Shown one piece after another: positions 1 to 64,000 of a DNA stretch of 64,000 nucleotides. Below the pieces are notes generated by a model that was given only the letters and a program-made list of their open reading frames with translations, did not search any database and was not told the origin of the DNA. Origin of the DNA: Tunturiibacter empetritectus (GTDB lineage: Bacteria > Acidobacteriota > Terriglobia > Terriglobales > Acidobacteriaceae); the NCBI RefSeq assembly GCF_013410875.1, contig NZ_JACCCU010000001.1, positions 2,480,001 to 2,544,000 on the forward strand, in the 5' to 3' direction. Within the stretch, counting starts at the first letter, position 1. Each line of letters starts with the position of its first letter. The translations under genes were made by a program, and so were the position numbers.

Positions 1-96
1 GGGAGTGTAGTCCGCCCAGGTCTGTTCGATGAGGTACGGCGCGGCCACATTCAGCTTGCCCTGTGCCAGATTGAGGGTTGAGGTTGCGATTCCCAT
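1..96 (-). CDS. 5' end of a truncated gene, possibly phenylalanine 4-hydroxylase
   Basis: An open frame enters the window edge on the minus strand. It starts at an ATG at 96; the same frame has a TGA about 60 nt upstream and no other start between. AAGGAG lies about 15 nt upstream, further than ideal. Only 32 residues are visible. The stretch IEQTWADYTP resembles the region before the catalytic domain of bacterial phenylalanine 4-monooxygenases (usually W-x-x-Y-T-P-E-x-H). The diagnostic iron-binding residues lie outside the window, so this identity is only a suggestion. Confidence 0.5.
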   Translation of the reverse strand, partial: MGIATSTLNLAQGKLNVAAPYLIEQTWADYTP

Positions 97-542
97 GGGG
101 TTCTCTATCGGCTCCTTGTGCCAGCAGAAGGATACATCTTTATGACTACGATTGTGTCAGTTCCCGCTGCTGGGGTACCCCCCAGGGGGTGGGGGTATTT
201 TGCGCGTAAAATACTTGCTTTCAGTGGTTTACAGTGAGTGCCCCTCTGCAAAATATTCATTCTAAACAGGTTGCGGCTAAAATACTTTTTTTGAGTTAGT
301 TAGCGCGTCCTCCATTGCATTCGATGAAAAAGCCCCGGTCGATGCCGGGGCTTTTGACAGCTTTAATAAGTATAGCCTGGGGAGGGAAACTAATACGCCA
401 CTCGGATCTCTTTCCTTTTGTGTTAGTTATGCGTCTTTGTCGCTTGACAAGCCAATTTGCTGATGTTTACCCCAAATGGTGCCAAGTCCTAAGGAGAGAT
501 CATCCTGAAGAGGATCATCCTGCAGTAAGAGGTGATCTCTCT
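97..542. other. Intergenic region with repeated TAAAATACTT and a terminator
   Basis: This 446-nt stretch holds no convincing gene. The decamer TAAAATACTT occurs at 207-216 and 278-287, each preceded by a GCG-rich triplet, in an AT-rich tract upstream of the truncated gene; it could be a promoter or operator region for that gene. The open frame on the plus strand from 315 is antisense to the secreted protein at 543-1148 and has no coding character. A strong hairpin at 328-355 is listed separately. Confidence 0.5.
328..355 (-). terminator. Rho-independent terminator
   Basis: An 11-bp perfect stem (AAAAGCCCCGG with CCGGGGCTTTT) closes a 6-nt loop. On the minus strand it is followed by TTTTT, so it best terminates transcription leaving the secreted-protein gene that ends at 543, about 190 nt away. 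The symmetry lets it act in both directions. Confidence 0.8.
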
Positions 543-1148
543 TCACCATCTCTCGCTGGCTGGTTCCAGTTTACGAACGACGCCATGGATCGCCTGGTTT
601 CCGAAGTGGTTCGTCGCAGGTCCTGTGAAGACCATTGTCATATTGGAATACGGGACCTCGGTTCCTCCGGTGATGCAGACTTGAAGCATCGAGCTAGGCG
701 GAGTCGTCTCGAAGAGGGCACCGCTTCCGTTGCCGGTGATCATGCTGACTGTGCCGGTTACCTGAAAACCCCTTGTCGTGAAAGGTTTCGGGTATGCAGG
801 GCAGCCGGTCATGTCCCAGGTAACTTTGGCGTGCGTCAACCGGATGTGGTGCGTGTGGGCATTCTGGCCTCCTTTGGTGGCATCCAGAACGTTGTTGGTG
901 GTGCCGTAGTCGGACATGGTCATGTCTGCGGCGAAATCAGCGAGCTCGCCCCATTCGTGCAGATCAAGCGACCATTGCCCGTGCATCTCATACGGGCTGC
1001 CGGCGATTAGCGGATTCGCCGGCGTGTAGTCGTTGAGCAGACCTTTGAAGTGGAGCGGCCCGCGCTCCTGAGCGAGAGCACAGGTGCCTGCCACCAGGAG
1101 AAGAAGAGAGAGAACGCAGGCCGATGAAGGAAGGAATTTGCGTTTCAT
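543..1148 (-). CDS. Secreted protein of unknown function
   Basis: 201 residues. I chose the ATG at 1148 because it begins a clear signal peptide (MKRK, then a leucine-rich core and ALA-Q cleavage site near residue 28) and has GGAG 6 nt upstream; the frame stays open further upstream but without a signal. The mature part is small, with only two cysteines and several histidines (HTHHIRLTHAK), and no domain I recognise. It diverges from the HTH-TPR regulator at 1333, with about 185 bp between the starts, so the two may share control. Function unknown; secretion is inferred from the signal peptide. Confidence 0.75.
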   Translation of the reverse strand: MKRKFLPSSACVLSLLLLVAGTCALAQERGPLHFKGLLNDYTPANPLIAGSPYEMHGQWSLDLHEWGELADFAADMTMSDYGTTNNVLDATKGGQNAHTHHIRLTHAKVTWDMTGCPAYPKPFTTRGFQVTGTVSMITGNGSGALFETTPPSSMLQVCITGGTEVPYSNMTMVFTGPATNHFGNQAIHGVVRKLEPASERW

Positions 1149-1332
1149 GAAAGACTCCAGTCTTTGAGATTGGCAACTTGCGCCTGAACTGGCTACACCT
1201 TCGGCCATGCAGAGACGGCGGGTCAACCCGCAAGAGACAGAACAACAGCTTGCGGTCAAATACCGCCTTTTACCGTGCCAATTCGACTGCGATAGAATGC
1301 CTGCGACAAGCTGGATTTCTCCGGAGATCGCC

Positions 1333-3123
1333 ATGGGTGGGCCGTCGTTTGAAATACCGCTGGCGGAGAGGCTACCCGAAAAGCGGCTGGATTCGTGGAA
1401 GGAGATCGCCGTCTATCTCAACCGCGACGTAACCACTGTGCAGAGGTGGGAGAAGCGGGAGGGAATGCCGGTTCACCGGCATGTGCATGAAAAGCGCGGG
1501 TCAGTCTACGCCCTTCCCGAAGAGATCGATTCCTGGGTTCAGAGCCGCAGACTCCCCCTTGAGGAAGCGGAGCTTACGCCCGACACTGAACCGCTGCCCA
1601 TACCCCAGGCTGACAGTGGCGATCGAATCAGTAACATACCGAGATCCCGCTTGTGGTTTGCTTTCGCAGCGATTGTTTTGCTCGCTCTGCTTTCAGCCGT
1701 CTGGTTCTTACTGAGGGGTCGCTCCAAGGGTGCGATTCAGCCTGCAGTGCGGTCGCTGGCGGTGCTGCCTTTCAGGAATCTGTCGGGGGATCCGTCTCAG
1801 GAGTATCTCGCCGATGGGATGACCGAGGCGCTTATTGGACGCCTCACGGAGATTCACGACCTTCGTGTGATCTCTCACACCTCGGTGATGCGCTTCGGTA
1901 ATCCCCAGCTCTCCGTACCTGAGATTGCAAAGATACTAGGCGTGGATGCTGTCGTTGAAGGGTCGGTGACCCAGGAAGGCAATCGCATCCGGGTTACGGC
2001 ACAGCTGATTCGCGGCACCACCGACACGCATTTCTGGTCTGAGACCTATGACCGCGAGATGCGGGACGCGCTCACCTTGGAGAGTGAACTGGCCCAGGCC
2101 ATCGCAGAAAAAGTTAAAGCAACGGTTACCGGGGAGGAGCGCCAGCGGCTTAGAGCCGCACGCCCTGTAGCGCCTGAAGTCTACGAAAGCTACCTGAGGG
2201 GCAGGTTTGTGCTGAGCCGGGGAAACAGCAGAGCTGAACTTGAGCAAAGCATTGGCGATTTTGAGGATGCGATCAATAAAGACCCGACCTTTGCACCGGC
2301 GTACCTAGGCCTGGCACAGGCGTACAGCAATCTGGGAACGGTCTTCGTCGGGGTTTCTCCTGCAGAGACGCGACCGAGGGCTATGCTTTTCGCGCGCAAG
2401 GCGCTGGCAATTGACCCGGGTCTTGTGGGAGCCCATGTGCTTCTGGCAAATGTCCTTCAGCGGGAGTGGCAATGGGCCGAAGCTGAGACGGAATACAGGC
2501 GCGCTCTGCAACTGAACCCAAATGGAGCAAATGCCCATGCCGGACTTGCGTTATGGCTGGTCTGCGAGGGACGACGCGAGGAGGCTATCGAAGAGGTCCA
2601 GCGCGGCCAGGAGCTGGATCCGATCGAGGTCTCCGGCGGTAATGTCTCGTGGATTCTGTTTCAGGCACACCGCTACGACGAAGCCATTCGCGAGTCGCGC
2701 AGCGCACTGGCGGTAAATCCGGACGATGCGAATACGCTTTCGGGTCTGGGATTTGCACTGATTGCGAACAATCAGCCAGCAGAAGCAATCCCGGCGTTAG
2801 AGAAAGCAATCGCTCTTTCGAAGGGTAGTCCTGCAGCAACCGGTGTACTGATCAGAGCGTATGCCCACGCCGGTCGACGCGATGACGCACTGCGGCTGCT
2901 TGCGGAGCTGAAGAGACGCAAAGAGACCGGTTATGTTCCGGCGGCTGCGTTTGTGAACGCTTATCTGGGGCTTGGTGAGAACGAACAGGCATTCGGCTGG
3001 CTGGAACAGGCCTACAAGGAGAGATCAAATATCCTTCAGTTCCTGATAACCCATCCCTACTTCGACCCTGTCCGTGAAGATCCCCGATTCATGGATCTGG
3101 TCCGCCGGGTGGGCCTTGGGTGA
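1333..3123 (+). CDS. Membrane-anchored HTH regulator with TolB-like and TPR domains
   Basis: 596 residues from the ATG at 1333, which has GGAG 7 nt upstream; in-frame starts at 1207 and 1297 lack a site. Order: a MerR/excisionase-like helix-turn-helix (about 18-70, SWKEIAVYLNRDVTTVQRWE), one membrane helix (107-127), a FlgO/TolB-N-like domain (about 141-265, SLAVLPFRNLSGDP and FWSETYDRE), then TPR repeats to about residue 590. The layout parallels CadC/ToxR-type one-component regulators: DNA binding inside, sensing or scaffolding outside. Large families of these occur in acidobacteria (established knowledge). The target is unknown; the divergent secreted protein and the downstream monooxygenase-like gene are candidates by position only. 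Confidence 0.85.
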   Translation: MGGPSFEIPLAERLPEKRLDSWKEIAVYLNRDVTTVQRWEKREGMPVHRHVHEKRGSVYALPEEIDSWVQSRRLPLEEAELTPDTEPLPIPQADSGDRISNIPRSRLWFAFAAIVLLALLSAVWFLLRGRSKGAIQPAVRSLAVLPFRNLSGDPSQEYLADGMTEALIGRLTEIHDLRVISHTSVMRFGNPQLSVPEIAKILGVDAVVEGSVTQEGNRIRVTAQLIRGTTDTHFWSETYDREMRDALTLESELAQAIAEKVKATVTGEERQRLRAARPVAPEVYESYLRGRFVLSRGNSRAELEQSIGDFEDAINKDPTFAPAYLGLAQAYSNLGTVFVGVSPAETRPRAMLFARKALAIDPGLVGAHVLLANVLQREWQWAEAETEYRRALQLNPNGANAHAGLALWLVCEGRREEAIEEVQRGQELDPIEVSGGNVSWILFQAHRYDEAIRESRSALAVNPDDANTLSGLGFALIANNQPAEAIPALEKAIALSKGSPAATGVLIRAYAHAGRRDDALRLLAELKRRKETGYVPAAAFVNAYLGLGENEQAFGWLEQAYKERSNILQFLITHPYFDPVREDPRFMDLVRRVGLG

Positions 3124-3169
3124 AGATTCGAAGGAGACAGCGAAAGCCAAAACCTGATAGGAGAGAGGT

Positions 3170-3571
3170 ATGACTACGAAACAGCTTCTCCTCTTCGGTT
3201 CGTCGGTGATTGTCTCCTGCATGTTGTTGGCGGAGTTGCGTGCGTCTGCGGAACCGAAACACGCCCGCGTGGTGCGGTTGGCGGAGTTGGAGATCGATCC
3301 GGCGCAGCTTGAGAGTTATAAGGCTGCGCTCAAAGAGGAGATCGAGACTTCGATTCGGGTTGAACTGGGAGTGTTGACGCTATATGCCGTGTCGGTGAAG
3401 GATGATCCCAACCAGATCAGGCTCTTTGAGATTTATCGCGATGAGGAGTCGTACCGGGCGCACCTGGAGAGCCCACACTTCAGGAAGTACAAGTCGGTGA
3501 CGCAGCAGATGGTGAAGGCGCTCAAGCTGATCGAGACCGAACCGGTGCTGCTGGGCTCCAAGTCCAGATGA
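3170..3571 (+). CDS. Secreted ABM-domain (antibiotic biosynthesis monooxygenase-like) protein
   Basis: 133 residues with a strong ribosome site (AGGAGAGAGGT before the ATG). A signal peptide occupies about residues 1-27 (ASA-E cleavage), followed by a single dimeric alpha/beta-barrel ABM domain (about 33-110): the pattern V-R-L-A-E-L-E-I-D...LEIYRDEESYRAHLESPHFRKY is typical of YgiN-like quinol monooxygenases. Those enzymes need no cofactor, but many family members are of unknown activity. It lies 46 nt after the HTH-TPR regulator and may be cotranscribed. The exported location is unusual, because most ABM proteins are cytoplasmic. Confidence 0.85.
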   Translation: MTTKQLLLFGSSVIVSCMLLAELRASAEPKHARVVRLAELEIDPAQLESYKAALKEEIETSIRVELGVLTLYAVSVKDDPNQIRLFEIYRDEESYRAHLESPHFRKYKSVTQQMVKALKLIETEPVLLGSKSR

Positions 3572-3623
3572 ACTCTACGGCCAACCGTTTCTAAGCACGG
3601 GCGAAGAGTGCTTACAGACCTGG

Positions 3624-3670
3624 GATTACATTGGCGCGGAGGGCTGCGAGGGCCCGGCGTGGAGCGCCAA
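3624..3670. repeat. Degenerate copy of the 3' end of the LuxR regulator gene
   Basis: These 47 nt match 5076-5124, the C-terminal codons and stop of the LuxR-type regulator, over about 42 of 49 aligned columns with three gap positions. The copy keeps GATTACA, TTGGCGCGGAGGG and a closing GCGCCA. TTGGCGC and GCGCCAA at its ends also form a 7-bp inverted repeat, so a terminator role is possible. It lies between converging genes (3571 and 3745). Confidence 0.55.
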
Positions 3671-3744
3671 CGTGGTGCCTCCATGGATATGGAAAAGAGC
3701 CGCACACGTGTCCTCGTTCGCATGCGGTCAACGCATCCCTGGGC

Positions 3745-4767
3745 TCAAAAGTGGAGAGTGACCCGACGAGATTCTGCCGATACTCCGTATCCGCATCGCG
3801 GCGAAATTCCGGAGCCGGCTCCACTGCTCCACACCGGATCGTGAACGCGACGAAGCTTCTGGTCGAAGAGCGTCACGTCTTCGAAGGTGAAGGTCCGATC
3901 CGGAGGATAGTCGTCGCAGCGGACCACATAATAAGCTTCGAGCACGCCACCGAAGGCCCAATTGAAGACTTGCCGGTCGCTGGGAGTGTCGGCGAGAGTC
4001 GTGCTCTGGCCGGTCGAAAGGTCGACGGAGAGCACGTTCCAGGTGGCACAACTCAACGTGCCGGTCCCGCAGGTGTTGGTCATGGACCCGTAGATCCTGT
4101 CACCCGTCTGGACGTTCACTGCTGGACTGGCGACCACGATGCCGCTCAGGCAGCAGTTCCAACTGGCGATCGTCCACTGGCCGCCATACAAACCGAGGAC
4201 GGGCTGAAGAATGCTCGTCTGCTGGTCGTTGATATCTTCCAGTCCAGGGAAGAAGAATAGAACCTGACCATCCTCGGCAAGCGGATGAGGCGGGACGGTC
4301 CACCTCGCGATAAGTGCCCCGTAGGAGCTGGATGGGGAGCCAGTTGTTACGTTGCTGTTCTCTACCCAGCCGTTCACTTCGGGAGATTGTCCGGTGCGGG
4401 TCTTACTGGTCTGGCTTGTCTGGGGAGCACCCGAATTCATTGGATTCCCCGTCGCCGTGAAGTGAGGGTAAGCGCAGGAGGCGGCGCTGGCCTGGATGGA
4501 ACCATCGGCGTGTTGCATGCGGTGGTCGGGTAACAGGCGTTCGCCGGGCTTGAGGACTTCAACGCACGAGGAGTGGAAGTAACCGAACGGAGTAATGACA
4601 AAGCCGGCCGGTACGTTCGCGGGTCGGGCGGTCCCTGCCAGGGGAAGCTGCGGAGTGGCAGTCTCGTCGGCCTGACCGGCAGACGGGACGCTAAGCACTG
4701 CGATGATTATCGGCAATGCCAGGAAGATCTGGATGTGTTTGACGAACCTACCTGAAGGGAAGCTCAC
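3745..4767 (-). CDS. Secreted protein, possibly concanavalin-like/eqolisin-like fold
   Basis: 340 residues from a GTG start at 4767 with AGGAG about 6 nt upstream. A signal peptide covers roughly residues 1-32 (hydrophobic core FLALPIIIAVLSV, then SAGQA). The mature part contains Trp- and aromatic-rich strands (IARWTVPP, FFFPGLEDIND, WTIASWNCC, FNWAFGGVLEAYYV) that recall beta-sandwich proteins of the A4/eqolisin or concanavalin type. I cannot identify catalytic residues, so the fold is a guess. Several cysteines suggest disulfides. It is converging with the ABM gene and stands alone. No function is assigned. Confidence 0.75.
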   Translation of the reverse strand: MSFPSGRFVKHIQIFLALPIIIAVLSVPSAGQADETATPQLPLAGTARPANVPAGFVITPFGYFHSSCVEVLKPGERLLPDHRMQHADGSIQASAASCAYPHFTATGNPMNSGAPQTSQTSKTRTGQSPEVNGWVENSNVTTGSPSSSYGALIARWTVPPHPLAEDGQVLFFFPGLEDINDQQTSILQPVLGLYGGQWTIASWNCCLSGIVVASPAVNVQTGDRIYGSMTNTCGTGTLSCATWNVLSVDLSTGQSTTLADTPSDRQVFNWAFGGVLEAYYVVRCDDYPPDRTFTFEDVTLFDQKLRRVHDPVWSSGAGSGISPRCGYGVSAESRRVTLHF

Positions 4768-5077
4768 GGGGTCTCCTTAAGGCGCACCTAAGCTCAGCGC
4801 GGGGAATGAATTTTTAGGGGGAGTGGCGGCCGCCAGCCCGTACTCGCCGACCGGGTACGGGAAGCCAAAATTCTATTCCAAGGTTTAAAAAATGAAAAGT
4901 TTTTTTTGAAGACATGCCAAGGCGAAAGCGATCATACAGGCGACTCCCGTCAAGGAAGAATCAACCTGTGTCTGGAAGGTGCGCAGAGGCGTCGGCAGCT
5001 TTGCCGCCTACCTTGCGGGGGAGTTTCGGCTGACTTAGCTTTTGAACGACGGGTGAAACTGCCGTCATCGGCATCGA
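4768..5077. other. Intergenic region
   Basis: The 310 nt between the secreted protein's start and the end of the LuxR regulator hold the AAGGAG site for the former (near 4775) and an AT-rich patch around 4885-4910 that may include its promoter. CGGCAGCTTTGCCG near 5000 can form a short hairpin but lacks a T-run. I see no gene here. Confidence 0.5.
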
Positions 5078-5863
5078 TTACATTTTGGCGCGGAGGGGCT
5101 GGGAGGGCTCGGTGTGGGGCGCCATTTGACCTTCGGTGTCGACGAGATACTTTTTCAGCAGCTCGTGGTGGAGGCAGTAGAGAGCCAGCTCGAGGCGGTC
5201 GGAGACGCCCAGCTTGTCGTAGACCTTGCGCAGGTAGTTCTTGATGACCTGCTCGGTGGTGCCGATCTGGTAGGCGATCTCTTTGTTGCGCATGCCGCGG
5301 GTGATGCAGCTGATGATGGCGAGCTCTTTTTTGGAGAGCTTGGGCTGAACCTTTGGGTCGGTGAGGTTGGTGGCCTGGGAGCGGTAGGCCTCGATGACCC
5401 AGCTGATGGATTGGTTATCGATCCAGGTCTCGCCTTCGGCGATCTTGCGGACGCATTTGACCAGGAGGTCGGGAGAGATGGAGCGGGGCACGACACCGCG
5501 AACGCCGCGGCGATAGAGCTCTACGGTGTTGGACTCGTCGGCCTCGGTGACCTGGACGATGAGCTTAGCTTCGGGGGCCTGACGAACGAGTTCGGGGATG
5601 GCGTCGATGGTGCCGGAGATGAGTTGGCCTTCGAGGAGGACAACGTCGGTCGGGTAGCGCTGGAGAGCGGCGTAGAGGTTCTGGAGCGTTTCCACCTGGG
5701 CGACGACGCGGATGTCGTCTTCGAGAGCAAAGACCTTCTTCATTCCTACGCGATAGATGGCCTGGGAGTCTGCGAGGATGACACGAATGCCTGCAGTGGG
5801 AGTGGAGTCCTCTTCCGGCAGGTCTTCGTTGTTTCGGATTGGGTCAAAATTAACTACGGTCAT
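5078..5863 (-). CDS. NarL/LuxR-type regulator with degenerate receiver
   Basis: 261 residues. An N-terminal receiver-like domain (about 26-145) is followed by a LuxR-type helix-turn-helix (about 175-232, LSKKELAIISCITRGMRNKEIAYQIGT split by normal family spacing). The receiver lacks the usual machinery: the acidic pair is A31-D32, the phospho-acceptor position is Glu78 (VVLLEGQ), and the conserved lysine position reads R127 (VVPRS). It therefore looks like a pseudo-receiver, perhaps fixed in one state, since Glu can mimic phosphoaspartate. It starts 3 nt after the PilZ gene's stop, so the two form an operon. A related protein is encoded at 15281-15937. Target genes are unknown. Confidence 0.88.
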   Translation of the reverse strand: MTVVNFDPIRNNEDLPEEDSTPTAGIRVILADSQAIYRVGMKKVFALEDDIRVVAQVETLQNLYAALQRYPTDVVLLEGQLISGTIDAIPELVRQAPEAKLIVQVTEADESNTVELYRRGVRGVVPRSISPDLLVKCVRKIAEGETWIDNQSISWVIEAYRSQATNLTDPKVQPKLSKKELAIISCITRGMRNKEIAYQIGTTEQVIKNYLRKVYDKLGVSDRLELALYCLHHELLKKYLVDTEGQMAPHTEPSQPLRAKM

Positions 5864-5866
5864 AGA

Positions 5867-6229
5867 TCAAGCCTTTAGAGAATATTCGTCGATCACAGCA
5901 GCGGCTTTTTTTGTTCCACTTTGCAGATAGTGGCGAACGACGCGGCCAATGCAGTGTATGGTGACATCGTTTGCGGCGCCCATGACCTCTGCCGGCATTG
6001 CGATCGTGAACTCGATTCTGCTATCCACCCGCGGCAACTGATCACTGACAAAGAGCAGACCGTTGGCCGAGATGTTTTCGGTCATGGCTTCCAGTTCACC
6101 GTTCTCCGTCAGCACCCTTATGGGGAGTCTCATAGGGAAACGTACTGCGGTACGAACTGGATTTTCCCCATTTGGCATCTGCCATTGAGCCACTCGACCT
6201 CCTCCGGACCTGGATTGCAGATAGGACAT
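5867..6229 (-). CDS. PilZ-domain protein (cyclic di-GMP binding)
   Basis: 120 residues. The PilZ signature is complete: R26-TAV-R30 (RxxxR) and N52-x-S54-xx-G57 (NxSxxG), spaced as in known c-di-GMP receptors, so ligand binding is likely. The ATG at 6229 is preferred because it leaves a short N-terminus before the motif; the open frame extends upstream to 6343 but overlaps the end of the next gene region without a better site. It is followed after 3 nt by the LuxR-type regulator, which suggests that c-di-GMP and transcription control are linked. Single-domain PilZ proteins usually act through protein partners; none is visible besides the regulator. Confidence 0.85.
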   Translation of the reverse strand: MSYLQSRSGGGRVAQWQMPNGENPVRTAVRFPMRLPIRVLTENGELEAMTENISANGLLFVSDQLPRVDSRIEFTIAMPAEVMGAANDVTIHCIGRVVRHYLQSGTKKAAAVIDEYSLKA

Positions 6230-6311
6230 AGTTTCAGAACCCCGCCAATGACTGACACTGTGGAGTTTACCCCACCTTTTCTTAAGCGCCAGCTTTTTTA
6301 TGAATAGAAGG

Positions 6312-7526
6312 TTATTCTGGCGGGCACAGAGCGGCAGAGCCACCGACCCATAACCGGTCGCGATTGTGGTCGACGCCCATCATAAGACCACGTCCGAGAC
6401 GGACCAGGGCGATGGCGGGTTGGAGGGTTTCGCCGTCGGGCCAGAGGTACATGATGCGGATCTCGGCCTGGGTGGGGCCGTGCGGGGTGTCGATGACGGG
6501 CTCGAAGGCTACGCGCTGCTGGAGGAGGTAAAGGTGGCGTTGGTCCGGGGGGATTGCGTTGAGGTCGTCGTCGGTGGGGGCGAACTGAATTCCCTTCCCT
6601 GCAAAGGAGTAGAGGGGCTTGAGGAGGAGCTGGTTGCGGTCTTCTGGAAGGCCTTCGCGGTTGCGCTCGGCGTACCAGTTATTTAGAAAAGCGGCTTTGG
6701 GGACGGAGGGATGGTGGAGATAGGGGAGCGAGAACTTGCTGATGCGGAAGTACCAGTTGGGATGGCCGGCCCACTCGACCTGTAGGTCGTCGCGGTAGTC
6801 GAAGGGGAGATGGATTTGTTTGCGCTCCAGCTCGTCGACGATGGCTCGGTTATAGATGCGGTGGATGGGGATCTCGCGGCCGTTGCGATGGTAGAAGAGG
6901 CGGTTGCCACGTTTGATGAGGGTAGTGATGTCGACGGTGGCGATGCCGAGCTTGTCCTCGTAGATGTTGAAGTCGGGGAGGGTCTTCTGGTGGGCGGGGT
7001 CGATCTCGAGGAGGATGACGTTCTCGGGTGCGTGATTGTTGAGGATGACCTTCGAGAGGAGCTGCCAGTAGGTTTGCTCGTTAAGGCCGCCGAGGTGCCA
7101 GGTGAGCGCAGGGTCGAGGTTGTAAGTTTTGATGTACTGAGGGGCGAGGATGTCCTGATAGCCAAAGATGGAGGGGAAGGCCTGGAGTTCGACGAGCTTT
7201 GGGCTGAGGGTGCCGTCGAGGTTGCGCGTCAGGCCGAAGTCTACGGTCATGAAGTTGGGATGGTGATTTTCGTTGGGCATGCGGTACTGCGCGGGAACGC
7301 ACTGCTCGGAGGCCTGCAGGTAGGCGGGGTTGTCGAGGAGCTGATGGGTGAGCTGAGCGCCGGTCTGAGCGAGCTCCTGCATGAGGGAGTTGGGGAAGAA
7401 GCAGGGGGTTTCGGCGACGCGGAAGTCGACGGTGGTTCGGGTGCGGCGATTGAGGCGGGCGAGGAGGTCTTCGTATTTGGCTGTGGTGAACTGCGCGTTG
7501 AAGCGGTCGCGATAGGGCTGCAGCAT
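6312..7526 (-). CDS. ATP-grasp-like protein of unknown substrate
   Basis: 404 residues from the ATG at 7526; the frame is open to 7886 but that extension is antisense-like, Ser/Pro-rich and shadows the next gene. The C-terminal third has LLLKPLYSFAGKGI, which resembles the ATP-binding lysine and glycine loop of ATP-grasp ligases, then EIRIMYLWPDG and a final DHNRDRLWVGG segment that would fit metal/phosphate binding. The N-terminal part has FMTVDFGLTRN and VELQAFPS. It may ligate a carboxylate to an amine or thiol, but the substrate cannot be told. The closest comparison I can offer is uncharacterised acidobacterial and Bacteroidota proteins; this is a family-level inference. Confidence 0.7.
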   Translation of the reverse strand: MLQPYRDRFNAQFTTAKYEDLLARLNRRTRTTVDFRVAETPCFFPNSLMQELAQTGAQLTHQLLDNPAYLQASEQCVPAQYRMPNENHHPNFMTVDFGLTRNLDGTLSPKLVELQAFPSIFGYQDILAPQYIKTYNLDPALTWHLGGLNEQTYWQLLSKVILNNHAPENVILLEIDPAHQKTLPDFNIYEDKLGIATVDITTLIKRGNRLFYHRNGREIPIHRIYNRAIVDELERKQIHLPFDYRDDLQVEWAGHPNWYFRISKFSLPYLHHPSVPKAAFLNNWYAERNREGLPEDRNQLLLKPLYSFAGKGIQFAPTDDDLNAIPPDQRHLYLLQQRVAFEPVIDTPHGPTQAEIRIMYLWPDGETLQPAIALVRLGRGLMMGVDHNRDRLWVGGSAALCPPE

Positions 7527-7542
7527 GGGAGCTAGTGTAGCT

Positions 7543-7557
7543 GCCCACTTCGTGGGG
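7543..7557. repeat. 15-bp element shared with 61261-61275 (inverted)
   Basis: GCCCACTTCGTGGGG occurs here and, as its exact reverse complement, at 61261. It contains CCCAC/GTGGG arms around TTC and sits in the non-coding gap between the ATP-grasp-like gene and the glycosyltransferase. It may be a small dispersed hairpin element. Confidence 0.45.
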
Positions 7558-7683
7558 CGTATACCGGCTTCGCCCTGGGCCTCCCGATGGTCGGCGGAAG
7601 ATTTTCGATCGCGACCAACGGGAGCGCCAACCGAAGGGGTACACACGTCACGAAGCGGCCGCCGCCCGCGCAAGGGTGCATTT

Positions 7684-9114
7684 CTATTCACCAGAAGACG
7701 GAGCAAAGACGCAGCTTGCCCAGACGATGAGCAGGGGGAAGAGCTCGAGGGTGTAGCGGGGCTCGGAGTTGTCGAGGGTGAGGAGCAGGGCGCAACGGAG
7801 AACGACGAAGCCGAGCATGGCCGAGAACAGTGCGGTGTGCGGTCTGGTGCCTCGACTTCGCCAGAGCCAGAGGCCGATGGCTGCAAGGAGGAAGTACGCG
7901 AGGTTCAGGGCTGCGGAGGCGTAGGCGAGGAGGGTCTTGCCGCGGTACTCGTGGAAGTTCCACCAGTCGAGGCCGATCTGCATCATCTCGGGGCGGGGGC
8001 GGAAGAGCATGTTGGTAAGGCGAGCCAGGGGGAGAGCGACGTAGTAGCGCAGAGGGTGGGCGTGAATGCGCTGTTGGGCGAGAGCCTCGAAGCGCCGATC
8101 GAGTTCGGGCGTGGCGTTGGTGTTCTGGTTGTAGTCTGAGAGGATGGCGGCGGTGAGCTCGTACTGGTCTTCTGAGTCTATGGAGTCCTTGGAGTCGTCG
8201 GAGTCGAAGGCTCGGGTGGGGAGGTCTTTGATGTTGAGGTCGGTGCTGTCGTAGTTCCAGTAGACCTGTTCGGTGGAGGAGAAGTCGATGGCCCAGGTGC
8301 GATACCAGCGCTGAAAGCCTGTGGGGACAGTCTCGCCGGGGTCAGTTGCGCTGCGGGGGGCGAGCGGCTGGATGACGTGGAAGGTACGCCAGTTTCTGAT
8401 GGCCCAGGGTGCGAGGGGCAGGACGACGCAGAGAGCTGCGATTGCGACAGGTCTGAAGCAGCGGAGAGAGCGCCGGCGTGCGGATTTTTGCCAGACGGAC
8501 TTTTGCCAGACCATCCAAGACATCGCGGGGACGACTGTGGCGGGGAGGAGGCCCTGCTCGGGACGCAACAGAACGGAGTAGGCCATGGCGGTGGTGATCG
8601 CGAGGAGCCAGCGGTTGAACGGTGCGCTGGCGCATTGCCAACGCTCGAGGCTGTAAAAGGTGAGGGCGATGGTGAAGAGGGTGAGAGTCTCGGTGAGCGG
8701 AGCGGCGCAGTAGATGGCGGTGAAGGGGCAGAGGGCGGCGAGCCATAGAGCGGCTGTGGCGGAGCGGCGGCCGAAGAGCCGGCCTGAGAGTGCGGCGATC
8801 AGGAGACAGGTGCCGAGGTCGATGGCGCACTGCAGATACATGATGGGGACGTAGCGGTCAAAGCCGAAGAGACGAAAGCACGCCGCGAGAAAGAGTGGGT
8901 AGCCGGGGAGGCGGATCAGCGTGGGCCTCGGCATGTCTGAGCCGAAGGTGAATCCATAGATGCCGTATCTCAGCCAGTTTTTTGCGATGCTTCCGTAGAT
9001 GAGCGTGTCGCCTTCGATGCGGCCTGCATGCAGCACATACCAAAGGCGCAAGGCGAGCCCTGCTGCGAGCGGGAGCACCGCCCAGAGAAACGTCTTCAGC
9101 CTTTCTTTGGTCAT
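7684..9114 (-). CDS. GT39/ArnT-like membrane glycosyltransferase
   Basis: 476 residues from the ATG at 9114 (a GTG at 9144 is also in frame). About ten or more hydrophobic helices, with the N-terminal pattern AGRIEGDTLIYGSIAKNWLRYG and RPTLIRLPGYPLFLA matching the first periplasmic loop of the PMT/ArnT superfamily, where the acidic residue (here in EGD) is thought to be catalytic. Such enzymes move sugars from polyprenyl-phosphate donors to lipids or proteins in the periplasm. Substrate unknown. It diverges from the large polysaccharide enzyme at 9230 across 115 bp, which hints at a shared envelope or exopolysaccharide role. Confidence 0.8.
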   Translation of the reverse strand: MTKERLKTFLWAVLPLAAGLALRLWYVLHAGRIEGDTLIYGSIAKNWLRYGIYGFTFGSDMPRPTLIRLPGYPLFLAACFRLFGFDRYVPIMYLQCAIDLGTCLLIAALSGRLFGRRSATAALWLAALCPFTAIYCAAPLTETLTLFTIALTFYSLERWQCASAPFNRWLLAITTAMAYSVLLRPEQGLLPATVVPAMSWMVWQKSVWQKSARRRSLRCFRPVAIAALCVVLPLAPWAIRNWRTFHVIQPLAPRSATDPGETVPTGFQRWYRTWAIDFSSTEQVYWNYDSTDLNIKDLPTRAFDSDDSKDSIDSEDQYELTAAILSDYNQNTNATPELDRRFEALAQQRIHAHPLRYYVALPLARLTNMLFRPRPEMMQIGLDWWNFHEYRGKTLLAYASAALNLAYFLLAAIGLWLWRSRGTRPHTALFSAMLGFVVLRCALLLTLDNSEPRYTLELFPLLIVWASCVFAPSSGE

Positions 9115-9229
9115 GTCTTTTGCATCATACTGCTGCGGGGCCACGGTTCTCGCCGGCTGCGTTGACTCGGGGGTTTCGCCTGCATACGATGGGACATAGC
9201 CGCATGCGCAGAGTCGCCAGTACTCCTCA

Positions 9230-12200
9230 ATGAATAGACAAGTCTTCTACGATCCACAACGCAAGCGCTGGAAGCGGCTGCGCCGAATCTTTGACGTACT
9301 CGCCCTGCTGGGACTCTTGCTGGGGACCATCTTCGTCATTGGGCTGTTGCGAATGAAGCCGTTGCCGGAGCTGTTTTTGCGGGCACAGAAGCGGAACTAC
9401 AGGGCGCTGGCGAACCAGACGACTCCGCAGTTGAAGCCGGGACAGAAGCTGCATCGGTCGGCTCACCGAAAGACGGACGTGAAGCCGGGAGACGTTCCGT
9501 TGAACTCGGGTGAAGGTTTGCGAGCGGCGTACTACGTGGAGGATGATCCAGCGAGCTACTCTTCGCTGAAGCAGCACATTGCACAGGTGGACCTGCTGTT
9601 TCCGGAGTGGCTGCATGTGGTGGGCACGAACGGTGAGGTGGTGTCCTACACGCAGGATAATCGCGCGTACGACATTGTGGACCGGGCTGGAGTGCACCAG
9701 GTGGATCGCGAGGGCAAGGTGGCGCGAACGGTTGCTGCCAACCACGTAAACCTCGACATCTTTCCGCTGGTGAATAACTACGATCCAAGGCGACAGATTT
9801 GGGCGCCGGAGGTTGGAGGATTTCTTTCCAGCGACACGGCGCGGGCGGCCTTTGTTCAACAGATTCACAACTTTCTGGCGGGAAACCCCAGCTACCGCGG
9901 GCTTTCGCTGGACTTCGAAGAGATTCCTACAACTGCGCAGCCGGGCTTCAGGGCTTTGATTGCGGCGTTGTACGACGACTTTCATCCGCGTAATCTGCGG
10001 CTGTATGTGAATACGCCAGTGGGCGATGATGACTGGGATCTGAAGTTCATGGCGGACCACTCGGATGGTTTGTTGTTGATGAACTACGACGAGCACCAGA
10101 CCGACAGCGGGCCGGGGCCGATCGCTTCGCAGGATTGGTTCGTCGACAACCTGAAGAACGTACTTAAGACTGTTCCCAAAGAAAAGATCATCTGTGCGCT
10201 GGGTAGCTATGGGTATGACTGGACGACGGCGCTGCCTGCGACTGAGCCTGAATTGAAGCCGGGAGTCAGGAGGCCGCGCGTGAAGAAGCCGGCGGCTCCT
10301 GTGACTCCTGAGAAGATCCTCGCGGCGCATGATCTTTCGACGCAGGACGCGTGGCAGGCGGCGTCGGACTCCGATTCGCAGATTGACCTCGACGATGACT
10401 CGATGAACGTGCACTTTGCGTACGACGACGAGGATGCGCAGGTACGTCATCAGGTCTGGTTTCTCGACTCGGTCACGATCTTGAACCAGATGCGGGCGGC
10501 GCGCGAGCTGGGCATCCAGACCTATGCGCTGTGGCGGCTGGGCTCGGAAGATAACTCGATGTGGAAGATCTGGGATCATCCGCAGCATGCGGACCCGGTG
10601 AAGGATCTGGCGCAAGTTGAGCCTGGGTACGACGTCGACACCGAGGGCCAGGGCGATATTCTGCGCGTGACGCGCAAGCCGCAGACCGGCAGCCGCGTGG
10701 TGACGCTGGACGACGACGACTCGGTGCCGCTGGAGTACCGGATGGTGACGCAGGAGTCGATGTCGTCTTATCCGCTCTCTTACACAGTGGAGCAGTACGG
10801 CTACAACGACAAAAAAGTTGCGCTGAGTTTTGACGACGGTCCCGATCCGGAGTGGACGCCGAAGATTCTGGACATACTGAAGAAGTACAACGTGAAGGGC
10901 ACGTTTTTCATGATTGGCGAGGTGGCCGAAGACTACGTTGGCGTGATGCAGCGGGTGTTTCGCGAGGGCCACGAGATCGGCAATCACACGTGGTCGCACC
11001 CGGATATCAGCGAAATCTCGAACCGGCAGGTGGACCTGGAGTTGAACCTGACGGAGCGGTTGTTCGCGTCGAAGCTTGGAGTGCAGCCGCTTTACTTCAG
11101 GCCGCCTTACTCGATCGACCAGGAGCCGGATACGAACGATCAGGCTGCGCCGGTGGAGAAGATTCAGGGGCTGGGTTATGTGATCGTCGGCAACAAGATC
11201 GACACGAATGACTGGGATGAACATCCGCGCAAGTCTCCGCAGGAGATTACCGACAGCGTCTTCGAGCAGATCGAGGATATGAAGGCGAAGCCTTGGAATC
11301 GCGGCTCGGTGATTCTGCTGCACGACGGAGGGGGCGACCGGTCGGCAACGATTGCGGCGCTGCCGGTGCTGATCGAAGCGTTGAAGGCCAAGGGGTATGA
11401 GATTGTTCCGGTGTCAAAGCTGGTGGGCAAGACGCGCGCCGAGGTGATGCCGGAGCTGACGCCTCGCCAGCGCTGGCAGGCTCGCGCTGATTCGCTTACG
11501 TTTTTCTTCTACAGTTTCTTCCATTATTTTGTTGTGGGGGTGTTCTTCGTCGGAGACATTCTGATGAGTGCGAGGTTGATCATCATCGGTGTGTTCGCGA
11601 TTATCGACCGCTTCCGCAAGAGGAAGAACTTTGCGACTCCGGAGTATCAGCCGAGGGTTGCGGTGTTGATTCCGGCGTACAACGAAGAGAAGGTGATCGT
11701 TCGGACGATTCGCTCGGTGATGATGTCGACCTACAAGAACATTCGCATCATCGTGATCGACGACGGGTCGAAGGACAACACTTTCGATGTGGCGCGTGAG
11801 GCTTATCCGGCGGATATCGCCTCGGGCCGTCTGACGGTGATGAGCAAGCCGAACGGGGGCAAGGCGGATGCGCTGAACTATGCGCTTGAGCGGATCGACG
11901 AAGAGATCTATGTTGGCATTGATGCAGATGGCGTGATTGCGCACGATGCGATTACACGGCTGGTGCCACACTTTGCGAATCCGAAGATCGGGGCGGTGGC
12001 GGGCAATGCGAAGGTCGGCAACCGGGTGAACCTTTGGACGCGGTGGCAGGCGCTGGAGTACATCACGAGCCAGAACTTTGAGCGCCGCGCGCTCGATCTG
12101 TTCGATGTCGTGATGGTGGTTCCGGGGGCGATTGGAGCGTGGCGGACGGCGCCAGTGAAGGCTGGCGGAGGATACCACTCGAACACAGTGGCCGAAGATG

Positions 12201-12805
12201 CCGACCTGACGATGAACCTGCTGGAGCAGGGATACTGCGTTATTTATGAGGACCAGGCGCTCGCGTTTACTGAAGCCCCGGTGGATGCGGATGGGTTGAC
12301 GCGGCAGCGGTTCCGGTGGTCGTTCGGGATCCTGCAGGCGATCTATAAACACAAGGGCGCGATCAGCAAGCACCGGGCGATGGGGTTGTTTGCGCTACCG
12401 AATATTCTGATCTTTCAGATCATTTTGCCGCTGGTGTCGCCGCTGATTGATTTGATGTTTTTGGTTGGAGTCTTTCACTACATCATCGATAAACACTTCC
12501 ATCCGGAGACGGCCTCGACGGACAGCTTCTATAAGCTGCTGGCCTTCTTTGCGGCGTTCCTGGTGATCGATTTTGCGGCTTCGGCACTGGCGTTTGCGCT
12601 GGAGCGGAAGCACCCGGCGAGCAAGGGCGATGGCTGGCTGCTGTTCCATATCTGGATTCAGCGGTTTACCTATCGGCAGCTGTTTTCGGTTGTGCTGTTC
12701 AAGACAGTCAAGCGCGCGATCGACGGCAAGCCGTTCAACTGGGACAAGCTGGAGCGGACGGCGCAGATGTCAAAGGCGACGGAGAAGCTTACGGAGGGCG
12801 CTTAG
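9230..12805 (+). CDS. GH18-like / NodB deacetylase / GT2 synthase fusion
   Basis: 1191 residues in one chain. After an N-terminal membrane anchor (about 21-43) comes a GH18-like domain with LSLDFEE (D228, E230, E231; the usual motif is DxxDxDxE), then a NodB/CE4 polysaccharide deacetylase with SFDDGPD (D535, D536), HTWSH (H586, H590), RPPYS and LHDGGG. Membrane helices near 760-800 lead into a family-2 processive glycosyltransferase (LIPAYNEE near 810, DDGSKDN near 840, DADG near 898, RQRFRW near 1025), ending in several more helices. The parts mirror PgaB (deacetylase plus GH18-like) and PgaC of poly-N-acetylglucosamine systems, in one protein. It probably makes, deacetylates and trims or exports an amino-sugar polymer. 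No SD is visible before the ATG. Confidence 0.9.
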   Translation: MNRQVFYDPQRKRWKRLRRIFDVLALLGLLLGTIFVIGLLRMKPLPELFLRAQKRNYRALANQTTPQLKPGQKLHRSAHRKTDVKPGDVPLNSGEGLRAAYYVEDDPASYSSLKQHIAQVDLLFPEWLHVVGTNGEVVSYTQDNRAYDIVDRAGVHQVDREGKVARTVAANHVNLDIFPLVNNYDPRRQIWAPEVGGFLSSDTARAAFVQQIHNFLAGNPSYRGLSLDFEEIPTTAQPGFRALIAALYDDFHPRNLRLYVNTPVGDDDWDLKFMADHSDGLLLMNYDEHQTDSGPGPIASQDWFVDNLKNVLKTVPKEKIICALGSYGYDWTTALPATEPELKPGVRRPRVKKPAAPVTPEKILAAHDLSTQDAWQAASDSDSQIDLDDDSMNVHFAYDDEDAQVRHQVWFLDSVTILNQMRAARELGIQTYALWRLGSEDNSMWKIWDHPQHADPVKDLAQVEPGYDVDTEGQGDILRVTRKPQTGSRVVTLDDDDSVPLEYRMVTQESMSSYPLSYTVEQYGYNDKKVALSFDDGPDPEWTPKILDILKKYNVKGTFFMIGEVAEDYVGVMQRVFREGHEIGNHTWSHPDISEISNRQVDLELNLTERLFASKLGVQPLYFRPPYSIDQEPDTNDQAAPVEKIQGLGYVIVGNKIDTNDWDEHPRKSPQEITDSVFEQIEDMKAKPWNRGSVILLHDGGGDRSATIAALPVLIEALKAKGYEIVPVSKLVGKTRAEVMPELTPRQRWQARADSLTFFFYSFFHYFVVGVFFVGDILMSARLIIIGVFAIIDRFRKRKNFATPEYQPRVAVLIPAYNEEKVIVRTIRSVMMSTYKNIRIIVIDDGSKDNTFDVAREAYPADIASGRLTVMSKPNGGKADALNYALERIDEEIYVGIDADGVIAHDAITRLVPHFANPKIGAVAGNAKVGNRVNLWTRWQALEYITSQNFERRALDLFDVVMVVPGAIGAWRTAPVKAGGGYHSNTVAEDADLTMNLLEQGYCVIYEDQALAFTEAPVDADGLTRQRFRWSFGILQAIYKHKGAISKHRAMGLFALPNILIFQIILPLVSPLIDLMFLVGVFHYIIDKHFHPETASTDSFYKLLAFFAAFLVIDFAASALAFALERKHPASKGDGWLLFHIWIQRFTYRQLFSVVLFKTVKRAIDGKPFNWDKLERTAQMSKATEKLTEGA

Positions 12806-12926
12806 GAGGGTTTGAGCGGCTCCATCGAAGTCGGCAGTTCCATCGAACTCTTTGTGCAGTGCATCCAATGGGAGACGCACTGTGATTATCCCTATCTCAC
12901 GAGCGACGAGGGAGTACGACTCGCGC

Positions 12927-12932
12927 TAGAAT
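12927..12932 (+). promoter_or_regulatory. -10-like TAGAAT close to the aldehyde dehydrogenase start
   Basis: TAGAAT ends 9 nt before the ATG at 12942. There is no ribosome site in between, so a transcript starting 6-8 nt after the hexamer would have almost no leader. I see no good -35 element. Confidence 0.3.
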
Positions 12933-12941
12933 TGACGCGCT

Positions 12942-14582
12942 ATGGCTACTATGAATCTCACCCACTCCGCCCCGGCGACTTTGCCGAAGACACCATTTTC
13001 CAACGAACCGTTTGTCGACTTTTCGACGGCTGAGAATAAGCGCAGGATGCAGGAGGCGCTGACGCGCGTCGAGAGCGAGCTTGGCCGCGAGTATGACATC
13101 GTCATCGGCGGAAAGCGCTTGAAGACTGAGGGGAAGATTGTCTCGAAGAATCCGGCACGGCCGGCGGAGGTGATCGGGATTCATCAGCGAGCGGCTGCGG
13201 AGCATGTGGAAGGCGCGATGAAGGCCGCGCAGACGGCGTTCTTGAGCTGGAGCAAGGTGCCTGTAGCCGAGCGGGCTGCGCTGCTGTTTCGGGCGGCGGA
13301 GATGATTCGCGAGCGGAGCTTTGAGTTCTGCGCGTGGCTGACCTTCGAGGTGGGCAAGAACTGGGGCGAGGCGGACGCGGATGTGGGCGAGACGATCGAC
13401 TTTCTGGAGTTCTATGGACGCGAGGCGCTGCGGCTAAGTGAGGCGAAGACGCCGATTCAGTTTCCTGGTGAGCGCAATCAGCTGAGGTATGTTCCGCTGG
13501 GTGTGGGTGCGGTGATTCCGCCGTGGAACTTCCCCTTTGCGATCATGGCGGGGATGACGGCAGCTTCGATTGTGACTGGAAATACGGTGATCTTGAAGCC
13601 TTCGGTGGATGCTCCTACGATTGCTGCGAAGTTTTTTGAGTTGCTGAAAGAGGTTGGGCTGCCGGATGGGGTTGTGAACCTTTGTCCGGGCGAAGGGCCG
13701 GAGTTTGGCAGCGAGGTTGTCGCGCATCCGCAGACTCGGTTTATTGCGTTTACGGGATCGAAGGCGGTGGGGCTGGAGATTCACGAACGCGCGGCGAAGA
13801 CACAGCCGGGGCAGGTGTTCATCAAGCGGACGATTCTGGAGATGGGCGGGAAGGACTCGATCATCGTTGAAGCTGACTGCGATCTGGACGCTGCGGTGGA
13901 TGGTGTGGTGGCGAGTGCGTTTGGGTTCAATGGGCAGAAGTGCTCGGCGTGTTCGCGGGCGATTGTTGCGGCGGATATCTATGACGTGTTCTGCGATCGG
14001 CTGCAGGAGAAGGTGGCGAAGATCAAGACGGGTGATCCGGCGGAGAACGTCTATACCGGGCCGGTGATCAGCGAGAAGTCGTACCGCAAGACGCTGGACT
14101 ACATTGAGATCGGCAAGAAGGAAGGCACGGTGCTGAATGGCGGCCACGCTATCGAGACGCCGGGGGGCGGGTACTACATCGCGCCAACGGTGATTGCGGA
14201 TGTGGCTCCGACGGCTCGGATTGCGCTCGAGGAGATCTTTGGGCCGGTGCTGGCGGTGATCAAGTCGAAGAGCTTTGATGATGCGCTGGCGATTGCGAAT
14301 AGCACGGAGTATGGGCTTACGGGTGCGATCTACACGGCTTCGCGAGAGAAGCTGGACCGGGCGCGAGAGGAGTTTCACGTTGGCAATCTGTACTTCAACC
14401 GGAAGTGCACCGGCGCAATGGTTGGGGCGCATCCGTTTGGCGGGTTCAATATGAGCGGGACTGATTCGAAGGCTGGCGGGCCGGACTATCTGCTGCTGTT
14501 TACGCAGGCTAAGAGCATTGCGGAGAAGATTGGGCATGCTAGTGCGGCGGAGGAGAAGCAGGCAGATCAGATGGGGATGTAA
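12942..14582 (+). CDS. pruA: L-glutamate gamma-semialdehyde dehydrogenase
   Basis: 546 residues, the length of the bacterial RocA/PruA type. Oxidises glutamate-5-semialdehyde (from proline via P5C) to glutamate with NAD+. The nucleophile is C334 in GQKCSACSR and the general base E300 in LEMGGKD; PPWNFPF, the cofactor loop FTGSKAVG and EEIFGPVL are all present. The FNRKCTGAMVGAHPFGGFNMSGTDSK block near the C-terminus is typical of 1-pyrroline-5-carboxylate dehydrogenases. No proline dehydrogenase is in the window, so the upstream step is encoded elsewhere. It stands alone after the polysaccharide enzyme. It has no SD and a -10-like hexamer at the start. Confidence 0.92.
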   Translation: MATMNLTHSAPATLPKTPFSNEPFVDFSTAENKRRMQEALTRVESELGREYDIVIGGKRLKTEGKIVSKNPARPAEVIGIHQRAAAEHVEGAMKAAQTAFLSWSKVPVAERAALLFRAAEMIRERSFEFCAWLTFEVGKNWGEADADVGETIDFLEFYGREALRLSEAKTPIQFPGERNQLRYVPLGVGAVIPPWNFPFAIMAGMTAASIVTGNTVILKPSVDAPTIAAKFFELLKEVGLPDGVVNLCPGEGPEFGSEVVAHPQTRFIAFTGSKAVGLEIHERAAKTQPGQVFIKRTILEMGGKDSIIVEADCDLDAAVDGVVASAFGFNGQKCSACSRAIVAADIYDVFCDRLQEKVAKIKTGDPAENVYTGPVISEKSYRKTLDYIEIGKKEGTVLNGGHAIETPGGGYYIAPTVIADVAPTARIALEEIFGPVLAVIKSKSFDDALAIANSTEYGLTGAIYTASREKLDRAREEFHVGNLYFNRKCTGAMVGAHPFGGFNMSGTDSKAGGPDYLLLFTQAKSIAEKIGHASAAEEKQADQMGM

Positions 14583-14647
14583 AGACGGGGGCCTCGGACC
14601 TGTGAGAAGACCGGCGAGGCCACGGCCGGTTAGACCGCGACTACTCC

Positions 14648-14677
14648 CGTACACCGCACTGAAGCGCGGTGTACGGA
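14648..14677. terminator. Hairpin after pruA
   Basis: An 11-bp perfect stem (CCGTACACCGC with GCGGTGTACGG) and an 8-nt loop, 65 nt after the pruA stop. There is no T-run, so it may be a factor-assisted terminator or mRNA stabiliser rather than a classical terminator. Confidence 0.5.
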
Positions 14678-14793
14678 ATCGAGTTTGGTATCTGTGCCTT
14701 GGTCATGACGGCCCCAAGGATATCGCCTGCTATGTGGTTTCAGTGAGTGTGCTGCACAAATCTGTGGAACATAGTTCTCTAAGGAGTGATCGC

Positions 14794-15222
14794 ATGAAAG
14801 CAGCAAGCACAGTAGCACTTGCCCTCGTTCTCGTCGTGTCCCCGATTCATGCGAAGGACAAACGTCCTCCGCTCCCGGCCAGCGTGATAGCTGCAAAAAC
14901 CGTGTACATTGACAATCAAACGGGCCACTCAGAGATTACAGACCGTGCCTACGATGCATTAAGTAAGTGGGGGCGATTCAAAATCTTGAAAGACGCAAAG
15001 GACGCCGATTTGGTCCTTCGGTTCACAGCAAACACCAATGGCAGACCCACCCCACCAGGCAATGATATAGACATATCACCTACCCCCGTGGTTTTCTCTG
15101 TACGCGACCAAGCTAATAATGAACTCTGGTCTGTATCTAAGGACACGCCGTTTCATAGTCAAACGCGCCTAGATATTGATGAGTTCAAGAAACGAATTGA
15201 AGGACAAGAAAAAGGCAATTAG
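14794..15222 (+). CDS. Small secreted protein of unknown function
   Basis: 142 residues from the ATG at 14794 with AAGGAG 7 nt upstream; the longer frame from 14518 overlaps pruA and has no site. A signal peptide spans about residues 1-20 (ALALVLVVSPIHA-K). The mature part has AAKTVYIDNQTGHSEITDRA, then a central WGRFKILKDAKDADLVLRF strand-helix pattern that suggests one small alpha/beta domain. I do not recognise the family. A perfect palindrome, GCTTTGCAAAGC, follows the stop at 15223-15234. It converges with the second LuxR-type regulator. Confidence 0.7.
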   Translation: MKAASTVALALVLVVSPIHAKDKRPPLPASVIAAKTVYIDNQTGHSEITDRAYDALSKWGRFKILKDAKDADLVLRFTANTNGRPTPPGNDIDISPTPVVFSVRDQANNELWSVSKDTPFHSQTRLDIDEFKKRIEGQEKGN

Positions 15223-15280
15223 GCTTTGCAAAGCTTTACTGCTGCAACTTGACGCTGTTCTGATGATTATCCTGCGACTG

Positions 15281-15937
15281 TCAGGCAGACTTCATCTGGA
15301 TGAGGTGACCGGCCTTGGCTGCGGCTTCGGCGAGGACACGGTGGTGGATGGTGAAGAGAGCCAGTTCGAGACGGTCGGAGACGCCTGACTTGTCGTAGAT
15401 GCTGCGGAGGTAGTTCTTGATGACCTGCTCTTTGGTGCCTAGCTGCTGGGCGATGTCTTTGTTCTTGCAGCCCTGAACGATCAGCGCGACGATCTGCATC
15501 TCTTTCGGGGTCAGCCGGTCGCGGACACGGGCGCCGACGCTGTCGGAGCTTTGCATGGTGGTGACGTTGGCGCGCTGCACAAAGCGCTGGCCGCGAGCGA
15601 CCCGGCGAATGCAGTCGACCAGCACACTGCCGGCGACGTTGCGATGGAGAATCCCATCGAAGAGCGTGGCGATCTCTTCGGGAACAAGCTCGGAGTTCTC
15701 GGCTACCAGAACCGTGCGGCTGCCTGCTATCTGGGTGCGGGCGAGCAGATCTTTCACTTCGACACGCAGGCTGGAGGAGAGAAGGACGATCGAGCCGCGC
15801 AGCCCGTCAATTGCGGCGAAAAGCTTCGGCGCGTCCTCACACTGGGCGACGATGCGCATGTCTTCTTCAAGCGACAGCATTCTGGCTGCGCCTGCGCGGA
15901 AGATGGCCTGGTTGTCAGCGAGAATAATTCGGTTCAT
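15281..15937 (-). CDS. Second LuxR-type regulator with degenerate receiver
   Basis: 218 residues from the ATG at 15937 (AGGAG about 12 nt upstream). Same layout as the protein at 5078-5863 and clearly its paralogue: shared ILAD-x-QAI, TxEQVIKNYLR and YDK-x-GVSDRLELAL. The receiver-like part has A7-D8 in place of the acidic pair, Ser54 at the phospho-acceptor position (VLLSSS) and H98/R99 where the lysine should be, so ordinary phosphorylation is not expected. A LuxR-type helix-turn-helix (about 140-200) should bind DNA. It is divergent, over 239 bp, from the receiver/oxidoreductase fusion and kinase gene pair, so it may control them or be controlled by the same input. Confidence 0.87.
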   Translation of the reverse strand: MNRIILADNQAIFRAGAARMLSLEEDMRIVAQCEDAPKLFAAIDGLRGSIVLLSSSLRVEVKDLLARTQIAGSRTVLVAENSELVPEEIATLFDGILHRNVAGSVLVDCIRRVARGQRFVQRANVTTMQSSDSVGARVRDRLTPKEMQIVALIVQGCKNKDIAQQLGTKEQVIKNYLRSIYDKSGVSDRLELALFTIHHRVLAEAAAKAGHLIQMKSA

Positions 15938-16165
15938 ATGTGTGGTGATCTCCTGCCGGGCGCAAACGACCCGCAATCCCTCTGGCTATTCCCTTATCGG
16001 TGGATTGCAGCGAGGAGGAGGCAATGTCTACAATTCGGACAACTTGGGCTGTCGATGACACTTTAGAGGCAGAAACAGGGTCGTTCCGGGGCCTAACTTT
16101 CTGAAACTTGTGGGCTTCGATCTAATCGAATTGTACGTGGGGTGTCTCGAACCTCATCAAGGCAG

Positions 16166-16171
16166 TATAAA
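16166..16171 (+). promoter_or_regulatory. -10-like TATAAA next to the start of the receiver/oxidoreductase gene
   Basis: TATAAA ends 5 nt before the ATG at 16177. The adjoining AAGGGAT could alternatively serve as a ribosome site, so the leaderless reading is less certain here. Confidence 0.25.
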
Positions 16172-16176
16172 GGGAT

Positions 16177-17823
16177 ATGCCTAAGCCAATTTTGCTAGCT
16201 ATCGATGACGACACCAGCGTTCTGGAAGCGGTGGTCCAGGATCTGCGTCGGCACTACGGCCAGGACTACCGCATCGTCCGTGCTGCCTCCGGCGCTGCTG
16301 CCCTGGATATCTGCCGCCAGCTCAAAGAAAGAAAAGACACGGTCGCGTTGTTCCTCTCCGATCAACGTATGCCGGGAATGACCGGAGTTGATTTTCTTCA
16401 GCAGGCCCTATGCATCTATCCGAATGCGAAACGTGTTCTGCTGACTGCCTATGCCGATACGGAAGCGGCGATTCGGGCCATCAACTCGGCCAAGATTCAC
16501 TACTACCTGAATAAGCCCTGGGATCCGCCGGAGGAGAAGCTTTATCCGGTGCTGGACGATCTGTTGGGGAGCTGGAAGGAGGGGTACAGACCTCCGTTTG
16601 AGGGGATTCGAGTCGTGGGGGTGCGGTGGTCGGCGATGGACCATGCGGTCCGTGACTTTCTCTCGCGCAACCGTATTCCCTATCAGTGGTTGAACCCGGA
16701 GACGAATCCGGATGCACTGGCGCTGCTGAAGGAGAAGGGTATCGACGATACCAAGCTGCCGGTCATTCTGTTTGGCGACGGGACGGCGCTCGTGCAACCG
16801 ACATCGACCGAGATGGCCAATAAGGTCGGCCTTCGGACACAGGCACAGCAGGAGTTCTACGACGTTGTGGTGGTGGGCGCGGGGCCTGCGGGGCTTGCGG
16901 CGGGCGTGTATGGGGCCTCTGAGGGGCTGCGTACGCTGGTGATCGAGGCAGCGGCTCCCGGCGGGCAGGCGGGTTCAAGCTCAAAGATCGAGAACTACCT
17001 GGGCTTTCCAGAAGGACTCAGCGGCGAGGAGCTGGCCAAGCGGGCTTTCCTGCAGGCGAATCGGCTGGGGGCGGAGTTTTTGACGCAGAAGGTCAACTGT
17101 ATCCGCTCGGAGAATCAGTACCGCATCCTGACGATGGCCGACGGGCAGGAGGTGACCTGCCATGTGTGCCTGCTGGCGACGGGGGTCGACTACTGCAAGC
17201 TGGATGTGCCGGGGGCAGACAAGTTGAGCGGAGCGGGTGTCTACTACGGCGCTGCGCTGACCGAGGCGATGTCGTGCAAGGAAGAGGCTGTCTACATCGT
17301 TGGTGGGGCGAACTCGGCTGGCCAGGCTGCTATGCATTTCTCCCGCTACGCCGATCATGTTCACATGCTGGTCCGCGGAAAGTCGCTTGAGAGCAGCATG
17401 TCGAAGTATCTGATCGACCAGATTGAGGCGACTCCAAACATCACGGTCGAGACCGGCACCGAGGTGATTGCGATGGGGGGCGAGGGTCACCTGGAATGCC
17501 TGACGCTGAAGACGCCTCGCGGAGAAGAGGCTCGACCGGCCAGCTCCCTGTTTATCTTTATCGGCGCGGCGCCGAAGACAGACTGGATGCCAGCGGAGCT
17601 CTGCCGCGACAGCAAGGGATTTATTCTCGCTGGTCCCGACCTGAAGGCGCAGTCACCCAAATCGTGGAAGCTGGAACGTGACCCTTATCTGCTGGAGACA
17701 AGCGTTCCCGGTATCTTTGTCGCTGGCGATGTACGATTCAACTCGGTCAAACGATGCGCTTCCGCTGTTGGCGAAGGCTCGATCGCGATTCAGTTCGTCC
17801 ACCAATATCTGGCAACGCTTTGA
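16177..17823 (+). CDS. Response-regulator receiver fused to thioredoxin-reductase-like flavoprotein
   Basis: 548 residues. Residues 1-125 are an intact receiver: D10/D11/D12, acceptor D62 in LSDQRMPG, T90 and K113 in LNKPWD. A glutaredoxin/thioredoxin-like segment follows (about 145-215) but without a CxxC. From 228 on comes a thioredoxin-reductase fold: FAD motif GAGPAG at 234, GGQAGSSSKIENYLGFP, an NADPH motif VGGANSAG, and the C-terminal GIFVAGD. Where thioredoxin reductase carries CxxC, this reads GVYYGAALTEAM, so it cannot reduce thioredoxin in the usual way. It may oxidise NAD(P)H or sense redox state. The kinase 23 nt downstream is the obvious phospho-donor. Confidence 0.9.
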   Translation: MPKPILLAIDDDTSVLEAVVQDLRRHYGQDYRIVRAASGAAALDICRQLKERKDTVALFLSDQRMPGMTGVDFLQQALCIYPNAKRVLLTAYADTEAAIRAINSAKIHYYLNKPWDPPEEKLYPVLDDLLGSWKEGYRPPFEGIRVVGVRWSAMDHAVRDFLSRNRIPYQWLNPETNPDALALLKEKGIDDTKLPVILFGDGTALVQPTSTEMANKVGLRTQAQQEFYDVVVVGAGPAGLAAGVYGASEGLRTLVIEAAAPGGQAGSSSKIENYLGFPEGLSGEELAKRAFLQANRLGAEFLTQKVNCIRSENQYRILTMADGQEVTCHVCLLATGVDYCKLDVPGADKLSGAGVYYGAALTEAMSCKEEAVYIVGGANSAGQAAMHFSRYADHVHMLVRGKSLESSMSKYLIDQIEATPNITVETGTEVIAMGGEGHLECLTLKTPRGEEARPASSLFIFIGAAPKTDWMPAELCRDSKGFILAGPDLKAQSPKSWKLERDPYLLETSVPGIFVAGDVRFNSVKRCASAVGEGSIAIQFVHQYLATL

Positions 17824-17846
17824 AAGGCAACCTAACCAATAACCCG

Positions 17847-19313
17847 ATGAGCGAACAAACCCAAACCGTCCAACCCAACGTCATCGAAACGATCGATTCG
17901 GAGCTGCTGGCGCAGCTTCGCAAGGTGCCAATTCTGTCCTCGTTGAAAGACGACGAACTGCACTGTCTTCAGGGAGTGAAGCGCACCCACGTTGAGAAGG
18001 GCCAGATCATAGCGCGTCAGGGAGAGGTCTCCCACGCCTTCTGTATCTTGCTCCGAGGGGAGTTCCGCGTCTTCCAGACGACTCCTGAGGGCGACCAGAG
18101 CACGATGGCCAAGCTGGAGACCGGAGATGCGTTTGGGGAGATGGCGCTTTTGACCAGCATTCCAAATGCAGGGAGCCTAGAAGCTTTAGTGCCGAGCGAT
18201 CTGCTGGAGCTCGATGAGGAGCAATTCTGGGAGCTGATGACCAGCTGCCCACAGGTTCGCAAGGCCATACTGGGCAACATGGCCTTTCGGCTTCAAAAGC
18301 TACAAAGCATTACACTCCGGCAGGAGAACCTGGCCTCGCTGGGCACGCTCGCTGCTGGCCTGATGCATGAGCTGAACAACCCGGGCTCTGCTGCCCGCCG
18401 CGCCGCGTCGCAGCTGCGTGAGAATCTGATGAGGATGCATGAGCTTTCGCTTAAGTTCACAGAGCGTGAGCTATCGGCGGAGCAGAAGAGGTGCATGTTC
18501 GGTTTGCAAAAGCAGGCTCTCACAGCAAAGCAACCTCTGATGATGAACTCCCTGGACCAGAGCGACGCCGAGGAGGCTCTGGCCGAGTGGATGGAGTCTG
18601 CGAACATCGAGAACGCATGGAAGATGGCGCCGACGCTGGTTTCGATTGGAATGACGCCAGCAGAGTTGGAGCGCATCCGCAACGATTTTAATGGGCCAAT
18701 GCTGCCGGAAGCGCTGGGTTGGCTGGAGGCGCTGGTCTCGAGCACGCAGCTGGTGGGCACCATCGAGGAGAGTATTGGCCGTGTGACCGACCTGGTACAT
18801 GCCGTCAAGTCTTATGTCTACGAAGGAAGAGGGCAGAAGCAGACGATCGATATCAATGGCAGCATTCATGCGACGCTGGTCGTCCTGGGTCACAAGCTGC
18901 GCGAGAAGGAGATTGTGCTCGAGAAGAACTTCGCCACCGACCTTCCCGCACTGCACAGCGAGTGCACGGGGCTGAATCAGATCTGGACGAATCTGCTGGA
19001 CAATGCGATCGACGCGGTGCCGCAGCATGGACGGATCAGCGTGCATACGTGGGCAGAGAGTTCGAAGGCAGACCCTAAAAATCCTCACACCGACCTGTGC
19101 ATCAGCGTGAGCGACAACGGCGCGGGAATTCCACTGGATAGCCAGGAACACATCTTCGATCCCTTTTATACAACCAAGCCTGTCGGCGTCGGAACGGGCA
19201 TCGGTCTTGGGATCGTGCAACGTATCGTCGATCAGTATCACGGCGTGATTCGCTTCAGCTCCGAGCCCGGCAATACCGAGTTTGTTGTGCGGCTTCCCAG
19301 CGATAACGAATAA
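17847..19313 (+). CDS. Histidine kinase with cyclic-nucleotide-binding domain
   Basis: 488 residues from the ATG at 17847, 23 nt after the receiver/oxidoreductase fusion, so same operon. An N-terminal Crp-like cNMP-binding domain (about 25-145, with GDAFGEMALLTSIPNAGSLEAL, where the Arg usually seen before the Ala-Ser or Ala-Thr pair is absent). The dimerisation helix has H174 in LMHELNNP, followed by a long insert, then an ATPase domain with N-box NLLDNAID, DNGAGI, FDPFYTTK and GTGIGLGI. No membrane helix, so a cytoplasmic kinase. It most likely phosphorylates D62 of its neighbour. The nature of the ligand is open because the phosphate-binding arginine of classical cAMP receptors is not evident. 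Confidence 0.9.
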   Translation: MSEQTQTVQPNVIETIDSELLAQLRKVPILSSLKDDELHCLQGVKRTHVEKGQIIARQGEVSHAFCILLRGEFRVFQTTPEGDQSTMAKLETGDAFGEMALLTSIPNAGSLEALVPSDLLELDEEQFWELMTSCPQVRKAILGNMAFRLQKLQSITLRQENLASLGTLAAGLMHELNNPGSAARRAASQLRENLMRMHELSLKFTERELSAEQKRCMFGLQKQALTAKQPLMMNSLDQSDAEEALAEWMESANIENAWKMAPTLVSIGMTPAELERIRNDFNGPMLPEALGWLEALVSSTQLVGTIEESIGRVTDLVHAVKSYVYEGRGQKQTIDINGSIHATLVVLGHKLREKEIVLEKNFATDLPALHSECTGLNQIWTNLLDNAIDAVPQHGRISVHTWAESSKADPKNPHTDLCISVSDNGAGIPLDSQEHIFDPFYTTKPVGVGTGIGLGIVQRIVDQYHGVIRFSSEPGNTEFVVRLPSDNE

Positions 19314-19429
19314 AATTGTACCAACGTCGTGCCCTCTTCGGGAGGGCAACATTTTTCTCTGACTTGCGTTTACTCCTTCGAACGCGTGCGCCAATGATGG
19401 TCACGCGCGAACCGAATCGTGAGGACGCT

Positions 19430-19774
19430 ATGAAACTCTCTTATCTTGCTCTGCCTGTTGTCACCGCCGCTTGTCTTTTGACGGCCGGATGCGCGTCACA
19501 CACGGCTTACTACGCTCCGCCTCCGCCCCCACCGCCTGCCGGCTACAACAGTGTTCCTCCGCTGATCGCGCGGGCCGATCAGGTGGGATTCCGCTCGGGC
19601 ACGGAAGACGGCGGACGCGATGCCTACAACGGATTCGGCTACCATCCGCAGCATGATCGGAAGTTTCACAGCACTCCTGGCTACGACTCCGCGCTGGGGC
19701 CGTATGAGCCTTACCGCGATGCTTTTCGGAGAGCCTATCTTCGCGGCTACGACCAGGGGTTCCATCGAAGCTAG
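19430..19774 (+). CDS. Small lipoprotein
   Basis: 114 residues from the ATG at 19430 (GAGGA 5 nt upstream). Lipobox LTAGC at about residues 17-21 indicates lipidation by Lgt and Lsp. A proline run (seven Pro) follows at the mature N-terminus, then a Tyr/Gly/Asp-rich part with YDSALGPYEPYRDAFRRAYLRGYDQGF, resembling short glycine-zipper-like or YMGG-like outer-membrane lipoproteins. Function unknown. It comes 116 nt after the kinase and could be read through from it. Confidence 0.75.
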   Translation: MKLSYLALPVVTAACLLTAGCASHTAYYAPPPPPPPAGYNSVPPLIARADQVGFRSGTEDGGRDAYNGFGYHPQHDRKFHSTPGYDSALGPYEPYRDAFRRAYLRGYDQGFHRS

Positions 19775-19812
19775 TCACGCTCGGCTGGTGGTCTCCTCGA
19801 GTCGTATGATCG

Positions 19813-20250
19813 ATGCAGGAGACCACTTTGCCGCTGACACCTTTTCACATCGCCTTTCCCGTCGACGACCTGGACGCTGCGCGTACTTTTTACGGAACGA
19901 CCCTTGGTTGTGCGGAGGGTCGAAGCTCGTCGCAGTGGATCGATTTCGATCTCTTTGGACATCAGATCGTCGCACATCTGAAGCCAGGGTCCTCGAATAA
20001 CAAGGTTCACCATAATCCAGTCGACGGACATGACGTTCCGGTTCCTCACTTCGGCGTGGTGCTCCCGATGGAGACGTGGGAGATGCTTGCTGAGCGGCTC
20101 CGTCGTGCCGGGGTTGCGTTTGTCATCGAGCCTTATATCCGGTTCAAGGGCGAGGTGGGCGAGCAGGCGACGATGTTCTTTCTTGACCCTGCGGGAAATG
20201 CGCTCGAGTTCAAAGCATTCGCTGACATCAGACAACTCTTTGCGAAGTAA
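19813..20250 (+). CDS. VOC-superfamily (glyoxalase/dioxygenase-like) protein
   Basis: 145 residues with two beta-alpha-beta-beta-beta modules. Probable metal ligands are the His in PFHIAFPV (module 1), the His in VPHFGVVL (module 2) and the Glu in NALEFKAF near the C-terminus, the arrangement of single-domain glyoxalase I/extradiol-dioxygenase relatives. [14 protein letters not shown] is the signature of the family's closing strand. The reaction cannot be assigned. It begins 38 nt after the lipoprotein stop with an unremarkable site. Confidence 0.85.
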
Positions 20251-20431
20251 TCTTGCAGGATTGGATCAAAGAGGCGAAGCTCCCTGTTTGTTTCGAGTAA
20301 AGAAGCGCTAATCCGGAAAGCGCGAAAACCCTTTTACTATATCGTTTTAGTTCTATAGACTCACTTACGGTCCGTGAGCAAACGATTGTCTGCTTCGTGG
20401 GACCGGTCCTACCTAGCTTGAAGGAGCATGA

Positions 20432-22651
20432 ATGTTATTTTTTCAGCGGTTCAGCGTTTTGTCGGTCTTTGCAGCGATGACTGTAGTGTTATTTGGTTCA
20501 ATGGCGGCAAATGCCCAGACCACGCCCGCCACCACGAACAGGCCTTGGATGAACAAGAGCCTCTCCCCGGATGAGCGCGCCAATCTGGTGGCAGGCCAGA
20601 TGACTCTTGATGAAAAGATCCAGATGGTTCACGGGACTGGCTGGGGGGTGCTGCGCGCGGGTGATCCGGTGCCGGCGAAGTCGAACTTCGCTGCAGGTTA
20701 TATGGAGGGAGTCGAGCGGCTTGGGATTCCGGGGATCGATCTTGCGGATTCCGCGGTCGGGGCTCGTATGGCCGCGTATCAGTCTCGTTATGCGACGCTG
20801 CTGCCTTCGACGCTTGGCGCCGCCTCAAGCTGGGATCCGGAGTCGGCGTTTCTATATGGCTCCGTGATAGGCCGTGAGCTTCGTGCGTGGGGCTCGAATA
20901 TGACAATCGGCGGCGGTGTGAACATCACGCGAGAGCCACGCAATGGCCGCAACTTCGAGTACGCAGGGGAAGATCCGATTCTTGCCGGGACGATGACGGG
21001 CAATCTCGAGAAGGGCGTCTTCTCGCAGCATGTGATGAGCGACATCAAACACTATGCATTGAATGATCAGGAGACTGGGCGGACTGTGGTTGACGCGCTG
21101 CTCGACAAAAAGGCTCTGCGCGAGTCGGATATGCTTGCTTTCGAGGTGTCGATTGGGATTGCGGAGCCGTCGGCGGTGATGTGCTCTTACAACCTGTATG
21201 AGGGCGACCATACCTGCGAGAACGACTATCTGCTCAACGAAGTTTTGAAGAAGGACTTCAAGTTCAAGGGCTGGGTGGTCTCGGATTGGGGCGCGACTCA
21301 TAGTACGGTCAAGGCCGCGCTGAACGGGATGGATCAGGAGATGCCTGGCGACGAGAACTACTTCAATGCGCCGCTGAAGAAGGCGGTTGAAGGCGGGCAG
21401 GTCCCCGCGGCTCGACTGGACGACATGGTCCATCGCATTCTGCGCAGCATGTTTGCAGCGGGTGTGGTGGATGATCCGCCGGTCCGTACAGTCGTCGATC
21501 CGTTCCGTGGACGAGATGACGCGCAGCACATTGCTGAAGAGAGCATCGTTCTGTTGAAGAACGCGGATCATATTCTTCCGCTAAAGGCGGCGGCTTCGAG
21601 CTCGATTGCGATTATCGGTTCGCATGCGGATGTGGGTGTTCTTTCGGGAGGCGGCTCGGCTCAGGTGGATGCGCCGGGCGGCAATGCTGCGGACCCGAAG
21701 GCGGGCGGTTCCGGCTGGACCGAGCATGTCTACTTCCCTTCTTCTCCGCTCAAGAACATTCAGGCGCACTCGCCTCAGGCTTCGGTACGGTACGTGGATG
21801 GGTTGGATACTGCCGCGGCCGTGAAGCTGGCTAAGTCTTCTTCTGTGGCTATCGTTTTTGTGAATCAGCCGATGCAGGAAGGAATGGATGCGGTGACTCT
21901 GTCACTGCCTGACAATCAAGATGCGCTGGTCGAGGCGGTTGCAGCGGCGAATCCGAACACTATCGTCGTGATCGAAAATGGCGGACCGGTGAGTATGCCG
22001 TGGGTTCAACGTGTGAAGGGCGTGGTCGAGATGTGGTATCCCGGCATCGGCGGCGCGCAGGCTCTGGCCAACATCCTCTTCGGCGAGGTGAATCCTTCGG
22101 GCAAGCTGCCAGTCACGTTTGCAAAAGATGAGGCACAGTTGCCGCATCCTGTGGTGCCGGGTCTTGAGGGAGTGCCACCTGGCCCCAACCAGGAGCATCC
22201 GGTTAAACCATTCGACGTGAACTACAACTCGGAAGGCGCCAAGGTCGGTTACAAATGGTTTGAGGCAACCAACAAGCAGCCACTCTTCCCGTTTGGCTTC
22301 GGCTTGTCTTACACCACCTATGCTTACTCTGGCCTGGCTGTCGATGATGCCAAGCGCACGGTTCACTTCACGGTTCGCAACACCGGAGTACACGAGGGCA
22401 CCGAGATCGCCGAGGTCTACGTCGCTCTGCCAGCAGCTGCGAAGGAGGACTACAAGCGGCTTGCAGCATGGCAGCGGGTGAAGCTGGCTCCCGGCGAGTC
22501 GAAGGAGGTTACGTTGCCGCTGCATCCGCTCTCGCTTACGGTCTTCAACACGGATCAGAACGGATGGCAGCTGCTTCCGGGCGAGTACAAAGTTACGGCG
22601 GGGCCGTCCTCCAGCGACACTCCGCTGAAGGCTACGCTGCACGTTCAGTAA
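20432..22651 (+). CDS. Secreted GH3 beta-glucosidase
   Basis: 739 residues with a signal peptide (about 1-28, ending ANA-Q) and AAGGAG before the ATG. The GH3 N-terminal TIM barrel has NITREPRNGRNFEYAGEDP and the nucleophile D285 in VVSDWGA; the second alpha/beta domain follows (near 360-560), with the KLPVTF signature near 550, and a fibronectin-III-like C-terminal domain (about 640-730, VRNTGVHEGTEIAEVYV). Members remove terminal beta-glucose, xylose or related sugars from oligosaccharides in the periplasm. Substrate is not predictable from motifs alone. It is a single-gene unit with a strong hairpin at its stop codon. Confidence 0.92.
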   Translation: MLFFQRFSVLSVFAAMTVVLFGSMAANAQTTPATTNRPWMNKSLSPDERANLVAGQMTLDEKIQMVHGTGWGVLRAGDPVPAKSNFAAGYMEGVERLGIPGIDLADSAVGARMAAYQSRYATLLPSTLGAASSWDPESAFLYGSVIGRELRAWGSNMTIGGGVNITREPRNGRNFEYAGEDPILAGTMTGNLEKGVFSQHVMSDIKHYALNDQETGRTVVDALLDKKALRESDMLAFEVSIGIAEPSAVMCSYNLYEGDHTCENDYLLNEVLKKDFKFKGWVVSDWGATHSTVKAALNGMDQEMPGDENYFNAPLKKAVEGGQVPAARLDDMVHRILRSMFAAGVVDDPPVRTVVDPFRGRDDAQHIAEESIVLLKNADHILPLKAAASSSIAIIGSHADVGVLSGGGSAQVDAPGGNAADPKAGGSGWTEHVYFPSSPLKNIQAHSPQASVRYVDGLDTAAAVKLAKSSSVAIVFVNQPMQEGMDAVTLSLPDNQDALVEAVAAANPNTIVVIENGGPVSMPWVQRVKGVVEMWYPGIGGAQALANILFGEVNPSGKLPVTFAKDEAQLPHPVVPGLEGVPPGPNQEHPVKPFDVNYNSEGAKVGYKWFEATNKQPLFPFGFGLSYTTYAYSGLAVDDAKRTVHFTVRNTGVHEGTEIAEVYVALPAAAKEDYKRLAAWQRVKLAPGESKEVTLPLHPLSLTVFNTDQNGWQLLPGEYKVTAGPSSSDTPLKATLHVQ

Positions 22652-22697
22652 GGATCAGCGCCTGAGCCTGTTGATGGCGGCTCAGGCGCTGATCCTT
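22650..22697 (+). terminator. Long hairpin at the GH3 stop codon
   Basis: A 19-bp perfect stem with a 10-nt loop, starting within the TAA stop codon. It lacks a T-run (TTGGGCG follows), so it could terminate with help or protect the 3' end. Chance formation of a stem of this length is very unlikely. Confidence 0.7.
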
Positions 22698-22707
22698 GGG
22701 CGTTCAC

Positions 22708-22713
22708 TATGAT
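22708..22713 (+). promoter_or_regulatory. -10-like TATGAT near the chbG start
   Basis: TATGAT ends 8 nt before the ATG at 22722, and no ribosome site lies between. It comes right after the GH3 terminator, as expected for a new transcript start with little or no leader. Confidence 0.3.
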
Positions 22714-22721
22714 AAGTACTT

Positions 22722-23591
22722 ATGCCTGCCCGACTCATTATCAATGCGGACGACTTCGGCCTCACTCGTGGGGTTAACCGCGCCGTCATGGAGCTTCACC
22801 AGGCTGGGTCGTTGACCTCTGCCACGTTGATGGCGACCGGGGCGGCGTTCGACGATGCTGTGGCGCTTGCCCGCACCAATCCTATCCTTGGTGTCGGCTG
22901 TCACATCACGCTCACAGATGGTCTCCCTGTCTCGCCGGCGCAAAGCATCTCTACGCTGCTGGGTCCTGATGGCACGACGTTTCGTCCGTCGCTTGTCGAT
23001 TTTGTGCAGGCGCTGGTACGCGGCAAGATCAGCGAAGATGAGGTGGAACGGGAGGCGCTTGCGCAGGTGGAGAAGCTACGAGGCGCAGGCATCGAGGTTA
23101 CTCATCTGGATACGCATAAGCACACACATCTTTTCCCAGCTGTCACGAGGCCTCTTCTGCGCGTTGCAGAACGCTGCGGCATTGGCGCGATTCGCAATCC
23201 GTTCGAGGATCCCTGGAGTCTTGCTCTTGGACACGGGAACCGCATTCGACGCCTCCAGGTGAAGCTGCTTGGCAGTCTTCACAGCAGGTTCGAACGCCAG
23301 CCGCAGATTCGTAACTCTCGCGTGCTAACTACCGACGGAACGATTGGGATCTCCGCGACCGGCCATCTGGACGCCCCTACCCTGCATGAGCTTTTGCTTG
23401 CTCTGCCGGCTGATGGAACCTTTGAACTCTGCTGCCATCCCGGTTACAACGATAGGGATCTCGATCTCGTCACCACTCGGCTTCGCACCCATCGTGACGT
23501 GGAGCGAGACGCTTTGCTCACCGAGGTTCCCGCGCGGTCTTTGCGACCAAATGCGCCGCAGCTCATCAACTATGGGGACCTTGTAGCCTAA
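22722..23591 (+). CDS. ChbG/YdjC-family carbohydrate deacetylase
   Basis: 289 residues. Conserved metal-binding and catalytic blocks: NADDFGLTRGVN near the N-terminus, GCHITL, HLDTHKHTHLFP and CCHPGYND. ChbG removes acetyl groups from chitooligosaccharides; HpnK in hopanoid clusters is a relative (established). No chb or hopanoid genes are nearby. It lies before bshA in the same direction, 113 nt apart. Bacillithiol synthesis needs a deacetylase for GlcNAc-malate, but the known one (BshB) is a LmbE/PIG-L protein, so a role here is speculative. Otherwise it may serve amino-sugar use together with the GH3 enzyme. Confidence 0.85.
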   Translation: MPARLIINADDFGLTRGVNRAVMELHQAGSLTSATLMATGAAFDDAVALARTNPILGVGCHITLTDGLPVSPAQSISTLLGPDGTTFRPSLVDFVQALVRGKISEDEVEREALAQVEKLRGAGIEVTHLDTHKHTHLFPAVTRPLLRVAERCGIGAIRNPFEDPWSLALGHGNRIRRLQVKLLGSLHSRFERQPQIRNSRVLTTDGTIGISATGHLDAPTLHELLLALPADGTFELCCHPGYNDRDLDLVTTRLRTHRDVERDALLTEVPARSLRPNAPQLINYGDLVA

Positions 23592-23704
23592 CGGCGCGCG
23601 TTTGCGAATAGCTGATGAACCGCCGGACGCCAAAGAGTCTTATGAGATCGTTGCTTCGTCCAATAGCAGGAGAAGTGGATGCAGCCTAAAGATATGGGAA
23701 GACT

Positions 23705-24856
23705 ATGAAGATCGGCATCACCTGTTATCCCACCTACGGCGGCAGCGGTGTCGTCGCCACTGAGCTTGGTATTGAACTGGCTGCCCGCGGCCACGAGATT
23801 CACTTCATCACCTACTCGCAGCCTTTTCGTCTCAGTGGCCGTGAGTCGAATATTCACTTCCACGAGGTTGCGGTTTCAAACTATCCGCTGTTTGAACATC
23901 CGCCCTACGATCTCGCGCTGGCTACTCGGATGGCCGAGGTCGCCGAGTTTTATTCGCTGGATCTGCTGCATGTTCACTATGCGATTCCTCACTCTGTGAG
24001 CGCGTTGCTGGCGCGACAGATGCTTGCTACGCGGGGAATTCATCTGCCGTTTATCACGACACTTCATGGCACCGACATCACGCTGGTGGGGCTGGATCGC
24101 TCGTATCTTCCCATTACGAAGTTCGGCATCGAGCAGTCGGATGGGGTTACCAGCATCTCGAGCTACCTGCGCGACCGCACCCGCGAGGCCTTCGCCATCA
24201 CCTCTGAGATCGAGGTTGTCCGCAACTTCGTGAACTGCGATGTTTACCTTCGCAATCCGGAGCTGGTGGCTGCGATGCGTCCGCGCTTTGCGGAGCCGAA
24301 CGAGCGGCTTCTGGTTCACCTCTCCAACTTTCGGCCAGTCAAACGCATTCAGGATGTTGTGAGTGTCTTTGCCCGCGTCGCCAAGGCCATGCCGGCGCGG
24401 CTGATGCTGATCGGTGATGGCCCTGACCGCAGCGTCGCCGAGTATCTTGCCCGCGAACACAACGTGCAGGATCGCGTGCACTTCATCGGGAAGCAGGATA
24501 ACGTCAATGAGTTGCTGCCGCTGGCTGACCTGATGCTGATGCCCAGCGAGATGGAGTCGTTCGGGCTGGCGGCGCTGGAGGCCATGGCGTGCAGTGTGCC
24601 AACTATAGGAACACGCGTCGGAGGCGTCCCCGAGCTTATTCAAGATGAACACAATGGCCTCCTCTTCAATGTGGGCGACGTTGACTCCATGTCCACCGCT
24701 GCTATCTCGCTTCTCAGCGATCAGCCACGCCTCGAGGCGATGGCACGAGCAGGCCGCAAGACAGCGCAGGATCACTTCTGCGCCTCTCGAGTTATTCCGC
24801 TTTACGAGGATTATTACGACCGCGTCATAGCGCGCACGGCGTCTTCCACCAAGTGA
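23705..24856 (+). CDS. bshA: N-acetyl-alpha-D-glucosaminyl L-malate synthase
   Basis: 383 residues, full length for BshA, a GT4-family retaining glycosyltransferase that joins GlcNAc from UDP-GlcNAc to L-malate, the first step of bacillithiol synthesis. Supporting motifs: ITCYPTYGGSGVVATELG at the N-terminus, HVHYAIPHS, LHGTDITLVG, and the donor site EMESFGLAALEAMACSVP with VGGVPELI. These are specific to BshA within GT4. Acidobacteria are known to make bacillithiol. The gene converges with the LytS-like kinase and overlaps it by 43 bp tail to tail. The other bsh genes are not in the window. Confidence 0.92.
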   Translation: MKIGITCYPTYGGSGVVATELGIELAARGHEIHFITYSQPFRLSGRESNIHFHEVAVSNYPLFEHPPYDLALATRMAEVAEFYSLDLLHVHYAIPHSVSALLARQMLATRGIHLPFITTLHGTDITLVGLDRSYLPITKFGIEQSDGVTSISSYLRDRTREAFAITSEIEVVRNFVNCDVYLRNPELVAAMRPRFAEPNERLLVHLSNFRPVKRIQDVVSVFARVAKAMPARLMLIGDGPDRSVAEYLAREHNVQDRVHFIGKQDNVNELLPLADLMLMPSEMESFGLAALEAMACSVPTIGTRVGGVPELIQDEHNGLLFNVGDVDSMSTAAISLLSDQPRLEAMARAGRKTAQDHFCASRVIPLYEDYYDRVIARTASSTK

Positions 24857-26217
24857 CTGATGGCCTGACCGGCCGCGCCTCCGATCGGTCCCCAGGCCTC
24901 GGCTCCGGCGTCGAGAATCGGCATCAGCAGCGTAACCTTTGTGCCACGGCCCGGACGGCTGTTGATTTCGACGGCCGCAAGATCGCCGTACAAGACCTGC
25001 ATGCGCTCGCGGACGTTTCGTACCCCGATGCCGTTTCCAGGACGAACCAGACCGCTGACCAGAGAGACGTCGATGCGATCAGGAGCCATCCCGACTCCGT
25101 CATCCTCGACCTCGACCATCAACCTTTTTTCTTGCGTAATCCGGCTTCGGATGGTGACCGTGCCGCCGCTGATTCGCGGCTCGAGGCCATGCTTGATGCT
25201 GTTTTCAATGAGCGGCTGGAGGAGCATTCCGGGGACCACGATGTCGAGCGTGTCGTCTGCAATCTCTTTGACTACCTTCAGCTTGTCGCCGAAGCGCACT
25301 ACCTCGATATCCAGATAGTCATCGGTGAAGCGCAGCTCCTCACGGAGCGGCAGGAAGGCCTCGCGATCTTTCAGAAGCACACGGAGGATGTTGGCGAGTT
25401 TGACGATCATTTCGCGCGCGAGTTCGGGCTGCGAGCGAACCAGAGAGGTGATCGAGTTCAGTGTGTTGAATAGAAAGTGCGGGTTAATCTGCCGTTGTAA
25501 CGCGTCCAGACGGGCCTCGAGCAGTAGTCTTCCCTGCTCTTCCAGCTTTCTTTCGACACGGATTGCGTTCCAGATCTTGAGCGGAATTCCGACGACGATG
25601 GGCGCGGTGGCGCAGATCAACAGCTGGACCCACCACTCTCTGGAGTTAAGTTCGAAGTAGCGGTGAGGAAAGTAATGCGATAGAGCGCTGGTTCCGAGCT
25701 GCATCGTCGCGACCAGCAGCAGCAACAGAATTTGACGATCGAGCTGCGGCCGCCGTAGGTTCCGCGTGACCCAGCGATAGATGCTCAGGTCGATCATCGG
25801 GGAGAACGACCATACATCTTCGGGGTCGGCAAAGCGGCCGAAGGCTCCAGCGATGGCGGCGATGGCGAGATTGACTGGAAGCGCCCAGTACTCATGGTGC
25901 AGAACGGCGGGAATTGCCAAAGTCGCTCCGCCAGCCATGGCTGCCAGTGGCCCTACGAGAATTCCCAGGAGGATCGTGATCTCGAGAGAGAGATCGGCTG
26001 CCAGAAAGTTGGGCACGGTGGTGCGGACCCATACCCCGAGGGTCAGCGGCACGCAGATAATGATGACGAGCCACATTGTCTGGCGTGGAGTTCGCCGCGA
26101 CAAAAGGAGCAGATTCTTGAAGCGGTTCGATCGCGCCAGGGAGCTTGAAAACGCCGCAGCTACGCCCAGTTCAATCAGCAGCGTAATCAGGATCAGCTTG
26201 GGATCGGGCTGGGTCAC
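24814..26217 (-). CDS. LytS-type membrane histidine kinase
   Basis: 467 residues from a GTG start. About six membrane helices form a 5TM-5TMR_LYT-like sensor (1-220), then a HisK domain with H in QINPHFLFNTLN (near 262) and a HATPase_c domain with LIENSIKHGL, DDGVGM and GNGIGVRN. This class phosphorylates LytTR-domain response regulators that control autolysis, carbohydrate uptake or virulence in other bacteria. No LytTR regulator is beside it, so it is an orphan here. Its 3' end overlaps that of bshA by 43 bp. Confidence 0.88.
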   Translation of the reverse strand: MTQPDPKLILITLLIELGVAAAFSSSLARSNRFKNLLLLSRRTPRQTMWLVIIICVPLTLGVWVRTTVPNFLAADLSLEITILLGILVGPLAAMAGGATLAIPAVLHHEYWALPVNLAIAAIAGAFGRFADPEDVWSFSPMIDLSIYRWVTRNLRRPQLDRQILLLLLVATMQLGTSALSHYFPHRYFELNSREWWVQLLICATAPIVVGIPLKIWNAIRVERKLEEQGRLLLEARLDALQRQINPHFLFNTLNSITSLVRSQPELAREMIVKLANILRVLLKDREAFLPLREELRFTDDYLDIEVVRFGDKLKVVKEIADDTLDIVVPGMLLQPLIENSIKHGLEPRISGGTVTIRSRITQEKRLMVEVEDDGVGMAPDRIDVSLVSGLVRPGNGIGVRNVRERMQVLYGDLAAVEINSRPGRGTKVTLLMPILDAGAEAWGPIGGAAGQAISHLVEDAVRAMTRS

Positions 26218-26296
26218 ACGTCTACTTTACGCTCCTGATGCAACTTCGCATCCAACGGCCGGTCCGAACAGTCTAATGGTCATGAAGCAGGAAACG

Positions 26297-26302
26297 TATA
26301 AT
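26297..26302 (+). promoter_or_regulatory. Consensus -10 TATAAT just before the ribA start
   Basis: A perfect TATAAT ends 6 nt before the ATG at 26309, so a transcript would start at or next to the A of ATG. If it is used, the in-frame ATGs at 26276 and 26282 cannot be the start. No convincing -35 is seen. Confidence 0.4.
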
Positions 26303-26308
26303 CAAGCG

Positions 26309-26947
26309 ATGCCGCTTGTAAGTGTGACCAAAGTAGCCGACGCCGACTTCCCGACCCGCTGGGGGCACTTCCGAATCCTCGGCTATGAGGGTGTCATTGA
26401 AAACCCGGCCGCCTGCAACGACAACATTCCTCCACCGGCTGTGCGCGTCGAGGGAGCCGTGGCTCTGGTGATGGGTGACGTCAACGCTGCGCCTCCGATT
26501 GTGCGGATACACTCGCAGTGCTTGACCGGCGATGTCTTTCACTCATTGCGTTGCGACTGCCGTCAGCAGTTTGAGCTTGCCATGGCCACTATTACCGAAG
26601 CCGGCACGGGTATTTTGCTCTACGAACAGCAGGAGGGACGCGGCATCGGCCTGATGGCGAAGCTGCGCGCGTATGAGTTGCAGGATAAGGGGTTGGATAC
26701 CATCGAGGCGAATCTAGAACTGGGCTACGAGGCCGACTGCCGCCACTTCGAGCTGCCCGCGCAGATCCTCAAACAGATGGGGATCTCTGAGGTTCGGCTT
26801 ATCACGAACAATCCGGAGAAGGTGGAAGCGCTGGAGCTTGCAGGCATCAAGGTGGTTGAGCGCATCTCGGCCGAAGTTCCGAGCGAGCCGACCAACGAAC
26901 GCTACCTCCAGACCAAGCGCGAGAAGATGGGCCACCTGGTCAGCTAG
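26309..26947 (+). CDS. ribA: GTP cyclohydrolase II
   Basis: 212 residues from the ATG at 26309. It opens GTP to 2,5-diamino-6-ribosylamino-4-pyrimidinone 5'-phosphate, the first step of riboflavin synthesis. The zinc cysteines are in SQCLTGDVFHSLRCDC, and the GTP/catalytic segment is YEQQEGRGIGL, with LGYEADCR and LITNNPEK later. I chose this start since MPLVSVTKVADADFPTRWG aligns with the family N-terminus; ATGs at 26276 and 26282 would add up to 11 residues. There is no fused DHBP synthase domain, so ribB is elsewhere. The gene ends one nt from the convergent DUF3179 gene. Confidence 0.9.
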   Translation: MPLVSVTKVADADFPTRWGHFRILGYEGVIENPAACNDNIPPPAVRVEGAVALVMGDVNAAPPIVRIHSQCLTGDVFHSLRCDCRQQFELAMATITEAGTGILLYEQQEGRGIGLMAKLRAYELQDKGLDTIEANLELGYEADCRHFELPAQILKQMGISEVRLITNNPEKVEALELAGIKVVERISAEVPSEPTNERYLQTKREKMGHLVS

Positions 26948-26948
26948 C

Positions 26949-28184
26949 TCAATTCTTGAAGACCGCTGATTCAGGATGGTGATTTATCCAGTCGAACCAG
27001 TAGTCCTTGTGTGCGTCGATCTCCGTAAGACAGCGCCCTGTCAGTGTTCCCTCTATTGCGCATCCCTGGAAGTTCCAGACGCTGCCCGTATCGATATCGG
27101 TGAGTCTCTGGTCCCCTGTACCTTGAGCAAAGGTCAGGTGCCTGTTCTCGAGCATTCCGTCGAAGACTCTGATCGATGCGCCGTCGCGCCCGACCACCAC
27201 GATGAGGGGTTGGTCTCCGACCCGATCCTGAATCAGCTTTGCCCCGAGGATAGACTCGATCGGATAGGCCTTGCTCTGCCCCGCTACGGTAACTCCCAGC
27301 ATCAGTTGATGGGGGGCGATGCCGGAGCGGCTCGTGTCCACCACAGTTGGCGTCTTCGCGACATGCTTCTCCCAGTCTTTCGGATCGTACTCCGACGCAT
27401 AGAGTGGGTCCGGCTTCAAGACCTGACCGTGCGGCTGCTCGCTCTTCCATAGGGCAAACGTCAGTTCGTCGCTGCGCACAACCTCCAGCTGCTGCCCCTT
27501 CAGTGGTCCGAAGATGGCCTCGCCGGTGCTCTGCTGCCAGATGCTGCTGGTCTGCTCATCGCGCAGAAGAGCGTTGCCGTTGTTGATGCCGGCCAGACGA
27601 AAGTGCAACAACTTTCCATCGACGATGCGACTCCACACGAGCCCGGTATGACATAACGTGCAGTAGGTCACGGCGATCGGGACGCCGCCTACCGTGTCGT
27701 TGACGATGTGGTGATAGCCCATAGTGCGGATCGGATAAGCTCGGGCTTCCTGCCCCACTGTGACCGCTAACACCTTATCGTCAGGATCGACTCTTGCCTC
27801 GTCTGCGCTTTCGAAAGAGGGCGAATCGTAGGGGTGGAACATCTTTTCGAAGATATTGATATGGGTAAAAATTGCTCCCGCGAACGCAAGCAGAAGCAGG
27901 CAGATCAGTCCTATCCGAGCACCGATCCGTACGTTCTTCCAGAGAAGAAAGACCACGATCAGCACGGCGGCAACGCACACACCCGCAAGCCAGGGACCGG
28001 CGTGACGAACGGCCAGAGCAATCTCCAGCTCACGCGCACCCTGTGGGCGGAACGGGCGAATGACAAACATCGGGATGGCGACACAGGCCGCCGAAACGAT
28101 GGCGGATACCGACGCCAAGGCAAGAAGATATCCAGATTTGTTTCGTACCGCATCTATCTGTTGCGTCTGTGGCATGTTCTTCAT
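26949..28184 (-). CDS. DUF3179 membrane protein
   Basis: 411 residues. Three membrane helices (about 20-43, 63-82, 88-108) precede a DUF3179 domain with AYPIRTMGYHHIVNDTVGGVPIAV split across conserved blocks and C175-x-x-C178-H179 in TYCTLCHTG, then W-F-GCAIEGTL. The function of DUF3179 is not known; the conserved cysteine pair suggests metal or redox chemistry outside the membrane. The CxxCH here also fits a c-type haem site, but the family normally has CPLC without His, so haem binding is not assumed. ATGs at 28184 and 28175 are both possible. Confidence 0.82.
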   Translation of the reverse strand: MKNMPQTQQIDAVRNKSGYLLALASVSAIVSAACVAIPMFVIRPFRPQGARELEIALAVRHAGPWLAGVCVAAVLIVVFLLWKNVRIGARIGLICLLLLAFAGAIFTHINIFEKMFHPYDSPSFESADEARVDPDDKVLAVTVGQEARAYPIRTMGYHHIVNDTVGGVPIAVTYCTLCHTGLVWSRIVDGKLLHFRLAGINNGNALLRDEQTSSIWQQSTGEAIFGPLKGQQLEVVRSDELTFALWKSEQPHGQVLKPDPLYASEYDPKDWEKHVAKTPTVVDTSRSGIAPHQLMLGVTVAGQSKAYPIESILGAKLIQDRVGDQPLIVVVGRDGASIRVFDGMLENRHLTFAQGTGDQRLTDIDTGSVWNFQGCAIEGTLTGRCLTEIDAHKDYWFDWINHHPESAVFKN

Positions 28185-28300
28185 CGCAGCGATTCAACGC
28201 GGCCTGGTCGGAACAGTCAACCATGCAAATGGAGGATCTTTCTCTCCACCTCTGGGATGACTGTGTTTTTTCAGAGAACGTTCGGGGAGGGTTACGATCA

Positions 28301-28795
28301 TTACGGGCGTGCTCCCATCACGACCTTCGCCGTTGTGATGGCCTGCCCGACGTGCCGCTGCGTGTGCTCTGCACAGTGGACGAGAAGTCCGCCTACTGTG
28401 CTCGGCAACAGGGATCGGCCTACTGCTCGCGGTTCTTCATAGTTTTCCTGCAAGATCATTAGCACGCGCCGTCGCGCTTCGTCGAGACCAGCTCGCACCT
28501 CGTCGAGTACAGACTCGGCAGATGCGCTCGCCATCTCACTGCCCAACGCATCCATCTGCGTACCGGATAGAGCTCGCCCCTCCGCGTAGGTTAATAGACG
28601 GTCCAGACTTCGCACGATATGACGCAGATGAAAGGCGACCGGTGCGATTCCAAACGGTCTTGCGTTCATCTCGTTATCGCTTAGTCCTGCGCACCATCGC
28701 TCGACATCTTCCGCCGCCAGTTCCAGCGCGTGCAGGACCTGTCGCCGCACTGCATCGACTTCGGTCAACGTCCCTCGCAGCCATGGTTCGACCAT
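28301..28795 (-). CDS. DinB/YfiT-like four-helix metal protein
   Basis: 164 residues. Histidines in FHLRHIVRSLDRLL and HCAEHTQRHVGQ match the three-His metal site of DinB-family four-helix bundles. Such proteins are often thiol-dependent (bacillithiol or mycothiol) S-transferases; the presence of bshA 4 kb away makes that plausible, but it is inference. The start ATG overlaps the stop of the upstream DUF1203 gene by one base (TGATG), so the two are translationally coupled. A TTG one codon earlier is less likely. Confidence 0.83.
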   Translation of the reverse strand: MVEPWLRGTLTEVDAVRRQVLHALELAAEDVERWCAGLSDNEMNARPFGIAPVAFHLRHIVRSLDRLLTYAEGRALSGTQMDALGSEMASASAESVLDEVRAGLDEARRRVLMILQENYEEPRAVGRSLLPSTVGGLLVHCAEHTQRHVGQAITTAKVVMGARP

Positions 28796-29271
28796 CAAGA
28801 TCCCTCCCGTCGCTCAACGCGAAAGTCATAACAGCCGGCTTTACCGTCGCGAACTATTACGTAGCGCACCATCGGATCGCGCATGAGTTGTTCAATAACA
28901 GCTGGCTGCGATCCGTCGGTTACGGTTTCACGCCGCCGCACAATCTGGTCTGCATCATATCCGTCGATCACCGCACCGAAGGGCAAGAGTTCTTCGGGAT
29001 AACCAGCTTGTTCCGCATATCGCTCGCACTCCGCTTCGTGAATAAACACCGGCCCTGGCTGGGGTATGGGTGCTACTCCGTCGAAGGTATTCAAGGTAAA
29101 CAAAAGTCGCACCTCCTGCCCGATGACAAATGGTCGTAAGCAGTGCCTGCAAGGGCCATGTCCGGTTGCAACCTTTGCAGTTACAGGATGCCCGTATCCC
29201 GGCGATAGCCTCGACTCTCTTACCTTTTGTGCCAGATCGCTTGCAACCGCAACTATTCTCAACTCGCTCAT
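28795..29271 (-). CDS. DUF1203-family protein
   Basis: 158 residues from the ATG at 29271 (GGAGAGACGAG upstream). Family blocks visible: SPGYGHP near residue 26, GPCRHCLRPF, and GPVFIHEAECERY. The CxxC and His/Cys residues suggest a bound metal, but no activity is known. It is coupled to the following DinB gene by a one-base TGATG overlap, forming a two-gene unit downstream of the ABC transporter operon (99 nt away). Starts at 29301 would add ten residues without a better site. Confidence 0.82.
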   Translation of the reverse strand: MSELRIVAVASDLAQKVRESRLSPGYGHPVTAKVATGHGPCRHCLRPFVIGQEVRLLFTLNTFDGVAPIPQPGPVFIHEAECERYAEQAGYPEELLPFGAVIDGYDADQIVRRRETVTDGSQPAVIEQLMRDPMVRYVIVRDGKAGCYDFRVERREGS

Positions 29272-29370
29272 CTCGTCTCTCCAGTCATTGGGCTCAATCA
29301 CTGGAGGAATTTTGCACGACCAACGTCAGGGCACACACTCCGAATTGTTCGCTCAAACTTAGAGCCCTTC

Positions 29371-30285
29371 TTAAAGACCCTTCGACTTGCGAAACTCTCT
29401 CACTACCTCTGCCACATCCCTGTGCTCGGAGTCTACGGCGTAGTTCATCCCACGCACCTCGTCTGCGCTCACCTTGCCTGCAAGCCTGTCCATGGCGCCC
29501 TGAATTCCCGGATGTCGTTGCAGCGAATCTTCTCTGATCAACGGGACCGCCTCGTACGGAGGGAAGTAGTGCTTGTCGTCTTCCAATACGACGAAGCCCA
29601 AAGCTCGTATGGGGCCATCGGTGGAGTTGCCCGCGACCATGTCTACCTGATTGCTGGACAAGGCGCGATAGAGGAGTCCGAGATCCATGGTTCGGGGATC
29701 GCCTGCGAATCTCAGGCCGTAGGTCGCCTCGAGGCCGCGTAGACCATCCGGCCGGGATTGGAACTCGTAGCCGACACCAAGCCTCCAGCCGTTGGGATCA
29801 GGCGGCGTCTTCACCGCGTCTGAGATTGTCTTCACGCCCAGACGCTTCGCATCGTCGCCGCGCACCACCATCGCGAACGTGTCCTCGAAGCCCAACCCAG
29901 GGCCTACCTTTACGTGATACCTCGATGCGTACAGACTGCTTACCTCACGAAAGACCGTGGCCTCATCGCGCTGTCCTACAGGCGGGAGTGGCTGCTTGAG
30001 GATGGCGGTCAGCGCCGTGCCTGTGTACTCCACGTATCCATCGATGCGTCCGCTTACCAGCGCCTGCTGACAGAGGTAACTTCCTGCCAGGTAGAAACGT
30101 CTGTCTACCTGCTCGCCGGTAATGGCCTCGATCTCCTGGGCGAGCATCTCTCCGAGGACAACCTGCTCGGTGAAGTTCTTGGCGCCGATCGTGATGCGAG
30201 AGGATCGCGGCGGCGCGCATGCGATGGCGAGCAGGCAGAAGAGAGCGGCGATGAGGCTCGCCGGATGGAGTTGGCTCGATTTCAT
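29371..30285 (-). CDS. Osmoprotectant-type ABC transporter substrate-binding lipoprotein
   Basis: 304 residues. Signal sequence with lipobox LLAIAC (Cys at about 23), then an OpuAC/type-II periplasmic-binding fold: ITIGAKNFTEQVVLGEMLAQ, GRIDGYVEYTGTAL, and VDMVAGNSTDGPI, as in OpuCC/YehZ-type proteins that bind choline, glycine betaine or similar compounds. Part of a four-gene operon (ATPase, permease, acetyltransferase, binding protein). The ATG shares a base with the acetyltransferase stop (TGATG). The precise ligand is unknown. Confidence 0.88.
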   Translation of the reverse strand: MKSSQLHPASLIAALFCLLAIACAPPRSSRITIGAKNFTEQVVLGEMLAQEIEAITGEQVDRRFYLAGSYLCQQALVSGRIDGYVEYTGTALTAILKQPLPPVGQRDEATVFREVSSLYASRYHVKVGPGLGFEDTFAMVVRGDDAKRLGVKTISDAVKTPPDPNGWRLGVGYEFQSRPDGLRGLEATYGLRFAGDPRTMDLGLLYRALSSNQVDMVAGNSTDGPIRALGFVVLEDDKHYFPPYEAVPLIREDSLQRHPGIQGAMDRLAGKVSADEVRGMNYAVDSEHRDVAEVVREFRKSKGL

Positions 30286-30830
30286 CAACTCGCTTCTCCT
30301 GCAGAGATTTTCTGCGTGACCGGAGCCTTTAGTTCGAATTTATAAAACGATCTCGTTCCCTGCTCGTAGTCGGTAACGACGAATCCAAGTTTCTTCAAGA
30401 TGTGCAGGGATGGTTCGTTGCCCTCCTGTACGGTTGAGACGATGCGGTTCAGCTTCAATTCTTCAAAGCCGAAGGTCACGAAGGCACGCGCAGCTTCAGT
30501 TGCAAGACCCTGCCCCCAAAAATCCCGGCGCAGATAGTAGCCCAGAACCGCCTCCCCTGGGATTCTTTCGTCTCCCTGCACGTTTGCGTAGAGGCCGCAA
30601 CGGCCGATATAGTCACCGTTCGATTTCAACACACAGGCCCACATGGCCAGCCTGTCATCCACTCTCTGCATGATTCGGTTCCAGAATCTTTCTTCGGCGA
30701 CCTCTCTGGTTCGCGGAGCGCCCCCAACGTATCGGCGAACATCCGGATCCTGCTCCATCGCGCAGAAAGCCTCGAGGTCCGCGGCCTCATGCGGGCGGAA
30801 GAGCATTCTCTCGGATTCGAGGACGATCAT
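30285..30830 (-). CDS. RimJ/RimL-type GNAT acetyltransferase
   Basis: 181 residues with the GNAT acetyl-CoA loop in RRDFWGQGLATEAARAFV and the closing GNEPSLHILKKLGF. This subgroup acetylates ribosomal-protein N-termini, amino sugars or small amines. It lies within the ABC transporter operon, starting 2 nt past the permease stop and ending in overlap with the binding-protein gene. Tight packing suggests it may modify the transported compound or a component of the system, which is inference only. Confidence 0.85.
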   Translation of the reverse strand: MIVLESERMLFRPHEAADLEAFCAMEQDPDVRRYVGGAPRTREVAEERFWNRIMQRVDDRLAMWACVLKSNGDYIGRCGLYANVQGDERIPGEAVLGYYLRRDFWGQGLATEAARAFVTFGFEELKLNRIVSTVQEGNEPSLHILKKLGFVVTDYEQGTRSFYKFELKAPVTQKISAGEAS

Positions 30831-30831
30831 C

Positions 30832-31460
30832 TCAGACGCGCCTCACGGCCAGACGTCTCTCGAGAAGTCCCAGACCCGCGTCGGCTAGAAGCGCGAGCAG
30901 TGCGGCGGGAATGGCCCCGGCCAGTACAAGGCCGTTGTCGACGCTGGCAACACCGCGAAAGATCAGCTCTCCCAGGCCGCCTGCGCCGATCGCCGCAGCG
31001 ATGGTAGCGACGCCAACACAGGTCACAGTTGCGGTTCGGAGGCCGGCCAGAATCACGCTCGCAGCCAGCGGTAGCTCTACCTTCATGAGCCGTTGCCACG
31101 AGGTCATCCCCATTGCGTTGGCCACGTCGATCAGCGCGGGATCCAGGCTTCCGATTCCGGCATAGGTGTTCCGCAGGATGGGCAAGAGGGCGTAGCCGGT
31201 TAAAGCCAGGATCGCCAGCCGTGCTGCATTTTCTCCCAACCACGGCACAGGCAGGAGCAGGCCAAACAGCGCGAGGCTGGGGACAGTCTGCAGTATGTTC
31301 GCAAACCCAATGACGGGCTTGGCGAGTCTCTGCCTTCGGGTTAGCAGGATACCCAATGGCAGACCAATGGCAGCGGCCAGCAACATCGCCGACAACGTAA
31401 GCCAGAGGTGTTCGAAGGTTAGACGGCCAATGTCGTATCCGTTTTGGCGAAGAAAGTCGG

Positions 31461-31464
<4 letters not shown>
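30832..31464 (-). CDS. Osmoprotectant-type ABC transporter permease
   Basis: 210 residues, about six membrane helices, with the EAA-like loop LDPALIDVANAMGMTSWQRLMKVELP and VPSLALFGLLLP typical of OpuCB/YehW permeases. Forms the membrane channel for the ATPase encoded just upstream; the ATG overlaps that gene's stop by 4 nt (ATGA). Only one permease gene is present, while many OpuC systems have two, so it probably acts as a homodimer. Confidence 0.9.
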
Positions 31465-32210
<746 letters not shown>

Positions 32211-32243
32211 GTCTCCTACTCTAACCTGTGGCGAACTGCGAGT

Positions 32244-33071
32244 TTATTCTGCGGTCTCGGGGATAGCCTCTGCAGATGCCGGCTCTCCTGCCGCGCCGGG
32301 CTGGCCCTTCACGCGCACCACCGTGATCTTCTCGAAGCCTTCCTTGAAGGTGGGCGGCTTCAGGCGCTCGGCCATCTTCTGCATCACCTCGTCGGTCACC
32401 TGGCGATCGCGCTTGGAGTTGCGCTCCATGCAGACGGCCAATGGCACGTCGAAGAACACAGCCTGCACCTCGTAGCCGAAGCTCTTGGCCATCTTGATCC
32501 ACTGCCTGCGCTCGTGTGGCGAGAGGTTCGTCGCGTCCACGTAGTTCCACGGCATCTTGGCGATCAGCCGGGCGCGCAGCAGGCTTCGCAGCGTCGAAAA
32601 GACGAGGCCCTGATAGCGCTGTTCGGTGATGTCGTCGAAGAGGAGGGTGCGCAGAAGATCGCTCGACAACGGAGTTACGCCGCGGCGCTTGTACCAGGTC
32701 GTCTTGCCGGAACCGGGCAGACCGATCGCAAGTACAACATAGCCCTTGGGCGACTTGGTCGCCGTCAGCTCTGCAGGCGGAGTGGCCAGCGACTCGGGCT
32801 GAGTCTCCATCACCATCTTTGGTTCGGCGGATTCGGTTGGCGCTGAATGCTCTGCTGCGGGCACGGTCGGCGGTTCCACTGTCCGTTCGGCTTTGACTGG
32901 CTCGGGCTCCGCGCCGCGTACCGGCGCGGCCTCCGGGTAGGTTGGTCTCAGGGGAGCTGGCTGGTTCGAGGGCAACTCCTGCCCACTTTTCCCCGTGGAC
33001 TCGGAATCGTTCGGTCCACGTCTAGGGCGTCGTCTCATCTTTTCGCTTATCCATTCGCGCAATTCGCGCAT
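32244..33071 (-). CDS. P-loop kinase with long disordered N-terminus
   Basis: 275 residues from the ATG at 33071. The first 120 are Pro/Glu/Thr-rich, probably disordered. Then VVLAIGLPGSGKTTW (Walker A), SSDLLRTLLFDD, VDATNLSPHERRQW and AVFFDVPLAVCMERNSKRDRQV follow, the pattern of AAA_33 / polynucleotide-kinase-like enzymes in which the Asp after YV is Walker B-like. They phosphorylate small molecules or nucleic-acid ends. Substrate unknown. Starts at 33107 and 33071 both lack a good SD. Confidence 0.82.
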   Translation of the reverse strand: MRELREWISEKMRRRPRRGPNDSESTGKSGQELPSNQPAPLRPTYPEAAPVRGAEPEPVKAERTVEPPTVPAAEHSAPTESAEPKMVMETQPESLATPPAELTATKSPKGYVVLAIGLPGSGKTTWYKRRGVTPLSSDLLRTLLFDDITEQRYQGLVFSTLRSLLRARLIAKMPWNYVDATNLSPHERRQWIKMAKSFGYEVQAVFFDVPLAVCMERNSKRDRQVTDEVMQKMAERLKPPTFKEGFEKITVVRVKGQPGAAGEPASAEAIPETAE

Positions 33072-33244
33072 ACGACGCTTGTAACACAGCGCGGAAGGCT
33101 CCCGCAAATCCGTCGCACCTCGCGCGGTACTCCTTCGGCCACTCCTCTAACCCGGAATTGTCTACCCTCATCTCCCCTTTTCTCAGCGGGTTACATCGTC
33201 TTTTCACATATCTGCGGTAGTGTCGCGAGTAAAAGAGGTGGACC

Positions 33245-33478
33245 ATGGCCGTCGAAGTCTCCGATCTGAACCAGATGCAGGCTGCATATAAAGAAGCTGT
33301 CGATCAATGGATCACCGCTATCCGCGAAGAAGAGGCGCTCGCCTCAGTTGATCACTCCGAAGCAGAGATCGACGCTTGGGAGGCTGCGGATTTTCGCGAG
33401 GAAGATGCCCGAGAAAAGGCAAAAGAGGCCAAGAAAAACTACGAAGATGCTCTTCGCGAGAAGTTCTTCAAGTTCTAA
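33245..33478 (+). CDS. Small acidic coiled-coil protein
   Basis: 77 residues with AGGTGG before the ATG. Highly charged and helical (EEEALASVDHSEAEIDAW, REEDAREKAKEAKKNYEDAL), ending in KFFKF. No cysteines, signal or membrane part; it looks like a cytoplasmic helical hairpin or coiled coil. I do not know the family. It is a single gene followed by a 12-bp hairpin and then gap, and diverges from the P-loop kinase. Confidence 0.7.
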   Translation: MAVEVSDLNQMQAAYKEAVDQWITAIREEEALASVDHSEAEIDAWEAADFREEDAREKAKEAKKNYEDALREKFFKF

Positions 33479-33503
33479 AAGATGTGGTTCGCGGCCATTC
33501 GTC

Positions 33504-33540
33504 GCAACTTCTCTCCCAGATGAGTAGTGAGAGAAGTTGC
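33504..33540 (+). terminator. Hairpin after the small acidic protein gene
   Basis: A 12-bp perfect stem (GCAACTTCTCTC with GAGAGAAGTTGC) and a 13-nt loop, 25 nt after the stop. No T-run follows. Confidence 0.55.
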
Positions 33541-33616
33541 GCACCACAGTCTGCGCCGCCTTCGCGTCGGCGACATCATCCTGCTCTGATCGCGTGCAGA
33601 GCCGTTCGTCGCGTTC

Positions 33617-33622
33617 TACAAT
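33617..33622 (+). promoter_or_regulatory. Possible -10 box for gap
   Basis: TACAAT lies about 50 nt before the gap ATG, after the preceding terminator-like hairpin. The -35 region 17 bp upstream (GTGCAG) is a poor match, so this is tentative. Confidence 0.3.
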
Positions 33623-33672
33623 GGTCACACGCACCTATAACGCCGTAAACACGACAGGAGCAACCGAAAATC

Positions 33673-34683
33673 ATGGCAGCTGTAAAGGTAGGCATCAACG
33701 GCTTCGGCCGCATTGGACGCAACGTCTTCCGCTCCGCTTTAGGCAACCCCGACATTGAATTCGTAGCCGTAAACGACCTCACCACTCCCGCCACCCTGGC
33801 CCACCTCCTCAAGTACGACTCCATCCTCGGCAACCTGAAGAACGAGATCACCCACGGAGCCGATTTCATCGCGGTCGATGGGAAGAAGATCAAGGTCTTC
33901 GCCGAGCGCGATCCGGCCAAGCTGGACTGGGCCTCGGTCGGTGCGCAGATCGTCGTTGAGTCCACCGGCTTCTTTACCGACGCCGAAAAGGCCAAGGCTC
34001 ATCTTGGCAGCACCGTAAAGAAGGTCATCATCTCCGCGCCCGCCACCAACGAGGACATCACCCTCGTGCTCGGCGTAAACGACGGCAAGTACGAGGCGGC
34101 CAAGCACAACATCATCTCGAATGCGAGCTGCACGACCAACTGTCTCGCGCCCGTGGTCAAGGTGCTGCACGATACCTTCGGCATCGCCTCCGGCATTATG
34201 ACCACGATCCACAGCTACACCAACGACCAGGTGATTCTCGATACGCCGCACAAGGATCTGCGCCGCGCCCGCGCTGCCGCCCTCTCGATGATTCCGTCGA
34301 GCACCGGCGCCGCCAAAGCCCTGAGGCTCGTCGTTCCTGCAATGGACGGAAAGCTCGACGGCTTCTCGATGCGCGTCCCGACCCCGAACGTCTCGGTGGT
34401 CGACCTCACCTTCGTCTCCGAGAAGCCCATCACCGAAAAGTCGATCAACGAAGCCCTCAAGAAGGCTGCCGATGGCGAACTGAAGGGGATTCTGGGATTC
34501 ACGGAGGAAGAGCTCGTCTCCTCCGACTTCAAGGGCAACCCGCTCAGCAGCATCGTCGACAGCAAGCTGACCAAGGTTGTCGGCCAGAACACCGGCAAGG
34601 TGATCAGCTGGTACGACAACGAGTGGGGCTACTCCAGCCGGGTGAAGGATCTCATTCTCTTCCTCGTCAAAAAAGGGCTGTAA
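33673..34683 (+). CDS. gap: Glyceraldehyde-3-phosphate dehydrogenase
   Basis: 336 residues, standard length. NAD-binding GINGFGRIGRNVFR, the catalytic C153 in SNASCTTNCLAP and H180 in TTIHSYTND, and WYDNEWGYS at the C-terminus. Catalyses the reversible NAD-dependent oxidation of glyceraldehyde 3-phosphate to 1,3-bisphosphoglycerate. GGAG lies 12 nt upstream of the ATG. It opens a loose glycolytic cluster: gap, then pgk 2 kb later and tpiA, all in the same direction. A strong terminator follows. Confidence 0.97.
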   Translation: MAAVKVGINGFGRIGRNVFRSALGNPDIEFVAVNDLTTPATLAHLLKYDSILGNLKNEITHGADFIAVDGKKIKVFAERDPAKLDWASVGAQIVVESTGFFTDAEKAKAHLGSTVKKVIISAPATNEDITLVLGVNDGKYEAAKHNIISNASCTTNCLAPVVKVLHDTFGIASGIMTTIHSYTNDQVILDTPHKDLRRARAAALSMIPSSTGAAKALRLVVPAMDGKLDGFSMRVPTPNVSVVDLTFVSEKPITEKSINEALKKAADGELKGILGFTEEELVSSDFKGNPLSSIVDSKLTKVVGQNTGKVISWYDNEWGYSSRVKDLILFLVKKGL

Positions 34684-34695
34684 GCGCCTTCTGCG

Positions 34696-34729
34696 CCCTG
34701 GCAGGGTCCCGTATTCAACCCTGCCAGGG
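34696..34729 (+). terminator. Terminator after gap
   Basis: A 12-bp perfect stem (CCCTGGCAGGGT with ACCCTGCCAGGG), 10-nt loop, followed by the T-rich TTCCTTCT, 12 nt after the gap stop. It separates gap from the genes downstream. Confidence 0.75.
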
Positions 34730-34823
34730 TTCCTTCTGCATCCTGGTTCCTTCTGCATCCAACCGGCCCCGTCGTGAATCAATAGTTCAGGCAGCGAGTC
34801 CACCTGCCCGGATCGAGCACGTC

Positions 34824-35465
34824 ATGGGTCGCTTTCAGGAATTGGCATTCACCCCACTCGTCAAACAACACCAGCAGGAGTACGGCAGCCGGCGCCAGTA
34901 TGAGCGGATGGCGGAACAATCACCGTCGGGAAACACGCTTGGCCCAGACGAGCAGGCCTTCATCGCGCTGCGGGACAGCTTCTACATGGCTTCGGTCAGC
35001 GAGACAGGCTGGCCTTACGTACAGCACCGCGGCGGCCCAAAGGGCTTCGTCCGCGTCATCGAGCCCGGCCTCCTCGGCTTCGCGGACCTGCGCGGCAACA
35101 AGCAGTACATCAGCCTGGGAAACTTCGATCACGACGCGCGTGTCGCTCTTTTCTTCATGGACTACCCCAACCAGACACGCCTCAAGATCCTTGGCCGCGT
35201 CGAAATCCATGAGCACGACTCCGAAGCCCCAGCGCTGATCGAATCCTTCCGGCCCACGGAGAAGTCTTCGGTCGTCGAGCGAGTCATCCTAATCCACGTC
35301 GAAGGCTTCGACTGGAACTGCCCGCAGCACATCACCCCTCGCTACACTGCTGAGCAGATTCAGGAGGTCATCGCGCCTCTCTCTGAAAGACTCGCAAAGC
35401 TGGACGCCGAGAACGCAAAGCTGCGCGAGGAGCTTCGCGCCCGATCGAAGATCGAACGAGCCTGA
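34824..35465 (+). CDS. Pyridoxamine-phosphate-oxidase-like flavin protein
   Basis: 213 residues from the ATG at 34824; the longer frame begins inside gap. A split-barrel FMN-binding fold: RDSFYMASVSETGWPYVQHRGG, FADLRGNKQYISLGN and RVALFFMDYPNQTRLKILGR are the usual strands of PPOX-family proteins. The C-terminal 40 residues form a predicted coiled coil (LSERLAKLDAENAKLREEL), an uncommon addition. Whether it binds FMN, F420 or haem is uncertain. It lies between gap and ridA with its own spacing on each side. Confidence 0.85.
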   Translation: MGRFQELAFTPLVKQHQQEYGSRRQYERMAEQSPSGNTLGPDEQAFIALRDSFYMASVSETGWPYVQHRGGPKGFVRVIEPGLLGFADLRGNKQYISLGNFDHDARVALFFMDYPNQTRLKILGRVEIHEHDSEAPALIESFRPTEKSSVVERVILIHVEGFDWNCPQHITPRYTAEQIQEVIAPLSERLAKLDAENAKLREELRARSKIERA

Positions 35466-35636
35466 AGCGCTGCCTGATCTTTCTCTGCATGAGGAGCCGA
35501 TCTGCGAGCGTACACAATCTGCTGGTTCGCAGGAATACTGGGGGTGCAAACGCGCAGCGTAACTTCAAAAGAACACTCCTGACAAAAAAGTTGAAAAAGA
35601 TGGCGCATTGTTAGCACCCGAAAAAGTGACTGCTAA

Positions 35637-35739
35637 AACACCACATCAGCCACGCAAATCACCACATCTAGACCACAAAAACACCACACGAAAACACGCC
35701 TTTTCGCCAAAACCCCCACAAAAACGCACATTCACCACA
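35637..35739. repeat. A-rich tract with repeated CACCACA motif
   Basis: CACCACA occurs exactly at 35639, 35660, 35682 and 35733, with near copies such as GACCACAAAAA and CCCCACAAAAA between them, all on the same strand in a C/A-only-looking stretch directly upstream of ridA. Spacing is irregular (21, 22 and 51 nt), unlike CRISPR or simple tandem repeats. In base composition it differs sharply from its surroundings. Confidence 0.7.
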
Positions 35740-35748
35740 AAATAAAAA

Positions 35749-36123
35749 ATGACACGAAAAAACATTCCCGGCACCTCCCCCTTCGAGCCGATCATCGGCT
35801 TTTCGCGCGCCGTCCGCATCGACAATTACGTCCACGTCTCCGGAACCGGTCCGGTGGGTGCAGACAATGCAGCAGTCGCCGAACAAACTGAACAGTGTCT
35901 GACCTTGATCGCCACAGCGCTCAAAAACGCCGGCAGCTCTATCGAGCAGGTGTACCGCACTCGCATGTACCTCACCCGCGCCGAAGACTGGGAGGCCGTC
36001 GGCCGCGTTCACGGCCAGTTCTTCGGGCATATTCGTCCCGCCGCCACTATGGTGGTCGTCGCCGCGCTGCTCAACCCCAAGTGGCGCATCGAGATCGAAG
36101 CCGACGCCTTGATCTCCGAATAG
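35749..36123 (+). CDS. RidA-family protein
   Basis: 124 residues. YjgF/RidA core: VHVSGTGPVG, AEQTEQCLTLIATALKNAGSSIEQV, RMYLT and RPAATMVVVAALLNPKWRIEIEADAL, with the arginine in the last block that holds the imine substrate's carboxylate. Hydrolyses reactive enamines/imines made by PLP enzymes such as threonine dehydratase. The CACCACA tract ends right before its ATG, and no ordinary SD is visible there, so translation initiation may be unusual. Followed after 26 nt by a membrane protein. Confidence 0.88.
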   Translation: MTRKNIPGTSPFEPIIGFSRAVRIDNYVHVSGTGPVGADNAAVAEQTEQCLTLIATALKNAGSSIEQVYRTRMYLTRAEDWEAVGRVHGQFFGHIRPAATMVVVAALLNPKWRIEIEADALISE

Positions 36124-36149
36124 CAGCTCGGGATGTTTTAGAATTCCCC

Positions 36150-36644
36150 ATGCCAAGCGATCCAAACCGCTCCGTCCCGAAGGCCATCCTGGTCGGCGCG
36201 ATGGTAGCCGCGCTGTTGGACATGATCGATCCGATCATCTTCTATGGTCTGCGCGGAATACCTCCAAGGCAGATCCCGCAGTCCATCGCGAGCGGCATCC
36301 TTGGCCGCGCCGCGTACTCTGACGGCATCCCCAGCGTCCTCCTCGGTCTGGCTGCGCATCTCTTCATCGCACTGGTCTGGGCGACGCTCTTCGTCCTCGT
36401 AGCGCGTGCCGTTCCGTTTCTTGCCGACCACGCGATCACGGCCGGCCTATTGTATGGAGCGTTCATCTATGCGGTGATGTACCACCTGGTGCTTCCGCAC
36501 ACGAATCTTTACCCGAGGAATAATCCGAATCCAGCTCCCGCGGTTCTCCTTAATAGCATCGCCGCGATGGTTTTTCTGGTCGGCTTACCCATATCTTTGG
36601 CCAATCGACGCTTCTCACCATCATCTCGGGTATCCTCTAACTGA
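36150..36644 (+). CDS. Four-helix integral membrane protein
   Basis: 164 residues from the ATG at 36150; the frame upstream overlaps ridA. Helices near 12-34, 58-85, 92-115 and 129-149, with conserved-looking [21 protein letters not shown] and [17 protein letters not shown] in a loop. It resembles the YagU/DUF1440-type membrane proteins in layout, but I do not claim the family. It ends one nt before pgk, so pgk translation is probably coupled to it. Confidence 0.7.
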
Positions 36645-36645
36645 C

Positions 36646-37866
36646 ATGGCCAAGCTATCGATCCGCGACCTCGACCTCACCGATAAGCGCGTCCTCATTC
36701 GCGTCGACTTCAACGTCCCTCTCAAAGACGGCATCATCACCGACGACACTCGTATTCGCGAGACTCTCCCGACGATCGAGTACGCTCTGCGCCACAAGGC
36801 CAAGGTCATCCTCTGTTCGCATCTGGGCCGCCCCAAAGGCAAGCCGGTCGCCTCCATGAGCCTACGTCCGCTTGTCGATCATCTCCGCACCCGGCTCGAC
36901 CACATTCTGGGCGATGACGAAAACGTAGCTTTCTCGCCTGACTGTATTGGTGTCGTCGCCAGCGAGATGGCGCTCAATCTCGAATCTGGCCAGCCATTGC
37001 TGCTTGAGAACCTTCGCTTCCACGCGGAGGAAGAGGCCAACGATCCAGTCTTCGCGCAAAAGCTCGCCTCGCTCTGCGACATCTACGTCAATGATGCGTT
37101 TGGCAGTGCTCACCGGGCCCACGCCTCCACGGAAGGGATCACCCACTACGTGAAACAATCCGCGGCCGGGCTGCTGATGGAGAAGGAGTTGACCTACCTC
37201 GGAAAGGCTCTTACGGAGCCCGACAAACCGTTTGTCGCGATTATCGGCGGAGCCAAGGTGTCGGATAAGATCCAGGTGATCGACAACCTATTGGAAAAGG
37301 CTGACGCCATCATCATCGGCGGAGGTATGGCCTATACGTTCCTCAACGCGCAGGGGCAGAGTACGGGAAAATCGCTGGTCGAAATCGACAAGATCGACGT
37401 CGCCAAAGCCGCGCTTGAAAAGGCGAAGGCTAAAGGCGTTCGCTTCCTTTTGCCGATTGACCACGTACTTGCCGACAAGTTCGCTCCGAACGCGAAAACC
37501 AAGGTGTTCTTTGGCGATGGTCCCTTCCCGGAAGATATGATGGCGCTCGACATCGGCTCGAAATCCATTGCGCTCTTTGAGGAGGAGATCGCCGAGGCGC
37601 GCACCATCATCTGGAACGGCCCCATGGGAGTCTTCGAGATGCCTGCCTTCGCTCGCGGCACAAACGAGATTGCCGCTGCTGTTGCGCGCAATCACGACGC
37701 CACCACCATCGTCGGTGGCGGAGATTCTGTTGCTGCGATCCAGCAGTCCGGATTTGCCAACAGGATCACCCACATCTCTACCGGCGGTGGCGCGAGCCTC
37801 GAATTCCTCGAAGGCAAGACGTTGCCCGGCGTAGCCGCACTGACAGACAACCAGAGATTTCGCTAG
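36646..37866 (+). CDS. pgk: Phosphoglycerate kinase
   Basis: 406 residues, standard. N-terminal [19 protein letters not shown], substrate arginines in HLGRPKG and [13 protein letters not shown], nucleotide site GGAKVSDKI, and C-terminal GGGDSVAAI. Transfers phosphate from 1,3-bisphosphoglycerate to ADP. Only one nt separates its ATG from the membrane-protein stop and no separate SD is seen, so it depends on read-through or coupling. tpiA follows after 64 nt; gap is 2 kb upstream. Confidence 0.96.
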
Positions 37867-37930
37867 TCGCCAACGTGTTGTGACAGAGTCCTTCCCAAGT
37901 CCGCAAAGAAAATGGAATACTGATTCGCAC

Positions 37931-38692
37931 ATGCGAAAGCCATTGATCGCCGCCAACTGGAAGATGTACAAGACGCCCAAAGAGTCCTTAGCCTTCCTCA
38001 GAGAGTTTCTTCCTCTGGTGAAGGATCACACGACCAGCGAGATTGCGATCTTCCCCACCATGTCTTCGCTTGGCTACGTCATCGAGGCGACCAAGGGGAC
38101 GAACGTCACCGCCGGCGCCCAGACGATGCACTGGCTGAACGAAGGGCCTTACACTGGCCAGACATCCCCGACAATGCTTGAAAGCATCGACTGCACCCGG
38201 GTGCTGCTGGGCCACTCCGAGCGGCGCATCTACGCCCACGAGACTGACGACATGGTCAATCTGAAACTGAAGGCCGCCCTCGATCACGAGCTGATCCCAG
38301 TTGTCTGTGTTGGCGAGACGCTCGACAAGCGTCAGTCCGGCCTGACCGAAGCGGTTCTGCGCTGGCAGATTGCCTGCGCACTCAACGGCATCAAGGGAGC
38401 ATCTTGCGGGAACCTCGTCATCGCCTACGAGCCTGTCTGGGCGATTGGGACCGGCAGCGTTGCGACCCCGGAGCAAGCCAACGAAGCTCACGCCATCATT
38501 CGCCGCGAGGTGGCAGCCCACCTGGGCTCTCCCTGCGCCAGTGGCATGCGCATTTTGTACGGCGGTTCAGTCAAACCAGACAACGTCGCCAGCCTGATGT
38601 CCCAGCCCGAGATCGACGGGGCTTTGGTTGGTGGGGCAAGCCTGCAGGCTAAATCCTTTGCAGAGATCGTCCGTAACGCCACCGCGGCCTGA
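37931..38692 (+). CDS. tpiA: Triosephosphate isomerase
   Basis: 253 residues from the ATG at 37931, which places NWKMY (K11) at the expected position; the frame open from 37880 adds a non-homologous leader. Catalytic H95 in LLGHSERR and E167 in AYEPVWAIGTG, and the phosphate loop ILYGGSVKPDN. Interconverts dihydroxyacetone phosphate and glyceraldehyde 3-phosphate. Downstream of pgk in the same direction, converging with lepB. Confidence 0.96.
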   Translation: MRKPLIAANWKMYKTPKESLAFLREFLPLVKDHTTSEIAIFPTMSSLGYVIEATKGTNVTAGAQTMHWLNEGPYTGQTSPTMLESIDCTRVLLGHSERRIYAHETDDMVNLKLKAALDHELIPVVCVGETLDKRQSGLTEAVLRWQIACALNGIKGASCGNLVIAYEPVWAIGTGSVATPEQANEAHAIIRREVAAHLGSPCASGMRILYGGSVKPDNVASLMSQPEIDGALVGGASLQAKSFAEIVRNATAA

Positions 38693-38739
38693 TACGGCAA
38701 CAAATGTGCTGTCCCCTGTCCGGCGACTATTGTTCCTGC

Positions 38740-39339
38740 CTAACGGACAACCCCTGCCTGATCCATCGGCCAGTAGACAAATGCCGCCTTGCCATAGATT
38801 AGATTCCGGTCGACTGGCCCGAAGTCGCGGCTGTCGCTTGAGATCGACCTATGATCCCCCATCACAAAGTATTCATTTCCCGGCACAGTCATCTCCGGTT
38901 GCGATCTGTCATCGACAAACCGCCTTGGCACATAGCTCTCCGAGATGCGTTTTCCGTTCACAATGACCTGCCCATGATCGATCCGCAGGGTATCTCCCGG
39001 CAGGGCGATCACCCGCTTGATGTAACTCTTCTCATGGTCATGGGGATAGAGAAAGACGACCACGTCGCCGCGTTGAATCTCGCCGAGCCGGTATGCGATC
39101 TTATTGATGAACAGCCTGTCCTGATCCTCCAGCATAGGCAGCATGCTGGTTCCCTCTACTCGTACTGGCTGATAGAGAAAGATGATGATGAACGCCGATA
39201 CCGCTACCGAGATCACCAGGTCGCGCAGCCAGGAGTGCATGACTCCCTTCCGCTGTCCTGACGGCTCCATCTGCTGTCGATTTTCTGGTTCCGGCTGAAC
39301 CTTCCCGGTCTCCACGCGATCTTCCGAATCCTCTAACAT
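38740..39339 (-). CDS. lepB: Signal peptidase I
   Basis: 199 residues. One N-terminal membrane helix (about 39-57), then the catalytic Ser65 in GTSMLPML and the general base K108 in YIKRVIALPGD, followed by GDHRSISSDSRDFG near 162. It removes signal peptides from exported proteins at the periplasmic face. The single membrane helix is the Gram-positive/simple type. The N-terminal 30 residues are charged and without a good SD; ATGs at 39339 and 39270 are possible starts. It converges with tpiA. Confidence 0.93.
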   Translation of the reverse strand: MLEDSEDRVETGKVQPEPENRQQMEPSGQRKGVMHSWLRDLVISVAVSAFIIIFLYQPVRVEGTSMLPMLEDQDRLFINKIAYRLGEIQRGDVVVFLYPHDHEKSYIKRVIALPGDTLRIDHGQVIVNGKRISESYVPRRFVDDRSQPEMTVPGNEYFVMGDHRSISSDSRDFGPVDRNLIYGKAAFVYWPMDQAGVVR

Positions 39340-39686
39340 TTAGACGCACCAATCTAAGAGTTGCAATCATCAGGCTGCTTGCCGGCGTGTGGTCTCCTGA
39401 GCGTTCAGCCTGGGTAAACCAATTGAGCCGAGATGCATCTTATGTACTCAGTGGAGACTTCGGTCAACTGAAGCCCCGGAGGCTTTAACTTCAGCCTTAT
39501 AACTTTATGAGAACTTTTCGTTTGAATCAGAACTTTCTGCATATCACAGGTCGACTTAGTTCGCCACCCCAATCATCATCTGCCGTAACCCCGCCCCTTT
39601 ATGATAACTCGCATGGGGCAAACCTTTCTTGACGCATCTGAGAGGGTTAGGACTAGAATTGCCCCAGCAGAACAGTAGGAAAACTT
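39340..39686. other. Divergent intergenic region lepB-murQ
   Basis: 347 nt without a gene. A short hairpin (AAGCC-CCGGA-GGCTT, 39471-39485) lies within a longer imperfect inverted repeat (CTGAAG ... CTTCAG). The possible murQ promoter at 39629-39659 is listed separately. Nothing else is recognised. Confidence 0.5.
39629..39659 (+). promoter_or_regulatory. Possible sigma-70 promoter for murQ
   Basis: TTGACG (39629-39634) and TAGAAT (39654-39659) separated by 19 bp, slightly longer than the usual 17. The ATG at 39687 follows about 27 nt later with AGGA as ribosome site. Confidence 0.4.
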
Positions 39687-40655
39687 ATGGCAACCCTTAC
39701 CATGCTTGAGCAGGCCCCGACACCAAAACCCGTCAACCGTGGCGCAGCAGACTACAACGATCTCACCACGGAGACCGCCAACGCCGCCTCAGAGGGACTC
39801 GACACCAAGTCCGCACTCGAGATCGCCCGAATCATAAATCACGAAGACGCCAAGATCGCAACCGCAGTCAAAAAGGCGCTGCCTGAGATCGCTATCGTCA
39901 TCGATACTGTCGCTCGCTCCCTGCGCGATGGTGGCCGACTGATTTACGTAGGAGCCGGCTCCAGCGGCCGCATCGCCTCTCTCGACGCCTCGGAGTGCCC
40001 ACCAACGTACTCCACCGCTCCTTCGCAAGTCCAGTACATAATGGCCGGCGGCCCCAAAGCTCTCGCATCTGCCTCCGACGTGAACGAGGATTCACCGGAG
40101 ATTGGCCAGCGCGACATCGCCCGACGACGCCCGACCCGCAAAGACATCGTCATCGGAGTCTCGGCGAGCGGCCGCACGCCTTACGTGGTCGGCGCGGTTG
40201 AGTATGCGCGGGCTCGGGGAGCTAAGACCGCCGCGATCACATGCAACCTCAATACCCCGCTCTCCGATGTTGCAGACACCACGGTCATCACTGAAGTCGG
40301 CCCTGAGGTTATCTCAGGCTCTACGCGCATGAAGTCTGCGTCAGCCCAGAAGATGGTGCTGAACATGATCACTACTGGGGCTATGACGCGGCTCGGGTAC
40401 GTCTACGACAACCTCATGGTCAATGTGCACATGAAGAACGCGAAGCTGGTAGAACGCGGCATTCGCGTGCTGATGAAGGTGTGCGATATCGATCGCGATA
40501 CTGCGATCCGCACCATCAAGTCCGCAGGCAAGTCAATTCCGATCGCCGTCGTTATGCTAAAGGCTAACGTCGACAAGATGGAGGCTGTGCGGCGCCTCAC
40601 CAAGTCGGATGGCAACGTTCGCCTTGCGATTGACGACTCTCGCCTCGAACTCTGA
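39687..40655 (+). CDS. murQ: N-acetylmuramic acid 6-phosphate etherase
   Basis: 322 residues. SIS-domain sugar-phosphate protein with GAGSSGRIASLDASECPPTYS, IGVSASGRTPYVVGAVEYA, and SGSTRMKSASAQKMVLNMITTGAM, all diagnostic of MurQ, which cleaves the lactyl ether of MurNAc-6-P to GlcNAc-6-P in cell-wall recycling. The C-terminal helix-rich extension is normal. It is followed after 3 nt by the convergent end of the sortase operon's last gene. murA lies 3.5 kb away. No transporter for MurNAc is nearby. Confidence 0.94.
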   Translation: MATLTMLEQAPTPKPVNRGAADYNDLTTETANAASEGLDTKSALEIARIINHEDAKIATAVKKALPEIAIVIDTVARSLRDGGRLIYVGAGSSGRIASLDASECPPTYSTAPSQVQYIMAGGPKALASASDVNEDSPEIGQRDIARRRPTRKDIVIGVSASGRTPYVVGAVEYARARGAKTAAITCNLNTPLSDVADTTVITEVGPEVISGSTRMKSASAQKMVLNMITTGAMTRLGYVYDNLMVNVHMKNAKLVERGIRVLMKVCDIDRDTAIRTIKSAGKSIPIAVVMLKANVDKMEAVRRLTKSDGNVRLAIDDSRLEL

Positions 40656-40658
40656 TTG

Positions 40659-42386
40659 TCAGGAAGCGCAGCCACCCACGCATGCGGTGCTGAGTTGCGC
40701 TTGCTTCAGTCCCGGCATGTCCTGATCCCTCCACACTCCGCCCTGGGCCTTCCATGGACTGACCGAGATGGTAGGTTGATCCTGCTCTGACGTGATCTTC
40801 CACCGCCCGTCGATTCGTTTGAGTGTCAGACGAGTCGGCACGAACGACTCTAAAATCTCCGACTGCTCGGGCTCGCTGATGAAGTGTTTCATAAGGCGAA
40901 CCTGAGCCTCCGACTCTGTCTGCCGTTCGATGACAATATCCTCCATCTTTACGGTCCACAGGCCTTTTCGCATGCGGTTGGTAGCCTCGCGGTCTCGTAG
41001 AACCGCGGCTCGTCCGACGTTTCGCTGATCAAGATAGCGATCCAGTTTGTCCGCATAGAAAGAAGCTTGAGCAGTTGCATCTCTTGTCTGCATCGAAGCC
41101 GCCCACCCTTGCAACCACCGCTTCACTTCCACACTATTAGCGACAGGCTGGGGAGTGGGATTTGGTAAAGAGGGCATGGGAGACGGCGTCATGGCCAAAG
41201 GGGCTTCAGAGGCTTTCGGATCGATCGGTAGAGGTGCTGTCGGTAGTGGCGCCGAAACCGCTGGAGCATGAATCTCTGGCGACGAAAGATACTTCGCGGC
41301 AATCGAGGCAGGATAGGCGAAGAGATCGGGATGTAAGGAATACAAACGATACCCCACTCCTGCCAGCGCCAGCAGTATGGCAAGGGCGGCTATCCCTCGC
41401 GCAAATTTTTTCCACCCAGAGGTTCGCTCCTCTTCCATTTGAAGTCTATGCGGTGGTATTCGAGCGTTCCAGGTCAGTTCATCTTCGCGTCCCAATCCGG
41501 CATCGAACTCTGGATATCTAACGGGATTACGCGCGGCTTCCCAGAGGGGAGCCTGGTTCGCTGCTGTCGGGCGTGCCTGCCCCTCGGTCCGTGCTTTGGT
41601 CTGAGCGGTAGTCTGTGTTGCGGTCGGCGCCGAATCGATCGCTCTTGTCGCTCTTTCTGGCCCATCTTTGATACCTGCGGGACGATACTCCATTGGTGGG
41701 GCGATAAATGGCTCCGCGATAGGTGCAGGGGGAGACTCGCTTCTTTGATCGGGCAGTTCAAGGCCCTGCGGCTCGTCAAGGTCAACGAGAGCGGCTGCGC
41801 CCCATCCCGAATCAGGAGCAGCAGCCGTCATGGCCTCCATCACAGTCTCTGGAGTCACGGCCGAAGCTGCCTTCTCATCTGAGGGCTGTAACGTCTCTGT
41901 CTCTTCTGACAGCCACACCTTCTCCTCAGACGGCTCCAACTCCCTCAGTTCAATTGCGTTCGGATCTTCGGGCCTGTCGATTACCGTCGTCGATGAAGCC
42001 ACGCCCGTTGTGGACGACGCCGACTTTCTTGCTGCTGTATAAGCCGCTACGCGCATGGAATCGAGGTGAATCTGCGCCTTCATCTGTTCAAACAGTTCAT
42101 CCAGTTTGGACCGAACCACCTCCTGTTGCGACGTCTCTCCCAGGAGCGCAGACGCCTGGAAGTTTACTTCCCCCTGGATCACGGTCTCGTTGTTCTCCGC
42201 ATTCACACAGAACACCGTAGTGTCGTGCTGGTTCTTTGATCGTGGCGACGGTCCTACGCCTCGTAGCGTAATTCGGTCGCCAGATCGCACTACCTCGCTG
42301 GAGATCTCTCGCGAACACATCTCCAACGCACGCAAAACCATCTCCGGATCCGGAGTCTGTACTGTTTCGTGGATCTCAAATCTCAT
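40659..42386 (-). CDS. Membrane-anchored protein of the sortase operon
   Basis: 575 residues, third gene of a minus-strand operon. No signal peptide; a soluble N-terminal part (1-325) with an N-terminal folded domain to about 120 and a low-complexity Thr/Ala/Pro/Glu-rich middle, then one membrane helix (about 330-349), a Pro-rich linker and a C-terminal domain (about 430-560) of NTF2/SnoaL-like pattern (RWLQGWAASMQTRDATAQASFYADKLDRYL split normally across helices). The topology would put that domain outside the cytoplasmic membrane. It ends with ACVGGCAS, two cysteines. No family known to me; its link to the sortase is by operon position, 18 nt downstream of it. Confidence 0.72.
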   Translation of the reverse strand: MRFEIHETVQTPDPEMVLRALEMCSREISSEVVRSGDRITLRGVGPSPRSKNQHDTTVFCVNAENNETVIQGEVNFQASALLGETSQQEVVRSKLDELFEQMKAQIHLDSMRVAAYTAARKSASSTTGVASSTTVIDRPEDPNAIELRELEPSEEKVWLSEETETLQPSDEKAASAVTPETVMEAMTAAAPDSGWGAAALVDLDEPQGLELPDQRSESPPAPIAEPFIAPPMEYRPAGIKDGPERATRAIDSAPTATQTTAQTKARTEGQARPTAANQAPLWEAARNPVRYPEFDAGLGREDELTWNARIPPHRLQMEEERTSGWKKFARGIAALAILLALAGVGYRLYSLHPDLFAYPASIAAKYLSSPEIHAPAVSAPLPTAPLPIDPKASEAPLAMTPSPMPSLPNPTPQPVANSVEVKRWLQGWAASMQTRDATAQASFYADKLDRYLDQRNVGRAAVLRDREATNRMRKGLWTVKMEDIVIERQTESEAQVRLMKHFISEPEQSEILESFVPTRLTLKRIDGRWKITSEQDQPTISVSPWKAQGGVWRDQDMPGLKQAQLSTACVGGCAS

Positions 42387-42404
42387 AGCGCCTCATCCCT
42401 ACTT

Positions 42405-42989
42405 CTAATGGATGGCAAAAACCCCGTCTGGGGAAGCCGACAAAAGGTGGGCATGAACAATAAAACGTTCCGGCGCTGCGCCCACATAGTCGAACGGAAA
42501 ACAAGTAATGAGCGTAAGCTCTGGCCTGGAGGCGATGTTCAGCACTCCTACCTTGTCGGGACTCACAATTTCAGTCGAGTCCACAACGTAGTGATAGGTG
42601 CCGCTTTTATCGATCAGCCGCACCTCCATCTTCGCGGCGATCCTGCGCAACGGCCGGAAGAACGAATCGCGATGACCTGCCAGCCCCACCGTACCAAGGC
42701 CACCCGGCACTGCGGTCCCGGGAATATGGCCCACTCCCCGATGCAAACTGTCTCTATCATAGTCGGCTGTAATCGGTGCTGACAACGCGAGTGCGGGAAT
42801 CTCAATCCTGCCAATCACATCCCCTGCCGCAGGCGCGACGTCCGGGGCGATTCTGGCTGGAAGAGGCTCTCCGATCCGTTCCGCGAGCCTCTGGGTCTCC
42901 TTTGCTTGAACACCCAGCACCAGGCAGTATCCAACGCAAAGGAGACCGCACGCCCATAGAAGACGCTCAGCGTATGCGAGGACTCGCAT
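42405..42989 (-). CDS. Sortase (class D-like transpeptidase)
   Basis: 194 residues from the ATG at 42989. One N-terminal membrane helix (about 10-27), then the sortase beta-barrel: catalytic H106 in GLAGHRDSF, nucleophile C163 in LTLITCFPF and R175 in PERFIVHA, all correctly placed. IGRIEIPALAL at the start of the barrel is the usual first strand. Sortases cut an LPXTG-like motif and attach the protein to a nucleophile. Sortases are rare in diderms. The upstream gene, 2 nt away, encodes a protein ending in LPHTAS plus helix plus basic tail, which is the probable substrate and fits the LPxTA-type motif reported for class D enzymes. Confidence 0.92.
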   Translation of the reverse strand: MRVLAYAERLLWACGLLCVGYCLVLGVQAKETQRLAERIGEPLPARIAPDVAPAAGDVIGRIEIPALALSAPITADYDRDSLHRGVGHIPGTAVPGGLGTVGLAGHRDSFFRPLRRIAAKMEVRLIDKSGTYHYVVDSTEIVSPDKVGVLNIASRPELTLITCFPFDYVGAAPERFIVHAHLLSASPDGVFAIH

Positions 42990-42991
42990 AT

Positions 42992-43738
42992 CTATTCCCG
43001 TAGCAACGACTCTTGATTCAAAGTGGACACACGGCTGTAGGCGATCAGTCGCAGAAGCGCTGCGGCGAGCAAGGAGCAGAAGCCCAGCAGCCATACCAAT
43101 GGCACCGGGCTGGCGGTATGGGGCAGCGCTTTGATCACTGGCTTCTGAACGCTGGCCACTTGCATGTATCGCTCCGCCTTGATGCCTGGCTTCGCACTGG
43201 CAGCATCGCCAGCCCCGCTGGGCCCTACCTGCTCGAGCGAAAGCAGCCAGAGCGTCAGCAGTTGCATGTCGTCCTGAGACAGCGTGTTATCGGTGACCTT
43301 CCCCTCCGACGCCGGATCGACGGCAGGCACCTTCGCGGGGTTTGAGGTGGCTATCGCAACCGCCTCAGCCTTCGGATAGACGAACTCTATGACCGAAGAG
43401 CCTCCGGGGAAGTACCACCCCTTGAGGTACTGAGAGCCATCAGCGGGATTAGCCCATCTCACAGCCCCGCTAGCCGATGGTTTCTGTATGTTGCCGTTTG
43501 GAATGCCGAGAAAGGTTGAGTGCACATCACCCTTCACCGAATCAACCTTCAGAATCACCCGGTCCGACAGGCGACTCACAACGTGGATTGTGTAGGAGCC
43601 AGGTTCAAGCGTAACCCCAGGAATGTGCGACGGGTTGGAGATCGTGAAATCAGCGGCGGGAGTCGCCGGCCCGGCAGCCCATACCTTCGGGCTGAAAAGG
43701 CACAAAGAGGCGCAGAATATGAGAGCTTTGAGTCGCAT
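42992..43738 (-). CDS. Probable sortase substrate with LPHTAS sorting signal
   Basis: 248 residues with AAGGAG before the ATG. Signal peptide (about 1-22, ending VWAA-G), a central beta-rich part (PGVTLEPGSYTIHVV; YFPGGSSVIEFVYP), then LPHTAS at 205-210, a hydrophobic helix (about 212-234) and a tail with R236, R248-region basic residues ending LLRE. This is the layout of a cell-wall sorting signal: motif, membrane stretch, positive charges. The sortase gene starts 2 nt later. The central domain has no match I recognise; an acidobacterial family starting with such LEPGSYTI blocks is known to me only as hypothetical. First gene of the operon. Confidence 0.85.
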   Translation of the reverse strand: MRLKALIFCASLCLFSPKVWAAGPATPAADFTISNPSHIPGVTLEPGSYTIHVVSRLSDRVILKVDSVKGDVHSTFLGIPNGNIQKPSASGAVRWANPADGSQYLKGWYFPGGSSVIEFVYPKAEAVAIATSNPAKVPAVDPASEGKVTDNTLSQDDMQLLTLWLLSLEQVGPSGAGDAASAKPGIKAERYMQVASVQKPVIKALPHTASPVPLVWLLGFCSLLAAALLRLIAYSRVSTLNQESLLRE

Positions 43739-43877
43739 CGTTTCTCCTTGCAGGATCGACTTACGTCCGTGATATGCAAGGTGTACGCGAAAAGTTAGTC
43801 GTTAGGTTGGAGGAAAGATACGAGTAACTCAACTTTTTTAGCGCCGGTAATCCGCTTATCCAAATTTGATTCGATTG

Positions 43878-43897
43878 GTAATCGAAAGACCGATTAC
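43878..43897. promoter_or_regulatory. Inverted repeat, possible operator
   Basis: GTAATCG and CGATTAC flank AAAGAC. It is about 140 nt upstream of the sortase-substrate start on one side and 295 nt from murA on the other. Confidence 0.35.
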
Positions 43898-44179
43898 GAG
43901 GCCGAATGAAGCTGAAATACTTTTCACATAGATAACCATGCGCTCAAAAGTACTCCAGGTTTGGCGACTTTCGCGCGCTTTTGAGTTTGGACATCGCTAA
44001 CTTGCGGTGCTTGGGCCCTTTTAGCAATCTAGAAAACCGGCACTAACATTCTTGAAATGAAACACTTATAGGATAGACGCCAGCGGGTTGAGTAGCGGCT
44101 TTTGATAGCGAAGACGCTCTTCATAGCTGAGAAGGGTGGCCGTACCAGCGACGTTACTCATTTCCACGCGGAATCTTCG

Positions 44180-44185
44180 TAAACT
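44180..44185 (+). promoter_or_regulatory. -10-like TAAACT directly before murA
   Basis: TAAACT ends 6 nt before the murA ATG. There is no SD (GTCAAA follows), so a leaderless transcript is possible. No -35 is convincing. Confidence 0.3.
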
Positions 44186-44191
44186 GTCAAA

Positions 44192-45472
44192 ATGGACAAG
44201 TTCGTAGTACGCGGCGGCAATCCCCTTCTCGGCACCATCAAAGTCTCCGGAGCAAAAAACTCCGCTCTCCCCTGCATGGCCGCCGCCATTCTGACCGAAG
44301 ACGAGGTAATCCTCGAAAACGTTCCTCAGGTCAACGACATCGAAACTGAGCGCAAGCTCTTAACCAGCATGGGTGCTGAGGTGGAACTAGGCTATGGCCG
44401 CGCCCAGCATCGCACCCGCATCAAGTGCGCCATCCTGTCCGACCCCGTCGCAAAGTACGAGATCGTCAAGACCATGCGCGCCAGTTCCCTGGTCCTTGGT
44501 CCTCTCATCGCGCGCACCGGCATCGCACGCGTTGCCATGCCCGGAGGCTGCGCTATCGGCGGCCGCCCCATCGACCTACACATCAACGGCCTCGAAGCCA
44601 TGGGCGCGACCATCACCCAGGATCACGGCTACCTTGAAGCCCGTGCCGACCGGCTGAAAGGCGCGCACATCGTCTTCGACAAGATCACGGTCACCGGCAC
44701 CGAAGACCTTCTGATGGCCGCGACTCTCGCCGAAGGAGAGTCCATCTTCGAGAACTGCGCTCGCGAGCCCGAAGTCACCGATCTTGCAGCCCTGCTCATT
44801 TCCATGGGAGCAAAGATAGAAGGCGCAGGCACCGGCACCATCCGCATTCAGGGCGTCTCCAAACTCCACGGCGCACGCCATCGCATCAATCCAGACCGTA
44901 TCGAGGCCGGCACCTTCCTGATCGCGGGAGCCATCACAGGCGGCGACCTCAACGTCGACTGCTGCGAACCCAAACACCTCGGCGCGCTCATCACCAAGCT
45001 GGAACAGTGCGGCGTCAAGATCGACGTCGGCACCGACCACGTTCGCGTGCGCTCCGGTGGAGAACTTAAAGCTGCCGACATCACTACAGAAGAGTACCCC
45101 GGCTTCCCTACCGACATGCAGGCTCAATATATGGCGCTCGCCACCCAGGCCGAAGGCACCAGCACCGTGATCGAAAACATCTTCGAAAACCGCTACATGC
45201 ATGTGCAGGAGCTTATTCGCATGGGCGCGAACATCACCATCTCCGGCCGCACCGCGACTGTGCGTGGCAAGACGCCTCTGCAATCAGCTGCGGTCATGTG
45301 CTCGGACCTTCGCGCCTCCGCCTCCCTTGTACTTGCTGCATTGGTGGCCGATGGCGAAACCATTCTCGACCGCGTCTATCACCTCGACCGCGGCTACGAG
45401 CACTTCGAAGAGAAGCTCCGCGGCGTCGGCGCTCAGATCCGCCGTATGGGAGATGTCTTCGGGAAAAAGTAA
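44192..45472 (+). CDS. murA: UDP-N-acetylglucosamine 1-carboxyvinyltransferase
   Basis: 426 residues. K22 in SGAKNSALP, catalytic C120 in PGGCAIGGRPIDLH, and FPTDMQAQYMALATQAEG and RYMHVQELIRMGA later. Transfers enolpyruvate from PEP to UDP-GlcNAc, the first committed step of peptidoglycan synthesis. The presence of Cys at the active site predicts sensitivity to fosfomycin in general terms of the family. It begins just after a -10-like hexamer. Neighbour genes are not peptidoglycan genes, except murQ 3.5 kb away. Confidence 0.96.
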   Translation: MDKFVVRGGNPLLGTIKVSGAKNSALPCMAAAILTEDEVILENVPQVNDIETERKLLTSMGAEVELGYGRAQHRTRIKCAILSDPVAKYEIVKTMRASSLVLGPLIARTGIARVAMPGGCAIGGRPIDLHINGLEAMGATITQDHGYLEARADRLKGAHIVFDKITVTGTEDLLMAATLAEGESIFENCAREPEVTDLAALLISMGAKIEGAGTGTIRIQGVSKLHGARHRINPDRIEAGTFLIAGAITGGDLNVDCCEPKHLGALITKLEQCGVKIDVGTDHVRVRSGGELKAADITTEEYPGFPTDMQAQYMALATQAEGTSTVIENIFENRYMHVQELIRMGANITISGRTATVRGKTPLQSAAVMCSDLRASASLVLAALVADGETILDRVYHLDRGYEHFEEKLRGVGAQIRRMGDVFGKK

Positions 45473-45489
45473 TTGCTCAGGTTACAAAG

Positions 45490-45957
45490 CTAGAGATCCT
45501 TCCGGTATACAAAGGCGTTGAGACCGGCTCTGCCATAGAACCTGCGCCTTACCTCAACTCGACCGTATCCCGAACTCTCATAGAACCGGATGGCGCCGTG
45601 GTTGCCTGTGAACACATGTAGCTCCATCCACTTGGCCCCGGCAGCGGCAGCGTATTCTTCCGCCTGTGACAAAAGCATCTGGGCCACGCCACGCCTTCTA
45701 TACTCTTCTGCAACATCCAACGTCACAACATACGCTCGCTGTTTTCCAGCTAGAGGCTCTATGTGAACGATCACAAAACCGACGATCTTCCCACTTGCCA
45801 GGAGTGCGATGCGAACGATCGCATCCGGCTCCTCGGCGAACGCGCGCATTGACTCTCGATCGAACCGAAACACTGGCGAAAAGCACTCTTGATCCAGCGA
45901 ATACATCGCATCGAGATCACCTGGCCGATACTCCTTTAGTTCAATCTCTTCGATCAT
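45490..45957 (-). CDS. RimI-like GNAT acetyltransferase
   Basis: 155 residues with the acetyl-CoA loop EEYRRRGVAQMLLSQAEEYA and the closing AIRFYESSGYGRVE. Similar to ribosomal-protein S18 alanine acetyltransferases, yet without the conserved C-terminal features I would need to name it RimI. Many such genes act on other protein N-termini or small amines. It converges with murA 17 nt away and diverges from the LacI regulator. Confidence 0.85.
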   Translation of the reverse strand: MIEEIELKEYRPGDLDAMYSLDQECFSPVFRFDRESMRAFAEEPDAIVRIALLASGKIVGFVIVHIEPLAGKQRAYVVTLDVAEEYRRRGVAQMLLSQAEEYAAAAGAKWMELHVFTGNHGAIRFYESSGYGRVEVRRRFYGRAGLNAFVYRKDL

Positions 45958-46190
45958 CAGACACCCAGACTAATAGCAGCAGCCTCCTGGGATAAGCAGC
46001 CGACAGGGAGCTATGGAAGAATTGACTAGGATATCCTTGAATCCTTGTCATCCCAAAATCTCCAGGGGTTGTCTTTTTGTAATTGAAATTGGTTTGTTAC
46101 TACTCTCTCGTCCGGTAAGGTTCCTGTTCCCCGTCTTCCAACGAAGGGTGTACAACTGTTGCCGTACTCAAAAGGAAGAACTTCCGGAAC

Positions 46191-47270
46191 ATGATGAAAG
46201 TACATAAGAAGGACTGCAAGCCGGATGCCAGCAAACCCGTTACGCTGAAGACTCTGGCGGAGTATCTCGACCTATCCCCGGCAACGATCTCGATCGTTCT
46301 CAATAACTCACCCGTCGCGAAGTCGATCTCTCCCGCAACCAGGGAGCGCGTTCTGGACGCTGCTAAAAAATTCGAGTACCGGCCCAACCTGCACGCCCGC
46401 ATGCTCCGTACACGCATTACCAACACCATCGGGGTGATCGTTCCAGAGCTTAGCGAAGGCTACTTCACAGGGGTTATGCTCGGCGTCGAGCAATATCTCC
46501 TTCAGGAAGGATTTCTCTACTTCACAGTCAGCCACCTTGGCCGCGCCGATCTACGAGAGGAGTATCAGGAACTCCTCATGAGTCGCCGCGTCGATGGTTT
46601 CCTGCTTGTCAACACGGAGCTTTCCGTGAACGTCTCGCTGCCTGTTGTCGGAGTGTCTTCCCACAGCAAATCGCCGGGCGTCTCCAACATCATGCTCGAC
46701 CACGACTTCGCCGCCAAAAAGGCTCTCCGCCACCTCTATGACCTCGGTCATCGCAAGATTGCCTTCATGAAAGGTCAGCGTTACTCCCTGGACTCCGAAG
46801 CCCGCTGGAAGTCCATCGTCAGTACGGCGAATGATCTCGGGCTTACCTTACAGCCTGAGCTTTGCATCTATCTCGAGAAGAATCTCTGGTCGCCCGAACT
46901 TGGCTACCCACCCATGCGAGAGCTGCTTGCTCGCACCCATGACTTCACTGCCCTGTTCTGCTTCAACGATACTGCCGCCATCGGGGCTATTAGGGCTATT
47001 CAGGACGCCGGCCTCTCCTGTCCGCGCGACATCTCAGTCATCGGCTTCGACGATATTATCGTCGCGGAGTACTTCAATCCGCGCCTCACTACTGTTCGCC
47101 AGCCGCTTCACAAGATGGGCTGGGCCGCCGCGCAACTGCTTGTCAAACGGATTCAGTATCCCGACGAACCGTATCCTCAGGAGGTATGGTTTGAGCCAGA
47201 GCTGGTGGTGAGAGAGTCGACCGCAGCCATTCCAAGCCCATCCCGGTCCCGGCGAGGCAATGGCCGATAG
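46191..47270 (+). CDS. LacI-family transcriptional regulator
   Basis: 359 residues. HTH at about 17-40 (LKTLAEYLDLSPATISIVLNN; the hinge residues follow to 70, RPNLHARMLRT), then a periplasmic-binding-like ligand domain with IGVIVPEL, VGVSSHSK, GHRKIAFM, FCFNDTAAIGAIRAI, VIGFDDI and TTVRQPLHKMG. Ligand presumably a sugar. The MFS transporter gene starts 11 nt before this gene's stop, in another frame, so the two are translationally coupled and the transporter is the best candidate target, in addition to autoregulation. The operator is not visible. Confidence 0.92.
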   Translation: MMKVHKKDCKPDASKPVTLKTLAEYLDLSPATISIVLNNSPVAKSISPATRERVLDAAKKFEYRPNLHARMLRTRITNTIGVIVPELSEGYFTGVMLGVEQYLLQEGFLYFTVSHLGRADLREEYQELLMSRRVDGFLLVNTELSVNVSLPVVGVSSHSKSPGVSNIMLDHDFAAKKALRHLYDLGHRKIAFMKGQRYSLDSEARWKSIVSTANDLGLTLQPELCIYLEKNLWSPELGYPPMRELLARTHDFTALFCFNDTAAIGAIRAIQDAGLSCPRDISVIGFDDIIVAEYFNPRLTTVRQPLHKMGWAAAQLLVKRIQYPDEPYPQEVWFEPELVVRESTAAIPSPSRSRRGNGR

Positions 47271-48489
47271 GAGAGCTTTGCAATCCGTTCAGCCGAAGGT
47301 GCCCCTGCTGAGCCCGAACCGCGCGAAGATCGTTCGCACACTCGGCCCAGCTTACTTCTACTTTCTCATAGCTGGTACCGTCACAGTCATGTTGGGGCCT
47401 CTTCTGCCCCAGCTGATTCGGCACTGGCAGATCCAGGACGCCCAGGCCGGCACCCTCTTCACCGCTGACTTTATCGGCCAACTCTGTGGGGCATGGATCG
47501 CCGCTCGCAGTCTCCGTGCGAGCCTCATCTACGGCTCGATTCTCTCCGCAGGCGGATGCATCGCACTTACCTGGCTTGGCTTCGGGGCGGCGCACATCGC
47601 ACTATTCTGTATCGGGGTCGGCCTTGGCGCGGGTCTTACCGCAGGCAACATCATCGCAGGAACCACGGTTCCAGCCGCTCGGGCGCGGCTACTCGCCATC
47701 TTGAATGTCGCATGGGGACTCGGTGCGATCGCCTGCCCCTTGCTGATATACGTGACCTCAGCAGGTGGTATGTGGCGTTTCTTATTCGTTATTGCGGCAC
47801 TTCTTGTCGCAGCTTCGTTGTTTTCGATAGCGCTGCCACGCACACTCCTCTCCGGCAACGCTTCGGAAACATCGGATCCTCCAGAATCAAAGAGCGCAAC
47901 GGCTGAGCGGCGGTTCCCTTTGCCTCCACTGCCGCTGATCTGCTTCTCCGCTGCTTTGTTTCTTTATGTAGGGGTCGAAAACTCGTTAGGCGGCTGGCTA
48001 CCCAGTTACGCCATTCGCTCTAGTTCCTCCCTGCAGGCATCTTCCATCGCTATCTACTTCTGGATCGCAGAACTAATCGGACGCCTGCTGGTGACAGCCC
48101 TCATGACCATCCTTAGTGAGGCGACTCTTTATCGACTCTGTCTGGCGATGCTTCTTGTTACCGAAGCTCTGCTCTGTTCCATCTCGCATCCCTCGGCATT
48201 CAGCATCGTCGCGCTTACGGTTCTCGGCGGGTTCGCCCTCGCCCCGGTCTTTCCGCTTCTGGTCTCCTTCATGCTTGCCCGTACTGGCAATCACAGGCGG
48301 CTCGGCGTGCTGTTCTCGAGCGCCTCCGTAGGAGGTGCAGTGCTGCCTTGGATGACCGGCATATGTTCCACTTACTTTCAAGGCCTCCGCGCCGGATTGC
48401 TGGTCCCAGCCGCTGGAGTAGCTCTTCTTCTCCTTCTCTCCGACATCGTCACGGCCAAAGTAATCGCTCCGCTCAAAGTAACCTCGTAG
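47260..48489 (+). CDS. MFS transporter, sugar/fucose-permease-like
   Basis: 409 residues, 12 hydrophobic helices. AGTVTVMLGPLLPQL in helix 1 and the Gly-rich GVGLGAGLTAGNIIAGT in helix 4 are features of the FHS/FucP-type group. Residues 195-225 form the central cytoplasmic loop. The overlap with the LacI-family regulator suggests uptake of a sugar that the regulator senses. Substrate unknown. The ATG has GGCGAGG upstream. Confidence 0.87.
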   Translation: MADRRALQSVQPKVPLLSPNRAKIVRTLGPAYFYFLIAGTVTVMLGPLLPQLIRHWQIQDAQAGTLFTADFIGQLCGAWIAARSLRASLIYGSILSAGGCIALTWLGFGAAHIALFCIGVGLGAGLTAGNIIAGTTVPAARARLLAILNVAWGLGAIACPLLIYVTSAGGMWRFLFVIAALLVAASLFSIALPRTLLSGNASETSDPPESKSATAERRFPLPPLPLICFSAALFLYVGVENSLGGWLPSYAIRSSSSLQASSIAIYFWIAELIGRLLVTALMTILSEATLYRLCLAMLLVTEALLCSISHPSAFSIVALTVLGGFALAPVFPLLVSFMLARTGNHRRLGVLFSSASVGGAVLPWMTGICSTYFQGLRAGLLVPAAGVALLLLLSDIVTAKVIAPLKVTS

Positions 48490-48610
48490 GTTAGCCCAGT
48501 CTCGCTGTTAGCAGACAGACCCAGAATCCTCTAGGGAGGACGCCGCCACGAAGAGACCAAGAGAGAGGCCAGGCTGAGCCTGACCTCCGTAAGTGTTAGA
48601 ACTGCGACCA

Positions 48611-48700
48611 TTATTTGGCAGCGGCTACAAAATGATCACGAAGCTGAATGACGCCGATGACTACGACTGCTGCAATTGCTGGCGAGAATAGAAGATACAT
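48611..48700 (-). CDS. 29-residue single-helix membrane peptide
   Basis: MYLLFSPAIAAVVVIGVIQL is a 20-residue hydrophobic stretch, followed by RDHFVAAAK and a TAA stop. AGGAGG lies 4 nt before the ATG, a perfect ribosome site, which argues strongly that this is translated despite its size. No known small-protein family is claimed; single-helix subunits such as KdpF or CydX have comparable size, but no partner genes are nearby. It lies between the MFS transporter (convergent) and the PEP-CTERM gene. Confidence 0.6.
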   Translation of the reverse strand: MYLLFSPAIAAVVVIGVIQLRDHFVAAAK

Positions 48701-48824
48701 AATGCCTCCTTCCCCAAAGAGTGGGTATGTAACTGAAACAGATCTTTATCGGCTGACTGAACAATTGTTTTCAGCAGCGAAGCTGACGCCTGTATAGGAG
48801 CAACTGGAAGACCAAAACCGCGGC

Positions 48825-49463
48825 TCAAACTTTTGAACGAACTAATTTACGGCGAAGCACCCCCGCCATTCCAATCAATCCCGAACCGAACAACATCAAG
48901 CTTGAGGGCTCTGGAGTCGTCGCCGTTCCAATAAATTCCTGCGGCCCCGAGGACGTGTCGTTCGCGGGAATATACAAGGTGAACTGATTGAAGTAGCCGG
49001 AACTGATCAACTGCTGATCGTTTGCCGCGTGCAATGCATTGCTGGCAAGGACTTCTGCCGTAGAATCGAAGAGCGAATTTCCCATCAGGTCAGCAGAATC
49101 GAAGATGCTCCATTCAGCGTACTGAACCTCGCTTGCGGTCACGCCAGCTTGCGGATGGAGAATCTCGGAGTAGAGAATCGCATCGGCGCGATAGTCCTGA
49201 TCCATGGCAGAGTTTCCCGTGGGGATGCTCTCTTCGGTGATGCTCCAACTCTCGCCAGGAGTGACCTCGCGGTTGTAGTTGAGACACATCAGGTTTACCG
49301 TCGACGTGCCGGAGGGGGAGCCAAGTTGAAATGAATAGGGATAGATATCTGCGCTGCCGCCGGAAGGATTCACCGTCCCGCTGTTGAGGGTGAGTGTGTC
49401 CGCTTTTACTACCGCCGTAGCAACACCAAGACAGACGATTGGAACAAGTAAGGCAAATTTCAT
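48825..49463 (-). CDS. PEP-CTERM sorted secreted protein
   Basis: 212 residues with CAGGAG before the ATG. Signal peptide (about 1-21, VVKA-D), a Ser/Thr/Gly-rich beta domain, and a C-terminal PEP-CTERM signal: TPEPSS at about 183-188, a hydrophobic stretch (LMLFGSGLIGMAGVL), then RRK-LVRSK. Such proteins are cut and released or anchored by exosortase (EpsH/XrtA type), and the system is tied to exopolysaccharide production. No exosortase is in this window. It differs from the LPxT-type substrate at 42992. Confidence 0.88.
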   Translation of the reverse strand: MKFALLVPIVCLGVATAVVKADTLTLNSGTVNPSGGSADIYPYSFQLGSPSGTSTVNLMCLNYNREVTPGESWSITEESIPTGNSAMDQDYRADAILYSEILHPQAGVTASEVQYAEWSIFDSADLMGNSLFDSTAEVLASNALHAANDQQLISSGYFNQFTLYIPANDTSSGPQEFIGTATTPEPSSLMLFGSGLIGMAGVLRRKLVRSKV

Positions 49464-49831
49464 CTAAGACTCCTGAAACTGTTATTAGAGCGACCCCTTG
49501 GTTGAGCTTGCGTTCCCGTTTTGGTCCGTGAACACCGGCCCCTATATACGAAATACTTACTTCGCCCTGACTCATTGCAAGTCGCGAACCAATTTCGAAA
49601 AAGCTCATAAATTGCACGATCTACTGGCTTTTTGCTACGGATAGATGGCTGTTTGCCCATACCGCTTGACCGCGCCGCGCTAAAAGATTGCCCAAAAAGG
49701 AAAAACTTTTCCACTTTGGATCTGCAATATTTAGCGCAAAGCTGATGCTTTGCAATAAAGGTGTAGTTATTACAAAGATTCGCCGTATTGTGCGGAACTC
49801 GATGAAGAACTTAGAGCGGACCCAACAAGAA
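49464..49831. other. Intergenic region upstream of the PEP-CTERM gene
   Basis: About 370 nt without a gene, AT-rich in the middle. Holds the SD of the PEP-CTERM gene and probably its promoter. GGAAAAACTTTTCC (49699-49712) is a 6-bp-arm palindrome of unknown role. The mqnE terminator follows at 49832. Confidence 0.5.
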
Positions 49832-49855
49832 AGCCTCTTCCCGCAGGAAGAGGCT
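49832..49855 (-). terminator. Terminator after mqnE
   Basis: A 9-bp perfect stem (AGCCTCTTC with GAAGAGGCT) and a 6-nt loop. On the minus strand TTTCTTG follows, 38 nt after the mqnE stop. Confidence 0.75.
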
Positions 49856-49892
49856 GAAGTTTCGTGAGTCAAATGTTTGACTGACTACGAAG

Positions 49893-51044
49893 CTAGACAG
49901 CAACCGTAAAGCTGTCTTCGCTCCGGGTCACAGCTCGATACATGGTGTCGCGCTCGAACGGCTCGCGTCCGGCTTCAGCGATAAGCCGCACCAGATCCGC
50001 CCGTCGCATTCCTTGCGGAGTCGTCGCACCGGCATCATGGTAGATCTTCTCCTCAATTACGGTGCCATCGATATCGTCTGCACCGAATCGCAGCGAGATC
50101 TGCGCCATCTTCGGAGAGACCATCTGCCAATAGCTCTTGATGTGCGGAAAGTTGTCGAGCATCAGCCGGCCTACAGCGATCTGACGAAGATCAAGCATCC
50201 CCGTCGTCCTTGGGATATGCGCCAGCGCAGTGTTGTCCGGATGGAACGACAGCGGAATGAAGGTCTGAAAGCCACCGGTCTCGTCCTGAACCGCGCGCAG
50301 CTTCAGCAGATGGTCCACGCGGTCTTCTTCGTTCTCCACGTGCCCGTACAGCATGGTCGCGTTCGATCGCAGCCCGATCTGGTGAGCCATCCGAGCCGTG
50401 TCCAGCCACTCGCTGCCATCGATCTTGTGATCACAGATGATATGCCGCACGCGGTCAGCAAAGATCTCCGCGCCGCCACCCGGCATCGAGTCCACCCCAG
50501 CCGCCTTCATACGCTCCAGCGTCTCGGGAATCGTCATCTTTCCGCGCTTGGCCAGAAACGCCACCTCCACCATAGTGAACGCCTTGATATGTACCTTCGG
50601 AAACCGAACCTTCAACCCCTTCACTAGATCCATGAAGTATTCAAAGGGAAGATCGGGGTGCAGTCCCCCCACGATGTGAAACTCGGTCACCGCCTCCGAG
50701 TACCCCGAGGCGGCCGTCTCCCAGGCCTCCTCGAGCGCCATCGTGTAGGTGCCCGCGTCGCCCTTCTTCCGTCCAAACGCACACAACCGGCAGGAGGCCA
50801 CGCAGACGTTAGTTGGGTTGATGTGCCGGTTCACATTGAAGTAGGCCACATCACCATGCATCCGCTCCCGCACCAGGTTTGCCAACCAGCCCACGGCCAA
50901 GATATCCCCGCTGCGGTACAACGCAACTCCATCTTCAAAGCTGAGACGCTCGCCCTGCTGCACCTTAGCTGCGATCGGCAAAAGGGCAGGATCGTCTGTT
51001 TGAAAAGAGTGTCGCGCAGGCAAAGTGGACGATTGAAAGCTCAT
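49893..51044 (-). CDS. mqnE: Aminofutalosine synthase (radical SAM)
   Basis: 383 residues. Radical-SAM cluster C81-x3-C85-x2-C88 in CVASCRLC, followed by the MqnE-typical HIVGGLHPDLPFEYFMDLV and DSMPGGGAEIF. Joins 3-[(1-carboxyvinyl)oxy]benzoate with SAM to make 6-amino-6-deoxyfutalosine in the futalosine route to menaquinone. This shows that the organism uses the futalosine, not the Men, pathway. Other mqn genes are elsewhere. It diverges in transcription from nothing nearby; the Asp-box propeller gene ends 39 nt upstream of its start. Confidence 0.93.
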   Translation of the reverse strand: MSFQSSTLPARHSFQTDDPALLPIAAKVQQGERLSFEDGVALYRSGDILAVGWLANLVRERMHGDVAYFNVNRHINPTNVCVASCRLCAFGRKKGDAGTYTMALEEAWETAASGYSEAVTEFHIVGGLHPDLPFEYFMDLVKGLKVRFPKVHIKAFTMVEVAFLAKRGKMTIPETLERMKAAGVDSMPGGGAEIFADRVRHIICDHKIDGSEWLDTARMAHQIGLRSNATMLYGHVENEEDRVDHLLKLRAVQDETGGFQTFIPLSFHPDNTALAHIPRTTGMLDLRQIAVGRLMLDNFPHIKSYWQMVSPKMAQISLRFGADDIDGTVIEEKIYHDAGATTPQGMRRADLVRLIAEAGREPFERDTMYRAVTRSEDSFTVAV

Positions 51045-51082
51045 ACTTTGATTCTAGTCCCGATCTGTCGTTGCGGCACGTT

Positions 51083-53092
51083 TCAGTGGCTTGCCATCTC
51101 CTTGGAATCAACCATGCGCGGCTGGATGACTACCCCATCAAACCAGGTTGTTCCAACCAGATGGTCCCCCATGGGACGTATCAGCCTGAGGTTCCATCCG
51201 GTGTTCCAGTATTGAATCTTCCGGTCGGGCAGATGGACTGCGAACGCGATCGTATTCTTGCTTCCGGCAGCGATAAGCACGCGCTGCGAGACATCGTCAT
51301 AGAAGATGCTGTTCACATCTCGCAGAAACAGGTCTTTAACGGTCTGCCACGTAGCTCCCTTGTCATCGGACACGAAGATGCCCTGCCGCCCTCCGACCCA
51401 AAGTCCGCCGGCATCATCAACAGCCATCGCAGAGACTTGGTCGAGCATCTCGGGGAGCTTGATCGTCGTCCATTGCTGACCACCGTCGAAGGAAAGCACC
51501 GCCGAGTTCAAATTCGATGCCAGAACGATAGACTTTCGGGCAGCCACAAAGTTCCAGCCCCTTGGCTCGAAGCCCGGGACTTCCCTCCAGCTCTGACCAG
51601 ACGTGGTGCTCTCAAAGAGGCCAGTCGAGGTTGCTGCATAGAGCGTGTCTCCTCCACGGGCGAATGCGTTGATCGCGGGTTCAAAGGACCGTAACGGGAT
51701 GCTCTTATGCACCACGACCGCCGGCGCTTTCTGCGCAGCCCCTGCGTGCGCAGTCTTCTTTCCCGTTCTGGTGGGCGGTGCAGGTGGAGGATTGAGCGTC
51801 ACATTGTCTACACGGCTCCAGGTGACACCTTGCAGCCTGTAGATCCCATGCCGGGTACCCGCCAGCAAGGCACTATCGGGTCCCTGCGCCAGGCTGAATA
51901 CATCGTGACCATTTAGTCCCGAACTCGTTTGTGACCAGGTCAGGCCTCCATTGGTGCTGGCAAAGACCCCGCCTAGCGCCTTATCGTTCACCACTCCAAC
52001 GTAAACTGAGCTGGGACTGGAAGCATCGGCGAGATAGGAAGTAATCTGCCGCGCGGAAAATCCGTTGTTCGACTGAACAAACGAGTTGCCTCCGTCGTTG
52101 GAGGCCAACACACCGCCCCGATCCGTCGCAAGCATCACCCGGTTGGCGTTGGTCGGGTCGACGAAGACGTCATTGATGATTACTTCCGGGCCAGTGGTTC
52201 GTTGCCAGGTCGCGCCAGAATCCGCCGTGCGCCACAGTCCCTCGGTTGTTCCCGCAAAGACGATGTTGCTGTTCGTCGGATCCTGCATCAGCACCCTGGT
52301 TCTACGCGCAGTAGAGGGAATTCCCTGAACTTTCTTGAAGAGATCTCCACCAGTCTGGCTCTTGTAGATTCCGGAGCAGGCGCTGGCATAGACGGTCTTC
52401 GGATCCTTAGGATCCACAATGATCGAAAACACGTCGGAGTCGTCGATGACTCCCTGTTTAATGTTGGTCCAATGCTGTCCGCCGTCGACCGTCTTCCAGG
52501 GCAGATGCCAGGTTCCCGCGTATATGATCTGAGGATCTACTGGATCAATCGCAATCGATTCGACCTCATGCAGCTCCTGGCTTCCTACCGGGCTAATCAG
52601 CTTCCAGTGTTCTCCGCCGTCTACCGATTGATAGACGCCCTTCAAGGTACCGGCCACAAGAGTCTTCGGGTTCGAGGGAGCAGGCGTCAAGGCGCGGATG
52701 GACTGCCCTTGCATATCGCTTGGACTTTGCCAGCTCTGGCCACCATCTTTGCTGAGAAATATTCCGCCATCCGGACTGCCAAGCACCCAGGCACCGACAA
52801 CGATCTGCTTCGAATCAGCGCCGTTGACCACAATCGAGTCCAGCACCAAATCATCCCGTTTGCCGATCCATGCCAGTCGCTTCCAGTCAGCTCCGCCATT
52901 CCGCGACTCGTACATCCAGCCCGTTGCCGTGCCCAGATACATATGAGCGTGGTCATGAGGGTCGATCGCAAATGCCCGCGCGTCCCCTCCATCTGGACCA
53001 TACGGCAGCCAGCTTGCTGCATGCAGTGAAAGGCAAGATACAACGAGAAGGAGAGCTACGAGTGCGAGGGGAAGACGAAGAAATCTGTTCAA
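51083..53092 (-). CDS. Secreted Asp-box (BNR/VPS10-like) beta-propeller protein
   Basis: 669 residues if the TTG at 53092 is the start: it begins a proper signal peptide (MNRFLRLPLALVALLLVVSC, to LHAAS). The frame is open to an ATG at 53170, but that ATG lies in the loop of the upstream gene's terminator and its leader has no site. At least eleven Asp-box repeats (for example SKDGGQSW, SVDGGEHW, TVDGGQHW, SDDKGATW) predict a large double propeller as in sialidase-like, Ycf48 or sortilin-type proteins. No catalytic sialidase residues are seen, so a binding role is likelier. A Pro/Ala/Lys linker near 440-470 splits the repeats into two blocks. Confidence 0.82.
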   Translation of the reverse strand: MNRFLRLPLALVALLLVVSCLSLHAASWLPYGPDGGDARAFAIDPHDHAHMYLGTATGWMYESRNGGADWKRLAWIGKRDDLVLDSIVVNGADSKQIVVGAWVLGSPDGGIFLSKDGGQSWQSPSDMQGQSIRALTPAPSNPKTLVAGTLKGVYQSVDGGEHWKLISPVGSQELHEVESIAIDPVDPQIIYAGTWHLPWKTVDGGQHWTNIKQGVIDDSDVFSIIVDPKDPKTVYASACSGIYKSQTGGDLFKKVQGIPSTARRTRVLMQDPTNSNIVFAGTTEGLWRTADSGATWQRTTGPEVIINDVFVDPTNANRVMLATDRGGVLASNDGGNSFVQSNNGFSARQITSYLADASSPSSVYVGVVNDKALGGVFASTNGGLTWSQTSSGLNGHDVFSLAQGPDSALLAGTRHGIYRLQGVTWSRVDNVTLNPPPAPPTRTGKKTAHAGAAQKAPAVVVHKSIPLRSFEPAINAFARGGDTLYAATSTGLFESTTSGQSWREVPGFEPRGWNFVAARKSIVLASNLNSAVLSFDGGQQWTTIKLPEMLDQVSAMAVDDAGGLWVGGRQGIFVSDDKGATWQTVKDLFLRDVNSIFYDDVSQRVLIAAGSKNTIAFAVHLPDRKIQYWNTGWNLRLIRPMGDHLVGTTWFDGVVIQPRMVDSKEMASH

Positions 53093-53155
53093 GGGAGGGG
53101 TCCAGTCTTGTAAAACACAATTATCGAACTTACGGAAAGGTCTATCAACACAAAA

Positions 53156-53181
53156 GCTGACTGGGAACATTCCCAGTCAGC
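53156..53181 (-). terminator. Terminator after the OmpA-like gene
   Basis: A 12-bp perfect stem (GCTGACTGGGAA with TTCCCAGTCAGC) with a 2-nt loop, followed by TTTTG on the minus strand, 25 nt after the OmpA-like stop. Confidence 0.8.
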
Positions 53182-53205
53182 CATGTGCATGACTACAGCA
53201 AATTG

Positions 53206-54837
53206 TTACTGCTTCTTCTTGTGGTGATGCGTGACTGGTGCGGTCCGTGGCTTGGCGGTTACTGCGCTTTCGTCCACGGGGGTAAGGCCGGTGGTGCTGA
53301 GTGTTGCTCCGGCAGGAATCAACGTCGTCGTCACTGTCTTACCGTTATCCGAACCGGTGTAGACCGAGACACGGCTGGCGTCGACACCCTTCTCCGTTAC
53401 CAGGTAGGCCTTCGTGTTGACGGCACGCTCAGCAGCAAGCTTGTCGCCCTTCTTCTCGGCGCTGTCCTTATCGCCAACTACGGCCAGCTTCGCATCAGAG
53501 GTGCGCTGCAGGTTGAGAGCGATATCGTCCAGGCAGGCCTTAGCTTCGTTATCTACACGGGCCGGGCGCTTCTTGTCGCGATCGAAGTTGATCGAGCAAA
53601 GCTGGCTGGTCGTTGGCGCTGGCGGCGGCGGCGGTGCGTTGACCGTAACCGTAGTCGTCGCAGAGGCTGTCTGACCCTTGTCGTCCACAACGTTGCAGGT
53701 CACCGTGATCGTGCCAGGTGCCGCGCCGGTTGTGGTCAGAGTCGCCGTCGAGTTGCTTCCCGATACCGAGCCAGCCGAAGAGCTGTAGCTGTAGGTCAGA
53801 GGACGATTCTGCGGGCTTACACCGCTCGCGGTAATCGTCGAGGAGTCCCCAGGAGCAACCGTCGAAGGATTGGCCGAGCAGCTCAGGGTTGGCGGCTCAA
53901 ACGCTTTCACGGTGTAGCTGGCTGAGCAGTCCGCCGACTCACCCGGCTTCGCACCCTCGGTTATATGGCCCTTCGCCGTATAAGTTCCAGGGTTCGCAGA
54001 CGCGGTGTCAATGTTGGCTGTGGTCGAGGTTCCCGTGATCGTGCCGCCATCCGCGGTCCAGTTGTAGGTCGCCGTCTTCTTCGGATTCAGGTTCAGAGGC
54101 GTTCCTGTGACCGTAATAGGATCGCCAGGAAAGACAGTCGCAGGGGAAGCTGCGCAGGAGTAGGTCACCGGCGGAGGAGGAATGATATGGCCGAAGTGAG
54201 CTACGATACCCGTGCTCAGTTCAGCTCCGCCCAGGTTCGCGCGCCCACCGATTGCGCCACCGGTCGGAGGAGCAACTGGCGGACCATAGTCTGCGTGAAC
54301 ATACTTATAGTCTGCCTGGAAGAGGCGGAGAGAAAATTTGTTATTGAAGAACGGCAGATCATAGTCCATGCCGCCGCCAACCGTCAGGCTTGGTCCCCAC
54401 TGATACGGATTGTGGTATCCGCCCGACTCAGAGTTTGGGCCGCCTAAACGCGCACCGCCTGCCAGTCCGTGGGCGAACAACGTGAAGTTCTGCATCGGTG
54501 CACGGAAGATCGGTCCAGCGGAAGCCGTATACAGGCCATCATTGTTGCCGTCTGGATGAGCCGCGAAGACTACCTCGCCACCAACATACTTGTTGAAGTA
54601 ATACGCGCCACTTCCGATCGCACCTTTGTCAATCGACGAATAGTTGATTCCCGCCGGCTTTACCTGGCCATGAGCTCCAAAGTACGAGTATCCCAGGAAT
54701 ACGTCGATGCGTGAAGGGTTCGGCCCCACCGGGGCGGCTGTGCTGGGAGTCTGCGCACTGAGACTGGCAACTCCGAGACTGACTGCACATGCAGCCAGTA
54801 CGTACCGGCGTGTATTACGAAACGGGCGATAAACCAT
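53206..54837 (-). CDS. OmpA-like outer-membrane protein with Ig/PKD-like repeats
   Basis: 543 residues from the ATG at 54837 (GGAGGAA 5 nt upstream). Signal peptide about 1-28 (ASLSA-Q), an N-terminal eight-strand-type barrel (about 40-230: FLGYSYFGAHG, GGEVVFAAH, GGGMDYDLPF), two or three Ig/PKD-like repeats (about 235-400, each with xSCxANPxTVxPGDxxTIT), a Pro-rich linker, and an OmpA-like C-terminal domain (about 415-500, CSINFDRDKKRPARVDNEAKACLDDIA, AERAVNTKAYLV). It should bridge outer membrane and peptidoglycan. The final HHHKKKQ is unusual. Single-gene unit with its own terminator. Confidence 0.88.
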   Translation of the reverse strand: MVYRPFRNTRRYVLAACAVSLGVASLSAQTPSTAAPVGPNPSRIDVFLGYSYFGAHGQVKPAGINYSSIDKGAIGSGAYYFNKYVGGEVVFAAHPDGNNDGLYTASAGPIFRAPMQNFTLFAHGLAGGARLGGPNSESGGYHNPYQWGPSLTVGGGMDYDLPFFNNKFSLRLFQADYKYVHADYGPPVAPPTGGAIGGRANLGGAELSTGIVAHFGHIIPPPPVTYSCAASPATVFPGDPITVTGTPLNLNPKKTATYNWTADGGTITGTSTTANIDTASANPGTYTAKGHITEGAKPGESADCSASYTVKAFEPPTLSCSANPSTVAPGDSSTITASGVSPQNRPLTYSYSSSAGSVSGSNSTATLTTTGAAPGTITVTCNVVDDKGQTASATTTVTVNAPPPPPAPTTSQLCSINFDRDKKRPARVDNEAKACLDDIALNLQRTSDAKLAVVGDKDSAEKKGDKLAAERAVNTKAYLVTEKGVDASRVSVYTGSDNGKTVTTTLIPAGATLSTTGLTPVDESAVTAKPRTAPVTHHHKKKQ

Positions 54838-55065
54838 TCGAGTTCCTCCACTCAAAGTCTTGCTTTTTTTTACGAGCCTTCATCTTCATCTACAGGGATC
54901 GTTTTGTTGGTTCGATTCCTTACAGCTTACTTCAGTTGCTAATGCATCCGGTAAAAAAATACTCCTCGATGACACTATTTTCAATACGTTACCAGTGAGA
55001 AAGGAAAAAACGTTCCTCAGGTGGAATGGATGAACCCTTCCAGTAACTGCACTTTTCTTGGTGCT

Positions 55066-55683
55066 TTAACTCAAATTCAGGGTTTTTCGCATAGACCCGC
55101 GCTCCTGCTGGATCTTTTCCTGCAAAAGCGTGATCGCATACAGCAGCTGCTCCGGTCGGGGTGGACACCCGGGAACGTACACATCCACTGGAATGACCTG
55201 ATTAACCCCCTGCAGCAAAGCATAGTTGTTGAAGATTCCACCCGAAGTCGCGCACGCCCCCATCGAGATCACCCACTTTGGTTCAGGCATCTGCTCGTAC
55301 AGCCGCCGAATTACAGGCGCCATCTTCTGCGAAACCCGCCCCGCGATAATCATCAGGTCGCTCTGCCGAGGCGACGGGCGAAACACCTCCGCCCCAAACC
55401 GCGCAATGTCGTACCGCGATCCGCCCATGGACATCATCTCGATCGCGCAGCACGCCAGCCCAAAGGTCATCGGCCAGATGGAGTTCTTTCGCACCCAGTT
55501 GATCGCCGCATCCATCGAAGCCAGCACAATGCCCTCCGGCTGCTCGTCTCCCCAGCTCACCTCGGTTACCTTTTCATGGTTCTTGCCGGAGCTTTCCAGG
55601 TTGCCGAAAAGATAGCGATCGTTTCTTTGCGGAGTGGCTGTGGGACGGCCATTGCTTGTGTTGTCGCTGGTAGTTGTGCCCAT
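55066..55683 (-). CDS. nuoB: NADH-quinone oxidoreductase subunit B
   Basis: 205 residues. Ligands of cluster N2 are all there: C78 and C79 (GLACCAIEM), C144 (GACATSGG) and C173 (PGCPPRPE). An N-terminal 40-residue extension, Asn/Thr-rich, is not typical. NuoB sits at the junction of the peripheral and membrane arms of complex I and passes electrons to quinone. No other nuo gene lies beside it, so the complex is encoded in scattered pieces or this is a second copy. Confidence 0.93.
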
Positions 55684-55804
55684 GTTTCTAATATAAGACC
55701 CTTACACAATCGCCGCATAGTCAATTCCGCATGTAATTGACAGGCAACTCCAAAGCCGCTCGAGTTGAAACAGTGCGTTCGAAGCATGAAACCCTTCTTC
55801 AGGC

Positions 55805-58480
55805 CTAGCGCGCATTCTCTTCGATGGCCCGCAACAAAGCCTCCCGCAACACCCTTCCCTCTTCTTTGTCCAGCTTTGCCCCGCTGCGGGTCAGGTAGAA
55901 GACGTCAATAGCCGTCTCGCCCTCCGTATCCACCAGCGCCACCTCGATATTGCAGCCCTGTGCCGCCAGCGTCAGGCTCAGAGCCCTCAGCAGTCCAGTC
56001 GTATCCTGCGCCACTACCTCCAGCAGCGTACTGTGCGACGAAGCCTCATCGTCAAACTCCACCCTGGTCTCGACTACCATCAACGGCGCCTTTCGTCTCC
56101 CTCTCCGCCGCCCACTCAGCAGTTTCTCCACCGACACCGCTCCGGTCATCACATCATGCACGCTCTTCACAAACGCCTCGTGCTCGGACGCATTCATCTC
56201 CAGCGTCCGGAAGGTGTCCGTAAACCGGAACGTATCCACAACCACACCCTGCCGGTTCGAAAACGCATCCGCCGTGACAATATTCATCCCCCACGCCGCC
56301 AGCACCCCAGCCATCGTCGCGAAGAGCTGCGGTCTGTCCTTCGTCACCAGCGTCAACTCGCTCACCGCAGGCACATAGCGAAAATCCAGCTGCACCGGAT
56401 CTCCCGCGAACCCCGTCGCCATCTTGAAGTGTGTCCGTACCTGCTCCGGCGTCCTCGTCAGCACGTAGCGCTCCGGAAAACCATCCAGGTACTCCAGCAC
56501 TGCCGCCTTCTGCCCCGGCAGCAGAGCCACCACCCGATGCACCAGTTCGCTCTCCTCCTGCGCCCCCAGCCGTTCCTCATCCACGCTGCGGTCCAGATAG
56601 TTCGCCGTAGCGATAAAAAGCTGCCAGAGATTCTCTGCCTTCCACGGCGTCAACGCATCCGGATGTACCGCATTGATATCCGCATAAGTAAACAAAGTCA
56701 GCATGCGGAGAGCTTCGGGCGTCTGCATCTTCCCCGCAAACGCCTGCACCGTCTCCTCATCAAAAATATCCCTCCGCAGCGCAGCCGACATCTCCAGGTG
56801 ATTCGCGATCAGGTTCACCACCAGCCCGCTCTCATAAGTATCCAGCTCCAGCCGTTCCAGCACACTCTCAGCCATCCGCGCACTCTCCCGCGTATGATCG
56901 CCCGTGCTCCGACTCTTTCCCGTGTCATGCAGCAACGCCGCAAGATACAGCAGCTCCGGATGCGGCAGCTCCCGCAGCACTCCGCCAAGCCGCGTAGCCC
57001 ACTCCGCCATACCACCGTATTGCGCGCTCTCCAGCCCATGCAGCGTATCGATCAGCACAAAGGTGTGTTCATCGACCGTGTAGCGGTGATACGCATCCCG
57101 AATCACCAGCGCGTCGATCCCGTGAAACTCAGGGATCAGCAACTCCAACACGCCCATCGCATGCATCGACCGCAGCGCATCGCCGGCATAAGCGCCCTTC
57201 AATATCCCCTGCAGATGATGCCACAGAGACGGTCCCTCCTCCAGATGCGCCGACAGCAGCGGCAGCCCCTGCGACAACCTCTCTTCCGCATCCCCGCCCA
57301 GCGTCACTCCCGTCCGCGCCATCGCCGCAAACACCTGCAGCACCACATCCGGATCCCCTGCCGGATCATGGCCGAACTCGGTCGAAGTCTCAAGCACGAC
57401 CCGGCCGCGCTCCAGACGAAAGCCATGCTGCACAACCTCCGCCTTCCGCTCGCGTTTCAATCCAAGCAGCCGGGACGCGGAGGCTGCAGGCACCTCATCT
57501 AGCATCTGCGTCACCCGGCGCTCCACGCTGCGCGCATGTCGAAAATAGAGCCGCATCCAATACGCCGCATCCGCCTTCTTCGGCTTGCGGCCCGTGATCC
57601 CTACAGCGGTCTCAGCCGCTGCATCCTGCGCCTGCCAATCCAGTGTGTTGTCGTCCCGCTCATGCCGATAGTGCAGAAAACACCGCACCAGCCAAAGAAA
57701 ATCCACCGCCTTACGAAACTCATTGCCATCGACAGCCGGCCCGCGATGACCCTCGGCCCCGCCCTTCTTCTGGGCCGACGCCGTCGCGACACGCAGGTTC
57801 ATCATCCACCCACAAACATGCACATCCCGCAGTCCACCGGGACAGTCTTTGATGTTCGGCTCCAAGTGAAACAGCGTGTCTCCGTACTTCGCATGGCGGG
57901 CTCGTGTCAGCTCCAACAGACGAACCGTTATCGCCTTATGCTCCCGCTGCAGCAGCTTCGGCACGCTCTGTTCCGCGAGCTTGTCGTAGAGCAATGCATC
58001 CCCGGTCACCCAGCGATGATCCATCAACGACAGCGCAAACTCTGCATTCTCCGCGTCGAATCTCTCGCATTCCGCCAGCTTCCGCGTCGCCGGTGAGACC
58101 CGAATCCCGCAGTCCCACATCTCCTGATTCACGCGGCGAATCCCGTCTTTGACATCCCTCTCAGCCAGCCTCCCATCCAGCAAAAAGAGCAGGTCCACAT
58201 CCGAGTAAGGAAACAGCTCCTTCCGTCCGTATCCGCCAACCGCCACCAGAGAGATCCCATTGCCCAGCCGCGAATCCCGCTCAATCGCCTGCGCCCACAG
58301 GTCTCGCACCAACTCATCCAGCGCAGCAGCCCGCGCAGCAATCGTCACTGCACCCGAAGCACCACCCGCCTCGAACGCGCCACGAACCTCCAGCATCTTC
58401 CGCTGGTAGATCCCACGCATTCCGCTACTTGGGTACTCAGTTCCCTGCATGGCTATTGTGCTCGAAAGAACTTTAAGCAT
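55805..58480 (-). CDS. glnD: [Protein-PII] uridylyltransferase/uridylyl-removing enzyme
   Basis: 891 residues. Nucleotidyltransferase domain with VGGYGRKELFPYSDVDLLF (about 82-100), a linker with NIKDCPGGLRDVH, an HD domain with RYTVDEHTF and LLHDTGKS (near 470-520), and two C-terminal ACT domains (about 690-880). Uridylylates PII when glutamine is low and reverses it when high. It lies downstream of glnB/glnK and amtB in the same direction, 260 nt after the former. GGAG is 11 nt before the ATG at 58480. Confidence 0.94.
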   Translation of the reverse strand: MLKVLSSTIAMQGTEYPSSGMRGIYQRKMLEVRGAFEAGGASGAVTIAARAAALDELVRDLWAQAIERDSRLGNGISLVAVGGYGRKELFPYSDVDLLFLLDGRLAERDVKDGIRRVNQEMWDCGIRVSPATRKLAECERFDAENAEFALSLMDHRWVTGDALLYDKLAEQSVPKLLQREHKAITVRLLELTRARHAKYGDTLFHLEPNIKDCPGGLRDVHVCGWMMNLRVATASAQKKGGAEGHRGPAVDGNEFRKAVDFLWLVRCFLHYRHERDDNTLDWQAQDAAAETAVGITGRKPKKADAAYWMRLYFRHARSVERRVTQMLDEVPAASASRLLGLKRERKAEVVQHGFRLERGRVVLETSTEFGHDPAGDPDVVLQVFAAMARTGVTLGGDAEERLSQGLPLLSAHLEEGPSLWHHLQGILKGAYAGDALRSMHAMGVLELLIPEFHGIDALVIRDAYHRYTVDEHTFVLIDTLHGLESAQYGGMAEWATRLGGVLRELPHPELLYLAALLHDTGKSRSTGDHTRESARMAESVLERLELDTYESGLVVNLIANHLEMSAALRRDIFDEETVQAFAGKMQTPEALRMLTLFTYADINAVHPDALTPWKAENLWQLFIATANYLDRSVDEERLGAQEESELVHRVVALLPGQKAAVLEYLDGFPERYVLTRTPEQVRTHFKMATGFAGDPVQLDFRYVPAVSELTLVTKDRPQLFATMAGVLAAWGMNIVTADAFSNRQGVVVDTFRFTDTFRTLEMNASEHEAFVKSVHDVMTGAVSVEKLLSGRRRGRRKAPLMVVETRVEFDDEASSHSTLLEVVAQDTTGLLRALSLTLAAQGCNIEVALVDTEGETAIDVFYLTRSGAKLDKEEGRVLREALLRAIEENAR

Positions 58481-58513
58481 ACAGCCGACAACTCCATCAG
58501 CTACATCGAACGG

Positions 58514-58597
58514 CTATTGGCCCAGAGACAACCCTTCGTTGCCACCACCGCACTTTGGACATTTGCGCTCAAAAAATACCTGAACCGTTAGCGCCAT
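58514..58597 (-). CDS. Possible 27-residue CxxC micropeptide
   Basis: MALTVQVFFERKCPKCGGGN and seven further residues, with GGAGAGG before the ATG. One zinc-knuckle-like CPKCG. It lies in the gap between glnB/glnK and glnD. Only the site and the CxxC support it; chance occurrence is quite possible. Confidence 0.25.
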   Translation of the reverse strand: MALTVQVFFERKCPKCGGGNEGLSLGQ

Positions 58598-58740
58598 AGA
58601 CCTCTCCGCAATGAGAGCGTGCAAGCTGGTACACCTTTGCCCATGATCCGTACCCGGTCGATCGGTATTACGTATCACTACCTGGCTATTTCGGTTCACA
58701 TAGCCGGTTTTAGTTGTGAGTGCTTCTGACACTCGTCCCC

Positions 58741-59094
<354 letters not shown>

Positions 59095-59120
59095 TCAAGC
59101 CGATCGTCTACCGCCGAAAT

Positions 59121-60575
59121 TTAGTGCGCCCAATCGTACCCTTCTTCGCCATGCTGCGAAAGATCGAGTCCCTCGCGCTCATCATCCTCGCTTACTCTAA
59201 GTCCGATCAGTTTATCCACGATAAACAGAATCACCAGTGTTCCCACAATCGAAAGAGCCCAAGCAATCGCCACGCCAACCAGCTGGTTCAGCAACTGATG
59301 AGCATTCCCTTCGAGAAGCCCCGTAGCCTTCCCCGCACCGAAGATCGGATTGATCACGCTGTTGGCAAATACGCCGGTCAAGATCGCACCCATCGTCCCG
59401 CCAGCGCCATGCACCCCGAACGCATCCAGCGAGTCGTCGTAACCAAACGCCGCCTTCACCTTCACCACCATCAAATAACAGCCCACTCCCGCAATCAGCC
59501 CAATCCAAAGCGCCGATATCGGCGTAACAAACCCCGAAGCCGGTGTAATCGCCACCAGCCCAGCCACTGCGCCGGAGATCGCGCCCAGCGCCGAAGGTTT
59601 GCCCTGCCGAATCCACTCCGCCACGCTCCACCCAATCGCCGCAGCCGCCGCGCCAAAGTGAGTCGCCACAAACGCCGAAGTCGCCAGCGTCCCCGAGCTC
59701 AGCGCCGAACCGGCATTGAACCCGAACCACCCCACCCAAAGCAAACAAGCCCCAATGAAACTCAGCACCACCGAATGCGGCGGCATCGGCACCTTCGGAT
59801 ATCCCAGCCTCTTGCCCAGATAAAGCGCCGTCACCAGCGCCGACACCCCGGAAGTCACATGCACCACGGTCCCACCCGCAAAGTCGAGACAAGGAAACCG
59901 TCCGCCCAGCGAAGCATTCAACAACCCACCCTTGCCCCAGACCATATGCGCCATCGGACTGTAAACCACCATCGCCCACAGCACCATAAACACCAGCATC
60001 GCGGAAAACTTCATCCTCTCGGCAAACGCGCCCGTGATCAGCGCCGGCGTAATAATCGCGAACATCAGCTGATACACCATAAACGTCTGCAGCGGAATCG
60101 TCGCCGCATACTTCACATCCGGCGCCAGACCCACGCCCTTCAAAAACACATTGTGCAACCCGCCGATAAACGCGTTCCCCTCGCCAAACGCCAGCGAATA
60201 CGTCACCAGAGCCCACAGCACGGTGATCACCGCCATCATCGCGAAGGTATGCATCATCGTGCCGAGAATATTCTTCTTCCGCACCAACCCGCCGTAGAAC
60301 AGCGCCAGCCCCGGTCCGCTCATCATCAACACCAGCGCCGCCGAAACCAGCATCCAGGCGTTATCCCCCGAAGTCTGCGCAGCAGCGATCAGCGCCGCAT
60401 TATCGGCATTCTGTTTCTCCAGCGCCACTATCCTGTCCGTCTGGCTCAAACTCGAACCTCCAGGAGCGGCCGAGGCAGTCGTCTGCGCCCAAACCCGCGA
60501 CCCACCCGCTGCCATTCCGCCGACAATCAGCGCAAACAGAAAAGCCAGAAACACCTTCGCCACTGGAAGACGCAT
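59121..60575 (-). CDS. amtB: Ammonium transporter
   Basis: 484 residues with a signal-like N-terminus (about 1-30, RVWAQ) and a Gln/Ser-rich linker before the 11 Amt helices. WMLVSAALVLMMSGPGLALFYGGLVRKKN opens the domain; the twin His are in HSVVLSFIGACLLWVGWFGFN-type and DAFGVHGAGG blocks. Conducts ammonium into the cell, blocked by unuridylylated PII. First gene of the amtB-glnK operon followed by glnD. No SD at the ATG at 60575; upstream sequence shows GGGTGATTG. Confidence 0.94.
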   Translation of the reverse strand: MRLPVAKVFLAFLFALIVGGMAAGGSRVWAQTTASAAPGGSSLSQTDRIVALEKQNADNAALIAAAQTSGDNAWMLVSAALVLMMSGPGLALFYGGLVRKKNILGTMMHTFAMMAVITVLWALVTYSLAFGEGNAFIGGLHNVFLKGVGLAPDVKYAATIPLQTFMVYQLMFAIITPALITGAFAERMKFSAMLVFMVLWAMVVYSPMAHMVWGKGGLLNASLGGRFPCLDFAGGTVVHVTSGVSALVTALYLGKRLGYPKVPMPPHSVVLSFIGACLLWVGWFGFNAGSALSSGTLATSAFVATHFGAAAAAIGWSVAEWIRQGKPSALGAISGAVAGLVAITPASGFVTPISALWIGLIAGVGCYLMVVKVKAAFGYDDSLDAFGVHGAGGTMGAILTGVFANSVINPIFGAGKATGLLEGNAHQLLNQLVGVAIAWALSIVGTLVILFIVDKLIGLRVSEDDEREGLDLSQHGEEGYDWAH

Positions 60576-60817
60576 GGTTCAATCACCCGTTTCAAAGTTA
60601 GTCATTTCAAAATAAACGAAGCAGCAGGAGAGAAGAGATACGCCGTCAATTCGCCAATCTGGCAGCCTACGACTCAATCTTCATAAGTCAAAAGAAGCGA
60701 AGCACCTCTGCACCGCTCCGGTTCGCTTTACTCTACACAAGGCAGCGCGCATCACAAAGCAAGAAATTCATCCCGCAGTCGCGACACCCGCAGTCCACTC
60801 TTTGAAAGGCGCTCATC

Positions 60818-61174
60818 ATGTCGACCGCAACTCTCCACCGCTGGAATGAAATCGAACCCGAGCAACTCAATCCTCTTCTCACCCGCCAGTTCGTCACCGG
60901 CAGCCTCGCCATGTTCGCCCGCGTCGTGCTCGCCAAAGGCTGCATCGTCCCGCGCCACTCCCACCCCAACGAGCAGATCACCTTCATCACCGAGGGCGCA
61001 CTCCGCTTCGACTATGACGACGGCACGTCGCACACCGTCAAAGCAGGCGAGATCCTCGTCATCCCCGGCAACCTTGCCCACTCCGCCACAGCTCTCGAAG
61101 ACACTATCGACTTCGACATCTTCGCCCCACCGCGCCAGGACTGGATCGACAAAGACGACAGTTACCTCCGCTAA
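60818..61174 (+). CDS. Small cupin-domain protein
   Basis: 118 residues, a single beta-barrel. Metal ligands: His residues in PRHSHPNEQI (H-x-H and Glu) and His in NLAHSATAL, as in the two cupin motifs. GAGEILVIPG-like block reads KAGEILVIPGNLAH. Such small cupins range from isomerases to storage or sensor proteins; no function is implied. It diverges from amtB by 240 nt and precedes gmhA. Confidence 0.85.
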   Translation: MSTATLHRWNEIEPEQLNPLLTRQFVTGSLAMFARVVLAKGCIVPRHSHPNEQITFITEGALRFDYDDGTSHTVKAGEILVIPGNLAHSATALEDTIDFDIFAPPRQDWIDKDDSYLR

Positions 61175-61193
61175 TCAACCCTTGTCTTACAAG

Positions 61194-61226
61194 TCCTCGC
61201 GCTGGTAGACCCGAGCATCGCGAGGA
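61194..61226 (+). terminator. Hairpin after the cupin gene
   Basis: TCCTCGCG and CGCGAGGA form an 8-bp perfect stem around a 17-nt loop, 20 nt past the cupin stop. No T-run. Confidence 0.4.
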
Positions 61227-61260
61227 CCCATACTCTCTTTCCGCCCAGACTAGGTACAAC

Positions 61261-61275
61261 CCCCACGAAGTGGGC
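61261..61275. repeat. 15-bp element shared with 7543-7557 (inverted)
   Basis: CCCCACGAAGTGGGC is the exact reverse complement of the element at 7543. CCCAC and GTGGG can pair around GAA. It lies in the gap between the cupin gene and gmhA. Confidence 0.45.
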
Positions 61276-61395
61276 GCATCACGCGCAGTGGGCCCGTCCG
61301 GCAGGACAAAAGTTTTAGCAAACCAAAGTCCTTCGACATCCCACCCACCAATCCCGTACCCTTGCATCACCACCCGAAGCAACGTCGGAGAATTC

Positions 61396-62007
61396 ATGAA
61401 GCAACTGGTCCAAAAGCAACTCGCTCTCTCCATCGCAACCCTGCAAGCCGTCCTCGCCGACGAAACCATCTCCGAGACTCTCGTCTCCACCGCAAAACTC
61501 ACCGCCGAAGCCATGCAATCCGGTCACAAGCTTCTGGTCGCCGGCAATGGTGGCTCCGCGGCCGACGCGCAGCACCTGGTCGCCGAGTTCGTCGTCCGCC
61601 TCACCGTCAACCGCCCCGCCCTCCGCGCTATTGCTCTCACCACCGACACCTCCATCCTCACCGCCGCCGGCAACGACTACGGCTTCGACCACATCTTCTC
61701 TCGCCAATTAGAAGCACTCGCCCAGCCCGGCGACGTCTTCCTCGCCATCTCGACCTCCGGCAACTCGAAGAACCTGCTCAGAGCCATCACGCAGGCCAAG
61801 ATAATCGGCATCTCCACCATCGGCCTCACCGGCAACGGCGGCGGCCTCATGCGTCCACTGTGCGACTACAACATCGTCGTCCCTTCTGATATCACCCAGA
61901 ACATCCAGGAGTCCCATCTCGCCCTGGAGCATATCTTCTGCATGCTGGTCGAACGCTTCGCCTTCGGCCACGACCTCGACAAAAAACGCCAAATTCTCAG
62001 CGAATAG
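61396..62007 (+). CDS. gmhA: Phosphoheptose isomerase
   Basis: 203 residues from the ATG at 61396 (GGAG 6 nt upstream); the frame extends to 61270 without a site. A SIS fold with VAGNGGSAADAQHLVAEFV, AISTSGNSKNL, and the C-terminal ESHLALEHIFCMLVE, whose His and Glu match the GmhA zinc/catalytic site. Converts sedoheptulose 7-phosphate to D-glycero-D-manno-heptose 7-phosphate for LPS core. No other heptose genes are nearby. Confidence 0.92.
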   Translation: MKQLVQKQLALSIATLQAVLADETISETLVSTAKLTAEAMQSGHKLLVAGNGGSAADAQHLVAEFVVRLTVNRPALRAIALTTDTSILTAAGNDYGFDHIFSRQLEALAQPGDVFLAISTSGNSKNLLRAITQAKIIGISTIGLTGNGGGLMRPLCDYNIVVPSDITQNIQESHLALEHIFCMLVERFAFGHDLDKKRQILSE

Positions 62008-62017
62008 AACAGCCCTC

Positions 62018-62049
62018 TCGCCGCAAAGGTTACTCGCCGCAAAGGTTAC
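62018..62049. repeat. Two tandem copies of a 16-bp unit
   Basis: TCGCCGCAAAGGTTAC occurs twice head to tail, exact, immediately after the gmhA stop and followed by the first bases of a third copy. A recent slippage-type duplication. Confidence 0.85.
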
Positions 62050-62073
62050 TCTTGGATCTCGGCAGTGCTCCCT

Positions 62074-62601
62074 CTAATGCTCCGCGAGCAATACATCCAC
62101 ATCCGCTTTGAAGTCCGCCTGCCTCACTGCTCCAACATAAGTCTTCGCCACACGCCCCTGCCGATCCACCAGTACCGTCGTAGGCACACCGACCATGCCA
62201 TAAGCCATCTGCGATCCCGGTTCCGGCAATGCCACCGGATACGGCACGCCAAACTCCTCCACAAACTGCTTCACCTTCGCCGTTCCCCCTTCATCGACGG
62301 CCACTCCCACCACCGCCAGTCCCTGCGGCCCCAACTCCTGCGACAGTCGAATCAGCCCCGGTGTCTCCTCCCAGCACGGCCCGCACCAGCTTGCCCAGTA
62401 GTTCACCAGCACCACCTGCCCCCGATGTTCCGCCATCCTCCACGTGCCGCCGTCGAGCTGTGTCATCACCAGCGCCGGCATCGCCCTCCTGTCAGCCATC
62501 GGTGTCATCCCGCCCGACTGCCGGGTCGCGAAGTACCACGCCCCACTCACCACCGCAAACCCGATCAAGCCAACCCCATACCCTACCCACCTCGACCGCA
62601 T
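62074..62601 (-). CDS. TlpA-like membrane-anchored thioredoxin
   Basis: 175 residues from the ATG at 62601 (GGGGAG about 8 nt upstream). An N-terminal membrane anchor (about 7-27), then a thioredoxin fold with C73-GP-C76 in YWASWCGPCW and GVPTTVLVDRQGR (cis-Pro loop). Reduces disulfides in the periplasm, typically for cytochrome c maturation or protection of exported proteins. AhpC/TSA-like spacing suggests the ResA/TlpA group. Converges with gmhA and diverges from the phospholipase gene. Confidence 0.87.
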   Translation of the reverse strand: MRSRWVGYGVGLIGFAVVSGAWYFATRQSGGMTPMADRRAMPALVMTQLDGGTWRMAEHRGQVVLVNYWASWCGPCWEETPGLIRLSQELGPQGLAVVGVAVDEGGTAKVKQFVEEFGVPYPVALPEPGSQMAYGMVGVPTTVLVDRQGRVAKTYVGAVRQADFKADVDVLLAEH

Positions 62602-62662
62602 CGTCAGCTCCCCGCCCCCCAACTCTTTCTTCCGCCACTCGAGCTATGTACAGTTGTCAGAG

Positions 62663-64000
62663 ATGCTTCACACCAGCCAGAAGGGACCAACTCCCATCAC
62701 TCCCACCCATCGCCGCTCCGCACTACTCAGAACGATAACCCTTCTGGCCTTATTCCTCACGGCAATTCCCGCCGTTCCCTACTCCGTCCAGACCCACCAG
62801 GAGCTCATCGATCTCGCCTGGAAGCAGTCCATCCGCCCGCTCCTGCTCAAAAAATTTCCTACCCTCACCGAAGCCCAGCTGCAGGAGGCACACGCCTACG
62901 CCTACGGCGGCAGCGCCATTCAGGACTTCGGCTACTACCCCTTCGGCAACGCCTTCTTCTCCGACCTCACCCACTATGTTCGCTCCGGCGACTTCGTTCT
63001 CTCTCTTCTCCATAACGCCCACACCCCCGACGAACTGGCCTTCGCCATCGGCTCGCTCTCCCACTACATCGGCGACAACCTGGGGCACAAATACGCCGTC
63101 AACCAGTCCGTTCCCGTCGAGTTCCCCAAGCTCGAACAGAGATACGGAGCCTCGGTCAACTACGCTCAGGATCCCCACGCCCACGTTCAGACCGAGTTCG
63201 CCTTCGACATCAACCAACTCAGCAAGAGGCGCTTCGCACCCTCCGCCTACACCCGCTTCGTCGGCCTCGAAGTCCCTATCGTCCTGCTTCGCAAAGCGTT
63301 TTTCGAGACCTACGGCCTTCGCCTTCCCGACATCATCGGCACCAAAGACACCTCCATCCGCGTCTATCGCTTCGCCGTCCGCCGCTTCCTTCCCGACATC
63401 GCCCGCGCCGAGACCATCCTTCACAAAAAGAACTTCCCCACCGACACCCCCAGTCCCGATCTCGACGCCTTGGCAACCGACCTCCGCCAGGCCTCGGCCG
63501 ACAACAACTGGGAAGCCTACCGCAAAAAACCCGGCGTCCGCAGCCACCTCTTCGCAGGCTTCATCTACATCCTGCCCAAGGTCGGCTTCCTCAAGCTGCT
63601 CGCCATCAAAGGCCCCACCGAGCAGACCGAAGACCTCTACATCAAGAGCGTCAACCGCTCCATCAAGGCCATGCGCCTAGTCCTGACCAACTACGACACC
63701 ATCGACCGTTACATCGCCAATCGCGATCTCGATACCGGCGACGTCGTTCGACCCGGCGGCTACCGCCTCACCGATAGGACTTACGCCGAGCTCCTCACAA
63801 CCATCACCAAAAAGCCCGAAAACGTGGTCCCCTTCCAGCTCAAGCACGACCTCATCGCCTACTACGCCGACCCGAACTCTCCCATCGAGACAAAAAAAGA
63901 TCCGAAGCAGTGGGCCCAGGTCCAGACCAATCTGCAAACCCTGGCCTCCATGAAGACCATCGGCGCCCTTGACCCCGTTCCCGATGGCATCCTCGATGCT
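62663..64000 (+). CDS. Zinc-dependent phospholipase C-like secreted protein (truncated by window)
   Basis: An open frame of 446 codons runs from the ATG at 62663 to the window edge without a stop. Signal peptide: basic N-terminus, then TITLLALFLTAIPAVPYS near 28-45. The following THQELIDLAWKQSIRPLLL, GGSAIQDFGYYPFGN, and SLSHYIGDNLGHKYAVNQ carry the His/Asp pattern of the Zn_dep_PLPC (PF00882-type) family, in which these residues bind three zincs and hydrolyse phospholipid head groups. The family's DxHxE-like later residues fit DPHAHVQTEF. Much longer than classical PLCs; the C-terminal part (from about 250) is unknown. Residues 1-30 of the reading frame are Thr/Pro-rich. Confidence 0.82.
   Translation, partial: MLHTSQKGPTPITPTHRRSALLRTITLLALFLTAIPAVPYSVQTHQELIDLAWKQSIRPLLLKKFPTLTEAQLQEAHAYAYGGSAIQDFGYYPFGNAFFSDLTHYVRSGDFVLSLLHNAHTPDELAFAIGSLSHYIGDNLGHKYAVNQSVPVEFPKLEQRYGASVNYAQDPHAHVQTEFAFDINQLSKRRFAPSAYTRFVGLEVPIVLLRKAFFETYGLRLPDIIGTKDTSIRVYRFAVRRFLPDIARAETILHKKNFPTDTPSPDLDALATDLRQASADNNWEAYRKKPGVRSHLFAGFIYILPKVGFLKLLAIKGPTEQTEDLYIKSVNRSIKAMRLVLTNYDTIDRYIANRDLDTGDVVRPGGYRLTDRTYAELLTTITKKPENVVPFQLKHDLIAYYADPNSPIETKKDPKQWAQVQTNLQTLASMKTIGALDPVPDGILDA

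Follow-up and report, generated by a model that had tools for sequence, protein, structure and literature searches.

The window, a stretch of 64,000 nucleotides from Tunturiibacter empetritectus, encodes a class D-like sortase next to a protein with a matching C-terminal sorting signal, and judged from the sequences, the conserved unit is this pair of substrate and sortase, which recurs across the phylum Acidobacteriota. Sortases are enzymes that join proteins to the cell wall, and they have been studied almost wholly in monoderm bacteria, whereas the host of this pair is a soil bacterium with two membranes. Three genes lie in a row on the minus strand: the substrate (248 aa, 42992..43738), the sortase (194 aa, 42405..42989) and a third gene (575 aa, 40659..42386), separated by gaps of 2 and 18 nt. 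Coordinates, direction and gaps agree with an earlier, sequence-only reading of the region. The trio is flanked by murA (44192-45472) and murQ (39687-40655), both on the plus strand. We rejected this placement as a hint of a role in wall metabolism, since it is kept in the closest relatives only and is absent in a second genomic context of the trio (locus L043). Among named relatives, strains of Edaphobacter lichenicola are closest, with a sortase identity of up to 96%. A scan for promoters and terminators returned a number of sites not above that of shuffled sequences.

The substrate and its sorting signal

The substrate possesses all parts of a sorting signal, i.e. a signal peptide, an LPxT motif, a hydrophobic helix and a basic tail. 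The signal peptide, recognized by inspection and hydropathy and without a lipobox by inspection, is followed by a beta-rich domain (AF2 core pLDDT 93-97), a linker, LPHTAS, the helix and the basic tail. The LPHTAS motif (residues 205-210; 43109..43126, minus strand), with a predicted cut between T208 and A209, is conserved in 70 aligned homologues from across Acidobacteriota: P206 and T208 never vary, S210 is kept in 67/70, and position 209 holds alanine in 62 and glycine in six. Unlike this LPxT[AG]S tail, the linker columns directly before the motif are unconserved in the same 70 sequences. The hydrophobic helix covers residues about 214-232 (43043..43099, minus strand), with a hydropathy of 2.27; the AF2 model extends the helix over 212-247. 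Motif, helix and basic residues had all been described in the sequence-only reading, and all were found. The LPXTG anchor models of Pfam and NCBIfam (PF00746, TIGR01167) do not match the window substrate; at E <= 0.01, PF00746 recognizes 14 of the 70 homologues.

Profile scans with Pfam and NCBIfam assigned the substrate domain to no family, no solved chain matched it by sequence, and a Foldseek search with the full-length model as query found nothing at E <= 0.001 in the PDB or among viral entries. A partial likeness to DUF2911 (PF11138) is centered on a stretch around [LV]PAGTY, with a profile-profile probability of 83% over 40 columns, and 13/70 family members match this model at E <= 0.01. 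However, only about 40 residues align and the matches listed stay under the Pfam cut-off; moreover, the DUF2911 proteins collected here lack a sorting signal. Because the alignment covers only about 40 columns, we rejected kinship.

The substrate also contains a VYPK stretch, which resembles the core of a known pilin motif, and all of the 17 nearest homologues keep its lysine (K123); through this residue, the protein could be polymerised like a sortase-assembled pilin. In the whole family, however, position 123 is a lysine in only 59/70 members (otherwise seven Arg, two His, one Glu and one Ala), and the class C score of the sortase is far below its class D score. We therefore rejected the pilin identity and regard polymerisation as extremely improbable.

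The sortase and its pairing with the substrate

The second gene product matches the Pfam Sortase domain (PF04203, C60) with E = 7.6e-28 and 97.2 bits, against a cut-off of 26.6. The residues H106 (42672..42674), C163 of the TLITC motif (42501..42503) and R175 (42465..42467), all encoded on the minus strand and invariant in 16 homologues, correspond to the His, Cys and Arg triad of sortases, as had been noted before. Transpeptidase activity is predicted. Residues 10-28 form the N-terminal membrane anchor. The ranking of the class models is SrtD (123 bits), class D (116), E (69), GN (66), C (61) and F (18), and the protein remains below each cut-off, including those for SrtD (NF058671, 123 vs 140), class D (NF033746, 116.1 vs 165) and the class GN marine sortase (TIGR03784, 65.8 vs 158.25). 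One relative, that of locus L098, passes the SrtD cut-off with 144 vs 140 bits. Among solved chains, 2ln7 (E = 5e-28), cited as the representative of class D (PMC9520033), is the nearest. As far as these tests reach, we classify the enzyme as class D-like, with scores below the NCBIfam class D cut-offs.

The genome of the window contains this sortase only, and a search for further LPxTA substrates in it returned no convincing candidate, the next best match to the sorting-signal profile having E = 0.24. In a sample of 35 genomes from the genus of the window (Edaphobacter), the substrate family is present in 17 of the 19 that have a sortase and in none of the 16 that have not (Fisher p = 4e-8, a value that overstates the number of independent events because the genomes are related). 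In the two exceptions, G067 and G113, the sortase adjoins a different protein family (cluster 3), and the G067 member has the tail alone in common with the substrate. From the genome collection, we analyzed 80 named loci, which represent the top matches of the query and not a random sample; five of them have the sortase no more than about 0.8 kb from a contig end, leaving 75 that could be assessed. In all 75, a member of the substrate family is encoded on the strand of the sortase, 74 times upstream and once (L114) downstream; the match is weak in L130 and L131. The recurrence of motif, helix and sortase linkage in every assessable relative suggests more than chance.

The full-length substrate family occurs in 36 of the 150 genomes of an order sample, i.e. 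about a quarter. Sortases of any kind were detected in 60/150 genomes of the order and in 58/297 genomes of the phylum; the expectation that sortases are rare in diderm bacteria accordingly fails for Acidobacteriota. What had been proposed as a dedicated neighboring substrate of class D type, with LPxTA as its motif, is borne out by the alanine that follows the threonine in 62/70 homologues and by SrtD as the best class model.

Predicted reaction and related systems

Because substrate and sortase co-occur, the sortase is the sole one of its genome, no second substrate was found, the linkage holds in 75/75 loci and the motif is conserved, we read the two proteins as a one-enzyme, one-substrate system. 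Pairing, motif, triad and membrane anchors are legible in the gene and protein sequences themselves. The cleavage site, the acceptor and the periplasmic location of the product are inferred, and we consider it reasonably probable that the pair is dedicated to anchoring, with a cut between Thr208 and Ala209 and transfer to peptidoglycan, probably to meso-diaminopimelate. According to this model, the substrate would be exported by Sec and lose its signal peptide, and its C-terminal helix would keep it in the inner membrane. C163 of the membrane-anchored class D-like sortase would attack LPHTAS and cut between T208 and A209, forming an acyl-enzyme, and a peptidoglycan precursor would accept the new C-terminus on one of its amino groups, most likely that of meso-diaminopimelate. 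The end product, beta-rich and about 185 residues long, would be held to the periplasmic peptidoglycan by a flexible linker. Acidobacteriota peptidoglycan is expected to contain meso-DAP. We propose it as the likely acceptor because the class D sortase of Bacillus anthracis, whose cut in LPNTA falls between Thr and Ala, employs m-Dpm as its nucleophile (PMC3297441).

Alternatively, the sortase could act as a processing protease: after the same cut, water would resolve the acyl-enzyme and a soluble substrate would be released into the periplasm. This would agree with the lack of an acceptor gene nearby, and sortases can hydrolyse when an acceptor is absent. The best-studied class D relative is, however, a peptidoglycan transpeptidase (PMC3297441), and we consider release unlikely. 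A further possibility is an acceptor other than peptidoglycan, i.e. a lipid, a sugar or a surface polymer, with a different location of the product, possibly the cell surface. The diderm envelope speaks for it, as do rhombosortase and exosortase, other C-terminal sorting systems of diderms whose products have other fates; yet the pair is not accompanied by transport or glycolipid genes, and we rate such an acceptor as rather improbable. The surface display suggested earlier receives no backing either: nothing points to a crossing of the outer membrane, and a protein that leaves by Sec and is cleaved by a sortase of the inner membrane should end up in the periplasm. For anchoring to the diderm sacculus, which remains our preferred reading, one enzyme, one substrate, a single strong sorting signal and a culturable genus would make a simple test case.

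Dedicated pairs of sortase and substrate are already known. The class D systems, i.e. B. anthracis SrtC with BasH and BasI (LPNTA) and Clostridium perfringens SrtD (LPQTGS), resemble the pair in the LPxTA-type motif, the best class model and the nearest solved structure. The srtD gene of C. perfringens is clustered with the gene for an LPQTGS protein (PMC4498605), so that a sortase is encoded together with its own substrate, as in the window. The pair differs from these systems in its diderm host, its scores under the class D cut-offs, the absence of a link to sporulation and a substrate family unrelated to any curated model. NCBIfam also contains the marine proteobacterial sortase of class GN (TIGR03784) and, as its target, a VWA-type protein (TIGR03788); this system shares the diderm host and a dedicated neighbor substrate, and many Acidobacteriota relatives of the pair have a VWA gene beside the sortase. 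In these, however, the signal sits on a small separate protein, and the listed VWA C-termini show none. On Acidobacteriota sortases, the literature consulted yielded nothing except that six sortase genes were counted in Ca. Solibacter. To judge by these sources, the substrate family and the VWA partner are new, and so is the link, across the phylum, between that family and a class D-like sortase in diderm hosts.

The third gene and other locus arrangements

The sequence-only reading had treated the three genes as a self-contained unit. Checked across Acidobacteriota, the order of substrate and sortase is kept, but the third gene is absent from loci outside the Edaphobacter/Granulicella group. 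Within Edaphobacter, it was detected at E <= 1e-5 in 11 of the 19 genomes that have a sortase and in 12 of the 16 that have none (p = 0.48). In one genome (G008, locus L160), the counterpart of locus L043 of G060, with flanks 85-88% identical, is devoid of the about 1.5 kb that hold the pair; the third gene stays open, and what appears to be a short piece of the sortase 3' end is left. The simplest reading of these sequences is that the pair was lost and the third gene stayed. The third membrane protein could be the acceptor or an obligatory accessory factor. In favor of this, its gene follows the pair after 18 nt in the closest relatives, and the order substrate, sortase, third gene is kept in the second genomic context (G060, L043). 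Given its survival of the deletion, its presence in sortase-less genomes, its absence from eight of the 19 sortase-bearing ones and its restriction to one group, we consider a three-gene system very unlikely; a role as acceptor found no support. Gene content and order argue that the third gene is a separable neighbor with its own history, which the pair does not require. In sortase-less relatives (L156, L157, L166, L169 and others), it is often flanked by an MFS-like transporter gene on one side and by peroxiredoxin-like or fabD-like genes on the other, which represent its own conserved context.

The third protein consists of an N-terminal domain, a disordered stretch, one helix and an outer C-terminal domain. 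Its description as a one-helix membrane protein is confirmed by a single predicted helix (328-346). An NTF2-like C-terminal domain is plausible, with sub-threshold matches to DUF4440 (0.034), SnoaL_4 (0.079) and Rv0361_Cterm (0.011) and a low-confidence AF2 model. The N-terminal domain lacks a signal peptide and is modelled by AF2 at about 90; a START/Bet v 1 identity is weak (best E 4.7e-4, target TM-score about 0.5, alignment of six sequences) and is not claimed. The protein has no solved relative by sequence.

Substrate and sortase are directly adjacent in 31/75 loci. In most others, a gene of about 310-390 codons separates the two and usually overlaps or abuts the sortase start. The two intervening proteins that were scanned are both TIGR03436 Acidobacteriota VWA proteins (3e-63, 6e-50). 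On the sortase tree, adjacent and interrupted arrangements are clustered, yet they switched several times (10 changes); the window falls in an Acidobacteriaceae clade without the VWA gene. We tentatively suggest that a phylum-wide, so far undescribed Acidobacteriota sortase pathway may covalently attach a single dedicated and structurally new protein family to the diderm periplasmic peptidoglycan, in many lineages with a VWA-domain partner.

A malic enzyme gene takes the VWA position between substrate and sortase in L099, L103, L111, L118 and L150; for L118, a Pfam match confirms the assignment. The order also contains a second sortase type, whose LPxTG-type partner (cluster 3, e.g. LPKTGS) lies directly downstream and not upstream (L023, L029, L031, L044, L055, L056, L060, L063, L065, L067, L070). 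At loci of a third type (L004, L006, L007, L008, L013, L018, L059), a small protein with an LPVAGS-like tail precedes the sortase, and a gene resembling amino-acid (glycine) oxidase follows. L098 is labelled Betaproteobacteria and groups inside Acidobacteriota; it is likely misbinned. L130 and L131 belong to Candidatus Eisenbacteria, where the similar pair points to a possible transfer out of the phylum.
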